A stretch of 64,000 nt of DNA from Cycloclasticus sp. (lineage in GTDB: Bacteria > Pseudomonadota > Gammaproteobacteria > Methylococcales > Cycloclasticaceae): assembly GCA_040743155.1 (NCBI GenBank), contig JBFLJU010000001.1, forward strand, positions 1,550,001-1,614,000, read 5' to 3'. Each line of letters opens with the position of its first letter. Position 1 is the stretch's first letter. The notes below the pieces were generated by a model. It was not told the origin of the DNA. It made no database searches and worked only from the letters and a program-made list of their open reading frames with translations. Position numbers and translations under genes: made by a program. Positions 1 to 64,000 of the stretch are shown here, in pieces.

Positions 1-2
1 TA

Positions 3-710
3 AACTTTGACTCAGAAAGTTGCCTACGCGCTAACCCAAGCATTGCACTATCGCCAGCCGAAGGCCCCTGGGTTGAACCAGGAATGCCCGTTACTTATAC
101 CGTGACGGTTACCAACAACGATGGAGGTTCCTGCGCCGACGCCAGCTTCGATAGCACGGCCAGCGTACCAACCGGCTGGACAGCAAACTTTGCCGATTCC
201 ACCTTAATTCTCGCACCTGGCGCTAGCGTTACAAGCAACCTGACTGTTACTTCATCAAACAGCGCAGCCGATGGCTTCTACAACGTTGACATCAGTACCA
301 GCAATAGCGCCGCTAACTATAGCGATTCGGCCATTGCCACCTACGTAGTCAGTGCAGACACCGGTGGCACACCGGCCAATAACGCACCGGTGGCAGTCAA
401 CGACAGCGCCACCCTGCTACAGGTAGAACCCGTGGTGATTAACGTGCTCAACAACGACTGGGACCCAGACAATGACAGCATCTGGATTGAAACTTTATCT
501 CAGGGCACTAAAGGCACAGTCGCTATTAATAACGACGGCAGCCTGACCTATATTCCCGGCCGGCGCTTCAAGAACAACGACAGCTTCACGTATGCCATTA
601 GTGACGGTATCGCAATAACAACCGCAACCGTCACCATTGCATTACAGAAGTCTTCCGATGGCGGGGGCGGCAAAGGCGGTGGTAAAGGCGGCGGCAAAGG
701 CGGTAAGTAG
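3..710 (+). CDS. C-terminal part of a large secreted Ig-like/cadherin-like repeat protein (5' truncated by window edge)
   Basis: The frame is open from base 3, so the start lies left of the window; an internal ATG at 84 is not needed. The visible 235 residues hold a beta-rich segment resembling NEW3/Ig-like domains (PVTYTVTVTNND), then a tandem-95/cadherin-like unit with the typical NNAPVAVNDSATL and VLNNDWDPDNDS motifs and a GSLTYIP...FTYAISDG core. The protein ends in an unusual low-complexity tail, GGGGKGGGKGGGKGGK. Such repeat units are common in exported adhesins and as C-terminal extensions of secreted proteases; the catalytic or anchoring part is outside the window, so the function is open. 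A strong terminator follows 24 bases after the stop. Confidence 0.75.
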   Translation, partial: NFDSESCLRANPSIALSPAEGPWVEPGMPVTYTVTVTNNDGGSCADASFDSTASVPTGWTANFADSTLILAPGASVTSNLTVTSSNSAADGFYNVDISTSNSAANYSDSAIATYVVSADTGGTPANNAPVAVNDSATLLQVEPVVINVLNNDWDPDNDSIWIETLSQGTKGTVAINNDGSLTYIPGRRFKNNDSFTYAISDGIAITTATVTIALQKSSDGGGGKGGGKGGGKGGK

Positions 711-734
711 TCTCTCAAAGACCATACCAATCAC

Positions 735-767
735 AGGCCCTACTCATTCCCAGTAGGGCCTTTTTTT
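735..767 (+). terminator. Rho-independent terminator after the repeat-protein gene
   Basis: A 10-bp perfect stem (AGGCCCTACT at 735-744 with AGTAGGGCCT at 752-761) and a 7-base loop are followed by a run of T to 767. It lies just after the stop at 710. Confidence 0.9.
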
Positions 768-867
768 ATTAAGGCCCTTTAGAAGGATCAAGCACCATGA
801 TTCTGTAGAGTAAATTAGAAACTTTTCTTTACTGTAAAACTGCGTCGACAGGCAACCAGCAATGACC

Positions 868-1230
868 TTACTTTTCAGTTAGGTAGAAAACCAGAACCCG
901 ACTCGCTGTCTCCTTGTTTGGATTGCCAACACCCATCACGGTTCCAGGTGTAACATGAAATACCTCGCCGGTCTTTAACGTGCGCACGGTTTGCCCAACG
1001 TGTAACGTAACACTGCCTTCGAGCACGTAGATAATCTCGTGGCCGTCATGGTCGTGGACACCTGCATCCTCGTCAGGTGGTAATTCGATGCGTTGAATAA
1101 AGAATTTATAAGGATCGAGCAAACCGCGGAGCAACCCTTCAGTTTGACCATTATCAGCATGGGCTATTGGGACTGAAATCAATTGCATAACCACCAACAA
1201 GGCAACGGCAAATTCGCTCATTATCTTCAT
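868..1230 (-). CDS. Exported cupin-domain protein
   Basis: 120 residues. Residues 1-25 form a signal peptide (hydrophobic core, cleavage likely after AHA), so the product should be periplasmic. The rest is a single small cupin barrel with the metal-binding motif HDHDGHEIIYVLEG around residues 59-72 and the second cupin strand GEVFHVTPGTVMGVGN. The His/Glu set suggests a bound divalent metal; the substrate cannot be read from sequence. A GAGG Shine-Dalgarno lies 6 bases before the ATG. It stands alone on the minus strand, with the terminator of the next gene upstream, so it is probably monocistronic. Confidence 0.8.
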   Translation of the reverse strand: MKIMSEFAVALLVVMQLISVPIAHADNGQTEGLLRGLLDPYKFFIQRIELPPDEDAGVHDHDGHEIIYVLEGSVTLHVGQTVRTLKTGEVFHVTPGTVMGVGNPNKETASRVLVFYLTEK

Positions 1231-1319
1231 AAAAACCTCTTTCTCAAAAGGACGGGGCGGGGTAATTCTGATGTTCCATCATAATACTATTGCTTCCTTA
1301 GACCAACAGAGCCAACCTG

Positions 1320-1360
1320 CTAAAAAAAGAAAGGAACGATGGGGAAAGACCCATCGCTCC
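1320..1360 (-). terminator. Rho-independent terminator of the Cys-rich secreted protein gene
   Basis: Read on the minus strand, GGAGCGATGGG pairs with CCCATCGTTCC (arms 1350-1360 and 1333-1343, one G-T pair) and is followed by a T-rich tract at 1320-1332. A second, weaker inverted repeat, GCCTTGTG/CACAAGGC, lies at 1369-1406 between the stop codon (1424) and this hairpin. Confidence 0.8.
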
Positions 1361-1423
1361 AAGTTATTGCCTTGTGTCTTTCAGCTTATGCCGTAAGGCA
1401 CAAGGCGGGGTTGCCAATACTAA

Positions 1424-3514
1424 CTAATCTTGGCAAATTTCATCTGCAGGACAAAGCGGACAAGTCGCAGTGTCCGAAATAATGTCCATGCCCTCACCAC
1501 CGTTGGTGTTATCGTTGTCACCAAGTATGTCGTTGGAAAGCGCGCCCGTACCTTGAAGATACGCCGTATCTAAGAAGGCAGCACTACTTGCCACGTACTT
1601 GTCAGTCGTCGACAAACAAACACCTGCTTCCTCGTGGGGCAGACCATTACTTCTGCAATCCGCATCAACGTCGCAAGCCTCACCAACATCATCCGTTCCC
1701 TGACAAGTTGTAATAGTCCCTGTCGTGGGAGCCGAAGGCATATAAGCGGCTCTAAACGTTTTAATGTCACCAGGTAACAGTGTATCGCCTGAAGTGATAC
1801 AAAAGTCCGTAGGACCCGAGCAGATTTGATCATCCGTCACCTTGACTGATTGCAACAATTCATTGCCATCATTTTCGATGGTAAATTCAACAATAGTCTC
1901 GACGACCAATGGACCCGAACCGGATTCAGCCATTAGACGCGTTTCAACGCAGTCTTTGGTGATTATCAAGCTACCCGCTGGGGCCAACCCGCAGGTATCA
2001 ACACCACTTTGCATTACAGCCTGTTCCGTGATTCGTGAGCTATCAACCTCATCAGTGACATTAACACCGACAGTCACAATGTTGGCCAATTCTCGCGGCG
2101 TGTCGCAGGTAACCTCGATATTGAGCGTATCGCCTGCATCAATATATGGCACGGCTGCGCCGCCAAAAGTACCCACGTCATCGAGCTCGACATACGTTCC
2201 ACTGGGCAAGTATTCGGGCGTAACACTCGTGCCCCCAATTGCCGTGATGAAACATTCTTCCAAATTGCCGGGGTTGTCGGCAAGTACATTCGTTCCTACA
2301 TAGGTAATGTCTTCTCGAATTACAGGATCATGCAACGCGCCAAAGCCATCCGCCGTGATGCCTACATTGAATTGCACAACGAAGGTTGCGCCGTCATCAT
2401 CAATGCGTGGATTCGTGTCCGCACAGCTTTCGCTAAAACCAACACCTACGCAATCACCGTTGTCGGTGCAAGAGCTACCGTCTTCACATTGCAATGCGAC
2501 CGGATCAGCCAAGCAAGCCTTCGTAGCGTCTACACCACAAAGTGGAAAACCATCGCCACTGAAATCCTTAAGTTGCGCGGTCTCAGTTAATGGCGCACCT
2601 GAAGAGCGTGTTTCTGCCAAGAATGCAGAAAAACAAGGTGTGCTACCGAGCAACCGGGTAATGTTAACACCACCCTCGAAGAAAGCCTGTGCTTGGAAAC
2701 TGGTATTGCCATCGTCGTCCAAATAAGGCCAACTCGGCGTTGCCGAACCACCATTGGTGACAGCACAAACATCGTCGGAACCGCCAGTACATTCAGCTGA
2801 ACCAGGTGCGAAGAGAGTATTCAGTGTTCCGCCGTGTTTGCCGTCACCACCGGATCCAACCCATTCAAACACTTTAATCAGTGGTACCGTACCACCCTTT
2901 GCAACCTCCACCAACACGAGGATATCACCTGTATTCATTGGGTTACTGGGTACCTCACCAGCCTTATGGATGCCGCTAAAAACGCCGCCATTGGCTTTCT
3001 GCACATCATTCTGGAAAAACCAGAAACCCATCTGCGCAGTGCCGTCGGTTTTGAATCGATCGAGACCAAAATAGATAATCAGGTCGCCATCATCACAGCC
3101 ATTAACCCCGAAGGTATAACCTGCCGGACAGGTATAAGCTGCGGCATATGCGTTGGTAATATCGTCCTTTGGTGGCGATGCGTCTGTGACAGTTTTATGC
3201 AACCAAACCGAACTGCTCACACCGCCCGTCGCGGTATCCCGCGTGTCTTTTGATCCACCACCGGTAAAGACATCATCCACACCATTCCGGTCTGGATTTA
3301 TCCCAGTAAACTCGAATAGATTGGCATTACCACCACCACCATGCAGGGTATCCCAGTCATCGACTCCTTCAGTAGTTGTATTCCCTTCGAGTTCAAACAG
3401 ACCTATATTATGCACCGCCCACACCGGTGTTGCGGCCATCCCTATACAAAGCAACAGCCCCAGCATAAAAGCCGAGGCCGTGCTAATAAATGAATTACTA
3501 CATGACTTTTTCAT
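1424..3514 (-). CDS. Large Cys-rich secreted protein with DUF11-like beta domains, function unknown
   Basis: 696 residues from the ATG at 3514, chosen because AAGGAG lies 7 bases upstream and the product then starts with a clean signal peptide (MKKSC..., cleavage after VWA about residue 33). The frame stays open upstream to 3739, but that stretch has no such signals. After a Gly/Asp-rich N-terminal region, the middle and C-terminal parts read like bacterial conserved-repeat (DUF11-type) beta sandwiches: GSLIITKDCVET, VEFTIENDGNELLQSVKVTDD. Two short Cys-rich inserts of the same style (CEDGSSCTDNGDC and CDVDADCRSNG...C) interrupt these. No sortase, PEP-CTERM or autotransporter signal is visible. 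Probably an extracellular or surface protein; the role is unknown. Confidence 0.75.
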   Translation of the reverse strand: MKKSCSNSFISTASAFMLGLLLCIGMAATPVWAVHNIGLFELEGNTTTEGVDDWDTLHGGGGNANLFEFTGINPDRNGVDDVFTGGGSKDTRDTATGGVSSSVWLHKTVTDASPPKDDITNAYAAAYTCPAGYTFGVNGCDDGDLIIYFGLDRFKTDGTAQMGFWFFQNDVQKANGGVFSGIHKAGEVPSNPMNTGDILVLVEVAKGGTVPLIKVFEWVGSGGDGKHGGTLNTLFAPGSAECTGGSDDVCAVTNGGSATPSWPYLDDDGNTSFQAQAFFEGGVNITRLLGSTPCFSAFLAETRSSGAPLTETAQLKDFSGDGFPLCGVDATKACLADPVALQCEDGSSCTDNGDCVGVGFSESCADTNPRIDDDGATFVVQFNVGITADGFGALHDPVIREDITYVGTNVLADNPGNLEECFITAIGGTSVTPEYLPSGTYVELDDVGTFGGAAVPYIDAGDTLNIEVTCDTPRELANIVTVGVNVTDEVDSSRITEQAVMQSGVDTCGLAPAGSLIITKDCVETRLMAESGSGPLVVETIVEFTIENDGNELLQSVKVTDDQICSGPTDFCITSGDTLLPGDIKTFRAAYMPSAPTTGTITTCQGTDDVGEACDVDADCRSNGLPHEEAGVCLSTTDKYVASSAAFLDTAYLQGTGALSNDILGDNDNTNGGEGMDIISDTATCPLCPADEICQD

Positions 3515-4111
3515 GATATTTCTCCTTGCTGTTTTTTCTGCTATAGATTTGCCATCACCTATCAGACGACCAATAACAGAAAAGATCGCAAGGCATGGCT
3601 TTCCATTTCCATAGGTTTCTACGTTGACGTAGAGTCCCTGTGCGGATACTTGAAATACCTTGTTGCAATAGACAACCGCATTCAAAACACAATGCAACAA
3701 ACTAAAGCGCCCGCACACTGTTCGCAGAGCACGGAGCATGCCAAACCTGTAACTCTTTGTTTTTTATTGGAAAATTGAATGACTAACCTAACAACTCATT
3801 GGCTAGCTGTAACAGTTGCAATACAGCTTTCATCAACAACTCAGCAAGCTATTGTTTTTAAGGAGAAAATTAACTGTTCAAATTTGTTTCAATTATGGAC
3901 AGTTGTGCAGAACATACTCTCGTTGTGTGCCGTGCACTTTAATTAATTTATGGAGAAGAAAACTGGTTTGAATGCCCAACTCGGCTGGCTAGCCAAAACG
4001 CATTAATACTTTAAATGATCATTGACAGTGATGATTTTCTGTACCAATATCACTGGGTGCAGGGGGAGTTAATTAACAATTCAACGCATCAATGGAAGGG
4101 AGTGTCAGAAA
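3515..4111. other. 597-bp divergent intergenic region
   Basis: This separates the minus-strand secreted-protein gene (start 3514) from the plus-strand DsbA-like gene (start 4112). I see no coding segment with support and no convincing sigma-70 or sigma-54 promoter. It holds the palindrome at 3619-3632. The stretch is A+T-rich from about 3750 onward. Confidence 0.5.
3619..3632. promoter_or_regulatory. 14-bp palindrome, possible operator
   Basis: CTACGT-TG-ACGTAG is a perfect inverted repeat about 105 bases upstream of the ATG at 3514. Its position fits a regulator site for the secreted-protein gene. Nothing in the sequence says which regulator. Confidence 0.3.
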
Positions 4112-4879
4112 ATGAAACACTATTTCAATATTGCTGTATTAGGTTTACTCATCACATTCACGGCTTCTAATGAAGTACAGGCCATAAAAGAACCCGTTTC
4201 AACACAGTCCCAAATCGAGGCGCTGAAGGCGGGGCAGGCAGAAATTCGCAAAGATTTGGCAGACATTAAGAAACTGCTTCAGCCCAAAAAAAGAGCTCAA
4301 CAAGTCAGCAATGTTAACCAAGTGCTAGATATTTCAGCAGCACCCTCCAAAGGAAATAAAACAGCGCCATTGACGATAGTTGAATTTGTCGATTACCAAT
4401 GCCCTTACTGTGCAAAGCATTTCAAATCCGTTTTACCTTTGCTTATCAAAAATTATGTTGATACCGGCAAGGTACGTTATGTATTACGTGATTTCCCGCT
4501 ATCCTTTCACAAAAACGCCACCGTGGCCGCATACGCTGCTCACTGTGCCGGCGATCAGGGTAAGTATTGGGAAATGCACGATATATTGTTCAAAAACCCG
4601 CGCGCGCTTGGCAAGAGCAAACTACCAGCGCATGCCAAAGCGATCGGCCTAGATACCGAAAAATTCAATGCCTGCCTATCGGGTAATAGCCACCAAGCAC
4701 GCGTTAATGCCAATATGGGTGACGGGCGCAAACTGGGCGTAAAGGGAACCCCCAGCTTCGTCATTGGTTTCACCTTAGATAACGGCAACTCAGTCAAGGG
4801 CGAGAAGATGATTCGCGGAGCGGTTGGCTATAATGTTTTTCGCAAAACCGTGGAAGGGCTGCTGGCCACTAAGCAATAA
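4112..4879 (+). CDS. Periplasmic DsbA/DsbG-family thiol oxidoreductase
   Basis: 255 residues. A signal peptide (residues 1-24) is followed by a charged, probably coiled-coil helix (residues 30-62), then a thioredoxin fold with an inserted helical domain. The active-site motif CPYC is at residues 97-100 and the cis-proline loop TP at 213-214 (GVKGTPSF), both required for disulfide exchange in the DsbA/DsbG/BdbD group. The N-terminal helical extension is seen in many single-gene DsbA relatives and may serve dimerisation. GGAAGGGAG lies 9 bases before the ATG. It stands alone; possible clients are the neighbouring Cys-rich exported protein and other envelope proteins (inference). Confidence 0.88.
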   Translation: MKHYFNIAVLGLLITFTASNEVQAIKEPVSTQSQIEALKAGQAEIRKDLADIKKLLQPKKRAQQVSNVNQVLDISAAPSKGNKTAPLTIVEFVDYQCPYCAKHFKSVLPLLIKNYVDTGKVRYVLRDFPLSFHKNATVAAYAAHCAGDQGKYWEMHDILFKNPRALGKSKLPAHAKAIGLDTEKFNACLSGNSHQARVNANMGDGRKLGVKGTPSFVIGFTLDNGNSVKGEKMIRGAVGYNVFRKTVEGLLATKQ

Positions 4880-4944
4880 CCAGCAGCAAACACCTTAGTG
4901 CAATAAGCTGGCACAATATGGAATAGTGTCTAAGGCTCTTTTGC

Positions 4945-6369
4945 TCAGGTATGGATGCTGAATTTATCCATCATACGGTACAAAGTCGTACGTGAAATAC
5001 CGAGTTCTCGCGCTGCATGCGACAAATTATTATGGGAATGCAGCAACGCTGTTTCAATCGCTCTTCTTTCGGCCTCGGCGCGAACAACTTCCAGCTTTGC
5101 CTGCGGCCGCAGGATCTCGTCAGCCACATCCAACCCAAGGTCACCCGGTGAAATAAAACGGCCTTCTGACATAACCATCGCTCGCCTAACCCGGTTAATC
5201 AGTTCCCGCACATTGCCAGGCCATGGATATGCCGTCATCGCTTGCAAGGCATGCTTTGCAAAACCTTTGATGCGACTGCCACTTTCTTCTGCAAATTTTT
5301 CCACCACAAAATTTGCCAATAACTCGATATCCGCTACCCGCTCTCGCAAGCTGGGAAGCTCCAATTGCAATACATTTAAACGGTAATATAAGTCTTCACG
5401 GAAATCGCCACGGTGTGCAGCCAAATCGAGATTGTCATGTGTCGCACAAATAACGCGTGCATCAACGTTTGTATGGCCATTACCCCCTAGACGTTCGATA
5501 ACCTTTTCCTCGAGAAAACGCAGTAAATTAACCTGTAGCTCCAAGGGCATATCGCTGATCTCATCAAGGAAAATGGTGCCTCCAACGGCGGACTCAAGAC
5601 GGCCAATATGACGTTGGCTTGCCCCAGTGAAAGCTCCTTTTTCATGGCCGAATAACTCTGACTGAATAAGACTAGCCGGTAATGCCGCGCAATTAACCGC
5701 AATAAAAGGTCCGTTGGAGCGGCGCGACAAACGGTGAATAGCGCGGGCGGTCAACTCCTTACCCGTGCCGCTCTCACCCGTCAATAGCACCGGCGCATCA
5801 GACTTTGCAACTTTATTTATCTGCCTGAACAGTGTATGCATTCGGGAGCTTTCACCCACCATACCCTGAAAAGCGGTGGTGAATTTTCGTTGCCCCATAC
5901 ATCGATGCAGGATACGTGACATGCCATCCGCATGGCCCAGCGTATCAAGTATACGTTTAGTATCATAAGGCGGTGTGAAAAAATCATAACAGTAGTCTGC
6001 GACCAAGGCACACACGTGGTCATTCATGCGCTGCCTATCTCTAAGAAGCCCAATCCAGACAATGTGCCAAAAGACATGCCCAGCAGACGTGACCACATTA
6101 TAAATGTCATTAAGTGACTCACCGGACATATCGCTGCCAATGGATACTATACCGACATGGATCGTGTGACCGTCTCCCAGCGTGCTGGCCATTGCCGGGT
6201 TGTCGGCGGTGAAAACACCCCACTTAGCGGCGGCCAGTTCATCTTTCAGCTTGTTGTCAACGCTACCATCTGGCCAGTAGCAAAGCATATTCCTTTCGAC
6301 TATCAGATTAGGCGCAATGTCGGAACAACGCTCTGGCTTCCATGACCCCCGCCTGTTGTTGGTGTGCAT
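4945..6369 (-). CDS. Sigma-54 dependent activator, VpsR-like
   Basis: 474 residues from the ATG at 6369, which has AAAAGGAGAG just upstream; the frame stays open to 6423 without such a signal. The N-terminal 130 residues look like a degenerate receiver of the VpsR type. The AAA+ domain (about 150-390) has Walker A GESGTGKE, the sigma-54 contact loop GAFTGA and Walker B GGTIFLDE. The C-terminal Fis-type helix-turn-helix ends with [18 protein letters not shown]. VpsR relatives control exopolysaccharide and surface genes in response to cyclic di-GMP; here the neighbours are exported proteins, but no target promoter was found by eye. The large dyad at 6435-6469 lies 65-100 bases upstream of its start. 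Confidence 0.85.
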
Positions 6370-6434
6370 ACTCTCTCCTTTTCCCTGTCTCTTCCATGTA
6401 ACACTTATAGGACAGTCGAGCAATTCATGCAGAA

Positions 6435-6469
6435 ATTAAGATGCCCCTTCATCAAAAGGGAATCTTAAT
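6435..6469. promoter_or_regulatory. 35-bp interrupted dyad upstream of the sigma-54 activator
   Basis: ATTAAGAT (6435-6442) and ATCTTAAT (6462-6469) are perfect 8-bp arms; inside them CCC and GGG also pair across a 5-base loop. No gene on either strand ends here, so a terminator role is unlikely and an operator for autoregulation of the gene starting at 6369 is more likely (inference). Confidence 0.35.
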
Positions 6470-6730
6470 TATTGTATTACTCAAAGTTATATGCTAAGAA
6501 TGATACTCTTGTATCCAGCGATAATCTACCAAAAAGATGAAGGAGCTTTGTGCATCATGTAAGTCCTTTCTCCCTCTGCACTCAGACAGCCTAGAATAAC
6601 TATTTCACCACTTTGCACCAGCGCCGAACTACTTACCTCCCTCAACTAGCGCATCAGCCAAACACTCATCATCAACAAATCACTGGGGCCAGGTATTCCA
6701 AATATACCGCCTAGTCATCGACACTACATA

Positions 6731-6764
6731 ACCCAATGAGGACATATAAAACCCAATAAGAACA
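6731..6764. promoter_or_regulatory. 20-bp-period direct repeat, possible activator half-sites
   Basis: ACCCAATGAGGACA at 6731-6744 recurs as ACCCAATAAGAACA at 6751-6764, two mismatches in 14. The 20-base period is close to two helical turns, so both copies face the same side of the DNA, as is common for activators binding upstream of a promoter. The gene served would be mhpF, 178 bases downstream. Confidence 0.35.
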
Positions 6765-6855
6765 AAGGTTGGTGTTACAAGGCTTTTATGCCGATAGCAG
6801 CCCATAAGAAACCATAAAAACCTAGTTTTTTAGTAGCGCTGATAGTAACATTAGC

Positions 6856-6903
6856 GTTTGGTTATCTACAGCTACTACTGACAAGTAGCAAGAACAACCA
6901 AAC
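6856..6903. promoter_or_regulatory. Nested inverted repeat just upstream of mhpF
   Basis: Outer arms GTTTGGTT (6856-6863) and AACCAAAC (6896-6903) enclose inner arms GCTACT (6871-6876) and AGTAGC (6884-6889), placed almost symmetrically. It may be an operator or an mRNA leader stem; it ends 38 bases before the mhpF ATG. Confidence 0.35.
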
Positions 6904-6941
6904 CTCCTACAAACACTCCACTATTAACAATTGAGAATACT

Positions 6942-7856
6942 ATGGAAAAAATCAAGTGTGCATTGATAGGGTCCGGCAATATTGGCACCGACCTAATCTA
7001 TAAAATTCAACGAAGCCCTTATCTTGAACCCGTTTGGATGGTAGGGATTGACCCCGAGTCCGAAGGTTTAGTCCGTGCTAAAGATATGGGCCTAAAAGTG
7101 ACCTCTGAAGGTGTAGACGGTTTATTGCCTCACGTGCTTGAGGACAATATTCAAATAGCGTTTGACGCAACAAGTGCTTATGTTCACGCTGACAACAGCC
7201 GTAAACTTAATGAGCTTGGCGTGCTGATGATTGATTTAACACCTGCGGCTATTGGGCCTTTATGCGTTCCCCCGGTCAACCTAAGTCAACATACTGAAAA
7301 GCTTGAAATGAACGTGAATATGATTTCATGTGCAGGGCAAGCAACAATACCCATTATTAGTGCGGTTTCAAGTCTGCAATCTGTTGAATACGCAGAAATT
7401 GTTGCCAGTCTAGCCTCAAAATCTGTCGGCATGGGTACCCGTGAAAACCTTGATGAATTTACTTACACGACGTCTAACGCCATTGAAACAGTCGGCGGCG
7501 CACGCAAAGGTAAAGCCTTGGCTATTATCAACCCCGCTGAGCCTCCTCTCATTATGCGTAATACCATTTACTGCATTACGGATGACAAACCCCAAGAGGA
7601 AAAGATTATTGAATCAATACTCAATATGATCGAAGAGGTTAAAAAGTACGTTCCTGGTTATAAACTCATTAACGGCCCTATTTTTGATGGCAATAAAATC
7701 TCTGTTTTTATGGAAGTTGAAGGTCTTGGTGATTACTTACCTAAATATGCAGGCAACCTCGATGTGATGACCGCAGCAGCCACCCGAACAGCAGAGATGT
7801 TTGCCGAAGAAATTCAAACTGGAAAAATAACACTTAAACCTGTGGAGGCTTCGTAA
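6942..7856 (+). CDS. mhpF: Acetaldehyde dehydrogenase (acylating), meta-cleavage pathway
   Basis: 304 residues, the full length of the MhpF/BphJ/DmpF family. It oxidises acetaldehyde (or propanal) to the acyl-CoA with NAD+ and CoA, taking the aldehyde by channel from the partner aldolase. The NAD-binding Rossmann motif GSGNIGTD is at residues 10-17 and the catalytic Cys is at 130 ([10 protein letters not shown]). Its stop TAA overlaps the ATG of mhpE by one base, so the two are translationally coupled, as in aromatic meta-cleavage operons. The usual upstream hydratase and ring-cleavage genes are absent here, so this is a stand-alone lower-pathway pair. Confidence 0.93.
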
Positions 7857-8926
7857 TGTCTGAGTCAACAACCGAAAAGCTAAGCTCGTTAGACGGTCGT
7901 AAAGTTATTCTGCATGATATGTGTTTACGTGATGGCATGCACGCCAAGCGTGAACAGATTTCTGTTGAAGAAATGGTGACTGTTGCGACAGCGTTAGACG
8001 ATGCTGGCGTTCCTTATATTCAAGTAACTCACGGTGCCGGCCTTGGTGGTAACTCGCTTCAGCACGGCTTCTCACTGGCCAGTAACGAGGAATACATCAC
8101 TGCCGTTGCAGAAAAAATGAAGCAAGCGATTGTCTCTGTTTTGTTGATTCCAGGTATGGGAACAATGAAGGAATTGCAATCAGCTTATGATTGCGGTGCG
8201 CGAAGTGTCCATGTAGCAACCCATTGTACGGAAGCTAATACATCACCTCAGCATATGGCCTTTGCACGTGAGCTGGGTATGGATACCACTGGCTTCTTAA
8301 TGATGGCCCATTTAAATGATGCCAAAGGGCTTGCTGAGCAAGCGGCGCTAATGGAGTCATATGGTGCGCAAACTGTTTACCTAACTGATTCTGCTGGTTA
8401 TATGTTGCCTGAAGACGTAACACGTTGTATTTCTAGGTTACGTGATACCTTGAAACCTGAAACAGAAATTGGTTTTCATGGCCATCATAACTTGGGTATG
8501 GGTATAGCTAACTCTATTGCCGCTATTGAAGCTGGCGCTAGCCGCATTGATGGTTCAGCGGCTGGTCTTGGTGCTGGTGCGGGTAATACACCGCTAGAAG
8601 TTTTTGCTGCCGTTTGCGAACGCATGGGCATTGAAACCGGCGTTGACCTTTTCAAACTGATGGATCTGTCTGAGAATATTATTCTTCCTATGATGGATCA
8701 TATTATTCGTGTCGATAGAGAGTCGTTAACATTAGGTTATGCGGGTGTTTATTCAACCTTCTTGCTACATGCCAAACGTGCAGCAGAACGTTTTGGCATC
8801 CCTGCTCGAGATATTTTAGTTGAACTTGGCAAAAAGAAAATGATCGCCGGTCAAGAAGATATGATCGTAGATACCGCGATGACAATGGCGAAAAAACGAG
8901 GCATAAAAATAGTTACTAGCGCGTAA
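7856..8926 (+). CDS. mhpE: 4-hydroxy-2-oxovalerate aldolase
   Basis: 356 residues, a class II pyruvate-specific aldolase of the MhpE/BphI/DmpG family. It splits 4-hydroxy-2-oxopentanoate into pyruvate and acetaldehyde in a complex with MhpF. Visible signatures are the N-terminal [11 protein letters not shown] of the HMGL-like barrel (residues 22-32), the metal-binding [11 protein letters not shown] around residue 205 and the C-terminal helical communication domain ([19 protein letters not shown]). It overlaps mhpF by one base and is followed by a strong terminator, so mhpF-mhpE forms the complete transcript end. Confidence 0.93.
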
Positions 8927-8951
8927 GGATAAAACCAGACCTTGCTTTAAT

Positions 8952-8986
8952 AAAAAAGCCTCGCCATTTATTGGCGAGGCTTTTTT
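8952..8986. terminator. Bidirectional rho-independent terminator
   Basis: A long stem (AAAAAAGCCTCGCCA at 8952-8966 with TGGCGAGGCTTTTTT at 8972-8986) with a 5-base loop has A-runs on the left and T-runs on the right. It can end both mhpE (plus) and the lipoprotein gene at 9030 (minus), which converge here. Confidence 0.92.
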
Positions 8987-9029
8987 GTTCACGAAAACAA
9001 AGAAATTTCCAAATAAGTTTTTTTAAAGC

Positions 9030-9623
9030 TTAAACACCAAGCGCATCTCTGGTTAACGAACCGCCTGACCCTTGCAAAGGCCCCAATGGGTTTTTGCGTG
9101 ATTTTTCAGAATCCATAAATGGCACCCCACTCCAAATTTTATACACGGCCACACCATTATCCAGCACAATCAGGGCATCAAAACGCCAGCCAGTTTCAAG
9201 TGTTTTACGCTTAAAACCTAATAAGTCCTTAAACATCCCGCCCACACGTTTCCTCTTAATAATGCCTGGGTGCGCCTCATACGCGATACATGCTTCCTGT
9301 TTAGCTAAGCAATCCCTGACACTGACAGGTAAATGTTCCAACTTAACGGAATTAGTGGGCATGAACTTCCGAATAACGTCCAAGTAAGACAGTATTTTCA
9401 CATTCGGCGTTGAATAAGGGTCAAAACCCAGTTTTTTTAACTCTTTGACCGTCGTTTGCTTAAGAATGACCTGATCATATGCTGACATTACTGCATTGAA
9501 ACTATCCCAAGGCGACTTTGTTATCTCCTCAGTCCTAGGAAGCGGGCTCCCACATGCTGATAACAACAAAAAGACCGACAACGTGAGCATTCGAGTCAAG
9601 TAATTTAATGAACCCTGTTTCAT
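9030..9623 (-). CDS. Predicted lipoprotein of unknown function
   Basis: 197 residues. The N-terminus has a lipoprotein signal peptide with lipobox LSAC (Cys at about residue 24), so the mature protein should be lipid-anchored, probably in the outer membrane. The body is a mixed alpha/beta sequence with a motif VKELKKLGFDPYSTPNVKIL and a C-terminal, Gly-rich end (NPLGPLQGSGGS). I do not recognise a named family. It is monocistronic, between the bidirectional terminator and the divergent helicase gene. Confidence 0.7.
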   Translation of the reverse strand: MKQGSLNYLTRMLTLSVFLLLSACGSPLPRTEEITKSPWDSFNAVMSAYDQVILKQTTVKELKKLGFDPYSTPNVKILSYLDVIRKFMPTNSVKLEHLPVSVRDCLAKQEACIAYEAHPGIIKRKRVGGMFKDLLGFKRKTLETGWRFDALIVLDNGVAVYKIWSGVPFMDSEKSRKNPLGPLQGSGGSLTRDALGV

Positions 9624-9778
9624 TTCAACATCCTTTTACGGCTATTATTGTTGTTAACTTAACTTAGAGAATAGCCGATTATGACGGATTTGCTTATATT
9701 TAATGTGTTAAATAAGCAACCACAGCATCATATTTTCCAACTGACAAGGTTAATTTCCAACTTCTGTCCATAAAAGTT

Positions 9779-9784
9779 TATAAT
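9779..9784 (+). promoter_or_regulatory. Possible -10 box of the DEAD-box helicase gene
   Basis: A perfect TATAAT lies 76 bases upstream of the ATG at 9861; the best -35 candidate (TTCCAA at 9755-9760, spacer 18) is poor. If used it gives a leader of about 70 nt, in keeping with cold-regulated helicase mRNAs (inference). Confidence 0.3.
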
Positions 9785-9860
9785 ACCCGATTATCCCTGA
9801 TAGAAAGCCATAGGTTATAAATCGCCTAACGCATCCACTGTCCCAATTTAAGGCCCTAAA

Positions 9861-11639
9861 ATGACATCCGAAACAACCATAGGCTTCGCTGACTTAGCGT
9901 TGTCTGCCCCCGTAATGGACGCTCTAAAACACATCGGTTATGAGCAACCTTCCCCTATTCAAGCTGAAGCAATTCCACACCTCTTAGGGGGCTTTGACCT
10001 CATTGGTACAGCACAAACTGGAACGGGCAAAACAGCCGCCTTTGCACTCCCACTTCTGTCTAAAATTGACCTGAAAAAGGCTGAACCGCAAGTTCTTGTA
10101 TTGGCACCCACTCGTGAACTGGCTATTCAAGTCGCCGAGGCATTCAAAACCTACGCCAGCGCTATGAAAGGCTTCAACGTGCTACCAATATACGGCGGCC
10201 AAAGCATGGATACACAATTACGCCAACTTCGCCGTGGTGTACACGTGGTGGTCGGCACACCCGGTCGTGTTATGGACCATTTACGCCGCAAAACATTAAA
10301 GCTAAATAGCCTGCAAACCATCGTACTGGATGAAGGCGACGAAATGTTACGCATGGGCTTTATCGATGACGTAGAGTGGATTTTAGATCAAACTCCTGAA
10401 CAACGTCAGGTAGCGCTGTTTTCAGCCACCATGCCAGCTCCAATTAGGCGTGTCGCGGATAAATACCTAAATTCGCCAAAAGTGGTCAAAATTATTTCCA
10501 AAACATCAACCGTTGAAAGTATTGAGCAACGTTTTTGGATGGTCAGTGGACTGCATAAACTAGATGCCTTGACACGTATTTTAGAAGTAGAAGAGTTTGA
10601 CGGCATTATTATGTTCGTTCGCACCAAAGCACTCACCGTAGAGCTTGCAGAAAAACTGGAAGCACGCGGTTATTCAGCTTCGGCCATTAATGGCGATATG
10701 ACACAGGCTTTGCGTGAAAGAACCATTGCGCAATTAAAAAAAGGCCAAATTGATATTTTAGTCGCCACCGACGTCGCCGCTCGCGGCATTGATGTTAAGC
10801 GCATCAGTCACGTTGTTAATTACGACATACCATACGACACAGAAGCCTATGTACACCGTATTGGCCGTACTGGTCGTGCTGGCCGTACCGGTAAAGCCAT
10901 CTTATTTGTTGCGCCACGCGAACGTCGCCTACTACGGGCCATTGAAAAAGCAACGCGCCAACCTATTACAGCGATGGAATTGCCAACGCGCCAGCAAGTT
11001 AATGAAAAGCGCGCAAGTCAATTCAAGCAGTCCATTACCAACACATTAAGCAGTGAAGACTTAGGTTTCTTTCACCAAGTTATTCAGTCATATTTAGAAG
11101 AACACGACGCCGACCCTATTCAATTGGCGGGTGCACTTGCCTATATGGCGCAAAAGGGTAAACCCCTTATACTGCAAGAAGGCTCGAAGAGATCTTCTAA
11201 AGAAGGCCGTGCTGGTAGCGAAAGACCGACTAAAGAACGTCAAAGCAAGTCGCTAAGGCCGAGCAAAGATGACTTGCCTAAAAGCAAGCGTGGCAACCCA
11301 AAAGTGCCTAAGGACAATTATCGCATTGAAGTCGGTAAAGACCACAACGTTGTGCCGGGCGACATCGTCGGCGCTATTGCCAACGAAGCCGATGTAGAAC
11401 CTAGAAATATTGGCCACATTGAAATACTAGGCGACCATAGTTACATTGAATTGCCTGTTGGAATGCCAAAGGTAGTATTCGAAAGCCTTAAAAAAATTCG
11501 CGTACGCAACCAACCGCTCAATATCGAACTAACAGACCACGTAGCAAAACCGGCTGCAACCTCAGCTAAACCTGATAAAGGCAAGAAAAAAACATACACT
11601 AAGAAACCTAAAAAGAAAAAAACTAAAAAGACTTCATAA
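9861..11639 (+). CDS. deaD: DEAD-box RNA helicase, DeaD/CsdA type
   Basis: 592 residues. It unwinds structured RNA in ribosome assembly and mRNA turnover. Motifs in order: Q motif with PSPIQ (31-35), Walker A AQTGTGKT (51-58), PTRELA, motif II at 157-160, SAT (motif III), then the RecA-like domain 2 with ARGIDV and HRIGRTGR. A basic linker (about 440-490) leads to a DbpA-type RNA-binding domain (YRIEVGKDHNVVPGDIVGAI) and a Lys-rich tail. Odd point: motif II reads DEGD where family members have DEAD. slyX follows after 3 bases. Confidence 0.92.
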   Translation: MTSETTIGFADLALSAPVMDALKHIGYEQPSPIQAEAIPHLLGGFDLIGTAQTGTGKTAAFALPLLSKIDLKKAEPQVLVLAPTRELAIQVAEAFKTYASAMKGFNVLPIYGGQSMDTQLRQLRRGVHVVVGTPGRVMDHLRRKTLKLNSLQTIVLDEGDEMLRMGFIDDVEWILDQTPEQRQVALFSATMPAPIRRVADKYLNSPKVVKIISKTSTVESIEQRFWMVSGLHKLDALTRILEVEEFDGIIMFVRTKALTVELAEKLEARGYSASAINGDMTQALRERTIAQLKKGQIDILVATDVAARGIDVKRISHVVNYDIPYDTEAYVHRIGRTGRAGRTGKAILFVAPRERRLLRAIEKATRQPITAMELPTRQQVNEKRASQFKQSITNTLSSEDLGFFHQVIQSYLEEHDADPIQLAGALAYMAQKGKPLILQEGSKRSSKEGRAGSERPTKERQSKSLRPSKDDLPKSKRGNPKVPKDNYRIEVGKDHNVVPGDIVGAIANEADVEPRNIGHIEILGDHSYIELPVGMPKVVFESLKKIRVRNQPLNIELTDHVAKPAATSAKPDKGKKKTYTKKPKKKKTKKTS

Positions 11640-11642
11640 CGC

Positions 11643-11852
11643 ATGATGGAAAAGAGAATCACTGAGCTTGAAATAAAAGTGGCTTACCAAGAAGACACGA
11701 TCCAGCAGTTGGATCGTGTTATTTGCCAACAGCAAGATCAAATAGACTCACTAAAAAAGCAATTTAAACAGCTGGCACAAAACGCCCAAGATCCAAATGA
11801 AGAAGCTAAGAGCCTATTCTCTGCAATAGATGAAGTTCCACCGCACTACTAA
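11643..11852 (+). CDS. slyX: SlyX family protein
   Basis: 69 residues, nearly all one coiled coil (residues 3-45), ending in the family's conserved PPHY. SlyX proteins are small and of unknown function. Two adjacent ATG codons (11643 and 11646) are possible starts. The gene begins 3 bases after the helicase stop, so it is likely cotranscribed with deaD. Confidence 0.88.
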   Translation: MMEKRITELEIKVAYQEDTIQQLDRVICQQQDQIDSLKKQFKQLAQNAQDPNEEAKSLFSAIDEVPPHY

Positions 11853-11897
11853 ACAGCACGCTTAACATCACTCCATATTAAACGGTAACTATCTATT

Positions 11898-12818
11898 ATG
11901 AGCATTAACTGGTACCCAGGGCATATGCACAAAGCCCAGAAGGAGATTAAAAAGCGTCTCCCCGATGTTGATATGTTCATTGAAGTATTGGATGCTAGGA
12001 TTCCATACAGCAGCGAAAATCCAATGCTGGCTGAAATCCGTGGTGACAAGCCCTGTATTAAAATTTTAAACAAAACGGACCTTGCTGAGGATGATAAAAC
12101 AAAGGAATGGCAACGCTACCTAGAGCAAAAAAAGAACACGAAAACACTCGCTCTTAATTTAAACCAACCCAATAAAAGTGAGCAAATATTTTCACTGTGC
12201 CATAAGCTTGTACCTAATAAAGGCACGGTAATCACCCCCATCACTTGTTTGATTACTGGCATTCCAAATGTTGGGAAATCTACGTTAATCAATGCCTTAG
12301 CTGGAAGAACTATTGCAAAGACAGGTAACGAGCCTGCCGTGACCCAAACTCAACAACGCATTGATCTTGGCAATAATATTATTCTATTTGATACCCCCGG
12401 TTTACTTTGGCCAAAAGTAGAAAACGAAGACAGTGGTTATCGCTTAGCGGTCACCGGTGCAATAAAAGACACCGCCATTGAATATGACGATATTGCATAT
12501 TACGCAGCGGAGTACTTTCTAAAAGGACACTTAAACGCGTTAATGGAGAGGTACTCTTTAGACGAACCACCCAGAGACGAGACCGCTCTACTTGAGGCCA
12601 TCGGAAAAAAAAGGGGTGCCCTCGTCAGTGGCGGCCGAATTAACCTAAACAAAACATCCGCTATCTTTATCCACGATTACCGGAGCGGCGCGTTGGGTCC
12701 CATCACACTCGAAACCCCAGAAAAAGTTGAAGTTGAAGTCGCTAAAACCGAAAAAAGAATCGCTGATAAAGCTGCATTAAAAGCGACCCGTAAGAAAAAC
12801 TGGAAGAACAAAAAATAG
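11898..12818 (+). CDS. rbgA: Circularly permuted ribosome-assembly GTPase, YlqF/RbgA family
   Basis: 306 residues. The motif order is permuted: G4 NKTD (58-61) precedes G1 GIPNVGKST (121-129) and G3 DTPG, the hallmark of the YlqF/RbgA/YjeQ class. The N-terminal MSINWYPGHMHKA is the family's signature. Members act in late assembly of the 50S subunit. The C-terminal domain is shorter than in Bacillus RbgA and ends in a basic tail (KKNWKNKK). It follows slyX by 45 bases and may share the deaD transcript. Confidence 0.9.
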   Translation: MSINWYPGHMHKAQKEIKKRLPDVDMFIEVLDARIPYSSENPMLAEIRGDKPCIKILNKTDLAEDDKTKEWQRYLEQKKNTKTLALNLNQPNKSEQIFSLCHKLVPNKGTVITPITCLITGIPNVGKSTLINALAGRTIAKTGNEPAVTQTQQRIDLGNNIILFDTPGLLWPKVENEDSGYRLAVTGAIKDTAIEYDDIAYYAAEYFLKGHLNALMERYSLDEPPRDETALLEAIGKKRGALVSGGRINLNKTSAIFIHDYRSGALGPITLETPEKVEVEVAKTEKRIADKAALKATRKKNWKNKK

Positions 12819-12951
12819 CCCACCTAAATAACTTTCTGCCGTTAAGCAAAACAGTCGATTCCATTCAGTTTTATAAAAAGCTTCTTCTTTAACCCCTATA
12901 GTATTTTAATTTTCAGCATTTTTTATTAGAAACTCAGCTAATCTATAGGTT

Positions 12952-14373
12952 ATGTTTAGAGCACCCACTATCAAATATGCATTTCTTCTTATTTCTGCAT
13001 ATTTCTTGTCGAGCTGTACAACGCCCTCGTCAACATTAGAGACTGTTATAGAGCGCGGTGAATTGGTGGTGCTGACACGGTTAGACCCGACTACCTATAT
13101 GGTCGACGAATCTGGCACGCATGGTTTTGAATACGAATTAGCATCCTTATTTGCAGATAGTCTAGGCGTCAATATACGCTTCATCTTTCCTGAACAATTC
13201 CAGCATCTTTTACAACTAACAGAAAAAAACGAAGCCGATTTTATAGCGGCGGGACTGAGCATTACACCGGGCCGCGAGGGCTTACTAAATTTCACGCAAC
13301 CGTATTACGAGGTAACACAACAGGTTATTTATCATTACAGAACACGTCGACCGAAATCAATTAGCCAGCTTACTAGCTCTTTTTTTGAAGTATTAGCCGG
13401 CTCTAGCCACGCCGAGAACCTTCGAGAACTTAAAACGTCATACCCTAAACTTTCTTGGATTGAAGCCAGCAATACAAGTGTTCTAGAGTTAGTTTCCATG
13501 GTGAACGATCACTTACTGGATTACACCATTGTAGACTCCAATCAGTTTCAAATTATTCGCAGTCAGTTCCCGAAACTCAACCGCGCTTTTGATATTTCCA
13601 AACCTGAAAAAATTGCCTGGGCTTTCCCTATCAGTGATGACCACAGCTTATACAACGAAGCCGTAAGGTTTCTTGATGAACTTAAAAAAACGGGTGTGTT
13701 AGAGCAGCTCAAAGATAAACACTTTGGTTATTCCAAGCAATTGAACTATGTGGGAATTTGTACTTTCAGGCAACACTCGCAAGCTAGACTACCCAAATTA
13801 CTCGACTATTTTCACGTTGCCGCTGACAAATATAAACTTGACTGGAAGCTCCTCGCCGCAGTCGCCTACCAAGAATCCCATTGGAACAAACACGCCATCT
13901 CCCCAACCGGTGTCCGTGGCATTATGATGCTAACCAGAGCAACCGCTAAACAGATGAAAGTGACTAACCGATTAGACCCCGAGCAAAGCATCGATGGTGG
14001 CGCCCATTATCTCTCAACGCGTATTAAAAAAATTCCTAAACGTATCGCTGAACCTGACAGAACTTGGATGGCACTTGCCTCCTATAATATAGGCCTAGGG
14101 CATTTGGAAGACGCACGTATTTTGACCCAACGGCAAGGTGCTAATCCAGACAGATGGATTGATGTAAAACAGCGGTTACCCCTGCTAGCAGAGAAAAAAT
14201 GGTACAAAAAAACCAAGTATGGTTACGCCCGCGGCAAGGAACCGGTGACCTACGTTGAGAACGTTCGTCAATACCTTAAAATGTTAAATCAGCTGAATTC
14301 AGCTACCGCAGACATTGAAGAAAGTACGATCAACACAGGTACAACTTTAGATATAAAACTGCCCGCATTATAG
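12952..14373 (+). CDS. mltF: Membrane-bound lytic murein transglycosylase F
   Basis: 473 residues. A lipoprotein signal with lipobox LSSC (Cys22) anchors it in the outer membrane. Residues about 30-260 form a periplasmic substrate-binding (SBP_bac_3) domain and residues about 285-430 a GH23 lysozyme-like domain with the catalytic Glu308 in AYQESHW and the following TGVRGIMMLT. It cleaves peptidoglycan to 1,6-anhydro products. The ABC-type domain is regulatory in this family. Its 3' end overlaps the convergent hydrolase gene by 6 bases. Confidence 0.93.
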   Translation: MFRAPTIKYAFLLISAYFLSSCTTPSSTLETVIERGELVVLTRLDPTTYMVDESGTHGFEYELASLFADSLGVNIRFIFPEQFQHLLQLTEKNEADFIAAGLSITPGREGLLNFTQPYYEVTQQVIYHYRTRRPKSISQLTSSFFEVLAGSSHAENLRELKTSYPKLSWIEASNTSVLELVSMVNDHLLDYTIVDSNQFQIIRSQFPKLNRAFDISKPEKIAWAFPISDDHSLYNEAVRFLDELKKTGVLEQLKDKHFGYSKQLNYVGICTFRQHSQARLPKLLDYFHVAADKYKLDWKLLAAVAYQESHWNKHAISPTGVRGIMMLTRATAKQMKVTNRLDPEQSIDGGAHYLSTRIKKIPKRIAEPDRTWMALASYNIGLGHLEDARILTQRQGANPDRWIDVKQRLPLLAEKKWYKKTKYGYARGKEPVTYVENVRQYLKMLNQLNSATADIEESTINTGTTLDIKLPAL

Positions 14374-15201
14374 CCGCCCCCTCATCCAAGCAATACTGTA
14401 ATCAAATACATCTTCTTTTTTAGGTTCATGATGAAGTTCGTGATAAAAATCTTCCCAGATCTTTAATGTGCACTGCTGGCCAGCACAATCAGCAAACAAT
14501 GTGCTTGCCTTATGACACGTCAATTCATCAGCATCACCGTGCATCATTAACATCGGAAGGTTCACTAGCGATGCATCCTCCAACAACCCCTCACCCTCTT
14601 CCAATAGCTGCGTTCCAAATTTAGCTGAAATTCTATCGTGATTTAACGAGTCACTCTTATAACTTGCTAACAGCGTCTTATCTCTTGTTAACGCATTTCT
14701 ATCAACCTCATTAGACAACGATAATGTTGGCCAAATAGACTGTAAATATCGCCCCATAATCACCTTCCACTTGGGCGGCTCGAAGGCTGGTTTAAACATA
14801 GGTGCGCTTAAAATAACGCCTTTAAATTCGCCAGGGTTCGACAAAATATACTTTAGCGCTAATGTCCCTCCTAAGCTGTGACCATAAATAAAGTGAGGTT
14901 TTTCCAAGTCGACCCGCGCGCCCTTGTATAAAAAATGCTCTATGTCTCGCACCATTTGCTGAAAGTCGTCACAATGTCCGCGTTGTCCATCCGACCTCCC
15001 ATGCCCGCGCAAATCAAACGAAACAACCTCGACGCCATGGGATACATAGTATTCTGCCATAGTGGCATAGCGACCACTGTGCTCACCCAAGCCGTGAATA
15101 AGACAAACAACCATACTGGGCTCGCCCTCAGTCTGCCATCTAACCGCATGCATGGGTGTGCCATCAGACGCTAGCCATTTAGTTTCAGTGTGTATCGCCA
15201 T
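14368..15201 (-). CDS. Alpha/beta hydrolase, monoacylglycerol lipase-like
   Basis: 277 residues of the Hydrolase_4 (serine aminopeptidase S33-like) group. Seen are the oxyanion strand HGLGEHSGRY, the conserved FDLRGHGRSDG and the nucleophile elbow GHSLGG with Ser109; an Asp in MHGDADELT and a His in FYHELHHE complete a plausible triad. The cap region (about 135-200) is typical of lysophospholipase/monoglyceride lipases. The exact ester substrate cannot be told. Convergent with mltF, with a 6-base overlap. Confidence 0.85.
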   Translation of the reverse strand: MAIHTETKWLASDGTPMHAVRWQTEGEPSMVVCLIHGLGEHSGRYATMAEYYVSHGVEVVSFDLRGHGRSDGQRGHCDDFQQMVRDIEHFLYKGARVDLEKPHFIYGHSLGGTLALKYILSNPGEFKGVILSAPMFKPAFEPPKWKVIMGRYLQSIWPTLSLSNEVDRNALTRDKTLLASYKSDSLNHDRISAKFGTQLLEEGEGLLEDASLVNLPMLMMHGDADELTCHKASTLFADCAGQQCTLKIWEDFYHELHHEPKKEDVFDYSIAWMRGRL

Positions 15202-15308
15202 TGTTCACCTTATCTCCATTATCAACATATTAAACCTATATATTGAAAGTGAAGGCAAGACCTAAAAATTATTTTTGAGAATAGACTAATGCGTTAACAA
15301 CGTGCGTG

Positions 15309-15755
15309 CTAACGCCTCTTCTTGAAGAAAGACGTCAATAAATGCGAGCACTCATCAGCCAGTATTTCCCCAGACCATTCAACATGGTGGTTTGCATAAT
15401 TGGCTTTAGTTAATGACAGAGCGCTGCAGATTGCGCCACGCTTCGCATCTAAAGCGCCAAACACGATACGTTTAATTCTTGCGTGTTGAATAGCCCCCAT
15501 GCACATAACGCAGGGCTCGAGGGTAACGTAAAGTGTTGTATCAACTAAGCGATAATTACCTAGCAATTGACTGGCTTGACGAATGGCGACTATTTCCGCA
15601 TGCGCCGTTGGGTCACTGTTTCTTATTGGCAGGTTATAGCCTTCGCCGATACATTGCTGGTCTTTTACTATAATCGCGCCAACCGGCACCTCACCAACTT
15701 CTTCTGCCCTATGCGCCAACGCAATAGCTCGGCGCATCCAAGCCTGATCATCCAT
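15309..15755 (-). CDS. tadA: tRNA-specific adenosine deaminase
   Basis: 148 residues. It deaminates A34 of tRNA-Arg(ACG) to inosine. The zinc site is clear: HAE at 52-54 (His ligand and catalytic Glu) and PCVMC with Cys82 and Cys85. The N-terminal MRRAIALAHRAEEVGEVPVG is family typical. It starts 9 bases after the guaA stop, giving a guaB-guaA-tadA operon. Confidence 0.93.
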   Translation of the reverse strand: MDDQAWMRRAIALAHRAEEVGEVPVGAIIVKDQQCIGEGYNLPIRNSDPTAHAEIVAIRQASQLLGNYRLVDTTLYVTLEPCVMCMGAIQHARIKRIVFGALDAKRGAICSALSLTKANYANHHVEWSGEILADECSHLLTSFFKKRR

Positions 15756-15764
15756 TGATGTTTA

Positions 15765-17354
15765 TTATTCCCACTCAATCGTTGCAGGCGGCTTTCCTGA
15801 AATGTCGTAAGTAACGCGAGAAATACCTGATATTTCATTGATGATTCGATTTGACACATGACCTAAAAATTCATACGGCAAGTGCGCCCAATGAGCCGTC
15901 ATAAAGTCAACTGTTTCAACTGCGCGCAAGGCAATTACGTATTCGTAACGGCGGCCATCACCCGTCACGCCCACCGATTTGATCGGTAAAAAGACGGCAA
16001 ACGCCTGACTGGTCTTGTGATACAAATCATGTTTATAAAGCTCACTGATAAAAATATCATCAGCGAGACGTAATAGATCCGCGTATTCTTTTTTAACTTC
16101 GCCGAGGATGCGAACGCCTAACCCTGGCCCTGGAAACGGATGACGGTAAACCATGTCTGATGGCAAGCCAAGCTCAACACCCATTTGCCGGACTTCATCT
16201 TTGAATAACTCGCGCAAGGGTTCAACAAGCTTTAGCTTCATATCATCAGGCAAGCCACCCACGTTATGATGCGATTTAATAAGGTGTGCTTTGCCCGTTT
16301 TAGCGCCAGCAGATTCAATAACATCTGGGTAAATTGTGCCTTGCGCCAGCCATTTTGCATTAGTTAACTTAGCTGATTCTTCATCAAAAATTTCAATGAA
16401 CAAATTACCGATAATTTTTCTCTTTTTCTCGGGGTCTGATTCACCTTTAAGCTTATCAAGGTAACGTTGTTCTGCATTAACGCGAATGACATGAACGCCC
16501 ATATGTTCGGCAAACATGGCCATTACTTGGTCACCTTCGTTAAGGCGTAATAATCCCGTATCAACAAACACACAGATTAATTGATCGCCAATCGCTTTGT
16601 GCAATAAAGCGGCAACAACTGAGGAGTCTACACCACCGGATAAGCCAAGAATTACTTGGTCTGTACCCACTTGCTGGCGGACTGATTCAATACTACTATC
16701 GATAATATTTTTTGATGTCCATAAAGGGTCGCATTGACAAATATCCAACACAAAGCGACTTAATATTCGTCCACCTTGTTTTGTATGCGTGACCTCTGGA
16801 TGGAATTGCAGACCGTAAAATTTCCTCTGCTCATCAGCCATTCCTGCAATAGGCGCACTGTCAGTACTTGCCATTAGTTTGAAGTTATCTGGCAACTCAA
16901 CCACTTTATCGCCATGACTCATCCACACATCTAACATGCCATAGCCTTCTGGCGTCGTGTGGTCTTCAATATCTCTGAGCAATTCAGTATGGCCTCGCGC
17001 ACGAATACTCGCATAACCAAATTCTTTATGCTCTGACGCTTCAACACGACCGCCCAGTTGAGCAGCCATTGTTTGCATGCCGTAACAAATACCAAGTACT
17101 GGCACGCCAAGCTCAAACACTACTTGCGGCGCTTGCGGCGCGTCACCTTCTGTGACCGTTTCTGGCCCACCCGATAAAATAATTCCATTAGCCTTAAAGT
17201 CACTAATCGCTAGCGGCTCTACGTCATACGGATAAATCTCACAATAAACGCCAATCTCACGCACACGCCTTGCTATCAACTGCGTGTATTGCGAACCAAA
17301 ATCTAAAATAAGGATTTTATGAGAATGGATATCCTCGTGCTGTTGTGTATTCAA
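15765..17354 (-). CDS. guaA: GMP synthase (glutamine-hydrolysing)
   Basis: 529 residues; converts XMP to GMP using ATP and glutamine. The class I amidotransferase domain has the nucleophile Cys90 in GICYGMQ and the HPEV element. The ATP pyrophosphatase domain carries the P-loop SGGVDSS (about 239-245), and the C-terminal dimerisation domain ends in the family's [13 protein letters not shown]. It follows guaB by 15 bases, the classical guaBA order. Confidence 0.97.
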
Positions 17355-17369
17355 ACTAAACCTCTTTGT

Positions 17370-18899
<1,530 letters not shown>

Positions 18900-18922
18900 C
18901 TAATAGATATTATTCTGGCTTT

Positions 18923-20269
18923 ATGCACGAAAACACACATATTTACAGCGTCTCCGAGCTTTGCCGAGAAACCCGCCTTTTACTTGAAGGAACATTTTTA
19001 ACACTCACCATTGAGGGTGAAATATCTAACCTATCGCGCCCCGCTTCTGGGCATATTTACTTCACTTTAAAAGATGATAAGGCCCAAGTGCAATGCGCGA
19101 TGTTTCGCGCACAACTTCGTAAGGTTGGTTTCAAACCAGTCAACGGCAGCCGTATTACGCTAAAGGCTCGCGTTAGCTTGTATGAAGCACGAGGCAATTT
19201 CCAATTGATCGTCGAACAGATGGAAGCCGCTGGCGAAGGCGCGCTGCGACAACAATTTGAAATATTGAAACAAAAGCTTGCTGACGAGGGGCTATATGAT
19301 CAGGCGTATAAAAGAGCATTACCTGAATTAGCCAACAAGGTGGGCGTCATCACCTCTTCTAGCGGCGCGGCTATTCATGATATTTTGAGCGTTCTGAATA
19401 ATCGCTTTCCCGCCTTGCCGGTGCTCATTTACCCCATTAGCGTGCAAGGGGATAGCGCTAAACACGAGGCGGTAGCGGCGATCGAGCTAGCTAACAAACG
19501 ACAAGACTGCGACGTGATTATTCTTGCTCGTGGTGGTGGTTCCTTAGAAGATTTATGGGCCTTTAACGAGGAAATTGTTGCTCGGGCGATCCACCAATCA
19601 TCAATACCCATTATTAGCGCTATTGGTCATGAAGTTGATTTCACCATCGCTGACTTTGTTGCTGATTACCGCGCACCTACGCCATCGGCTGCGGCCGAAG
19701 CCGTTAGCCCGGATCAACAGCAATGGCTTAGTCATTTTAGTTATTTAGCAAAACAACTAAGCACTGCCTTAACGGCTGATATCTCTGATAAAAACCGACG
19801 CCTAGAGCATCTTCAGCACCGTTTAAAACATAGCCACCCAGGCGCACAACTCCAAATGCACGCACAACGCTTGGACGATTGCCAAGCACGTTTACAACAA
19901 TCGCCACAGCGTATTATTCAACAAGGGAAATTGCGTCTATCCCAGCTGAGTGCTCGCTTACTAAACAACAACCCTATTCAGCGAACACATGCCTTACAAC
20001 AGCGTTTATCATCGGCGCAGCAACGCTTATCAACACCGATTCAACGCCGGTTACAACAGGCACGTATTCGCTTTACAGATTGTAATAAGGGGCTAGAGAC
20101 ACTGAGTCCTTTAGCAACCTTATCTAGGGGGTACAGCATCAGCAAACGTGATAGCGATGGTGCAATCATTAAGAGTATTCATCAGCTTACGCTAGGTGAA
20201 ACAATAAATATTCAATTGACCGATGGAACATTGAAAACAAATTTGGAAGCCATCAATGAGAGTTCTTAA
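18923..20269 (+). CDS. xseA: Exodeoxyribonuclease VII large subunit
   Basis: 448 residues from the ATG at 18923 (MHENTHIYSVSELC), which matches the family's N-terminus; 14 extra codons upstream are unlikely. An OB fold comes first (LTIEGEISNLSRPASGHIYFTLKD), then the catalytic domain with GVITSSSGAAIHD, ILARGGGSLEDLWAFN and SAIGHEVDFTIADFVAD, followed by a long helical region and the C-terminal LSRGYSI element. It degrades single-stranded DNA with XseB, which is not in this window. Confidence 0.95.
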   Translation: MHENTHIYSVSELCRETRLLLEGTFLTLTIEGEISNLSRPASGHIYFTLKDDKAQVQCAMFRAQLRKVGFKPVNGSRITLKARVSLYEARGNFQLIVEQMEAAGEGALRQQFEILKQKLADEGLYDQAYKRALPELANKVGVITSSSGAAIHDILSVLNNRFPALPVLIYPISVQGDSAKHEAVAAIELANKRQDCDVIILARGGGSLEDLWAFNEEIVARAIHQSSIPIISAIGHEVDFTIADFVADYRAPTPSAAAEAVSPDQQQWLSHFSYLAKQLSTALTADISDKNRRLEHLQHRLKHSHPGAQLQMHAQRLDDCQARLQQSPQRIIQQGKLRLSQLSARLLNNNPIQRTHALQQRLSSAQQRLSTPIQRRLQQARIRFTDCNKGLETLSPLATLSRGYSISKRDSDGAIIKSIHQLTLGETINIQLTDGTLKTNLEAINESS

Positions 20270-21101
20270 TTTTTACCTGTTAATCAGTGGCTTACTAATG
20301 GCCAATATTGCCAACGCATTTCCACAACAAAGCCCTGTACCTGGTGGTATTGCGATCGTTGCGCTCGACGGCAAAACACCACCCAATGTTTACTATAACA
20401 AGCGTAAAGTTTTAACCGTGCTCAAAAATGATAAATGGTTGGCCATAGTCGGCATACCTTTATCAACAAAACCGGGCAACTATGCTTTAGTCGATAGAAA
20501 AACGGCTCAATCAACGCCTTTCAGCGTGACCGACAAGACCTATCCAGCGCAATATATAAACTTAAAGAAAACAGCTAAGAACAAGCGCATGATCAACCCA
20601 AACAAAATGGATATGGAACGAATAAATCGCGAGCGAAAAACGCTTTCTAGCGCTTTAGCAACTTGGAGTAACGACGTTCCACAAGTTGATTTTATTTTGC
20701 CTGCTCACGGCCGCCTAAGCAGCCCCTTTGGACTGAAACGTTTCTTCAACAAGCAAGCACGAAAGCCACATAGCGGCCTTGATATAGCCGCGCCCACCGG
20801 TTCAGCTGTTGTTGCTCCTGCCGCTGGAACTGTTATTGATGTTGGACACTATTTTTTTAACGGCAATACCGTTCTTGTCGATCATGGGCAAGGGCTTATT
20901 AGTGGTTACTTCCATTTAAGTAAAACGCTCGTAAACATTGGGGATACTATCCATCAGGGACAAAAAATTGCTGAAATTGGTGCCACAGGCCGTGTAACGG
21001 GCCCACATCTACATTGGAATGTTTATTTAAACAACACCAAGGTTGACCCTGCCTTCTTTATTAGCGACCATATACACAAACTCGCTACAAAGAAAAAATA
21101 A
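20256..21101 (+). CDS. Exported M23 peptidase (LytM/NlpD-like)
   Basis: 281 residues. A signal peptide (1-21) is followed by an N-terminal beta domain of the Peptidase_M23_N type and a C-terminal LytM domain (about 145-270). The zinc ligands are present: HSGLD (His172, Asp176) and HLHW (His253), with a catalytic His in GYFHLS. It is therefore probably an active cell-wall endopeptidase and not a degenerate EnvC/NlpD activator. It starts 14 bases before the xseA stop, an arrangement also seen in Pseudomonas-like genomes. Confidence 0.9.
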   Translation: MRVLNFYLLISGLLMANIANAFPQQSPVPGGIAIVALDGKTPPNVYYNKRKVLTVLKNDKWLAIVGIPLSTKPGNYALVDRKTAQSTPFSVTDKTYPAQYINLKKTAKNKRMINPNKMDMERINRERKTLSSALATWSNDVPQVDFILPAHGRLSSPFGLKRFFNKQARKPHSGLDIAAPTGSAVVAPAAGTVIDVGHYFFNGNTVLVDHGQGLISGYFHLSKTLVNIGDTIHQGQKIAEIGATGRVTGPHLHWNVYLNNTKVDPAFFISDHIHKLATKKK

Positions 21102-21106
21102 GCCAC

Positions 21107-21382
21107 ATGCATATTAAAGACCTCTGTACTCATTGTGACCACTGGACTATTACAACAATAGTCCATGATGGAAAAGTCGCCACATTTACCTGTACACACT
21201 GTAAAAACTCCTTCGACTTACCTTGGGACACTAATACGCGGTTTCTTATTCGTTCTATTCGACACAGCTTAAAGAAACGCACCAAGAAATACCCTGAGCT
21301 TGTAGGACTAAAGTACGAAGGCGATGCTGTTAAACTTGAAGAAAGGGCAGACAAACCAAAAAGCCCTCGAGCTTGTAAATAA
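21107..21382 (+). CDS. Small zinc-ribbon protein of unknown function
   Basis: 91 residues. Two CxxC pairs (CTHC near residue 7 and CTHC near residue 29) form a zinc ribbon, followed by a basic helix (RSIRHSLKKRTKKYP) and a Lys-rich tail. The basic surface suggests nucleic acid contact (inference). It follows the M23 gene by 5 bases and is probably the last gene of xseA-M23-this gene. It converges on der, 7 bases away. Confidence 0.65.
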   Translation: MHIKDLCTHCDHWTITTIVHDGKVATFTCTHCKNSFDLPWDTNTRFLIRSIRHSLKKRTKKYPELVGLKYEGDAVKLEERADKPKSPRACK

Positions 21383-21389
21383 CAATCAC

Positions 21390-22796
21390 TTAACGATGTT
21401 TAGGCCTGCTTCGCTTCTTCTCTTTCAGTTTAGCCACCTTACCTTTTTCAATATTCTTTGCTGACTTTCTAGTTTTCTTCAAGTAAGGGTTATCAGGCGA
21501 TTTAAATTCGATTCTTATCGGCGTTCCTACCAGACCTAGCTTTTCTCTAAACGCATTCATCAAATAACGTTTATAGCTGCCAGGAACCGCCACCGTTTGG
21601 TTGCCATGAATGATGACAACGGGCGGGTTTTGCCCACCTTGGTGTGCAAATTTAAGTTTAATGCGGCGGCCACCTACTAGCGGTGGCTGATGCGCTTTAA
21701 TTGCGTTTTCGAGAATTTCTGTCAAACGTGGCGTCGACATATCAATCATCGCTGAACGATATAACGCACCAATAGATTCGAACAGTTTACCCACTCCGCT
21801 GCCGTGCAAGGCGGAAATAAAATAACGCTCTGCGTATTCAAGGAAACTAAGTTTCACATCAATCTGGCGTTTTACCTTATCTCGCTGATCTTCTGATAAC
21901 CCGTCCCATTTATTTAGACCAATCACTAGTGCTCGACCCGTTTCCAACACCATGCCTAATAAGCTAGCATCTTGATCAGTCACACCTTCACTGGCATCGA
22001 TAAGGTAAATAACCACATGTGTATCGTCGATAGCACGCAATGTTTGCACGATGCTAAATTTCTCGATCACTTCAGAGACTTTAGCTCGACGACGCACGCC
22101 GGCTGTATCAATCAGCGTGTATTTTGTGCCGTCGCGTTCAAATGGAATAAAAACACTATCACGCGTGGTGCCTGGCTGATCGAATACGACCACTCTCTCT
22201 TCACCTAGTAGGCGGTTAATCAGTGTTGACTTGCCTACATTAGGACGACCAATAACGGCCACCCTAATTCCATCTCCAGCCAATGCGTCGTCAAAAGACT
22301 CAATCTTCGGCAAAATACTCATAACATGCTTCAGTAACTCAAGCACACCTCGGCCGTGTGTCGCGGCAATGGGCCACGGCTTTTCGAAGCCCATTTTATG
22401 GAATTCTGCAACATGAGTATTTGCATCAAGCCCATCGATTTTATTCGCAACCAGCACGACTTGTTTGCCAAGTTTACGTAGATTCTTGCCTATTTCTTCG
22501 TCAATAGGGTGGATGCCATGACGCGTATCGACCAGAAATAGAACTACATCCGCCTCTTCCAACGCGCGCTCTACTTGCTCTACGGCAACACCATCAATGC
22601 CATCTGAGGTGGCGGTAATACCGCCTGTATCAACTACCAGCGATTTAATATCGGCCCGTTTAACCAGTCCATACTGACGATCGCGGGTAAGCCCAGGGTA
22701 GTCGGCAACAAGTGCATCGCGTGTTCGCGTTAAATAATTAAACAGGGTTGATTTGCCGACATTAGGTCGACCAACAAGTGCGATAACCGGTAACAT
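21390..22796 (-). CDS. der: Double-domain ribosome-assembly GTPase Der (EngA)
   Basis: 468 residues. Two tandem G domains each carry G1 GRPNVGKST (near residues 8 and 185), with DTGG/DTAG and NKID/NKWD further on, and a C-terminal KH-like domain. It is needed for 50S subunit maturation. The Lys/Arg-rich tail ([13 protein letters not shown]) is longer than average. It is the last gene of the ndk-to-der operon, one base after bamB. Confidence 0.96.
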
Positions 22797-22797
22797 T

Positions 22798-24024
22798 TTA
22801 TTCTTCCGTTTGACCTAGTTCAGCTAAGCTCAGCGCCGTTATTTTGCCGTTGATATCTTGTACATAAATTAAGCCATCATCAAGGAGTGGTGCCGCTGAA
22901 ATCGCCACATCACTCACCTTCAAGCGACCGACTAGCGCGCCATCAGACGCATTTAATACATGCACATAGCCTTCATAATCAGCCGTTAATAGACGCCCAC
23001 CTACTTGCACAAGCGGCGTTAACTGACGGTTTTCTAGACTATCTTGCTGCCAGTTAAGACTTCCATCATTCTGATCCGCTGACCAAACATGATTATTTAC
23101 ATCGACAACAAAGATCGACACCCAATCAGCTATCATCTTTTTATAAGAAGACATTTCTGATCGGCGCCATGCAATTTTTCCTGACCTTACGTCAACAGCA
23201 ACAACACCGCCATTAAACGTAGCGGCATAAATATATCGCTCACCAGCTAATGGGTCTGAATCCACATCAACCATACGAGATAGTGCACCACGGCCTCTTG
23301 CTACCGCAACGCTGGTTTCCCAAATTTGCAAGCCATCCTTTAAGCGTAAGACAACCAGTTTACCGTTAGCGTAACCACTGATCACACCACCACTTTTAAC
23401 GACTGGTGAACTGGTGCCGCGTAAGCTCAGCGCTGGTACATCCCTAACATAAGACCAAAGTTCTTTACCTTCGGCTGCGTCAAGCGAATTAATCGCTCCA
23501 TCAATACTTCGAACAACAACAAAGCCATCTGAAAATCTCGGCGTTGACAATACTTCGCTTGAAACTTGTGTTGTCCATGCGGTATCACCATCGCTTAATT
23601 TTAATGCGACGACATCAGCATCGGTCGTTCCAAAAAACACATGTTCATAACCTACTTCTAAACCGCCGGAAATGGGTAATTCTGTTTCAACTTCCCACAG
23701 CCTTGCACCTGTTTTTTGATCCAGCGCGATCACCTGCCCTCTTCGGTCAGCAACAAAAAGCTTGCCATCCGACAGCACCATCTCTAGTTTTAGAAATTGG
23801 TCACCCTTGCCTTCTGTTACTTTTTCTTGCCAGACTGGCGTCAGAACAACTTCATTGACTATCTCTTCAAGTGGCCGAGGTGGCGCGGACTCATCCTCAC
23901 TTGAAGCACTCATCATATCGATGATTCCACTTTCTAAACTTTTGCTCGCAGACTTGGTCGTTTCAGCCATACCAGCACACCCCGCCAAGGTAACTACAAA
24001 TAGCGCTAAACCTAATCGTATCAT
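22798..24024 (-). CDS. bamB: Outer-membrane assembly lipoprotein BamB
   Basis: 408 residues. The lipobox LAGC (Cys16) anchors it to the inner face of the outer membrane. The rest is a PQQ-like eight-bladed beta propeller with repeated W/Y-rich strands such as [28 protein letters not shown] and GKIAWRRSE. It is a component of the BAM complex for beta-barrel insertion. It overlaps yfgM by 4 bases. Confidence 0.94.
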
Positions 24025-24716
24025 TCTGTTATCTCTGCAGTAGGCTCTGAACTATCACCTACAAAGTTAGCGGGTGGAGGACCTAAGTCATCAAGTTTTA
24101 ACTGAATTAAGCGACGATCTAAAGTCGCCGTTCTAAGTGCCGCAATATAACCGTATCGAGCTTTTTCAATATCGCCTAACAAACGGTATGCGTCGCCTTT
24201 TAATGCCTCATATTGACCGATAAACTCACCTGGGTTAATGCCATTTTCTTCAGCAATCACTGAATCAACGTCCTCAATAACACCTTTCATTTCGCCATCT
24301 CCAATTCGAATTCTAAATGCACGAACACGCGCAATATGTTGAATTGAATTATTACCATCTGCCGCCGCTACTTTCTCTAATGACTCAACAGCGCCTTTGC
24401 GATCACCTTTTTCAATTTGTGCTTTCGCTTTTTGCATACCCGCTAAAGCAGCGTACGGTGTGTCAGCATAGGTTGTATCGATCTCATCGGCTAATAAAAT
24501 GGCCGCGCCAAATTTTGAGTCTTTCATCGACATAGCGAGTTGCTGGTAAACATCCGATGCCTCCAGCGCGTGCGTATGAGCTCGCTCCTTCCAACTTTGC
24601 CAGCCAAAAATACTAATTAAGCCTAAGCCAACGCCAAAAATAATTGAGCGTGAATTCTCAGCCCACCATTTTTTTATACTTTCAACTTGCTCTTCTTCTG
24701 TTTGATAAACGTCCAT
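24021..24716 (-). CDS. yfgM: YfgM-type ancillary SecYEG subunit / TPR membrane protein
   Basis: 231 residues. A short cytoplasmic N-terminus (YQTEEEQVESIKKWW, family signature) is followed by one membrane helix (about 24-42) and a periplasmic TPR-like region with Ala-rich helices. In E. coli YfgM associates with PpiD and the Sec translocon. Its place between hisS and bamB is conserved in gammaproteobacteria. Confidence 0.9.
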   Translation of the reverse strand: MDVYQTEEEQVESIKKWWAENSRSIIFGVGLGLISIFGWQSWKERAHTHALEASDVYQQLAMSMKDSKFGAAILLADEIDTTYADTPYAALAGMQKAKAQIEKGDRKGAVESLEKVAAADGNNSIQHIARVRAFRIRIGDGEMKGVIEDVDSVIAEENGINPGEFIGQYEALKGDAYRLLGDIEKARYGYIAALRTATLDRRLIQLKLDDLGPPPANFVGDSSEPTAEITE

Positions 24717-24729
24717 CGTATTTTCCGTT

Positions 24730-25995
24730 TTAACTATTATTTTGTAAAAATGCTGCTAATTCATTTTGCGGCAATTGTTGTTGTTCTTGTCGGTCACGCA
24801 AAAACTTGATACTCACTTTGTTTTCTGCGACTTCTTCTTCACCTAGAATTAGCGCTAATTTAGCGCCTGTTTTATCGGCTTTTTTAAATTGGCTTTTTAA
24901 ACTGCCTTCTCCACAGTGCAACACAAAGCCACTCTCTGGCAAGCGGTCACGCAACCTTTCGGCCAGCTGAATCGCCTCTTTTTTTGCCTCATCACCTTGG
25001 TAAACAATATAGGCCAATGGCTTTACATCACCCCATTCGTGCTGCTCTAGTAACAACACCAACCTTTCAACACCCATTGCAAGACCCACAGCCGCTGTTT
25101 TCTTGCCACCTAGCTGGTCGATAAGCCCGTCGTAGCGGCCACCCGCGCACACGGTCCCTTGGGCACCTAGCGAGCTGGTTGTCCATTCAAATACTGTGTG
25201 TGAATAGTAATCTAATCCACGTACCAAACGAGGATTATACGTAAAGCTAATATTCGCATCGTCTAAATAGCCTTGTAGCTGCTCGAAGTGCTGAATTGAC
25301 GCCTCACCTAACGAATCGATCAGACAAGGAGCGCCCTCAATGAGCTTTTGCATAGCCGGGTTTTTGCTGTCCAAAATGCGTAAAGGGTTAGTTTTTAGTC
25401 GACGAATACTGTCTTCGTCTAATTGCTCTAAATATCGCTCCAGATATTCAACAAGAACGCCTTTATATATCGCACGTTCTTCACTTGTACCCAGCGTGTT
25501 TATTTCTAGTGTTAGCTCATCCGCTATGCCGATCTTTTTCCACAAACGGTACGACATTAAGATAATTTCTGCCTCAATTTCAGCACCCGACATGCCAAAG
25601 CATTCAAGACCGATTTGGTGAAACTGTCGATAGCGGCCTTTTTGTGGGCGTTCGTGACGAAACATAGGGCCTTGATACCACAACCGCTGTATCTGGTTGT
25701 AAAACAAACCATTTTCCAACCCAGCTCTAACACAACTAGCGGTGCCTTCTGGACGCAAGCTTAATAAATCACCATTGCGGTCAGCAAACGTGTACATCTC
25801 TTTTTCCACGATATCGGTCACTTCACCAATAGAGCGACAAAAAAGATCCGTACTTTCTACCAAAGGCATCCGTATTTCAGAGTAGCCGTATTGTTGGCAC
25901 ACCTCGAACATCGCTTTTTCTAACATCTGCCACAATGGCGTTTTATCCGGCAAAATATCATGCATGCCGCGAATGGCTTGTAACTTTTTACTCAT
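24730..25995 (-). CDS. hisS: Histidyl-tRNA synthetase
   Basis: 421 residues, class II synthetase. Motif 1 is in the N-terminal helix-strand region, motif 2 gives [18 protein letters not shown], the histidine-binding loops give [14 protein letters not shown] and [13 protein letters not shown], and motif 3 gives GLAMGVERL. The C-terminal anticodon-binding domain follows. In most relatives ispG lies directly upstream; here it is pilW. Confidence 0.97.
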
Positions 25996-26009
25996 AAATC
26001 TTATACAGC

Positions 26010-26792
26010 TTAGGAACGGTTAAACTTACTTTTTTCTAACAAACCCACTTCGTGTGAATCTGGATACAATTGTTTTAATTGCAAAATATAGCTGGCAACA
26101 CCACTCGTATCACCCAACTTATCTTCTGCTTGAATACCGAGCCATAACGAAGCGGCCGTATGCTTATTTATAGCTTTAAAACGTTGGAGATACGCCCGTA
26201 CAGACAAATAATTCTCCATCTCAAATTTTAATTTCGCCATTTGTAACAGCGTAACCGCTGCACGGTTATTACGTTGTAACGCGGTGCGGTAATAGGATTC
26301 TGCTTTGTCTAACTGCCCAGCTTTCCAAGCGCAAGTGCCCGCGTTTGTTAACGCCAAAATTGGCGATTTGTATAATGGGTTTTTTAACGCTCGATTGAAA
26401 TGTTTATCCGCCGAATCAAATTCGTTGTTACCACATAAGTAGCGTGCGTAGTTATTCTGCGCACTTGAGTTGTTAGGGCTTAGACTCACCGCCTTTGTAT
26501 AATGCTGACCGGCCAACGACTTCTCACCTAGTCGGTCATAAAGCACCGCGATGACGTTGTGAGCATTACTAGAGTACGGATCAATTTTGATAGCTGTCGT
26601 TAATTTTTCTAACGCCACCTCACTCATTCCTCTATTCATATATTCCATGCCAAGTGAAATATAGACATCCGCTGGACTTTTCTCAGCACCCTGTATGGAA
26701 GAGGCTTTGCTTTCTTTCACCTGCTGAGGCTGGCAAGCAGTGAGTACGACCATTGCTAACGCGAGCAATACACGAAAAATCCATTTTTTCAT
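26010..26792 (-). CDS. pilW: Type IV pilus assembly lipoprotein PilW/PilF
   Basis: 260 residues. The lipobox LTAC (Cys20) marks it as a lipoprotein; the mature part is a stack of TPR units ([49 protein letters not shown]). PilW/PilF is the pilotin that carries the PilQ secretin to the outer membrane. Its start overlaps the rlmN stop by 4 bases. Confidence 0.9.
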
Positions 26793-27868
26793 AGTTCTGC
26801 TGCCTGTCGCTTCTTTAGCTGCCGTTTTGTTTTATCTTTTACCTTACCCACTAACTGACCACAAGCCGCATCGATATCATCACCGCGTGTTTTACGCGTT
26901 GTCGTTACTAGGCCGGCCTCTTTCAATACGTCAGTAAAGCGATGTATGGCGTTATTACTTGATCGTTTATACTGGGTACTTGGGAATGGATTAAAAGGAA
27001 TTAAATTCACTTTTGAAGGCACATCAGCGAGCAACCGCTTTAATTCATGTGCATGTTCAACTGAATCATTAACACCACTTAACATAACGTATTCGAATGT
27101 TATTTTGCGCCGTTTTTCGCCTTTTATGTAGTGCTTACACGCCTCTAATAATTCCGCGATTGGGTATTTTTTATTCAGGGGTACCAATTCATTTCGTAAC
27201 TCGTCATTCGGCGCATGGAGAGACACCGCCAAGCTCACATCGCTAACCTCAGCTAGCCGATACATAGCCGGCACAACACCAGAGGTACTCACGGTTACTC
27301 TACGTTTCGCGAGGCCGTAGGCAAAGTCATCCAACATTAGGTTTAACGCCGTCACAGTATTATTAAAATTAAGCAATGGCTCACCCATGCCCATCATCAC
27401 AACATTGGTTAAATTCGCCTTACCTTCCAACGCCCTTGCCGCCACCCATACTTGACCGATGATTTCGGCTGCTGATAAATTACGATTAAAGCCTTGTTGC
27501 GCCGTTGAACAAAAGGTACATTCCAGCGCACAACCTACTTGTGATGACACACACAAGGTACCGCGACCATCTTCTGGAATAAAGACCGTTTCTATCCGGT
27601 TTTGGCCATCCAACTCAAGCACCCATTTATAGGTTCCATCATCGGATTTTTGCTCGAAAACAATCTCGGGGACACGTATTTCAGCGATATCAGCAAGGCG
27701 TACTCGCAACGCCTTACTGATATTGGTCATTAACTCAAAATCGGACACACCCTCTTGGTGAATCCACTTTAAAACCTGCGTTGCACGAAATGGCTTTTCA
27801 CCCATTTCGGTGAAAAATTCTTCTAGACCTTTACGGTCTAAGTTCAGCAGGTTTTGTTTTGAGCTCAT
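26789..27868 (-). CDS. rlmN: Dual-specificity 23S rRNA/tRNA C2-methyladenosine methyltransferase
   Basis: 359 residues, radical SAM enzyme. The cluster-binding CxxxCxxC is Cys113, Cys117 and Cys120 (GCALECTFC), and the catalytic Cys sits near the C-terminus in AACGQL. It methylates A2503 of 23S rRNA and A37 of several tRNAs. It follows ndk by 7 bases and overlaps pilW by 4. Confidence 0.96.
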
Positions 27869-27875
27869 TTAATTA

Positions 27876-28307
27876 TTAACGAAGACGTTTGCAAAGCTCT
27901 TCATCGCTAAAGAAGAACTTGATTTCTTCAGCTGCTGTTTCAGGCGCATCAGAGCCATGTACTGAATTTTCATCAATGCTGTCAGCAAAGTCTTTGCGGA
28001 TCGTGCCTGCGTCAGCTTCAGCAGGATTTGTAGCACCCATAACTTCACGGTTTTTTAGGATAGCATTTTCGCCCTCAAGCACTTGAACCATAACCGGCCC
28101 AGAAATCATAAATTCAACCAAGTCGTTATAGAATGGACGCTCTTTGTGGACAGCATAGAAGCCTTCCACTTGTTCGCGAGAAAGTTGCAACATTTTTGAC
28201 GCCACAATGTTTAAACCCGCTGCTTCAAAACGCGCATAAATTTGTCCAATCACATTTTTTGCAACTGCATCTGGTTTTACAATAGAAAAAGTACGCTCAA
28301 GCGCCAT
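27876..28307 (-). CDS. ndk: Nucleoside diphosphate kinase
   Basis: 143 residues, the standard length. The phosphorylated His117 is in ENSVHGSD, and [10 protein letters not shown] opens the protein. It equilibrates nucleoside tri- and diphosphates. First gene of the operon ndk-rlmN-pilW-hisS-yfgM-bamB-der. Confidence 0.97.
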
Positions 28308-28338
28308 AGTATTACTCCAACAATAAAAATTAATTTTA

Positions 28339-28361
28339 GAAAAAACCGTGTAAATTCACGG
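28339..28361 (-). terminator. Weak terminator after iscA
   Basis: On the minus strand CCGTG (28357-28361) pairs with CACGG (28346-28350) over a 6-base loop and is followed by TTTTTTCT. The stem is only 5 bp, so it may be leaky. It lies between the iscA stop and the ndk start. Confidence 0.5.
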
Positions 28362-28477
28362 CATTAGGTTATCTGGCAGCAGGCCACCACAAAGTGTGTA
28401 GTTTACAGATTGCAGCGCTATCTAGCAATCCAGTAAACACTGCTTTAATCAGCCCGAACAGCTAATTGAGAAAAACC

Positions 28478-28807
28478 TTATGATTCAACCGTGAAACTTT
28501 CACCACAGCCACAAGCATCTTTAACGTTTGGGTTATTAAATTTAAACGCTGAGTTAATGCCTTCTCTAGCAAAGTCCAGCTCTAAACCATCCAAAAAACT
28601 TAGTGAGTCTTTATTAATAATCACCTTCACGCCATGCGCCTCAAAGACAGTGTCTTCAGAATCAATTTCGTCCGCAAAATCAATAACATAAGCATAACCA
28701 GAACAACCAGATTCACGAACACCCAATCGTAAGCCTAAGCCCTTTCCTCGCTTATTCAATTGGTCTTGCACTTGAATTGCCGCACTTTCAGTTAACTTAA
28801 CAGACAT
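28478..28807 (-). CDS. iscA: Iron-sulfur cluster assembly protein IscA
   Basis: 109 residues from the ATG at 28807, chosen for the GAGGATAA upstream and the family N-terminus [10 protein letters not shown]. The three cluster-binding cysteines are Cys35 ([10 protein letters not shown]), Cys99 and Cys101 (ACGCGESF). The sequence is closer to IscA than to ErpA or SufA by its [10 protein letters not shown] and [14 protein letters not shown]. The partners iscS, iscU, hscBA and fdx are not next to it. Confidence 0.9.
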
Positions 28808-28836
28808 ACTTATCCTCAATAATTATTAATACTTAC

Positions 28837-28851
28837 AGGTTCTTGGAACCT
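28837..28851. promoter_or_regulatory. 15-bp palindrome upstream of iscA
   Basis: AGGTTC-TTG-GAACCT is a perfect inverted repeat 30 bases before the iscA ATG. It could be an operator or a short hairpin closing the upstream gene that ends at 28875; the sequence alone does not decide. Confidence 0.3.
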
Positions 28852-28874
28852 TTAAAAAGCAATAGGTTCAGTTA

Positions 28875-29324
28875 TTACATCTCAGACAAGTCCAGTAAGG
28901 CGAGCGTTAAAACACCCCCCGTTACCAACCCCATCGCTACATGTGAATAAATCAATATCAGCGACCTCTTTTGTCTCAGCCTATCGCGCCAAATAACACC
29001 ACCCAACACCAACATAACACCCGATAGAAGCAACGCTTGCGGCAACCAACCAGACTCTACTGGCTGCATAGGGTCACCACTGGCACTGCCCGCAACCAAC
29101 TGCATTACCATCATCATAAATACCGTTGCGCCACTAACGAAGTGTAACAACGTAACGAACATACCGTTCTCTTTTTTTTGTATCACTTTTGTCAGCATAT
29201 AAGCACCTATCAGCGCAGCAATAACAAAAAACACACCACCCGCATAGCCCATAAAGGGGTTAACACCCGCCAACTCGTTGGTGGTGATCTCCATATTATG
29301 ACCCCAATCTAACCAATCGAACAT
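28875..29324 (-). CDS. Four-helix integral membrane protein of unknown function
   Basis: 149 residues with four predicted membrane segments (about 25-45, 56-76, 92-110 and 121-143) joined by short loops. I do not recognise a family. The start has AGGAG 7 bases upstream. It lies 67 bases ahead of iscA on the same strand; whether the two are cotranscribed is unclear given the palindrome between them. Confidence 0.65.
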   Translation of the reverse strand: MFDWLDWGHNMEITTNELAGVNPFMGYAGGVFFVIAALIGAYMLTKVIQKKENGMFVTLLHFVSGATVFMMMVMQLVAGSASGDPMQPVESGWLPQALLLSGVMLVLGGVIWRDRLRQKRSLILIYSHVAMGLVTGGVLTLALLDLSEM

Positions 29325-29426
29325 ACTGACTCCTCAAACTTTTTATTATATTTATATAAAAAAGATCATCTTACATGATCAATTTTTCAAAAGGTATTTA
29401 TCCATAAACGATAAAAACCTTCTCCC

Positions 29427-29456
29427 TTGGTTAGCACGCAACGTTTATCTTATACT
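29427..29456 (+). promoter_or_regulatory. Sigma-70-like promoter of tatB
   Basis: TTGGTT (29427-29432), an 18-base spacer and TATACT (29451-29456). It would start transcription near 29463, about 38 bases before the tatB ATG, supporting tatB as a monocistronic unit. Confidence 0.45.
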
Positions 29457-29500
29457 AAGCACACAAATACTTTAAAAATGGCCTTCGCCCCTCAATAGTT

Positions 29501-29845
29501 ATGTTTGATATCGGTTTTTTCGAAATATGTCTCATCGGCATTATAGCTCTTTTGGTCATTGGCCCAGAGAAGCTCCCACGCGTGGCTCGCACAACGGGGC
29601 TTTGGCTCGGCAAAGCTCGCGGTATGGTAAAGACCGTTAAGTATGAAATTGACGAACAAATTCGCCTTGAAGAACTAAAACAATCTATGGAACGAGCTAA
29701 AAATAGCGTCGACAGTCAACTGAATGATTCCTTGGAAGAGGTTGAAACGTCCTTCAACGACCTACAAGACGACATTCAGAACACAACAAACCAAAGCGAG
29801 ACCAAAGAGACTACGCCAACACCATCAGCCAAATCGGCAAAGTAA
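29501..29845 (+). CDS. tatB: Sec-independent translocase subunit TatB
   Basis: 114 residues. The membrane helix FEICLIGIIALLVIGPEKLP with the conserved Glu8 and Gly-Pro hinge is followed by an amphipathic helix and a long acidic, probably disordered tail. The N-terminal MFDIGFFE identifies TatB over TatA. The usual tatA-tatB-tatC neighbours are absent; it has its own promoter-like sequence. Its 3' end overlaps the convergent transporter gene by 35 bases. No clear Shine-Dalgarno is seen. Confidence 0.88.
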   Translation: MFDIGFFEICLIGIIALLVIGPEKLPRVARTTGLWLGKARGMVKTVKYEIDEQIRLEELKQSMERAKNSVDSQLNDSLEEVETSFNDLQDDIQNTTNQSETKETTPTPSAKSAK

Positions 29846-30764
29846 CAAAAAATAGCGCCGTACTCGCAACTAACACGGTAGACAACAACTCCGTATTTAG
29901 ACCATAGCGCTCACTCAGAATCATCGTCGCCATCATCGAAGGCGTTGCAGCCATCAGTACCGTTGCCTGTATTACCTTGACATCGTGCATTGTCGCCCCT
30001 GCGGTAAAGTAAACCACTGCTGGAACAATAAGTAGTTTTATTGCAGACGCTAAAACAGCAATCACTTTATGCTTTTTAAGGCTCGCAAATGAAAGCGACA
30101 TACCAACCACTAACAACATACCCGACATCGTCACATTGCCAAGCATGGTGGTTCCCTTCTGTAGAAATCCAGGCAAGCTAAGCCCATAGATATTCATCAA
30201 AATTGAAACAATAAACGCCCAAATCGGCGGCAGGCTCATCAACGATTTAAAAAACCTTAACGGTGTTTGCTTTTGTTCATTATTCTCTCCCCACTCTATC
30301 GCTATCCATAAGCCCACAATCCATAACATTGGCGTTATCGCCATAATGTCGATATAAATAGCAAACCGCGCTGCATCATCACCTTGCATAGCTTGCAGTA
30401 GCGGCACGCCGAGAGAAATAATATTCCCAAGCCCACACACTAACATTAGCGCACCGAGCTCCGGCTTACCCCAACCTTGACTTTTTAGCCACGGGTAAAA
30501 AATCCAACACGCTAACATCCCAACCGCAATACCAACATTTGACACCATTGGAGCGCTAAAAATATCACCCGATAATGCCACCTTAGGGATCACCGAAAAA
30601 ATAAGTGCTGGATAAAACAGATTGATAACCAAGGTGCTGATCACACGACGGGTTTCCAACAAAGTCAGCCCCGCTGGCTCCCAATGCCTCAATACAACGC
30701 CCATTAAGATAATAAATGCGCTAGGCAACAGCGCTGCGTTAACTTGATCAAGTATCTCAGTCAT
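29811..30764 (-). CDS. AEC-family (auxin efflux carrier-like) permease
   Basis: 317 residues from the ATG at 30764 (a GTG at 30776 is possible). About ten membrane helices; the conserved Asn/Pro region LGNIISLGVPLLQAM in the first half and the matching ATPSMMATMILSERYG in the second show the inverted-repeat design of the AEC/bile-acid-type fold. Bacterial members such as MdcF and MleP carry organic acids; the substrate here is unknown. Tail-to-tail overlap of 35 bases with tatB. Confidence 0.85.
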   Translation of the reverse strand: MTEILDQVNAALLPSAFIILMGVVLRHWEPAGLTLLETRRVISTLVINLFYPALIFSVIPKVALSGDIFSAPMVSNVGIAVGMLACWIFYPWLKSQGWGKPELGALMLVCGLGNIISLGVPLLQAMQGDDAARFAIYIDIMAITPMLWIVGLWIAIEWGENNEQKQTPLRFFKSLMSLPPIWAFIVSILMNIYGLSLPGFLQKGTTMLGNVTMSGMLLVVGMSLSFASLKKHKVIAVLASAIKLLIVPAVVYFTAGATMHDVKVIQATVLMAATPSMMATMILSERYGLNTELLSTVLVASTALFFVTLPIWLMVLA

Positions 30765-30842
30765 TGTGTTTTTCACTACCCACGTTGTTCAAACCTAAAG
30801 TCATACTTATAATAAGCGTGTGGCTATTAAACCTTTGGACAA

Positions 30843-30871
30843 AAAAAAGCCTCGCTTAAAGCGAGGCTTTT
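30843..30871 (-). terminator. Rho-independent terminator of the cold shock gene
   Basis: On the minus strand AAAAGCCTCGC pairs with GCGAGGCTTTT (arms 30845-30855 and 30861-30871), with a T-run continuing past 30845. It lies 19 bases after the stop of the gene at 30890-31090. Confidence 0.9.
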
Positions 30872-30889
30872 CCAAGTTCGTATAGAAAC

Positions 30890-31090
30890 TTAAGCAGTTA
30901 CGTTAACTGCTTGTGGGCCTTTAGGGCCATTTTCTACGTCAAAATTCACTTGTTGGCCTTCGTTTAATGTACGAAAACCTTCGCTTGCGATTGCTGAAAA
31001 ATGTACGAATACATCTTTGCTGCCATCTTCTGGAGTGATAAAGCCGAAGCCTTTAGATTCGTTGAACCATTTAACTGTTCCTGTTGCCAT
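30890..31090 (-). CDS. CspA-family cold shock protein
   Basis: 66 residues, a single cold-shock OB fold. RNP1 KGFGFITP and RNP2 VFVHFSAI are both intact. Such proteins bind single-stranded RNA/DNA and melt mRNA structure. GAGG lies 10 bases before the ATG. It stands alone with its own terminator, divergent from rhlE. Confidence 0.95.
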
Positions 31091-31432
31091 GATAATTACC
31101 TCAAATAAAATTAAAAAAATTAAAAAATGTTACAAATCTTACAAGGAAATTAACAAGAGCAGATCTTAAAAAAACCAGTAGAGAATGTAGCGGAACAAAT
31201 TCTAACGCACTTTCTTTAGAAAAACAGCATTTTCTTAACCTTTAATTAGACTTAAGCCTACAAGACTCTCAACAATCGGGTACAATATGCACCCTCAAAA
31301 GGTTGTGCTGATCGGTCTGCACCCCACCTCAAACTGCGGCAATTTACAATAACTGCCCAGCATTATTAAGCAACGTTTCCACCTCGACCGTGCCATGAAA
31401 TTACTGGCGGCTGGACTCACGGAGAAAATTAT
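31091..31432. other. 342-bp divergent region between the cold shock gene and rhlE
   Basis: It contains the leaders of both genes. The first 60 bases are very A+T-rich, as in cold-shock 5' UTRs. A TACAAT (31281-31286) might be a -10 box for rhlE, but the -35 is poor. No gene or RNA that I can support. Confidence 0.4.
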
Positions 31433-32764
31433 ATGTCGTTCGATTCCCTCGGCCTTAGAGCCGAATTAGTCAGTGCTGTATCCAAAAAAGGCTACACCTC
31501 ACCCACTTCCATTCAATCTCAATCCATCCCTCTTATCTTAGAAGGTCGCGATTTAATGGGCGGCGCCCAAACCGGCACCGGCAAAACAGCCAGCTTTACG
31601 CTGCCAGTATTACAACGCCTTATGGAAACCGGCGAAGGCAAAACCAAAGCATCTAAAGTGCGCGCCCTAATCTTAACCCCCACACGTGAATTAGCCGCGC
31701 AAGTAGCTGAAAGCGTTAAAGATTACGGCAATCAATTACCGTTATCATCTTTCGTTATTTTTGGTGGCGTAAACATTAACCCACAAAAACAAAAACTTCG
31801 TAAAGGCGTTGATATTTTAGTTGCCACCCCTGGCCGCCTTCTCGACCACGTTAGCCAAAAAACAGTAGACCTGTCATCCGTTGAAATTCTTGTATTAGAT
31901 GAAGCCGATCGCATGCTCGACATGGGTTTTATTCGAGACATCAGGAAAGTGCTGGCATTATTGCCGAAACAAAAACAAACACTTTTGTTTTCCGCTACCT
32001 TCTCTAACGACATTAAAAAGCTATCTAGCAGCTTATTACATAACCCTGCCTTGATTGAAGTTGCTCAAGAGAACTCCACATCTGAACTCATCTCGCAAGT
32101 GGTTCACCCCGTCGACAAAAAACGCAAACGCGAGCTCCTTTCATTTCTTATTGGCTCAAATGACTGGAAACAAGTTTTAGTGTTCACCCGCACAAAGCAC
32201 GGCGCAAACAAACTGGCTGAACAGCTCAACAAAGATGGTATTACTGCTGCCGCCATTCATGGCAATAAAAGCCAAGGCGCACGTACAAAAGCATTGGCTA
32301 ACTTTAAAACAAATGATATTCGCGTATTAGTGGCCACCGATATCGCCGCACGTGGTTTAGATATCGACCAATTACCGCATGTCGTCAACTTTGAACTGCC
32401 AAATGTGCCTGAAGATTATGTTCACCGTATTGGCCGTACCGGTCGTGCTGGCAGCCTAGGCGAAGCCATGTCGCTAGTTTGTGTTGACGAATTAAAATTA
32501 CTAAAGGGTATTGAGCACCTGATAAAAAGTGACATTAGAAAAGTTACTTTTGAAGGCTACGAGCCTGATCCAAGCATCAAACCCGAACCAATCCAGAACG
32601 GTCGTAATAACCAACGCCCACGCAATACATCAGCAAAAAAACACTCACATTCCAAGCCTAAGGCAGGTTCAGGTTCAGGCTCTAAAGCAAACTCTTCGCG
32701 CCCCAAACGACGCAACACCCAAAGCAGTTCGGCTAGCCGCCCTGACAATTTTGGCAATAGATAA
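31433..32764 (+). CDS. rhlE: DEAD-box RNA helicase, RhlE type
   Basis: 443 residues. Walker [17 protein letters not shown], motif [13 protein letters not shown] (the RhlE-style motif), SATFS, ARGLDI and [10 protein letters not shown] are all present. The C-terminal 70 residues are a basic, Ser/Gly/Asn-rich disordered tail ([15 protein letters not shown]), common in RhlE. Unlike the other helicase in the window, motif II is canonical here. Confidence 0.93.
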
Positions 32765-32803
32765 GCATACTTTCACACACTTTATTTATGACGAGCAATC
32801 ACT

Positions 32804-34417
32804 ATGTTAATTAGCGCAAATATCACCATGCAATTTGGCTCTAAGCCATTATTTGAAAACGTTTCCGCCAAGTTTGGTAATGGCAACCGTTACGGCCTCA
32901 TTGGGGCAAACGGTTGTGGCAAATCGACTTATATGAAGATTCTAGGCGGTGACTTAGAACCCACAGCCGGCAACGTTTCAAAAGACCCGGGCGAACGCAT
33001 CGGTAAATTAGGCCAAGACCAGTTTGCCTTTGAAGAATACACCGTCGTTGACACCGTCATTATGGGACATGCCGAATTATGGACCATTAAGCAAGAGCGT
33101 GAACGCCTCTACTCATTGCCTGAGATGACTGAAGATGAAGGCATGAAAGTCGCCGAATTAGAAGTTGAATTTGCCGAAATGGATGGCTACAGCGCAGAAA
33201 GTCGCGCTGAAGAATTACTCATGAGCGCCGGCATCGAACAAGAGTTCCACTATGGCTTAATGAGTAACGTTGCGCCGGGCTGGAAACTACGTGTGCTACT
33301 GGCCCAAGCGTTGTTCTCTGAACCTGACATTTTGCTACTCGACGAACCAACCAACAACTTGGACATCAACACCATTCGTTGGCTAGAAGATATTATCAAC
33401 CAGTCTAAAAGTACGATGATCATCATCTCGCATGATCGACACTTTTTAAACGCTGTTTGCACACACATGGCCGATATTGATTACGGTGAATTGCGACTCT
33501 ACCCGGGCAACTATGACGACTTCATGACCGCATCAACGCAGGCACGTGAGTTATTACAGTCAGAAAATGCCAAGAAGAAAACACAAATTGCGGAACTTCA
33601 ACAGTTTGTTAGTCGCTTCTCAGCTAACGCATCGAAAGCTAAACAAGCCACTTCACGCGCTAAGAAATTAGAAAAAATCGAACTCGCTGATATCAAGCCG
33701 TCGTCGCGTATTAACCCGTTTATTCGTTTCACACAAATTAAAAAGCTGCACCGTGAAGCGGTTACTCTTGAAAACTTAGGCCATGGCTTCGACGATGAGA
33801 CCTTGTTTGAAAATTCCAATATGATTTTACAAGCAGGCACACGCGTAGCCGTGATTGGTGAAAATGGTGCCGGCAAGACCACCTTCTTGCGTTGTTTAAT
33901 GGATGAATTAAGCCCCAATAACGGTACTATCCAATGGGCTGAAAATGCCACCTTAGGCTATTGCCCTCAAGACGCTAGCGCTGAGTTCGATGTTGATATG
34001 ACCTTGTTTGACTGGATGAGCCAATGGCGCAAGCCGAGCCATAACGATCAAGTGGTTCGTATGACACTAGGCCGATTACTCTTTTCATCAGATGACTTTA
34101 ATAAAAAGGTCGCCGTTTGTTCTGGTGGTGAGAAAAACCGCTTGTTATTCGGTAAGTTAACGCTGGGCGAAACGAATGTGCTGCTAATGGATGAACCAAC
34201 AAACCATTTGGACATGGAGTCTATTGAGTCACTTAACTTGGCGCTTGCAAACTACGAAGGCACCTTAGTTTTTGTCAGCCATGATCGTGAATTTGTTTCA
34301 TCGTTGGCTAACCGAATTGTTGAAATCACGCCAACAGGCATCATTGATTTCCACGGTACTTATGATGAGTACCTTAAGAGCCAAGAGATTGAAGGCCTTA
34401 AAACCGGTACGCGTTAA
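32804..34417 (+). CDS. ybiT: ABC-F translation factor YbiT
   Basis: 537 residues with two ABC ATPase domains and no membrane part. Walker A motifs are GANGCGKST and GENGAGKTT; the signature is canonical in domain 2 (CSGGEKNR) but reads VAPGWKLR in domain 1, which is normal for YbiT. DEPTNNLD and DEPTNHLD follow. The linker helix ([17 protein letters not shown]) enters the ribosomal E site in ABC-F proteins. It follows rhlE by 39 bases and is closed by a strong terminator. Confidence 0.93.
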
Positions 34418-34433
34418 AGTAAACGTTTGACAC

Positions 34434-34471
34434 AAAAAAGCCCGCCTTAATAATTAAGGCGGGCTTTTTTT
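34434..34471. terminator. Bidirectional rho-independent terminator
   Basis: AAAAAAGCCCGCCTTAAT pairs with the AAGGCGGGCTTTTTTT arm over a short loop. It ends ybiT (plus) and the DUF1415 gene (minus, stop at 34483). Confidence 0.92.
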
Positions 34472-34482
34472 ATTCTTAAAAC

Positions 34483-35037
34483 CTACTCAGGCCGACAAGC
34501 CTTCAACAACGCCTGCATTTGCTCCAAGCCCTTGGCCCGAGCAAACTCAATATTCCTATTGGGAATTTTCTCTGGATTAGCGATACTTTCCAGTGCTTTT
34601 TCAATACTCGCCTCGCGCAAAATATGTAAGATCGGGTACGGCGAACGATTTGTATAATTGGCCGCATCATCATATTTTTGCCCATCAAAACAATAGTCAG
34701 GGTGAAAACTCGCCAGTTGAAAAATGCCTTCGTAACCCTCGTCAACCAACAAAGCGTCTGCCACGTCGACAAGGTCGAGATAATCCTCAAAAGACTCGAA
34801 GCCGTGCGGATAAATCAACAAACTGGTCTCCGTTTCATCATTTGCAGCAAGCTCGGTTAGCTCATCGCTCAACGCCATCAAACAGTGCGCCAGCGAACGC
34901 TCGTTAATTACTTTATAACTGACACGGTTTGTCTCAACCACAGGCTTTGCAAACGGGCAAAAATTCAACCCGACAATGACCTTCGCCACCCACTGGCGAC
35001 AGCTCTCAACAATGCTTTCGTCTAAATTCCTCACCAC
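34483..35037 (-). CDS. DUF1415 family protein
   Basis: 184 residues. The family markers are visible: WVAKVIVGLNFCPFAKPV near the N-terminus, LLIYPHGFESFEDYLD, and FHPDYCFDGQ...NRSPYPILHILRE. The function of DUF1415 is unknown; the conserved Cys/His/Asp residues hint at an enzyme (inference). It starts 7 bases before the stop of the DUF2058 gene, so the two are coupled. Confidence 0.9.
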   Translation of the reverse strand: MVRNLDESIVESCRQWVAKVIVGLNFCPFAKPVVETNRVSYKVINERSLAHCLMALSDELTELAANDETETSLLIYPHGFESFEDYLDLVDVADALLVDEGYEGIFQLASFHPDYCFDGQKYDDAANYTNRSPYPILHILREASIEKALESIANPEKIPNRNIEFARAKGLEQMQALLKACRPE

Positions 35038-35570
35038 ATTAAATCATCGGGTACGACATAATCAGCATAGTCATCATCGTCAGACTGTGACGTGACATCG
35101 TCTAAATAAATCACTCGATCTTTATCACGTTGCGCGATCTTTTCTGCAACCGCAGCCGGTACCACTTCGTAGGTTTTAGCCAAATCAACGATAAGCGCCG
35201 TGCCCGTAACAATACGTTGCCGCAAAGCATCGTCGATATAAATAGTTTTTACTTTATTATCGTGGGTAAAATTAAACGCATCCCCATCGTCTTCTTTCGC
35301 TAGTTTATTCAACTCAATCAACTGTGTTATTTGCGCCGAAATTTGGTTTTTTTCCGCTTGTTGATTACGCTGTTCATTCAACAGACGGTCTTTTTCTAAG
35401 TGCTTCGCTTGCGCCTCCTTAGCCAGCAAAGCGGCTTCATTTACCACCTCAACCTTGTTTTTTTGTTTCTGTTTAAGCTGCTTCTGTTTCTGAGATTTAG
35501 CCTTATGCGCTTTAGACTTACTCGTTAAGCCAGCCTTTAGTAATTGATCTTGGAGGGAGATATTTTTCAT
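35031..35570 (-). CDS. DUF2058 (YaiL-like) protein
   Basis: 179 residues. The N-terminal half is a highly charged helix (about 15-75, Lys/Gln-rich) and the C-terminal half is a compact domain with DALRQRIVTGTALIVDL and a very acidic end (SDDDDYADY). The opening SLQDQLLKAGLTSKSKAHK is the DUF2058 signature. YaiL relatives are reported as nucleoprotein/polysome-associated; no function is established. It overlaps the DUF1415 gene by 7 bases. Confidence 0.85.
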   Translation of the reverse strand: MKNISLQDQLLKAGLTSKSKAHKAKSQKQKQLKQKQKNKVEVVNEAALLAKEAQAKHLEKDRLLNEQRNQQAEKNQISAQITQLIELNKLAKEDDGDAFNFTHDNKVKTIYIDDALRQRIVTGTALIVDLAKTYEVVPAAVAEKIAQRDKDRVIYLDDVTSQSDDDDYADYVVPDDLMW

Positions 35571-35621
35571 GTCATCAGTTTAAAGAAATTAATTAAAAAT
35601 AAGCAATGCATTGACGCTAAC

Positions 35622-38102
35622 TTAAGCTTCTCTTAACACCAGCATCGGTGGTTTATTAACAGCGGCTCTTACGCCCCACAAACCGGCCAGCATCACGCAA
35701 ATGGCGCTTAATAGCGGCACACTTATGCTCAGCCATACATTAAAGTGGAAATCTAAATGCAAAACATAGGTATATAGACCAAACAACACCAGCTGGAACA
35801 TCAACACAGCAATTAAGCCTGACATCAGGCCAATTATGGCGAACTCGACTAAATGAGCACTCCTCAACAATTCCCGGCTGGCACCCAAGGTTCGCATTAA
35901 TGCGCCTTCAGAAATTCGCTGGTCTAACGTTGAATAAATAGAGGCGAACAGTACCGTGAACCCTGCCAATAGCGCGAAATATAATAAGTAATTAATGGCT
36001 GCGGTTAATTGCGTTAGGATCATTTTAATTTGCTTTAACATTGCATCCACTTCCAACACGGTCATCGCCGGAAATTGCTTCACCAAACCGTTCAGTAACT
36101 TTTTATGACTGTCGGATAAGTAAAAGCTGGTGATATACGTTGTCGGGTGACCTGCTAACGTTTGTTCAGAAAAAACCATGTAAAAGTTAGGCTTCATCGT
36201 ATCCCACTGCACACTGCGTACGTGTGTCACAACGGCTTGAATCTGCTCACTGCCTATACTGAAGGTCAGCTTATCGCCCAACGTCACATTCAAACTGTCC
36301 GCTAACTTGCTTTCAATAGACACCTCACCTTTTTTTGCGTTGCCCCACTGCCCAGCAAGCGTCTTATTATCTGATGGCAGGGTATCACCCCAGGTTAAAC
36401 TTAAATCGCGGTGCGTTGCCCGTTCCCCCTGCGAGTCTTTACTGACAATTTGCTGCACCGGCGTACCATTGATGCCCACCAAACGCCCACGTACGATAGG
36501 GTAAAAATTTGCAGCCGGAATATGATGCGCCTTCAATTGCTCTTCAAAGGAAGCGACTTGGTTGGGGAAGATATTAATGGCGAAGTAGTTCGGCGCTTCA
36601 TCCGGCAATTGTTGCTGCCAATCACTTAGCAAATCGTTTCTTACGGTAAAACTAAGTAACATCGCTAACAAGGTAATACTGAACGCCAGAATTTGGGTCA
36701 CGCTCGCCTTCGGCTCTCTCAGTACGCCTTGCAAACCCAATCGCGAGCCCAGCCCAACGTGAGGCAACAACCGTCGACATTGCAATAATACTGTGTATAA
36801 CAACCCCGCCGACAACAGCACCGCTAGCAGGCCACCCCCGATAATCGACAGCATTAATGCCAAGTCATGGGTATATTGAAAAATTAACCCTGCGATTAAC
36901 ATTAGGGCCAAGCCATACACCAGCCAAGCACTATTACTTAGCGGTTCTAGCTCACGACGCAAAACACGCAAAGGCGACACCCGTTTTAAGCGCAGTAACG
37001 GCGGCAATGAGAAACCTATCAAAATAGCAAACCCGGTCAAAAAACCCAGCAGCACAGCAATCAAACTAGGCTGCGATACCTTTGCCGGCAATAAACTACG
37101 CAACAGGTGAAACAACGCCTCTTGCGTAAACCAGCCCAGCAATAAGCCGATAGAACACGCCACTAAGCCCAACACCAAAAATTGGTACAGAAAAATCACC
37201 AAAATATCGTTTTGCTGACAACCCAAACAGCGTAACACCGCCGTTGAATTAAAATGCCGCTCACTGTATCGGCGACTGGACATGGCAATCGCCACGCCCG
37301 CAATCAAGATAACCAAGATACTTGATAAGCCTAAATAGCGTTCTGCCCGCGACAAGGCACTGCCTATCTCAGGCCGGTCATCTTGTACATCCATTAATCG
37401 CTGCGAGACTTCTAACAACGGCTTTACCCACGCATTAAAGCGTTTAATCGCATCCGCCTCGCCGCTAAATTGGAAAAAGTAATGAACGTGGCTTCCCGGC
37501 TGCAGCACGTTGGCGGCTTGCAGGTCAGCATCATTCATCAACACACGGGGCGACAAGCTATAAATATCGCCACGTTTATCGGGCTCATAGCTAATAATAT
37601 GGCTCACGACTAACGACTTTTCACCCACCGTTAGCGAATCACCAATCTCAAGTTTTAAGGCCGACAGCACGCGTTTATCCACCCACGCCGAGCCCGCTTG
37701 CGGCCCTTGTTGCTGCACCAGCTCTTGCGCATCAGCCGCTGCCATCGTTTTCAAATGCCCGCGTAATGGGTACGCATCACTAACGGCTTTTATCCCCGCC
37801 AATAGTAGCTCATCATTTTCGATCAGCACCGTTGAAAATTCAGCCGTTCTGGCTTGTTTTAGCCCCATCTGGCTGGCTGTCTCAAACCAGCTTTTTGGAA
37901 TGACGTCAGAACTGGTCACCACCAAATCAGCCGCTAAAAACTCTGCCGCCTGAAGATTCATCGTTCGGTGTAGGCGATCGGCAAATAGGCTAATCGCCGT
38001 TGAACTCGTTACCGCGATGATTAAAGCCAAAATAAGCAGCGTTAATTCCCCGTGTCGAGCATCACGCCTTAAAAAACGTAACGCTAAACTTAACCTATTC
38101 AT
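35622..38102 (-). CDS. ABC exporter permease, YbbP-like (FtsX superfamily)
   Basis: 826 residues. The order TM1 - large periplasmic MacB-type domain - TM2-4 (FtsX 1) - central helices - second periplasmic domain - FtsX 2 is that of the YbbP/LolC-like permeases. It opens with NRLSLALRFLRRDARHGELT and ends in NKPPMLVLREA. YbbAP with the esterase TesA is a conserved trio. The substrate is not established; envelope lipid or lipoprotein handling is the usual proposal. It overlaps ybbA by 4 bases. Confidence 0.88.
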   Translation of the reverse strand: MNRLSLALRFLRRDARHGELTLLILALIIAVTSSTAISLFADRLHRTMNLQAAEFLAADLVVTSSDVIPKSWFETASQMGLKQARTAEFSTVLIENDELLLAGIKAVSDAYPLRGHLKTMAAADAQELVQQQGPQAGSAWVDKRVLSALKLEIGDSLTVGEKSLVVSHIISYEPDKRGDIYSLSPRVLMNDADLQAANVLQPGSHVHYFFQFSGEADAIKRFNAWVKPLLEVSQRLMDVQDDRPEIGSALSRAERYLGLSSILVILIAGVAIAMSSRRYSERHFNSTAVLRCLGCQQNDILVIFLYQFLVLGLVACSIGLLLGWFTQEALFHLLRSLLPAKVSQPSLIAVLLGFLTGFAILIGFSLPPLLRLKRVSPLRVLRRELEPLSNSAWLVYGLALMLIAGLIFQYTHDLALMLSIIGGGLLAVLLSAGLLYTVLLQCRRLLPHVGLGSRLGLQGVLREPKASVTQILAFSITLLAMLLSFTVRNDLLSDWQQQLPDEAPNYFAINIFPNQVASFEEQLKAHHIPAANFYPIVRGRLVGINGTPVQQIVSKDSQGERATHRDLSLTWGDTLPSDNKTLAGQWGNAKKGEVSIESKLADSLNVTLGDKLTFSIGSEQIQAVVTHVRSVQWDTMKPNFYMVFSEQTLAGHPTTYITSFYLSDSHKKLLNGLVKQFPAMTVLEVDAMLKQIKMILTQLTAAINYLLYFALLAGFTVLFASIYSTLDQRISEGALMRTLGASRELLRSAHLVEFAIIGLMSGLIAVLMFQLVLFGLYTYVLHLDFHFNVWLSISVPLLSAICVMLAGLWGVRAAVNKPPMLVLREA

Positions 38103-38776
38103 ACAAGCCGACCCGCATCAATGAGCACACTGCGCTGACAGCGTGAGGCTAGCGCCGTATCGTGCGTGACTAACACCAAGGTGGTGTGTTTTTCCTGATT
38201 CAGTTCAAATAACAGCTCGATAATTTGCTCACCCGTTTTACTGTCTAAATTTCCAGTGGGTTCATCGGCAAATAAAATAGCCGGTTGCGTTACAAAGGCA
38301 CGCGCCAGTGCGACGCGCTGCTGCTCACCACCCGACAGCTTCATTGGCGTATGGTCTAAGCGACGCCCCAGCCCAACCCGCTCCAGCAGATCTATAGCGG
38401 TTTGCTTTGCTTGCTTATCGCCGCGCAATTCCAGCGGCAACATCACATTTTCAAGTGCCGTAAAACGCGGCATTAATTGAAAGGATTGAAAAACAAAACC
38501 CACTAATTTATTTCTAACATCAGCCCGTCCGTCCTCATCTAAGGCGGTCAGTTCTTCACCGTTTAGCTTTATAGTACCGTCAGTTGGACTATCCAAGCCC
38601 GCAAGCAAACCCAGTAAGGTCGATTTACCCGAGCCAGACGCCCCCACAATCGCTATACTTTCTCCGCGGTTAATTGTTAAATCAACAGAGGCTAAAATAC
38701 TTAAATCCCCATCTGCGACCGCTACTGTTTTTCCCAAGTTTTTTGTTTCAATAATAGGGCTAGTGTTTTTCGACAT
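38099..38776 (-). CDS. ybbA: ABC exporter ATPase, YbbA-like
   Basis: 225 residues. Walker A GASGSGKST, Q-loop VFQSFQLMPRF, signature LSGGEQQRVALARA, Walker B ILFADEPTGNLD and the H-loop LVTHD are all present, typical of the LolD/MacB group. The only ATG is at 38776, and it shares two bases with the ATG of tesA on the other strand (CATG at 38774-38777). Confidence 0.92.
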   Translation of the reverse strand: MSKNTSPIIETKNLGKTVAVADGDLSILASVDLTINRGESIAIVGASGSGKSTLLGLLAGLDSPTDGTIKLNGEELTALDEDGRADVRNKLVGFVFQSFQLMPRFTALENVMLPLELRGDKQAKQTAIDLLERVGLGRRLDHTPMKLSGGEQQRVALARAFVTQPAILFADEPTGNLDSKTGEQIIELLFELNQEKHTTLVLVTHDTALASRCQRSVLIDAGRLV

Positions 38777-39386
38777 GATAAGACTTCATTTAATATTAAT
38801 AATCGTATTATTTTCTTCAGCGTCTTTCGCCAAAACCATCATGGTATTAGGCGATAGTATAAGCGCTGGTTACGGTATGCCCATCAACAAAGGTTGGGTA
38901 AGCGTATTACAACAAACACTTAACGAACAAAACAGCCCTTACACACTAATTAACAAAAGTATTAGTGGTGATACAACGGCAGGTGGGCTTGCCCGAATCG
39001 ACAAAGCCTTAGAACAATATAAGCCCGAGATAGTTCTACTAGAACTTGGCGCAAACGATGGTTTACGCGGTATGCCGCCAGTTTTAATTAAGCAGAACCT
39101 ACGTAAACTCATCCACCGAATCCAAGAAACAGGCGCTGGCGTACTGTTGCTCAGCATGCGTATCCCTTCTAATTATGGCAAACGCTATACCGATATGTTC
39201 TACAACAACTACCCTGATTTAGCCGAAGAAATGGAGATCCCTTTCGTCCCCTTTATTTTAGAAGACGTGGCCCTAGCGCAAGGTATGATGCAATCAGATG
39301 GCCTACACCCTAATGAAAAAGCACAGCCGCTTATTGCTGATAAGGTTTGGGAGCATTTACACCCGCTATTAACGAATAAAAATTGA
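38775..39386 (+). CDS. tesA: Periplasmic SGNH esterase, TesA-like
   Basis: 203 residues from the ATG at 38775 (an ATG at 38763 is in frame but extends deeper into ybbA). The signal peptide MIRLHLILIIVLFSSASFA fits cleavage before KTIMVLG. The SGNH blocks are complete: GDSIS (Ser28), the block II Gly, GANDGLRG, and DGLHPNEKAQ. TesA is a multifunctional acyl-CoA thioesterase, protease and lysophospholipase I of the periplasm. It is divergent from ybbA. Confidence 0.92.
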   Translation: MIRLHLILIIVLFSSASFAKTIMVLGDSISAGYGMPINKGWVSVLQQTLNEQNSPYTLINKSISGDTTAGGLARIDKALEQYKPEIVLLELGANDGLRGMPPVLIKQNLRKLIHRIQETGAGVLLLSMRIPSNYGKRYTDMFYNNYPDLAEEMEIPFVPFILEDVALAQGMMQSDGLHPNEKAQPLIADKVWEHLHPLLTNKN

Positions 39387-39403
39387 GCCACTAAGATTTT
39401 ACG

Positions 39404-39520
39404 ATGAAATTTTGTAATTGCACAGCTTCCAAGTTATTCCATGGATAACACATGAACAGGACTTAAAGTTGCCCTTCTCCGCTATTGCTAAGGGTTGGGT
39501 GATTAGGAATCATGAGGCGG
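39404..39520 (+). pseudogene. Internally deleted remnant of a DUF3750 gene
   Basis: Bases 39454-39520 align without gaps to 45356-45422, the 3' end of the intact DUF3750 gene; I count 12 differences in 67. The bases before it (39404-39453) also resemble the leader of that gene, including TCCAAGTTATTC and a start ATG at 39452. The join falls on GAAC, which occurs both just after the start codon and at 45356 in the intact gene, so a deletion between short repeats removed nearly the whole coding part. Confidence 0.75.
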
Positions 39521-39537
39521 TTGTTAACAAATGATCA

Positions 39538-39613
39538 TTAGGCCTAGTCTAGAGCACAGCATAAATGACTGTTAACCCTTCGAGCACTAGTTCGAGCCCT
39601 GTCGGAGGAGCCC
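39538..39613 (+). pseudogene. Decayed tRNA-Asn(GTT)-like sequence
   Basis: The 3' half resembles bacterial tRNA-Asn: ATGACTGTTAAC with anticodon GTT at 39571-39573, the T-loop region ACTAGTTCGAGCCC, and the acceptor end CGGAGGAGCC. The distance from anticodon to the end (39613) is exactly that of positions 36 to 76. The 5' half keeps CTAGAGCA of the D arm, but the D loop is shortened, the 5' acceptor strand does not pair, the T and anticodon stems have mismatches, and the end reads CCC. It is not a functional tRNA as it stands; it may be an old integration-site remnant. Confidence 0.6.
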
Positions 39614-39833
39614 ATTATCAAAGCCTTAACGTATCGACGTTGGTTTTTTATATTTGGCTCAGACCTTCACAATAAAGCTTACCCAGTTATTCTTTTTTCT
39701 ACTATAGTTAATAAACTGTTTATTGGGATCAGTCCAAATGTATCGAGCTAGGATGGCCGCAACTATCAAAAACACGTTCACGCATCATCTGCATGAGCAC
39801 ACCCTAAACTCGCTTATAAGTAAGTAATTATTT

Positions 39834-42800
39834 ATGAATGCCCCACAACGCCCCCTACACTGGCTAAACACACTAAGCATTAGCACAAAAATCATTATAG
39901 GTTTTGCCTTGCCTATCGTGCTGATGACAGCAGCATCCCTTATTAATCATCGCAACTCGCAAGCTCTAATTGAAACTGGAAAATGGGTTCAGCACACCCA
40001 AGAGGTCATCTCAGAAGTCAATTCCTTAGAAAAATTAATGGTCGACATGGAGACAGGTGAACGCGGCTTCTTGATTACCGGTAAAGAGGTGTTTTTGGAA
40101 CCCTTCGTTGCTGCAAACGAACAATGGGGTAAGAAGATAAGTGTTCTACAGAAACTGGTATCCGATAACCTTCAACAAGTCAGTAATATTAAGAAGATTA
40201 ATGAGTTAAAACAGCAGTGGTTAGAACTTGCGGCAACGCCCGAAATAAATCAGCGAAGAAAAGTACGAATAGAGTCTATAAGCCTAGATCATATTCAAAC
40301 CATTCTGCAAAAGGAAACTGGCAAAAAAATTCTTGATAAAATTCGGACGATTGCCGATGAGCTCAATGAAACATTTCTTTTATCAAAAAATCAGAAAGCA
40401 TCAAATCTATTAGTTGCAATCCTTAAGGATATTGTTGATCAGGAAACCGGTGAACGCGGGTTTCTTATTACAGGAGAGGACGAGTTTCTTGAACCGTACC
40501 AGCAAGGACAAGCGAACTTCAATCAACATGTGAGCGAACTAAAATCGCTTATTCTCAACTCACCGTCCGCCGATGAAGTCTCGTCTCTTATTGCAAGAAC
40601 AGAACAGCTCGCTGCAAATTGGCGTGAAAAAGCGGCTATCCCCGAAATTAATATTCGTCGGCAAGTGATGACAAAAAAAGCCGAAGCCGAAGCCGAAGCC
40701 TTATTTTACCAAATGGAGAAAGTACTTTCAACCGGCGTTGGTAAAGGCATTCTTGACAAATTGAGGCTAACGTTAAAGAAACTACAAGACATATTTATTA
40801 CTTCTGGGAACAACACCGCGCAGATTGTCGTATTGTCTTTAGCGAAAGATATGGTTGACCAAGAAACGGGGCAACGTGGCTACCTTATTACAGGCCAGCA
40901 AGAGTTCCTCAAGCCTTACGAGCTAGGTCAAGCCAGTTTTAAGGAAAACATTGCGACCCTCAAAAGTATCACCCAAAATGCTTACGACAAAAATGATGTT
41001 TTTCGTAAAGTAGAAAGCATTGAGCTCGCATTAAGTGAGTGGCAAGAAAAGGCCGCGAAGGTTGAAATAAAAATCCGTCGAGAAGTCAATGAGTCTGGGC
41101 TATCGCCTATAGAATTCCTGCAGCGGACTGTTAGTCAAGAGTCTGATTTATCTCAAAGTCGAGCAAGCATCAAGAAAATTGGGGAAAAGTTTAACCTGAC
41201 CGGTCAAGCAAGAGGCAAATCGATTGTTACTAATATTGATCATAATATCAGCAGCCAAGAAACCAGCTTTCTCCGGTTTATGGTTAGCGGTGACACGGAG
41301 CAATATGAGCGTTTAAAGCATCATCGAGACATGGCCACAAAACTTCTCATAAACCTCTCCGTTTATGTTGCCAAATCATATAAAGCTAATGACCTACCCG
41401 AGATGCAAGCGGATATCGAAGCGCTAAGGTTAAACATGTTAGCGTGGTACCAATCTATTCTTGAACCCACCTTTACTAGCCGACAATACGTCGACAAAAG
41501 CCGGTCCGCTGCCGCCACGCAAATACAAAATGTTCTTAAGCAAGGCAAAGGAAAACGTATTCTCGATGAAACTCGGTCTCTCCTTGACGAGATAAAGGCT
41601 GATTTTATAGCTGCCAAGAACTTGAAGGGAGAATACTTAATTTTGCAAATTGCAAAGTTCTTAGTTGACCAAGAAACAGGGCAGCGTGGCTACATCATAA
41701 CAGGAGAAAACTCCTTCTTAGAGCCCTACTACAACGGCATCAAGAACCTCCGAAGGTCAACCGCAGCGCTATCAAATACGGCGACACAGGCCTTTGATGT
41801 TGATAGTGCATTGACTCAAATCAACAAGATAGAATCTGAAATAGAAAAGTGGCAGAAGGTTGCTGGCGAACCTGAAATTTTGTTACGCCATCAAGTGAAC
41901 GCGGGAAAGAAAAAGTTTAGACAGATTGAATCCGTTGTGTCGAAAGGTATTGGAAAAGGTGTCTTAGATAACATTCGGCGTTTACAAGACGAGCTAAATC
42001 ATATGTTCGTCAAAGCGCAGAATGAGCCAGCACAAGGACTCATTATGTCGCTTGAAAAAGACATTGTGGATATGGAAACAGGGCAAAGAGGCTACCTAAT
42101 AACGGGTAAAAAAGAATTCTTACAACCCTTCGATCAAGGCAAGGCCAACGTAAGGCTGCATCTAGCAGAGATTCGTCAGCTTATTAAAGCAGGGTATAAC
42201 AGTCATGCCATGCTGGTGAAAATTAATACCTTAAGAAAAAAAGTTGAGCAATGGCGCGAGCAAGCAAGTGAACCAGAAATAGGGTTACGAAAAACACTTG
42301 ATCAGACAGCCGCAACCATGACCGATGTTACCCGTTTAATTGAAAGGGAAACCGGCAAGAAGATCGTTGACTCAATAAGAGCCAAGATCGGCGAATTTGT
42401 CGCCGTTGAAAAAGCACTGGTACAAAGCAGAGAGAAGGAAGCGGCAGACGCCGCCTCAAAAGCTTTCTATCAATCGATCATTATCACCGTTCTCTCTATC
42501 CTCTTAGCCTTCGGAGCTGCGTATTATTTATTACGCACGATCTTAAGTTCCCTCAACATCATTAGCGATGGAACTCGGCGTGTGGCGGACGGCGATTATT
42601 TTCATCATATAGAAATTGTCAGCAATGATGAAATCGGACGTTTAGCCGAGTCATTCAATGCTATGACCCAGCAACTCCAAGTGACAATAGAAGAGATGGA
42701 ACTGGCACAAAGCGATTTGGTTGCCAAAAGAGCGGAAGCCGAAGAAGCCTCTCTTGCCAAAAGCGCCTTCTTAGCCAACATGAGCCATGAGATTCGTACA

Positions 42801-44732
42801 CCGTTAAATGGTGTGATTGGTATGGCAAATTTATTACTAGACAGCGAACTAAACCAAGAGCAATTTAGTCGTGCAAGAATTGTTTCAAATAGCGCCACTA
42901 ATTTATTGAGCATTATTAATGACATCCTCGACTTCTCTAAAGTAGAGGCCGGCCAGCTCGATTTGGAATTCATCGACTTTGACCTTAGAACGCTCATGTC
43001 AGATATTGCTGAATCTTTTGCATACCGAGCCGAAGAAAAACAACTTGAGTTCATTTGCCCCTCCAACCCTGTACCGATGAATTGGTACAGAGGCGACCCC
43101 GGTCGTATTCGTCAAGTCTTCTCCAACCTCATCGGCAATGCTATTAAGTTTACCGAACATGGCGAAGTATCCGTTAGCGCTAAAGTCGTTGCTGATGGCG
43201 AAAAATTTTATCTTCTTGCAGAGATAACAGACACCGGCATTGGCTTAACGTCTGAACAACAAAGTGGGCTTTTTGAACGTTTTACCCAAGCTGACAATTC
43301 CACTACCCGTAAGTTTGGCGGTACAGGTTTAGGTTTAGCCATCTCAAAACAGTTAGTAGAAATGATGGGCGGTGAGTTAACCGTGGAAAGCACAATTAAT
43401 GATGGTTCCACCTTCTTTTTCACTGTTGAGCTCGAACATAGTCAACGTAAAATGGCGCCTCCTCCATCAGCCGCTTTGAATGACGGACGAATTCTAATTG
43501 TTGACGATAATTACACCAACCGCTCGTTACTAACACAGTTATTTACTCTTTGGAAAATGGATAGCGACGAGGTTGAAAGTGCAAAAGACGCTCTATTAAC
43601 GTTGAGTGCAGCTTTTGACGAAGGCCGGCCTTTTACAACCGTTATTATCGATATGCAAATGCCTGAAATGGATGGCGTACAATTAGCTAAGGCTATCCGA
43701 GATAATAAGGCCTTTAAAGGCTTACACTTAATGCTTCTTACCTCACAAGCGCGACGCGGAGATGCAAAAAAGATGCAAGCCATTGGCTTTAATGCCTTCT
43801 TGACTAAACCAGTCAATCAATCGGAGCTTTATAACGCCATTCTTCAAGTCAATGGACTTGAAGGCGACGACGACCGCCTAATTACCCGGCATACCGCACG
43901 TGAAATGCAATTATTTGACGCGAAAGTGCTCGTCGTCGAAGATAATATTACTAATCAATTAGTCGCCAGAGGTATGCTTGAAAAGTTTAGCCTCCGCGTT
44001 GAAATAGCGGCTAATGGACGAGAGGCCATTGAGGCACTTAACAGACAACGCTACGATTTAGTGTTTATGGATTGTCAGATGCCCGTTATGGATGGATTTG
44101 AGGCTACCAAGGCGATTCGCCATTCTAAATCAAACGTTTTACAACACGACATTCCGATTATCGCGATGACCGCCAATGCAATGGCCGAAGACGTCAAACA
44201 GTGCCTTGATGCCGGTATGAACGCTCACATAGCTAAGCCCGTCAACCCAACACTACTCCACGAGGCACTGAGTAAATGGCTCCCCCAATATTGTCAGAAA
44301 CAACAAGACGCTCAAACGGACACCGATGACAGTCGCCGTGATGCAAATACGCCTGACACCCAAATAGATACCGAGACGAATGAAATAACAAGCAAGCTAC
44401 AAGATTTCGACGTTGAGACGTTACAAGAATTATTCGCTAGCGATACTGATCAAATTCGTAAAATAACAAGTGCTTTTATCGATGACACCGTGGAGCAACT
44501 GGCGCAATTAAAAACAGCCATTGAAACGGATGACGTAAAACAAGCCGCCGCTATTGCGCATAGACTTAAGGGGGCTTCAGCAAGTATTGGTGGCAGTGAG
44601 GTTGCTAGAATTGCTAAAAACATGGAGATACTAGGTAAAGATGGAAAGCTTGAAAGTCTGGCTAACTTATTGCCTTCATTAGAAGTCGGCTTTGAACGAT
44701 TACAAAAAGCGATATCAAACACATTAACTTAA
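39834..44732 (+). CDS. Giant hybrid sensor histidine kinase with six tandem CHASE3-like units
   Basis: 1632 residues. TM1 (about 18-37) and TM2 (about 880-902) bracket an 840-residue periplasmic region of six tandem CHASE3-like units. The motif VDxETGxRGxxITG starts near residues 70, 201, 341, 611 and 745; a degenerate fourth copy ([14 protein letters not shown]) is near 473. The period is 131-140 residues. After TM2 come a HAMP domain, a coiled coil, HisKA with His985 ([11 protein letters not shown]), HATPase ([15 protein letters not shown]), two receivers (Asp1273, Asp1413) and an HPt domain (His1576). All phosphotransfer residues are intact, so it should be an active BarA/ArcB-style relay. 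No response regulator gene is adjacent. The Shine-Dalgarno is weak. Confidence 0.93.
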
Positions 44733-44733
44733 G

Positions 44734-44761
44734 TGAAATCAAGGGTCGGCCAACTTGTGCA
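44734..44761. repeat. Short palindromic dispersed repeat, copy 1
   Basis: TGAAATCAAGGGTCGGCCAA followed by CTTGTGCA. It lies directly after the kinase stop and in tandem with copy 2. Core design: ATCAAG, an 11-base middle ending in AGCCAA or GGCCAA, then CTTG. Confidence 0.55.
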
Positions 44762-44790
44762 TGAAATCAAGGGGTTAGCCAACTTGATTG
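44762..44790. repeat. Short palindromic dispersed repeat, copy 2
   Basis: ATCAAG (44765-44770) and CTTGAT (44783-44788) are perfect 6-bp arms around GGGTTAGCCAA-like bases. It repeats copy 1 directly with a 28-base period and lies 40 bases before the DUF3750 start. Confidence 0.6.
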
Positions 44791-44827
44791 CAACTACACG
44801 GCGTCCAAGTTATTCAGCGGAATCTAA

Positions 44828-45439
44828 ATGACGAACAAAACCACATCAAACAAATGGCTAATAAGACCCGCATGGATACTCATCACCGTACTGGCCATTA
44901 TGGTTATCCTACCCATTCTGAGCATGGCCATGTCATTCAGCTATTCTGATTTCAACAAACGCCACTCGGCCAATATTGCACCATTGCCTAGCGAAACCAG
45001 CGAGGCCGTGCTGCAAGTGTACGCCGCAGACGCCTACGGATGGCGCGGCATCTTCGCCATACATACGTGGATAGCCATCAAACCCGCTGGGGCGCACACC
45101 TACACCACCTATCAAGTATTCGGCTGGAACCAACGTCGTAATCGCCCCGTACTCGTCGTTACAGAAGACATTCCAGATCGCTTCTGGTTTGGCTCAGACC
45201 CCAAACTACTCGCCGACTACCGCGGTGAACAAGCCAGTCAACTTATCCCAAAGGTAGAACAAGCCGTTAAAAGCTACCCATTCCCAAATGAATACACACT
45301 TTGGCCGGGACCAAACAGCAATTCGTTTACCGCGTGGATTAGCCTTGAAGTACCTGAACTGGGCTTAAAGTTACCGTTTTCCGCTATTGGTAAAGATTGG
45401 ATGATTAGGAATTATGAGGAGATAATAAGTACAAACTGA
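44828..45439 (+). CDS. DUF3750 family membrane-anchored protein
   Basis: 203 residues. One N-terminal membrane helix (about 15-37) leads to a periplasmic domain with the DUF3750 markers YGWRGIFAIHTWIA, WPGPNSNSFTAWI and a C-terminal GLKLPFSAIGKDW. The His in HTWIA and Asn in NSNSF are invariant-looking and suggest an enzyme related to NlpC/P60-like or papain-like folds (inference). It is the intact counterpart of the remnant at 39404-39520, which lies on the far side of the kinase gene. Confidence 0.85.
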   Translation: MTNKTTSNKWLIRPAWILITVLAIMVILPILSMAMSFSYSDFNKRHSANIAPLPSETSEAVLQVYAADAYGWRGIFAIHTWIAIKPAGAHTYTTYQVFGWNQRRNRPVLVVTEDIPDRFWFGSDPKLLADYRGEQASQLIPKVEQAVKSYPFPNEYTLWPGPNSNSFTAWISLEVPELGLKLPFSAIGKDWMIRNYEEIISTN

Positions 45440-45458
45440 TTCAAGGCGAGCCTAATAT

Positions 45459-46312
45459 TTACTCCAAATTTTTAAGGGCTTCTTCAAATTTATTTCTGGC
45501 GCTTCCGCGAGCATAGCCTACTTCCATCACCCCATCCTCTTCGTAACTGAGCCAGCGTGTTAAAGCATTCTTTGTACCAAAATCACCTTCAGTTACACCT
45601 TCTAAAAAACTGTCAGGGCTAAACAACCAATCCTCAGGGTGCCATTGCCCACTATTTACAGTCCGTCTACGGTGTTCCATCAGCTCACCTACAAACTCGT
45701 TGCCCTCGCACAAACTTGAAACATTGCTCTTCGTTTTAAACCCCTTAAAACTAACTGGCCGATTTAAAGTTATCGCCACACAGGCAGCCAAATCTGCTCG
45801 GCACTTCCAATAATTATGACTCCAACCAGCACACAAGTGATGTCGGTAAATACTCTTTTCACCTATATTCCCTATCACTTCATCCAGAACTAGAATTGTA
45901 TTCTCTTGCTCTACATCAGTTGAAAGCACAAGTAGCGCGTGCACATAATGCTCTGAAGGGGGTTTTAATAACTCATCCAGAAACCTTGAATACGCCTTCG
46001 GTTGTTTATAAAAACAATGCGTCTCATACAATTGATCATCTACACCTTCTAGCCATTCTAATCGAACAGCGAAAAGCTCCGCGGCATCAGTTAGCAGCTC
46101 TGATTCAATTTAGGCATAAGGTCTTTTTCTGTACTAACATCTTCTAACGTTAAACCCCTACCAAAGAACCGAGGTATCTGATTTTTATGTACATTATGCC
46201 CTTCAAATAGCTTAATAAAACGACCAGCAACAGAGTATTTACCCCCGCTTTTAGTACGATGTTTTTTAAACCTGTCCCATAAAGAAAATCCAGCATCTAT
46301 TTGATCAAGCAC
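45459..46312 (-). pseudogene. Frameshifted gene, unknown family, next to the DUF2075 helicase
   Basis: Two reading frames join into one protein. The first runs from a GTG at 46312 (AGGAG upstream) to near 46101: MLDQIDAGFSLWD, then an HTH-like KYSVAGRFIKLFEGH...RFFGRGLTLEDV. The second begins near 46100 as ELLTDAAELFAVRLEWLEGV and continues through YETHCFYKQPKAY to the stop at 45459. A loss of one base at 46101-46102 explains the break. The rebuilt product would be about 284 residues. I do not recognise the family. The break may be a real mutation or a sequencing error. Confidence 0.75.
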
Positions 46313-46428
46313 AGACTCTCCTACTTTGAATAAAAATTTTCATGGATATTATGCATGCCCATCAGTTCTTCATAACTTAGTTTTACCCAATCAGCCAACT
46401 TTGCTTATTATCAAGTTTCTTTGAACCA

Positions 46429-48402
46429 TCAAAGCATCCTTAAACCCAAATTTTTCAAATAATTAAATGTCGCGTCATAATATTTGCTTGGCCTAGTGTG
46501 GTCGGTATCATCTCCCTCTGGCACAAATATCACCATGCCTTGTCTCGCTCTAGTTAACAAAACACGATAAGCATTCTTTTGATATGTTTGCCGTTCAAGC
46601 TTATTTATTCGCTGCCATCGACTGCCGCGAAATGACCAGTTTTTCCAACTTTCTTGGTCATAACGAAAGTCCGCATCCCAAGCCATACATACCCAATCTA
46701 ACTCAAGCCCTTGCACATCGAATTCAGTTGCAGCATCTTCAAGATAATAAGATGAACGGACATCATCCTTACCATTTAAAAACCAATGCACTGGGTTAGA
46801 TTTTACGCGTACATCTATCGCGTGTGGTCTCAAGCGCTCTGCTTGAGATGAGACCACCATTCCATAACGCTCTGAACCTCGCGCTTGTGTTTTAACCCAA
46901 CTTTTAGCTGTATCAAGGTCCCTTGTAAGTACGATAGGATACTTGTTATGAATATTCGATAAATTTTCACGCGCAGCTTCTTCATCTAGGTCCAGCAGTT
47001 GTTTTACAAATAGTGATACTTTTTCACTACGAAAAGAACGTACAGACGTTCTTAAATGTAGTTCTGGCCGAAAAGTAACCATCGCATTTTTTCTAGCATG
47101 CTCAACAATTTCACCTGCACCGTATTCACTGTCGGTCAAGTGCTCAGAAAGGTAAATTTTCCAATGAGGAAAAGACTTCTCGACTGCATTAAACCACTCA
47201 CTAATACCTGCTTCACCCGTATTTATTTCCTGACCCCCACCTACCAAACAAACAACTGTTGCCCAATCATCATGCCTATCCATACATGAAATCAAGAACT
47301 CAGGCTCAGACTGGTCGAAATCAGGTTGATTCTTCTTCGCACGCATAAATTTAATTGTTTGAGCTTTTGTCCATGCCCTTTGGGCTTCATCAAATAGCAC
47401 AACATGTTCAATAGGAGGTTTCGAAATATCCAGCAGGCCTTCATCACGAAAGTGATGAACGTTTTGGATAAAGGCCTTAACCTCACTTAACGCATCACCT
47501 TTGCGTATCTTTTCACCTTTCGCCTTCACCCTAGCAACTTTGTCACGCGCTAAGGCCTCCTGTAGGATTTTTACTAATGGGCCATTACCTGAAAGAAATA
47601 CACTATAAAGCTCATCTTTAGGCTCTATATGCAATGTGGCAATATCAAGCCCCACTAATGTTTTGCCTGCACCAGGTACGCCTGTCAAGAACACTATAGA
47701 TTTCTCAGCGTTTGTTTTCGAACGAGCAATAATCTCCGCAACAGTATTAGACGTTTCTGACAAATTTAAAGTGCTTGCATCACTACGTGAAATCTCGCTC
47801 ACTGAATGGCCATTGTAAAGAGCCAACGTTGCTTCAATAATAGTCGGAGTTGGCTTATAACCGCTAGCTTCCCAAGCACCACAATCAATCAACTGTCCAA
47901 GCTGTAAATTTAAAACTCTAGTTATAACGTCTTCCAGATTCTTACTATTGCAACGAATCGGCGACAATACACCCTCATCTGGAAGCTTATTAGGTTGCCC
48001 CTCAAAGGTTGGCGCATTAGTTGCGACTAGTATCGGTATAAGTATTGCTCTATGGCTACCCTCATGAAAGTTATGCAAATCTAACGCGTAATCCATGACC
48101 TGATCTAAATCAGCAGACTCAAAGCTTTTTGCCCCAACTTTAAACTCAATAACAAACACAACAGGGCCAACAATAACTACAGCATCAACTCGCCTACCCA
48201 TCCGAGGAATTGAAAATTCGAAATATATTTTTCCTTTATGAGTAAACAATATTTTTTTTAACAATACTGTTTGCTCAACCCATGCGTCTCTTTGCAAGCC
48301 TGTCAAATCAAACGAGTGCTCTCGCGCCATTTGACCAAGAATCTGATCTAGCTCTTGTTCGCAAAACTCAAAAATAGTCGAAGAATAATAGGCGCGTTTC
48401 AT
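46429..48402 (-). CDS. DUF2075 superfamily 1 helicase with N-terminal nuclease-like domain
   Basis: 657 residues. Residues about 60-100 look like a PD-(D/E)xK nuclease core: RRVDAVVIVG followed by VFVIEFKVG (Asp and ExK). Walker A GVPGAGKTLVG is near residue 241, Walker B VVLFDEAQRAW near 334, and the C-terminal helicase motifs include EFDVQGLELDWVCMAWD and YRVLLTRARQGMVIFVP. This is the DUF2075 arrangement, related to SF1 helicases. Such nuclease-helicase fusions occur in defence islands; no role is proven here. A frameshifted partner gene lies 116 bases downstream on the same strand. Confidence 0.85.
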   Translation of the reverse strand: MKRAYYSSTIFEFCEQELDQILGQMAREHSFDLTGLQRDAWVEQTVLLKKILFTHKGKIYFEFSIPRMGRRVDAVVIVGPVVFVIEFKVGAKSFESADLDQVMDYALDLHNFHEGSHRAILIPILVATNAPTFEGQPNKLPDEGVLSPIRCNSKNLEDVITRVLNLQLGQLIDCGAWEASGYKPTPTIIEATLALYNGHSVSEISRSDASTLNLSETSNTVAEIIARSKTNAEKSIVFLTGVPGAGKTLVGLDIATLHIEPKDELYSVFLSGNGPLVKILQEALARDKVARVKAKGEKIRKGDALSEVKAFIQNVHHFRDEGLLDISKPPIEHVVLFDEAQRAWTKAQTIKFMRAKKNQPDFDQSEPEFLISCMDRHDDWATVVCLVGGGQEINTGEAGISEWFNAVEKSFPHWKIYLSEHLTDSEYGAGEIVEHARKNAMVTFRPELHLRTSVRSFRSEKVSLFVKQLLDLDEEAARENLSNIHNKYPIVLTRDLDTAKSWVKTQARGSERYGMVVSSQAERLRPHAIDVRVKSNPVHWFLNGKDDVRSSYYLEDAATEFDVQGLELDWVCMAWDADFRYDQESWKNWSFRGSRWQRINKLERQTYQKNAYRVLLTRARQGMVIFVPEGDDTDHTRPSKYYDATFNYLKNLGLRML

Positions 48403-48566
48403 TGAAAACTCACCGAAACTTTTTTCATACTCAGGAACTCCATTTCAAGACACTCTGCATCCTAAGGCCACAAACAAATATATATCTTATTAGATCATAT
48501 CCAAACGTTGTTGATTTATACCGTAATAATTTCCACACTAAATTTAATGTAATCAAAGTTAATTTC

Positions 48567-48722
48567 ATGCCCAACAAATTTGAACAACTAGTCCAGCAGT
48601 TAGAACAGCACAGCTACATTTCTGATACAAATTTGGTGACGACGCTTTCTTTAATGTAAACTTTGGAACGGCCTTTATAAATTAAAGGTGAAGCAGGTGT
48701 AGGTAAAACACAAATTGCGAAA
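48567..48722 (+). pseudogene. Truncated and mutated 5' copy of the MoxR ATPase gene
   Basis: It aligns without gaps to 50665 onward. I count 9 differences in the first 90 bases. At codon 31 a G-to-T change turns GAA into TAA (48657-48659). The match continues through a damaged Walker A region (GGTGAAGCAGGTGTAGGTAA) and stops near 48722. It is thus a 5' fragment of about 52 codons of the intact gene, which lies 2.1 kb away on the other side of the MFS gene. Confidence 0.85.
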
Positions 48723-48728
48723 GGGCGT

Positions 48729-48752
48729 ATCAAGAAGTCAGCCAGCTTGATT
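48729..48752. repeat. Short palindromic dispersed repeat, copy 4
   Basis: ATCAAG at 48729-48734 and CTTGAT at 48746-48751, with 11 bases between (AAGTCAGCCAG), the same spacing as copy 2. It lies where the MoxR fragment ends, 44 bases before the MFS gene. Confidence 0.55.
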
Positions 48753-48795
48753 TTGGACGCGGCAAAATTAATTTTAAATAAAATAAGGAAACAAG

Positions 48796-50130
48796 ATGGT
48801 AAGCGACGTAACTGCACTTGAACGGTTGAAATCGGATCCTATGGGCTTTGGGCAATGGGTCATTGTTGCGATTTGTATCGGCACATTGGCACTGGATGGC
48901 TATGATGTTTTATCCATCGCGTTTGCTGCTCCGGGTATTACACAAGAGTGGGGTCTGTCGAAATCTGTCCTTGGCATTGTGTTGTCGATTGAATTAGCTG
49001 GTATGGCCGGGGGGGCGGTTTTATTCGGCTCATTTGCCGATAATAATGGACGGCGTTTTACCATGTTGTCAGGAATCACTATTGTTACTCTTGGTATGTT
49101 CGTTGCTGGTCTTGCGCCAAACATCTACGTACTGGGAGCGGCTCGTTTGTTTACTGGTTTAGGGATAGGTGGCATTATGGCAACAGCAACAGCGACATGT
49201 TCGGAGTTTTGTAATAATAAAAACCGAGTTATGTCGGTCTCTCTCGTTGCGGGTGGGTTTCCACTTGGCATTTATATTGGCGCAACCTTTCTCGCCCCTT
49301 TACTTAAACAATATGACTGGCGTATTGCCTTTTATCTGGGTACCTTTTTGAGCTTTCTGTTCATCCCTCTTGTTTACTTTTATGTACCAGAAACGGTTTC
49401 ATTTTTAAATCGTAAGCGCCCTACAGATGCTTTAGAACAGATACAAAAAATCATGCGTCGCTTAGGGCATACACCACCTGAATCCTTACCGTCAGTGGCT
49501 GAACAAGAAGCGGAAGTCGTTGGGATGAAAAGTTTGTTTAGTCCAAACTTGCGGTATATTACTTTGCTATTATGCTTTGCGTATTTCGGAAATGTAATGA
49601 CGTACTATTACTTTGTAAAGTGGCTGCCAACGGCTGTTACGGATTTAGGTTACACAGTCTCTCAAGCTACTGAAATTCTAGGTGTTGTCAGTTTAGGCGG
49701 CATCCTTGGATCTATAGGCATAAGTTTATGTGCTCGATTTATACCAATTAGGTCTTTGATGTTAGCAAGCCTTATGCTGACAGCAGTAGGCGTGGCTCTA
49801 TTCCCACACTTTACGGACAGCATGGTAAATATGAAATTGATGGGCTTCTTTGCTGGCACCTTTGTCATGGCCGCTATTTCAGGTTTTTTTGGACTATTTG
49901 CAAGCAGTTTTCCTTCTTCGGTTTTAGGCTCAGGTTCGGGCATAGTGCTCGGTGTTGGTCGTGGTGGCGCTGTTATTGGCCCTATGATTCCTGGTTTTTT
50001 ATTCGCAGCTGGCTTAGCCTTTGAAAACGTAGCCATTATTATGGCGTCAGGTTCTTTTTTGGCGGGTGTGGCCGTTATCTTTCTGCATAAAAAAGCTAAT
50101 TATGCCAAAAAGGGCCATTATGCGACTTAA
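48796..50130 (+). CDS. MFS transporter, aromatic acid:H+ symporter-like
   Basis: 444 residues with 12 membrane helices. The LALDGYDVLSIAFAAP segment in TM1 has the DGYD-type motif of the aromatic acid:H+ symporter group (PcaK/BenK-like), and the loop 2-3 motif reads GSFADNNGRR, a variant of the MFS GxLADRxGRR. The substrate is inferred as an aromatic or related carboxylate, which would suit mhpFE, but is not shown. AAGGA precedes the ATG. The gene is bracketed by two short palindromic repeats and by two partial copies of the MoxR gene start. Confidence 0.85.
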   Translation: MVSDVTALERLKSDPMGFGQWVIVAICIGTLALDGYDVLSIAFAAPGITQEWGLSKSVLGIVLSIELAGMAGGAVLFGSFADNNGRRFTMLSGITIVTLGMFVAGLAPNIYVLGAARLFTGLGIGGIMATATATCSEFCNNKNRVMSVSLVAGGFPLGIYIGATFLAPLLKQYDWRIAFYLGTFLSFLFIPLVYFYVPETVSFLNRKRPTDALEQIQKIMRRLGHTPPESLPSVAEQEAEVVGMKSLFSPNLRYITLLLCFAYFGNVMTYYYFVKWLPTAVTDLGYTVSQATEILGVVSLGGILGSIGISLCARFIPIRSLMLASLMLTAVGVALFPHFTDSMVNMKLMGFFAGTFVMAAISGFFGLFASSFPSSVLGSGSGIVLGVGRGGAVIGPMIPGFLFAAGLAFENVAIIMASGSFLAGVAVIFLHKKANYAKKGHYAT

Positions 50131-50134
50131 TATA

Positions 50135-50166
50135 ATTCAAGGGGTTAGATACAAGCCAACTTGATT
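50135..50166. repeat. Short palindromic dispersed repeat, copy 3
   Basis: TTCAAGGGGTTAG followed by ATACAA and then GCCAACTTGATT. It equals copy 2 with six extra bases inside the middle. It begins 5 bases after the MFS stop codon. Confidence 0.55.
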
Positions 50167-50186
50167 CTGCATTTCCACAAACTCAT

Positions 50187-50459
50187 TTAAGCTATCGCCT
50201 GAATATCTTCTATATGCTGCGGGTGGCACTGGCTTAAGTCGTAGCTACTTTGTAGGCTTACCCAATAATCGGGCGTGGTATTGAAGTATTTAGCCAACCT
50301 TAATTGCTGTATCTGGCGTAATCGAACGTCTTTCCGTAAGGTCTCACATTCGGGTTGCAGGCATAAGTGTGTCTTTTGCTAAACGATACGGGTTATGTTC
50401 ATTTCTTCCAGTAGTTCTTGGAGGAAAACACCGGGGTAGAATGGGCTGTTAATCATCAT
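50187..50459 (-). pseudogene. higA: Decayed HigA-type antitoxin gene
   Basis: From an ATG at 50459 or 50456 (AGGAG upstream) the frame gives NSPFYPGVFLQELLEEMNIT, then must shift at 50389-50390 (one base lost) to YRLAKDTLMPATRM, passes a TGA stop, continues DLTERRSITPDTAI, and shifts back near 50301 to RLAKYFNTTPDYWVSLQSSY. This is the whole HigA Xre-family plan: HPGE-like start, HTH, and the FGTSPEFWLNLQ-like end. Two frameshifts and one stop make it non-functional. Confidence 0.8.
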
Positions 50460-50465
50460 AGACTC

Positions 50466-50540
50466 CTAGTGATAGTCGGTTACTACAATATCAAACGCTT
50501 CAATGCCGCGTTCTTATACAACTGGGTCACTTTTATTCAT
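50466..50540 (-). pseudogene. higB: C-terminal remnant of a HigB-type toxin gene
   Basis: The last 15 codons before the TAG at 50466 read ERGIEAFDIVVTDYH, like the RelE/HigB C-terminus (..AYDVEIVDYH). Upstream the frame hits a TAA after MNKSDPVV and the rest of the toxin is missing. It directly precedes the higA remains with the short gap normal for higBA. Confidence 0.6.
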
Positions 50541-50567
50541 ATTTAATAAAAGTGCCTTACGTTAACA

Positions 50568-50620
50568 GTTGTTGGCTATTTAATAGCTAACAACGGGAGT
50601 ATTACGTTTGCAATACCCCC
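50568..50620. repeat. Two back-to-back palindromes
   Basis: Palindrome 1 (50568-50594): GTTGTT, mismatch, GCTAT, 3-base loop, ATAGC, mismatch, AACAAC. Palindrome 2 (50595-50620): GGG, mismatch, GTATT, 8-base loop, AATAC, mismatch, CCC. They touch each other and lie 45 bases before the MoxR ATG. Confidence 0.5.
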
Positions 50621-50664
50621 AAAACCTTCCTAAGATAAATTCACTAAATCAGTAAATATTTTTT

Positions 50665-51546
50665 ATGCCCAATAAATTTGAACAACTAGGTCAACAGTTA
50701 GAACAGCACAGCTACATTGCCGATGCAGATTTGGTAACGACGCTTTCTTTAATGGAAACTTTGGAGCGGCCTTTATTGATTGAGGGTGAAGCCGGTGTGG
50801 GTAAAACCGAAATTGCTAAGGTGTTAGCACAGATACATGATTGCTCGCTGATTCGCTTGCAGTGTTATGAGGGCTTGGACGCCAGTACGGCGATGTATGA
50901 GTGGAATTATTCGCATCAATTGCTATCTATTAAGATGATGGAAGACGGTAACGCGAGTTACGAACAAAAAGACGCTGGTATTTTTAACGAGACATTTTTG
51001 TTGGAACGGCCTTTGTTGCAAGCGATACGCCAAAGCAAAACACCGGTGCTTTTGATTGACGAGATTGATCGCGCTGACGAGGCATTCGAGGCGTTTTTAT
51101 TGGAACTCTTATCCGACTTCCAAATTACCATTCCTGAATTGGGTACGATGCAGGCGACGACTATTCCTATGGTTGTTTTAACGTCCAACGGTACGCGTGA
51201 ATTAAGCGATGCGCTACGCCGCCGCTGTTTATACCACTACATGGAATACCCGAACTTTGAAAAAGAGCTACGTATTATTCATGCGCGTTTGCCTGATATT
51301 CACGATACGCTGGCGCAGCAAGTGGCGGAGTTTTTACAAAAACTTCGTGACTATGACTTACGCAAACAACCCGGCATTGCTGAAACCTTGGATTGGGCCA
51401 GCGCGTTGATGGAACAAAGCATTGAGACACTGATTAGCGATGATTTTATAATTAACTCATCGCGTAGTTGTTTGCTTAAAACGCAGGATGACGTTACTCG
51501 CTTGGATAGCACTGAAGTGAGCAAAATCTTAAACACGTTGTCTTAA
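50665..51546 (+). CDS. MoxR-family AAA+ ATPase (CoxD-like)
   Basis: 293 residues. Walker A GEAGVGKT (about 40-47), Walker B LLIDEIDRAD (about 131-140), sensor 1 LTSNGTREL and the arginine region DALRRRCLYHY are intact. The N-terminal LIRLQCYEGLDASTAMYEWN matches the CoxD-type MoxR subgroup. MoxR proteins work with VWA proteins as metal-cofactor insertion or protein-remodelling chaperones; the VWA gene follows after 11 bases. No carbon monoxide dehydrogenase-type client gene is nearby. Confidence 0.9.
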   Translation: MPNKFEQLGQQLEQHSYIADADLVTTLSLMETLERPLLIEGEAGVGKTEIAKVLAQIHDCSLIRLQCYEGLDASTAMYEWNYSHQLLSIKMMEDGNASYEQKDAGIFNETFLLERPLLQAIRQSKTPVLLIDEIDRADEAFEAFLLELLSDFQITIPELGTMQATTIPMVVLTSNGTRELSDALRRRCLYHYMEYPNFEKELRIIHARLPDIHDTLAQQVAEFLQKLRDYDLRKQPGIAETLDWASALMEQSIETLISDDFIINSSRSCLLKTQDDVTRLDSTEVSKILNTLS

Positions 51547-51557
51547 AGACTCAACCG

Positions 51558-52694
51558 GTGGACACCGCCCAACCCACAGACCGCATTATTGGCTTTATCC
51601 ATTTTCTTCGTGAAAAAGGTTACACGGTGGGTATTCAAGAAATTTTGGATGCGCTTTCTAGCCTTGGGAAATTGCCTTTTGATAAGACCTCCATCAAACA
51701 TGTTTTAAGGTCGCTTACCTGCCACAGCTATTTGGAATGGCAGCAATACGAGCTGCTATTTAACCTGTATTGGCAATCCAAAGAAATTGAGGACGGCACC
51801 CAAGATAGCGCCCCTTCAAAAGACTTGCAGCACATGCCTCCTGTAAATAAGGTAACGGGCTTTAGCGGTAGTTCGCACGAGGTGCCCGAGCTAGTTAAAG
51901 ACATGTCGAATGAGACTTGTGTTGGCGCCGGCAAGCAAAACACTTTTTCTACAATGGACTTTAGGTTTTTAAAAGACCAAAAAGCGATGATGGAGATTGA
52001 GCGCTTGGCAGAGCTACTGGCGCAAAAACTTAGCAAGCGGCTTAGCCACCAACACGTAATCCGCACAAAGGGGAGCAAAATTGATATTCGCCAAACGATT
52101 CGGCGCAACCTATCGCACGGCGGCCACCCGAAACAGATATTCTATAAACAGCGTGTACGTAAACCCGTCCATCTAGTTATTTTGCACGATGTTTCGCATT
52201 CTATGGCGTGGAATAACCCTCTGTTATTCCGCTTTGCGCGTGGCTTGATACGGGCATTTAAATCCAGCGAGGCGTTCGCCTTTCATACCGAGTTATTTAA
52301 GGTGACGGACTTTTACCGAGAGCCATCTATCGAGAAAATGCGTATTCAATTTGAAGCACGCAATAACCTTTGGAAAGGCGGCACCTGTATCGCTGATTCT
52401 CTACACCGTTTTAACGCGAAATACGCGGCTAAGACGCTGAATTCTAAAACCATCTTTATTATTATCAGCGATGGTTTTGACACCAATAAACCCGAACAAC
52501 TGGTAGACGAATTAAAGGTCATAAAAGACGCCTGTAAAAAAATTGTATGGCTAAACCCTATGCTGGGGCGAGAGGGCTACAACCCAAACAAGGGCACGAT
52601 GCTGGATATACAACTGTATATTGATAAACACGCCTCTGCGCATAGTTTAGATTCGTTAAAACAAGCGATAAACTATATTGCCCAAGTCGGTTGA
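51558..52694 (+). CDS. VWA-domain protein, CoxE-like
   Basis: 378 residues, start GTG at 51558. The N-terminal half (FIHFLREKGYTVGIQEILDAL) is typical of CoxE-type proteins; the C-terminal VWA domain has the MIDAS motif DVSHSM (DxSxS) near residue 213, a Thr in GGTCIADSL and the Asp in ISDGFD. With the preceding MoxR ATPase it forms a standard MoxR-VWA chaperone pair, whose substrate is unknown here. Confidence 0.85.
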   Translation: MDTAQPTDRIIGFIHFLREKGYTVGIQEILDALSSLGKLPFDKTSIKHVLRSLTCHSYLEWQQYELLFNLYWQSKEIEDGTQDSAPSKDLQHMPPVNKVTGFSGSSHEVPELVKDMSNETCVGAGKQNTFSTMDFRFLKDQKAMMEIERLAELLAQKLSKRLSHQHVIRTKGSKIDIRQTIRRNLSHGGHPKQIFYKQRVRKPVHLVILHDVSHSMAWNNPLLFRFARGLIRAFKSSEAFAFHTELFKVTDFYREPSIEKMRIQFEARNNLWKGGTCIADSLHRFNAKYAAKTLNSKTIFIIISDGFDTNKPEQLVDELKVIKDACKKIVWLNPMLGREGYNPNKGTMLDIQLYIDKHASAHSLDSLKQAINYIAQVG

Positions 52695-52700
52695 AAGCCC

Positions 52701-53066
52701 TTAAGGCAGCTGACAAGCTAGCCGCTTATCGACAGATTTACGATAAAAATGACTCAATATCGGTTTTATAATGGGTAAGCAAATAACCACGCCCAATGGC
52801 CATAACAACGGTATTTGTTTCATGATGATGCTATAGGCGTCCATTTCAGAGTAGATCTCGCCATTGGCAGTTTTAATATGTAGCTCCCTCAGCGCTTTCA
52901 TCGGTTGGATACCCAATTCAAGCAAGGCTTCGTCTTGATGGGTAATGTCAAACCAAATGAAACGTGAAGCCCTCTTCCCTGCCAGTCGTTCAAACACCCG
53001 CCTGTCTTCCACACAACTAGGGCACGACTGGTCGTAATACACGGTAATTTGTTTATATTTTTCCAC
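52701..53066 (-). CDS. DUF393 (DCC family) thiol-disulfide oxidoreductase-like protein
   Basis: 121 residues. It opens with the family's strand plus motif ITVYYDQSCPSCVED; the CPSC pair (residues 15-18) gives the thioredoxin-like redox site. Further family marks are IWFDITHQDEALLELGI and a hydrophobic C-terminal half. The physiological partner is unknown. It converges on the VWA gene, 6 bases apart. Confidence 0.87.
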   Translation of the reverse strand: MEKYKQITVYYDQSCPSCVEDRRVFERLAGKRASRFIWFDITHQDEALLELGIQPMKALRELHIKTANGEIYSEMDAYSIIMKQIPLLWPLGVVICLPIIKPILSHFYRKSVDKRLACQLP

Positions 53067-53209
53067 GTTTGCCTTTCATCGACCAACTATCTAACCAACA
53101 GCAACCACCGCTCAGGTGTTCAGACGCAACTTATTTGGCTAATATAGCCATTACTTTCGCCACGTCTATATACCGCCCGCTGTCACGGAGCAACAGTAGA
53201 AACCACGTA

Positions 53210-53419
53210 TTAGCTTTCTAGTCTAAACCCTATTTTCAACGTGACTTGCCAGTGTTTTACACCACCATCAACGATATGCCCTCTGGTCTCAACGACTTCA
53301 AACCAATCCATGTTTTTAACAGTTTGGGAGGCCGCTTCAACAGCATTTTTGATGGCGTCATCTGACCCCACTTCTGAACTGCCCGTCAACTCGATATGTT
53401 TATAGGTATGATGACTCAT
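53210..53419 (-). CDS. Dodecin flavoprotein
   Basis: 69 residues, the size of dodecins. The family pattern is visible: YKHIELTGSSEVGSDDAI at the N-terminus, the flavin-stacking Trp in NMDWFEVVE and the RGHIVDGGVKHWQVTLKIGF strands. Dodecins form 12-subunit shells that store flavins. AGGAGG stands before the ATG. It is monocistronic. Confidence 0.92.
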   Translation of the reverse strand: MSHHTYKHIELTGSSEVGSDDAIKNAVEAASQTVKNMDWFEVVETRGHIVDGGVKHWQVTLKIGFRLES

Positions 53420-53993
53420 CCGAACCTCCTGTCAGTGTTTGAGACTTTTAGCATATACCTTAAACCTAATGCCGACAATAACTAAATATCTACCTGCCTG
53501 TCGATAAAGAAGCTATTTTTTAGACAGGCTCAAGGCTTTTTAGCTTATGCAACTCACCCGCTCCTGATGACTGCGGAATTACAAAAAGCGGGTTACTCAC
53601 TACCGCTAACAAAGTAACAGAGCAAACCATCACCCACTATTCTTTACAAACCAAGCAATAAACCCCGCTATGCTCAATATAAAAAGAATAACCCGTAGTG
53701 ATAAAACACCACCCCAACGACCTAACAAGTCACTCCAAAGACCCATAAAAACACTTCATATAAAGTATCAAACATCACGGCGACCAATTCAGCATACCTA
53801 CTTATTTAGCACAAATAATTGACCTTTACCTTCCTCTAAAATATTTTCTAGCGTGTTTTTCAACTCCAATATGGTTATTGGAATAAACCTATATTGCACA
53901 CTAATAGCGCAACTCAAGGGTGAGCTTATTTCGTTATTAAGGTAGAATTTAAATCTGGATAAAGCAGTTAACAAACAACGATGGCTAACTAAC
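53420..53993. other. 574-bp gap between dodecin and carbonic anhydrase genes
   Basis: Apart from the possible small membrane protein at 53630-53746 I see no supported gene. A reading frame on the minus strand from 54154 into this gap overlaps the carbonic anhydrase gene antisense and is not believable. Confidence 0.45.
53630..53746 (-). CDS. Possible 38-residue single-span membrane protein
   Basis: From an ATG at 53746 the frame gives MGLWSDLLGRWGGVLSLRV and then a hydrophobic stretch ILFILSIAGFIAWFV, ending VKNSG and TGA. A single membrane helix with a short amphipathic start and basic end is plausible. The ribosome site (GAAG, 7-8 bases upstream) is weak. No homologue is known to me. Confidence 0.35.
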   Translation of the reverse strand: MGLWSDLLGRWGGVLSLRVILFILSIAGFIAWFVKNSG

Positions 53994-54608
53994 ATGAAAA
54001 CTTTGGAACACCTGTTTAAAAATAATAAAGATTGGGCCGAATCCATTACCAAAGAAGACCCGGATTTTTTCAAGAATCTATCTAAATTACAAGCACCTGA
54101 GTACCTTTGGATTGGTTGTTCTGACAGCCGCGTACCGTCAAATGAACTGATCAATCTTGCGCCTGGTGAGGTTTTTGTTCATCGTAATATCGCTAATATG
54201 GTGGTTCACACCGATTTAAACTGCCTGTCGGTTATTCAATACGCCATTGAAGTTTTAAAAGTTAAACATATTATTGTTTGTGGCCATTATGGTTGCGGCG
54301 GCATAAAAGCAGCGCTTGAGAATCAGGATCACGGCCTGATCGATAATTGGCTGGGCCATATTAAAGATGTCTACCGCCTGCACAAAGACGAATTAAGTAC
54401 GCTCAGCGAAAACGAAATGCAGCATCGTTTATGTGAGCTAAATGTTATTGAGCAAGTTAGCAATGTTTGCGACACCACTATTGTAAAAAATGCTTGGAAA
54501 AGTGGCGCGGAATTATTCGTCCACGGTTGGATTTACAACATTGAGAACGGTATTTTAAAAGACATTACCCAAAACCCAATTTCTGCAGAAAAAGCCGTTC
54601 AAGCTTAA
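53994..54608 (+). CDS. can: Beta-class carbonic anhydrase
   Basis: 204 residues. The zinc ligands Cys42, His98 and Cys101 and the Asp44-Arg46 dyad (GCSDSRVP, CGHYGCGG) sit at the same positions as in E. coli Can. It interconverts carbon dioxide and bicarbonate. The gene is followed by the convergent DUF2721 gene, 15 bases away. Confidence 0.96.
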   Translation: MKTLEHLFKNNKDWAESITKEDPDFFKNLSKLQAPEYLWIGCSDSRVPSNELINLAPGEVFVHRNIANMVVHTDLNCLSVIQYAIEVLKVKHIIVCGHYGCGGIKAALENQDHGLIDNWLGHIKDVYRLHKDELSTLSENEMQHRLCELNVIEQVSNVCDTTIVKNAWKSGAELFVHGWIYNIENGILKDITQNPISAEKAVQA

Positions 54609-54623
54609 AGGGTCACGCCTTTC

Positions 54624-55013
54624 TTAACGTTCTATATCTTCTAGTTCAATATTAAGTGCATGGCCTGAAATAATCAGCTCATACAGTGAAACGGTGAGCG
54701 ATGACATCATCATTATCAAACTGATAATGAACGTAATCTGTCCTAACTGAACAGACTCAAGAAATAAGAAAAACATCGCCGCCACGCAAAAACTAATACT
54801 CAGTACGCCCAATACCTGCATCCAAATAATCAGTTTAATACGTAAGCGCAAACTAATAATCTGACGCGCAATGAGGTCTTTATTTGTCTCATTAATCTGT
54901 CGGTGGAGGCCACGAATGACACTCGCTAAGCCCATAAACCGATTGGTGTAGGCCAATAGCAAAAGCGATATCGCTGGGAATAAAAGTGCTGGTGTGGACA
55001 GTTCCATCATCAA
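54624..55013 (-). CDS. DUF2721 family membrane protein
   Basis: 129 residues with three membrane helices (about 7-25, 63-85 and 92-115). The middle NRFMGLASVIRGLHRQI and the later RQIISLRLRIKLI are DUF2721 marks. Function unknown. It lies 35 bases downstream of the TolC-like gene on the same strand and may be the last gene of the efflux operon. Confidence 0.8.
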   Translation of the reverse strand: MMMELSTPALLFPAISLLLLAYTNRFMGLASVIRGLHRQINETNKDLIARQIISLRLRIKLIIWMQVLGVLSISFCVAAMFFLFLESVQLGQITFIISLIMMMSSLTVSLYELIISGHALNIELEDIER

Positions 55014-55048
55014 TTGTTTAGTTAGTCGCCGTTTTCATTTAGCGTAAA

Positions 55049-56338
55049 TTATAAGTCACTGATGGCACGTTTTAACCTAATCCTTGCTAACACCGCATCA
55101 TAAATTGCATTCGCATGATTATATTGACTGCCGGTCCGTAACGTTTCTGCACTTAACACATCCGTATTGGTCGACAAACCGTGTTCATAACGGTCACGGT
55201 TAACTTTCAAATTTTCTTCTGCCTGACTAATTGACTGTTCAGTAACACTTAGGCGTTTTCGAGTTTCTTGCACATTCAACCAATACTGCCTAACTTGAAG
55301 CGTCACCCGGCTCAACACGTCATCATATTGTTGCTCTAATCCACGTGCTTGCCGCTCAGTTGCTGACGCTTGGTTTCGAATGAGCCCGGCATCAAATAAT
55401 GTCCATGTCATCCCAACACCGACAAGCCATTGTCCCTCATATGCTTGGAATTCATTTTCTTGAAAAGCGTAACCACCACTCAACGCAACTTGGGGGCCAT
55501 TTTTTGCTCGAATAGCGCCTGCCTTGGAGCTCAATGCGTCTGATTGCTCTTTCAAAACACGCAGTTCATAGCGCTTTTCAATCGCTTGAGCCATTAGCGA
55601 ATCTAGTGAGCTTGCTATCACTTCCGGCTTTAATTCATCTAATAAAACAGCCTCTTCGAACTGACGGCCTAGTAGGCGATTATAGGCAGACTGACTAATA
55701 TCAACCCTATTAGCCACTTGGAGCGACGACTGTACTGCATCAGCCAATGCAACCTGCGCGGCTAACAAATCATTGCGTGACACCATACCTTGTTCATATA
55801 GGTTTGCCACGTCTACCCCATGCGACTTAAGGCTCGTCACGTGGCTATTGGCCACCTCCAGCGCTTTAGACGAGCGTAAAACTCCAATATAGGTCTCTGC
55901 AACCGCTAGCTTCAGGTCTAACACCTTGCCTGCCTCAAAGCTTCTTGATGCTTGTAACGACGAGCTCGCCGCGTCGATATGACTACTAATTTGTCCACCG
56001 GTATAAATGGGTAACGTCGTCATCGCTTGATATGAATAACTCTCCCTTTCAGCCAACGGGAATTGAATCGGCAAACCGCCAAAATTCACCTTTGCTTCTG
56101 GGTCCTTCTCCATTGCTGTATAGCCCGCGCCAATGCTCACACTCGGCAAACGAGCCGCTTTTGCCGCGTTAAGCTGGTGTTGACTGGCTTGCGTATTTTC
56201 TTGCACGGCCTTTAAGCCGTGATCAAAGCCAATGGCCACATCCCATGCTTGCTGAAGTGTTTCCGCATTAACGGACACTGAAAATATCAAGCCGAGGAGT
56301 AATAAAGAGCCTTGACGCTGGTGGTTTTTAAATAACAT
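55049..56338 (-). CDS. TolC-family outer-membrane efflux protein
   Basis: 429 residues with signal peptide (1-25) and two OEP repeats made of long helices (AAKAARLPSVSIGAGYTAME; GQWLVGVGMTWTLFDAG). It provides the outer-membrane channel for the RND pump encoded directly upstream; the ATG overlaps the RND stop by one base. No lipobox is seen, so it is TolC-like and not OprM-like. Confidence 0.9.
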   Translation of the reverse strand: MLFKNHQRQGSLLLLGLIFSVSVNAETLQQAWDVAIGFDHGLKAVQENTQASQHQLNAAKAARLPSVSIGAGYTAMEKDPEAKVNFGGLPIQFPLAERESYSYQAMTTLPIYTGGQISSHIDAASSSLQASRSFEAGKVLDLKLAVAETYIGVLRSSKALEVANSHVTSLKSHGVDVANLYEQGMVSRNDLLAAQVALADAVQSSLQVANRVDISQSAYNRLLGRQFEEAVLLDELKPEVIASSLDSLMAQAIEKRYELRVLKEQSDALSSKAGAIRAKNGPQVALSGGYAFQENEFQAYEGQWLVGVGMTWTLFDAGLIRNQASATERQARGLEQQYDDVLSRVTLQVRQYWLNVQETRKRLSVTEQSISQAEENLKVNRDRYEHGLSTNTDVLSAETLRTGSQYNHANAIYDAVLARIRLKRAISDL

Positions 56339-59300
56339 TAATCATCTCCTAAGGCATTACTTTTTAACGACTGACGACGGTACATTGAGTACAACAACAT
56401 GGGTATAACAACCAGTGTTAGCGCGGTTGAAACGATCGTGCCAAATATTAATGAAATGGCCAAGCCACCAAACACGGGGTCAGACAGCATCACCGCCGAA
56501 CCCAACACGATAGCCAGTGCGGTTAATAGAATAGGCCTTAGACGAACGGCACCTGCTTCCCTAATTGCGGCGTGCGCAGACATCCCTTGCTTCATATAAT
56601 CTTGAACAAAATCAATAATTAACAATGAATTACGAACCACAACACCGGCTAACGCTATCACCCCAATCATTGATGTTGAGGTGAACGGCTCACCCATTAT
56701 CCAATGGCCAGGAAAAACCCCGATAAGGGCGAGTGGAATAGCCGACATGGCAATTAGTGAAATTCTAAATGATGCGTAATAACCCACCAACAACAGATAA
56801 ATAAACACTAAAGCGATACCAAGCGCACCTAACATGTCACGAAAAGCATCCAAGGTCAGTCGAATTTCTCCGTCCCACAATAATTGATAGCCATCAATCG
56901 TATCTGGCGTGATCGATTGCAGACGCAAGTTGCCGGTGGTTAATCTTTCGCCAGCACTAACCTGCATATTATCTATCTGTTGATCTATATCCATTACGGC
57001 ATTAACCGGTGTCGTATTGGATAATTCTGCGCCGACATACGTAACCCGCTCGTAGTCCTTATGCAAGATAGGTCTGTCTTGTGTATCCTTCATCACTCGA
57101 GTTAACTCAGATAGCGGGACTCGTTTTCCTTGTCTATTGGTTAAATAAATACTGGATAACATAATCGGGTCTATCTGATATTTATGGGGAATGTGTAAGC
57201 GTATCGGCACGATTTTTTTCTCCGATGCAATATGTAAACGGCCCATCTCGCCACCATCAACCATGCGTCGAAGGGCTTGTACAACTTGCGCTACAGAGAC
57301 ACCCGATAACGCTGCCTTTTCTTTATCAACAACCACTCGGATTCGTGGCACATCGGCCACTTCGGAGTCATGAACTTCAATCACTCCGTAAGTATTTTTA
57401 AACACATCGCTCACTTTAGCGGATATTTCCCGAAGCTTTTCGCTGTCTTGACCGTAAATTTCTGCTAACACGGTCGAGCGTAATGGTGGCCCAGGAAGGT
57501 CCTCCACCAATTGAATAACGCTGCCAGGGTAACGCTGTTGAAGTTCCACCATTGCTGGGCGCAACTGCTTAACTAAATCAATAGAGCTCTCATCACGGCT
57601 TTTTTTGTCGGTTAAATTGACCCGTACTTCAGCCACAAACCCGCCCTTTTTATTCTGAGCCCCTCTTAATAGCCCATTAAAGTCAATGACGCCTATTTGC
57701 CCAACCCAGCTTTGATAATTAAGCACGTTTTCGTTATTGCGTAAAATATTGCCAACTTCTCTCGTCACACGGTCGGTCACTTCCACCGGCGTATACTCTG
57801 GCATGTCTATCGTTACGTTGAAGGTATTCTTGTTGTCTTTTGGCAGCAGAACTAAAGCCACCCCGCCTGATGAAAGCGGGCCACCCACTCCAGCAGGGCG
57901 AATAAACTGCCAAGCAGGCTGTAACATCGATAAAACAATCGTCAGCACAATAACTGATATTGTGATGTAACGATAACGCCTGTTATCTAACAGTGGCGTG
58001 ATAATTTTGTAGTAAAACTTATGCAGTTTGTCATCCGCATCATGCGTTTCTAAATCCTCACCCTCACCCGGCTGAAGCCAACGGTTAGCGGCCCAAGGTG
58101 TAACAATATACGCCACCAATAAGGATGCAAACATAGCAACCGGCACGTTAAACGCAATTGGGTAGAAATATTGGCCTGACATGCCTGTAACAACCATTAA
58201 CGAACCAAATACCAACATAACGGCAAAGGTAGCTAAGTTAGTTGGGTTGCCAATTTCATTCGTAGCGATAACGGTGACGTCAACTTTATCCTTCAACCAT
58301 AAGTTTTTATAGTGTCTGTGAATATTCTCAATCACCACAATCGCCGAATCCACCAACAAGCCGAGGGACAGAATCAAGGCAAACAGTGTCACGCGATTTA
58401 TTGTGGGGCCAAAAAGGTAATCAGCACCCAGCGTTAGCGCCAGAATAAACGGCACCGTAATACCTACAATCAGCGCTTCTTTAAAGCCTAGAAAGAGCAC
58501 GATCACTAAAAACACAGAAAGAATGGCGATCCCCATGTGTTCAATAAGGTTGTTTACAGCCGCATCTGCCTTTTTCCCATCATTACGGGTGATAATAATA
58601 TCCACACCGGCTGGGATGAAGTTTTTCTTCATCCGCTCTACCCGTTCTAAAATATCATCTGCCACCACCACCGCATTGGTCCCTACTTTCTTTGCCACGG
58701 CAATAGAAACAGCTGGGATTTCGGGCGAGGCAGTTGAACCAAAACGTGGATCGGCGGGGCCATAAGCAAAGCGCGAAAGCTTATCCCGTTCTTGTCTAGG
58801 GCCATCAATAATATCGGCCACGTCTTCCATATAAATAGCTTGTTTATTAAAGCTACCCACAATTAATTTTTTAACTTGATCGGCCGAGGTTAAAAATCCA
58901 TCCAAATAAATACTACTCACTTTTCCTTGGTGCACCTGTGAACCAACCGGTGCCGACAGGTTACCCGCTTGCAAGGTCGCTTGCATTTGATCAAGGGTAA
59001 TACCAAAAGCCAGCAACCTCTCTGGATCAAGTTCCACTCTCACTTCTCGGTCTCTACCGCCTTTCACATAAGCCACAGATACTTCATTGAGACTACGCAA
59101 ACGATCCACCATATGATCGGCCAAGCGCTTTAGTGCATAGTCATCATATTTTTCCGACGCCAGAGTAATCGCCATAATGGGTACGTCATCAACATCGACA
59201 CTTCTAATCAACGGCACAGATGCGTCAGCGGGCAGTTGGTCTTGTTTGCCAAGCACTCGATCATACAATTTAAGTAAAGAACGTTCTTTATCAAGCCCCA

Positions 59301-59613
59301 CTTCAAACTGCACCCTGACCACAGCGATGGAATTCAGTGCAGTCGCATACGTATGATCCACACCCGAAATCTCACGCACAATGCCTTCCAGAGGGTTAAT
59401 CACCAATTCTTCTATTTCCTTTGGCGTTGCACCGGGCATGCTGACAAAGATTTCTGCACCGGGCACGACAATTTGAGGATTTTCTTCACGTGGCGTTAAT
59501 AAAATAGCCATGACGCCCAGTAACACGCAACTGAGCATAAATAAAACCGTCAGTTTTGAGGTAACAAATGCTTGAGCAACCCACCCGGCTGGATTTAATT
59601 GTTTGTTATTCAC
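56338..59613 (-). CDS. RND-family efflux permease
   Basis: About 1091 residues from a GTG at 59613, which has AAGGA 8 bases upstream; an ATG at 59622 directly abuts that signal and is less likely. Twelve membrane helices and two large periplasmic loops follow the AcrB plan. In TM4 the relay motif reads GLLVDSAIVVIEN, one Asp (residue about 422) instead of the Asp-Asp of AcrB. It overlaps the adaptor gene by 8 bases and the TolC gene by 1, giving a complete tripartite pump operon. Confidence 0.92.
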   Translation of the reverse strand: MNNKQLNPAGWVAQAFVTSKLTVLFMLSCVLLGVMAILLTPREENPQIVVPGAEIFVSMPGATPKEIEELVINPLEGIVREISGVDHTYATALNSIAVVRVQFEVGLDKERSLLKLYDRVLGKQDQLPADASVPLIRSVDVDDVPIMAITLASEKYDDYALKRLADHMVDRLRSLNEVSVAYVKGGRDREVRVELDPERLLAFGITLDQMQATLQAGNLSAPVGSQVHQGKVSSIYLDGFLTSADQVKKLIVGSFNKQAIYMEDVADIIDGPRQERDKLSRFAYGPADPRFGSTASPEIPAVSIAVAKKVGTNAVVVADDILERVERMKKNFIPAGVDIIITRNDGKKADAAVNNLIEHMGIAILSVFLVIVLFLGFKEALIVGITVPFILALTLGADYLFGPTINRVTLFALILSLGLLVDSAIVVIENIHRHYKNLWLKDKVDVTVIATNEIGNPTNLATFAVMLVFGSLMVVTGMSGQYFYPIAFNVPVAMFASLLVAYIVTPWAANRWLQPGEGEDLETHDADDKLHKFYYKIITPLLDNRRYRYITISVIVLTIVLSMLQPAWQFIRPAGVGGPLSSGGVALVLLPKDNKNTFNVTIDMPEYTPVEVTDRVTREVGNILRNNENVLNYQSWVGQIGVIDFNGLLRGAQNKKGGFVAEVRVNLTDKKSRDESSIDLVKQLRPAMVELQQRYPGSVIQLVEDLPGPPLRSTVLAEIYGQDSEKLREISAKVSDVFKNTYGVIEVHDSEVADVPRIRVVVDKEKAALSGVSVAQVVQALRRMVDGGEMGRLHIASEKKIVPIRLHIPHKYQIDPIMLSSIYLTNRQGKRVPLSELTRVMKDTQDRPILHKDYERVTYVGAELSNTTPVNAVMDIDQQIDNMQVSAGERLTTGNLRLQSITPDTIDGYQLLWDGEIRLTLDAFRDMLGALGIALVFIYLLLVGYYASFRISLIAMSAIPLALIGVFPGHWIMGEPFTSTSMIGVIALAGVVVRNSLLIIDFVQDYMKQGMSAHAAIREAGAVRLRPILLTALAIVLGSAVMLSDPVFGGLAISLIFGTIVSTALTLVVIPMLLYSMYRRQSLKSNALGDD

Positions 59614-60700
59614 CAACTGCATCCTTTCGTTGAATAAAGTCGCCGTCACGGAGGCGTTCATCAGGTGTCAAAACGATTCGTTCTCCACCGCTTAACCCCA
59701 CTAACACCTCAAATTGGCCATCCATTAGCTTGCCCAGTCGTAACCATCTAAAACTGATACGTTGCTCATCATCAACCGTAAAAACACCACTTAACCCAGC
59801 GCGCGTTATCACTGATTCAACACGAACAACCGGCACTGATTTAGTACCTACTTTAAAATGCGTGCGACCAAACATCCCCGGTAATAGCTTATTGCCTTCT
59901 GGCAAAGACACCTTAACGCGTGATTTACGTGTTACTGGGTCACCCGATGGAACAACACGAACAACCGCGCCTTGAATCGGCTGATCAATCGCATCAATAA
60001 CAACCTTAACCTTGCCGCCTTGTTGGATATTTTTTATTTGTCCTTCTGCGATATACGTTTCGAATAACAAGCCTTCACTGGACTCGACTGTCAATAACGG
60101 CACCGCTGGCGCTGCTAAATCCCCTTCACGTTTATGACGTTCAACCACGACGCCCGTTACTGGGCTGCTAATTTGAGTATATTGACGTTGTGACTGCGTG
60201 GTTTGTAGCGTTGCTTTTGCGGCGCGTAATGTGTCTTGAGCAATGTCACGTTGTAATTTTATTTTTCTCAACTTATTTTCCGACACGCTGCCACGCTTAA
60301 ACAGTGCTTGGAAGCTATCCAGATCAGTTTGCGCATCCTTTAACGCAGAAACTGCCTTATCCACCGAAGCGGACACCTGCCTAATAGCACCTTCTACATC
60401 AGCGCCATCCAGTATCACTAATGCTTGACCTTTTTTTACTTGGTCACCTTCATGTACCAATATTTTTCGAATATAACCCGTCGTTCTCGACGCCACATCA
60501 ACTCTGTGGTCGGAAACAACAGAGCCTGTGGTGCGATAATCCACCGATAAATCCTCTACCTTTACCAGCACCGTTGATAGTGGCCACTGTTCCTTCTGCG
60601 CCTTTTCAAGCCCATCAGCCTGCTGCTCAGCGCAGCCGAATAACCCCGTTAGTAAGCTCACTAACACCCATAGGAAAATCTGTTTTTTTATCAAACTCAT
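59606..60700 (-). CDS. RND periplasmic adaptor (membrane fusion protein)
   Basis: 364 residues. The N-terminal signal has LFGCAE, a possible lipobox (Cys23). A barrel-sandwich (lipoyl) hybrid domain with VHEGDQVKKGQALVILDG, an alpha-hairpin (about 105-165), then ISSPVTGVVVERHKREGDLA and a beta-barrel domain follow. It links the RND pump to the TolC channel. It begins 25 bases after the TetR gene. Confidence 0.92.
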   Translation of the reverse strand: MSLIKKQIFLWVLVSLLTGLFGCAEQQADGLEKAQKEQWPLSTVLVKVEDLSVDYRTTGSVVSDHRVDVASRTTGYIRKILVHEGDQVKKGQALVILDGADVEGAIRQVSASVDKAVSALKDAQTDLDSFQALFKRGSVSENKLRKIKLQRDIAQDTLRAAKATLQTTQSQRQYTQISSPVTGVVVERHKREGDLAAPAVPLLTVESSEGLLFETYIAEGQIKNIQQGGKVKVVIDAIDQPIQGAVVRVVPSGDPVTRKSRVKVSLPEGNKLLPGMFGRTHFKVGTKSVPVVRVESVITRAGLSGVFTVDDEQRISFRWLRLGKLMDGQFEVLVGLSGGERIVLTPDERLRDGDFIQRKDAVGE

Positions 60701-60725
60701 TATTTAGGCTCCCTCATCTAGCCAG

Positions 60726-61331
60726 TTAAACCGTTGTATTAATACTTTTTCTTATAATCTGGAAAACATGTTCAGAAATAACACTTGCATCACTATATGA
60801 CTCATCCCAACCGGGTAGAAACCGGCACATTGGTGTCGTTGCAGAATGCGATATCACTAGCCAAAGAGTAGAGATAGTCAGCATAGTGTGGTTCACATTC
60901 GGTGCTATTTCCTTAATCAATGCATGCATGGCTTTAAAAGGCTCTAACAATACCTCTTCAGCCACTAACTTCAACCTGCTTTCATCGCCATCCAGTAATT
61001 CCCACATCACCAATGACCTGAAGTTTTGCTCCTGATTTATCATTAACGTAAAGTGCTCGACCAACTCTTCGAGACGCTCCATAGCCGTGCCAGTTCTACT
61101 GATCGAGCGTGTAATAGCCGTCGCTTTGTTAACAAAAGAATGCTTCATCACTTCAAGGTACAGCGTGTGCTTATCGGGAAAATGGTGATACAGCGCCGCT
61201 GCGCTAAAGCCAACCGCTTTTGATAAAGCCCGCATCGAAACGCCGTTATAGCCTTGTGCTGCAAACAGCGGCGTAGCTTCATCCAATATATGGATGCGCG
61301 TATTAATTTCTTTCGTATTGGCGTTTTTCAT
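60726..61331 (-). CDS. TetR/AcrR-family repressor
   Basis: 201 residues. The N-terminal helix-turn-helix reads NGVSMRALSKAVGFSAAALYHHFPDKHTLYLEV (helices about 24-55), shown here only to name its key parts: the GFS turn and YHHFPDK. The C-terminal ligand domain is divergent. It is the first gene of the efflux operon and probably represses it and itself through the palindrome 10 bases upstream of its start. Confidence 0.92.
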   Translation of the reverse strand: MKNANTKEINTRIHILDEATPLFAAQGYNGVSMRALSKAVGFSAAALYHHFPDKHTLYLEVMKHSFVNKATAITRSISRTGTAMERLEELVEHFTLMINQEQNFRSLVMWELLDGDESRLKLVAEEVLLEPFKAMHALIKEIAPNVNHTMLTISTLWLVISHSATTPMCRFLPGWDESYSDASVISEHVFQIIRKSINTTV

Positions 61332-61340
61332 TAGGACTTA

Positions 61341-61356
61341 CTTAACGTTCGTTAAG
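61341..61356. promoter_or_regulatory. TetR-type operator
   Basis: CTTAACG-TT-CGTTAAG, perfect 7-bp arms, 10 bases upstream of the repressor ATG (61331). Its length, symmetry and position fit an autoregulatory TetR-family operator controlling the repressor-adaptor-RND-TolC operon. Confidence 0.65.
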
Positions 61357-61470
61357 CAATACTTTAATGCAAAAAATCTTGCGACGCAATATAAAGCAGT
61401 TTATTCGCTTAGTATCGACTAAAGAAATAGCCAAAACATCGCATACGGCATAAACAACATCCTAGTATCA

Positions 61471-64000
61471 CTAGGTCGGCGCTTTTACCTTAAACCAAGC
61501 GGTATACATCGCTGGAAATACAAACAACGTCAGCAAAGTAGCCACCCATAAGCCGTTCATCATCGTAATTGCCATTGGGCCCCAAAAATAATCACTGGTC
61601 AGTGGTACCATCGCAAAGATAGCCGCCAATGCAGCCAGAATAATGGGCCGAGCACGACGTACGGTTGATTCTAATACGGCATCCCAAGGTGACAACCCTG
61701 CGGCGAGGTCTTGATCTATTTGGTCCATTAAAATAATGGTGTTGCGGATAATGATGCCCACCAACGCTAACATGCCTAAACGTGCGACCAAGCCAAATGA
61801 TAAATCCAACAATAGTAAAATAGAAACAACACCAATCAACCCCAAAGGCACGGTCATCAGAACAAGCGTCATTTTTCGCATACTATTAAGCTCAAACATC
61901 AACAGCGTTAAAATGGCGATCAGCATAACGGGCAAGGTTTTAGCTAATTGCGCATCCACTTCTTGCGAAATATCAATTTCACCAAACACCTCAATTTGAT
62001 AGCCGCTAGGTAATTTTTCTCTTAATTTATTAACCTTGTGCTCAAGCTCTTTAACCACATCAAAGTTTAAGACGCCATCTGCCAACAGTGATTGAACAAT
62101 AATCGAGCGATAACCGTTGTAGCGCCAAATCACACCCTCTTCGAAATGAAAACTGATATTAGCCAACTCAGACAAGGCAACCGTTTCACCGTTAGCAATG
62201 GGCACTTGTAAAAACTTTATGCGATCTAGCTGCTGACGGTTCTCTGGCTGGTTACGTAGTACGACATTAATAAGGTCATTACCTTCTCTGTATTGCGTAA
62301 CCGGTAAACCATCTAGCATCGCACTTAGGGTTTGGCTTAATTGAGCTGGGTCCGTTCCACTAGCCGCTACCCGTGGAAGATCAAGCGTAATATCAACAAG
62401 TAGACGCTTTTCACGACGATTATCGTGGACATCTCGCGTTGAGGCATGGCTCGTCACAATCGTTTTTAACTGTTCAGAAAAGGTCGCCAACACCTCAGGG
62501 TCATCACCGGTGATGAGGTATTGCACGGGGTAATTAAACGGTAAGCCGTACGCTAAGCTATACACTCGTGTACGTAAGTTCGGCTGATGCGTTGCAAAAT
62601 AGCCCCGTAGCATATGTTTAATCTGTTCACGTGCCTGTAAATCTTTCGCAACAACAATAATCTTGCTGTAGTTGGCATTGGGCTGCTCGATATACATATC
62701 ATTTTGTACACGTAAAGAATCGCCACCCACATAAATGATGTAGTTTTCTATTTGCTGCTCTTTAGTTAACTCTTTTTCAATATCCGCCACTTGGCGTTCC
62801 ATCTGTTGATAGCTTGTGCCTTCAGGAAACCAAATATCAACCAATGCCTCCGGCCGATCATTACCTGGGAAAAATTCCATTTTAACGTGCTGCATCCCCA
62901 CTATCGTTAACGCAAAAAGCAGCAGCGTCACCCCGATCACACTCTTTTTATGCTTCATGCACCATGCGATTAACGAGCGAAACTTCTTATAAAATGGCGT
63001 TTGATACATTGCCGCAATATCATTGCTAGACTGCTGTACATTCGTTTTGGGCACATGGTTTACTTTTAGCAATTTAAACGACAGGTAAGGGGTTAATAAA
63101 ACAGCCACCATCCATGAGGATATTAATGCCGTACTGATAACCACAAAAAGATTACCTAATATCTCATGCGGCGATGCATTAACGAGAAAAACGGGCAGAA
63201 AGCCAACAGCAGCTATTAGCGTACCGGTAAGCATTGGCTTTGATGTTGCCGTATAAGCAAACGTTGCCGCTTTCATTCTATCCCAACCTTGCTCAAGCTT
63301 AACGTGCACCAACTCCACAACAATCATGGCATCATCAACCAATAAACCCAGTGAAATAACGAGCGCGCCGAGCGAGACCCTGTTTAAGCCGATATCCCAG
63401 ATGTACATCATGGCAAACACAACGCCCAAGACAATAGGAATTGCCAAGGCAACGACCAATCCTGTTCGCAGCCCAAGCGAGAAATAACAAACGATAAGAA
63501 CAATAACAATGGCAAGCAGCAGCTTTAAAACAAAGCGATTGATTTGTGCCGCGACTGATTTCGGTTGATCCGCCACTAAAGCAAGGTTTATTCCAGCCGG
63601 CAAGTGCGCTTTAAAGTCGGCCATCACTTCTTTGACTTGCCCTGACATAGCTAATAATTGAGAGCCTTCTCGCATAGTAACGCCCAGGCCAATTGAAGCT
63701 TTGCCATTAACGCGCATTCTAAAAAGTGGCGGATCATCATACCCTCGGTAGATTGTGGCAACACTTTCAAGTTTGATAACACGCCCGTCCTTTAAACCAA
63801 TAGGCATTTTTTTAATGTCATCAATGGAACGAAAACGATCATTCAAACGTAGCCGGTAATAACTCTGTTGACCCTCAATACGCCCACTATTCTGCACCTT
63901 ATTATGGGTGTTCAATAACAAGCCTATTTGCAGTGGATCCAAGCCAAGTGCCGACAACCGTTTGTCGTCCATTTCGACGAACACTTTTTCATCCTGAACA
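61471..64000 (-). CDS. Second RND-family efflux permease (5' end outside window)
   Basis: 843 residues are visible; the frame is open to the right edge (VQDEKVFVEMDDKR...), so the N-terminal quarter is missing. It has the two-lobed RND layout; TM4 reads LGLLVDDAMIVVELVH with the Asp-Asp relay, unlike the other pump here. The C-terminus FPAMYTAWFKVKAPT is normal. Its adaptor must lie further right. It ends 140 bases upstream of the repressor gene, with the operator between. Confidence 0.92.
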   Translation of the reverse strand, partial: VQDEKVFVEMDDKRLSALGLDPLQIGLLLNTHNKVQNSGRIEGQQSYYRLRLNDRFRSIDDIKKMPIGLKDGRVIKLESVATIYRGYDDPPLFRMRVNGKASIGLGVTMREGSQLLAMSGQVKEVMADFKAHLPAGINLALVADQPKSVAAQINRFVLKLLLAIVIVLIVCYFSLGLRTGLVVALAIPIVLGVVFAMMYIWDIGLNRVSLGALVISLGLLVDDAMIVVELVHVKLEQGWDRMKAATFAYTATSKPMLTGTLIAAVGFLPVFLVNASPHEILGNLFVVISTALISSWMVAVLLTPYLSFKLLKVNHVPKTNVQQSSNDIAAMYQTPFYKKFRSLIAWCMKHKKSVIGVTLLLFALTIVGMQHVKMEFFPGNDRPEALVDIWFPEGTSYQQMERQVADIEKELTKEQQIENYIIYVGGDSLRVQNDMYIEQPNANYSKIIVVAKDLQAREQIKHMLRGYFATHQPNLRTRVYSLAYGLPFNYPVQYLITGDDPEVLATFSEQLKTIVTSHASTRDVHDNRREKRLLVDITLDLPRVAASGTDPAQLSQTLSAMLDGLPVTQYREGNDLINVVLRNQPENRQQLDRIKFLQVPIANGETVALSELANISFHFEEGVIWRYNGYRSIIVQSLLADGVLNFDVVKELEHKVNKLREKLPSGYQIEVFGEIDISQEVDAQLAKTLPVMLIAILTLLMFELNSMRKMTLVLMTVPLGLIGVVSILLLLDLSFGLVARLGMLALVGIIIRNTIILMDQIDQDLAAGLSPWDAVLESTVRRARPIILAALAAIFAMVPLTSDYFWGPMAITMMNGLWVATLLTLFVFPAMYTAWFKVKAPT

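Follow-up and report, generated by a model that had tools for sequence, protein, structure and literature searches.

PDC-S41 (PDLC05014), already listed in PADLOC as a single-gene phage defence candidate, is the closest described counterpart of the larger of the two genes considered here. As a class, the PDCs are 'guilt-by-embedding' candidates and are mostly unvalidated (PMC12988326); the papers searched neither mention PDC-S41 nor describe an activity for it. For the smaller gene the nearest comparison is RptR, a 79-aa dedicated repressor of type I restriction-modification (R-M) islands that host embedded defence systems (PMC12255303). Both are small accessory genes associated with type I R-M operons in which further defence systems are embedded, but RptR is encoded upstream whereas the product of our gene is about 290 aa long and its gene stands last, so that length and gene position set the two apart.

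The window, that is, the whole 64,000-nucleotide stretch of Cycloclasticus sp. DNA that was analysed, carries a gene of each kind side by side. The preliminary description took them for a possible undescribed two-gene system, a tempting combination of a helicase with a helix-turn-helix (HTH) protein, but that lead is closed as wrong. The best explanation, to which we give a probability of roughly 0.85, is that the locus is a defence-gene hotspot in which an intact PDC-S41 gene lies beside the frameshifted last gene of a lost R-M operon. The case shows how the decay of one module next to another can create spurious 'pairs' in defence hotspots.

An intact PDC-S41 gene

The larger gene (46429-48402, minus strand) opens with ATG and encodes 657 aa. 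The PADLOC PDC-S41 profile matches this protein over its full length (956 bits, E = 1.9e-288), with residues 1-656 aligned to profile positions 1-652 of 657, and no difference from the PADLOC candidate was found. The initial reading of the protein, a PD-(D/E)xK-like core joined to an SF1 helicase (DUF2075), was borne out. Its C-terminal part is a predicted Schlafen-group-3 SF1 helicase: residues 234-628 (46519-47703, minus strand) match the Pfam family PF09848, SLFN-g3_helicase (E = 1.3e-85, 288 bits), formerly called DUF2075. In an alignment of 34 relatives from many phyla, the Walker A motif GVPGAGKT, the DEAQ motif and motif VI, YRVLLTRAR, show little or no variation. In the N-terminal part, residues 57-127 (48022-48234, minus strand) constitute a candidate PD-(D/E)xK/RecB-like nuclease core, as judged from motif and modelled fold. 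D73, E86-x-K88 and Q101-xxx-Y105 are invariant in the same alignment, and the AlphaFold model computed from it (mean pLDDT 74) arranges residues 57-127 as strand-strand-strand-helix-strand, the order of a PD-(D/E)xK core. The gene is also maintained. Its dN is about 0.12 and its dS about 1.8 relative to two congeners and, even though this dS is close to saturation, the difference indicates that the gene is kept by purifying selection.

The helicase domain is common to PDC-S41 and the Schlafen group 3 helicases by sequence, and the Foldseek search of the model against the PDB placed SLFN14 and SLFN11 among the top matches, together with RecD of RecBCD and Upf1. Nevertheless, the TM-scores of these matches are low (about 0.2-0.3), and PDC-S41 differs from SLFN11 and SLFN14 in the PD-(D/E)xK/RecB-like core at its N-terminus. 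A weak likeness to AbiO and Nhi (E = 1e-8 and 2e-6) concerns the helicase P-loop region alone; their architecture differs from that of PDC-S41 over the full length. Both identities were rejected, as the whole protein goes to PDC-S41. If the predicted domains act as their relatives' names suggest, the Schlafen-type SF1 motor would translocate on or remodel phage nucleic acid, and the fused RecB-like domain would cut the nucleic acid fed to it by the motor.

Some other PDC-S41 loci deserve mention in their own right. In a Candidatus Brocadia genome (L030, 5608-7968) PDC-S41 forms an in-frame fusion with a NUDIX domain, and in two further loci a NUDIX gene lies just upstream of it (L019, about 5065; L029, about 794), hinting at a nucleotide link. 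In an Omnitrophota locus (L058, 817-3228), a MazG-like gene and the gene of an SLFN-g3 helicase of 804 aa, whose C-terminus matches S24 peptidases, directly precede PDC-S41, which makes two Schlafen-type helicases in tandem; a similar gene occurs in L060 and L070.

The frameshifted neighbour and its relatives in R-M operons

The smaller gene, hereafter the partner, runs from 46312 to 45459 on the minus strand and would encode about 284 aa if read across one frameshift. Its 5' piece (46091-46312) has a GTG start preceded by AGGAG and stays open to the frameshift, matching positions 2-73 of a profile built from its relatives (E = 7.7e-24); the 3' piece (45459-46109), of about 215 aa and with a natural stop, matches positions 69-285 (E = 3.2e-104). 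Since the profile covers both pieces in order, the single-frameshift reading given in the preliminary description is right, and the reconstructed length fits the closest relatives (288-298 aa; full-length relatives span 283-325 aa). The frame is lost within 46094-46109 (AATTGAATCAGAGCTGC), where the two open frames overlap and where the relatives read through in one frame.

No reliable match to the family of the partner turned up in Pfam, NCBIfam, PADLOC, PHROGs or the PDB, the profile search against the PDB returning chance matches only (E above 1), and no description of it was found in the libraries and open papers searched. An HTH-like N-terminus had been proposed. By eye, the N-terminal ~90 residues do have an XRE-type HTH look, and the resemblance is plausible but lacks statistical support: Pfam contains no HTH match for this region, and hhalign against two small XRE sets aligned sensible regions at E-values of 0.05-0.14 and probabilities of about 1% or less. 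Four relatives (G976, G1076, G1137 and G1240) start with a strongly hydrophobic segment. The 211-aa C-terminal piece of the partner reached a pLDDT of 36 in a single-sequence AlphaFold run, and this model was set aside. Promoter and terminator scans stayed at chance level, and the short open frame of 26 residues that immediately precedes the partner (LADWVKLSYEEL...) does not match any hsd gene.

Relatives were collected from 18 genomes besides that of the window, and R-M genes accompany them at 11 of these 18 loci, where the partner is nearly always the last gene of the operon. It closes an R-M operon in 10 of the 18 genomes: type I operons in G047, G053, G024, G531, G583, G976, G309 and G1137, a type III operon in G710, and in G1076 it directly follows an HsdM-like gene. 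In G080 it precedes a ResIII-type gene instead. The window partner is homologous to the last genes of R-M operons (profile E = 3e-104). At the other seven loci (G129, G1012, G416, G1191, G1211, G1240 and G1107) R-M genes were not seen nearby, some partner loci ending early at contig ends; the link with R-M is thus common but not obligatory. Six of the genomes (G1076, G1107, G1137, G1191, G1211 and G1240) come from a search made after the R-M association had been noticed, and since R-M genes are present at only two of these six loci, the association is weaker in that branch. A match in G986 was judged spurious.

Several of these operons harbor a second defence system: PrrC in G047, KwaB of Kiwa in G710, and a PtuA-type Septu ATPase with PDC-S02 in G1137. 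In G053 (L102, 7447-17714) the type I operon contains the Hachiman genes HamA/HamB and a PDC-S14-type GIY-YIG/DUF4357 gene before the terminal partner. Judged purely by its position, the ~290-aa partner is most likely an accessory or regulatory protein of R-M operons. A more specific proposal, which we put forward tentatively, is that it represents an unrecognised accessory or regulatory family closing those R-M operons in which a second defence system is embedded, where it might control the operon or couple the failure of restriction to the release of the effector. This R-M-operon-terminal family is the modestly novel part of the locus: missing from the profile libraries and yet recurrent at the ends of R-M operons, it offers a testable candidate for operon control.

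The search for relatives on mobile elements yielded none in IMG/VR contigs or phage records, and the plasmid matches were distant, one of them being annotated as TraE. Two relatives, one intact and one broken, lie beside XRE-type repressors and Zot-like filamentous-phage genes (L157 and L158, in G1240 and G1107).

Lack of pairing and synteny of the hotspot

The conservation of the pair was evaluated from both sides. A survey of 84,980 species genomes provided 409 stretches encoding PDC-S41 relatives, of which the best 80, from many phyla, were fetched with their flanks. The partner was found at none of these 80 loci (0/80), whether by tblastn or by a partner-family HMM in all frames; at least 1.5 kb of downstream sequence was available in 66 of them. 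Conversely, PDC-S41 is absent from the 18 partner loci outside the window (0/18). Among 151 order-level genomes PDC-S41 occurs in three and the partner in five, the two together being seen in the genome of the window alone. This lack of co-occurrence elsewhere is the outcome that the preliminary description itself had named as refuting the two-gene idea. The recurrent neighbours of PDC-S41 include Fic, HNH, HipA, Vsr, MazG-like, NUDIX and DUF4143 ATPase genes, each at six or fewer of the 80 loci. PDC-S41 thus behaves as the single-gene candidate defined in PADLOC, of which the partner of the window is not a part.

Among the congeners, G006 and G043 have PDC-S41 but not the partner at the corresponding site of this hotspot, close to its esterase/ABC block; the MoxR pair is also present at the G006 hotspot. 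G047, on the contrary, has the partner and lacks PDC-S41. There the order is MoxR/VWA, a DUF4143-type ATPase, HigA, hsdR, hsdS, a PrrC homologue, hsdM and the partner, followed by toxin-antitoxin-like genes, a Zeta-type gene and the esterase/ABC block; the AAA gene of this operon is PrrC (PADLOC, 449 bits). Across the two genes, the window resembles G047 at the DNA level only in the partner (45486-46312), and G006 or G043 only in the PDC-S41 gene (46428-48418). Because each block is confined to a single gene, PDC-S41 and the partner come as separate units. The earlier impression of defence-type genes, one of them decayed, is upheld, and they lie in a hotspot of gene turnover.

The pseudogenes and repeats noted around the pair were likewise confirmed. 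A duplicated 5' fragment of a MoxR-type AAA gene, broken by internal stops and frame loss (48563-48721, plus strand), is a 159-bp direct repeat 87% identical to 50661-50819. A HigA-like antitoxin gene with broken frames (50182-50501, minus strand) has 77-84% DNA matches to L097, L095 and L102, and in G047 the corresponding edge of the hotspot has an intact HigA (L097, 3596-3865). Between the two copies of the 159-bp repeat lies the gene of an MFS transporter (48796-50130), which looks as though it had arrived with a partial duplication.

The most probable history is as follows. The hotspot, which in the congeners is delimited by the MoxR/VWA gene pair on one side and the esterase/ABC-transporter block on the other, has taken up different defence modules and lost them again. 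The single-gene PDC-S41 module is intact, and the second module is most likely a leftover, the frameshifted last gene of a former R-M operon whose hsd genes are gone. The order of these losses is something that we infer. No hsd gene or remnant was seen beside the window partner, including between it and PDC-S41, so that it is solely the synteny of G047 that points to the loss of an operon from exactly this place.

Several alternatives may be opposed to this history. The proposal that the two genes form a true defence system of their own, with the helicase as effector and the second protein as its regulator, now decayed by the frameshift, could draw on the fact that the genes are co-directional and only 117 bp apart and that both families are associated with defence. 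Yet, a conserved pair is hardly compatible with its absence from all 80 PDC-S41 loci and all 18 other partner loci, with the co-occurrence of both genes in one of 151 order genomes, or with homology blocks that stop at the gene borders, and we regard this explanation as highly improbable. The decay that it supposes concerns one gene only: the partner is frameshifted, but the helicase gene is intact and under purifying selection. PDC-S41 and the partner are very probably two independent defence modules that adjoin by chance in one hotspot.

The state of the partner itself could be read differently. One possibility is that an error of sequencing or assembly produced the frameshift, which would make the partner an intact orphan beside PDC-S41. 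A single lesion was seen, the Shine-Dalgarno-like AGGAG of the start region and the C-terminus are preserved, and the 3' piece is more similar to its G047 counterpart at codon positions 1 and 2 (0.72) than at position 3 (0.43). Nevertheless, the site contains no long homopolymer, the nearby MoxR fragment and HigA gene are clearly broken, and the R-M genes that usually accompany the partner are missing from the locus, so that an error appears rather unlikely. It is still much less probable that the partner acts in trans for the remaining type I R-M system of the genome. An hsdM-hsdS-hsdR operon does exist elsewhere in the chromosome (G000:C1, about 2.346 Mb), but its HsdM shares only about 30% identity with the HsdM of G053, where the operon does include a partner, the operon at 2.346 Mb has no partner gene of its own, and the partner of the window is frameshifted. 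The reading of an intact PDC-S41 beside the remnant of an R-M operon is therefore retained.

At 39834-44732 the window also encodes a hybrid sensor kinase of 1632 aa, in which two receiver domains and an Hpt domain are combined with six CHASE3 matches; such a sixfold CHASE3 array is unusual.
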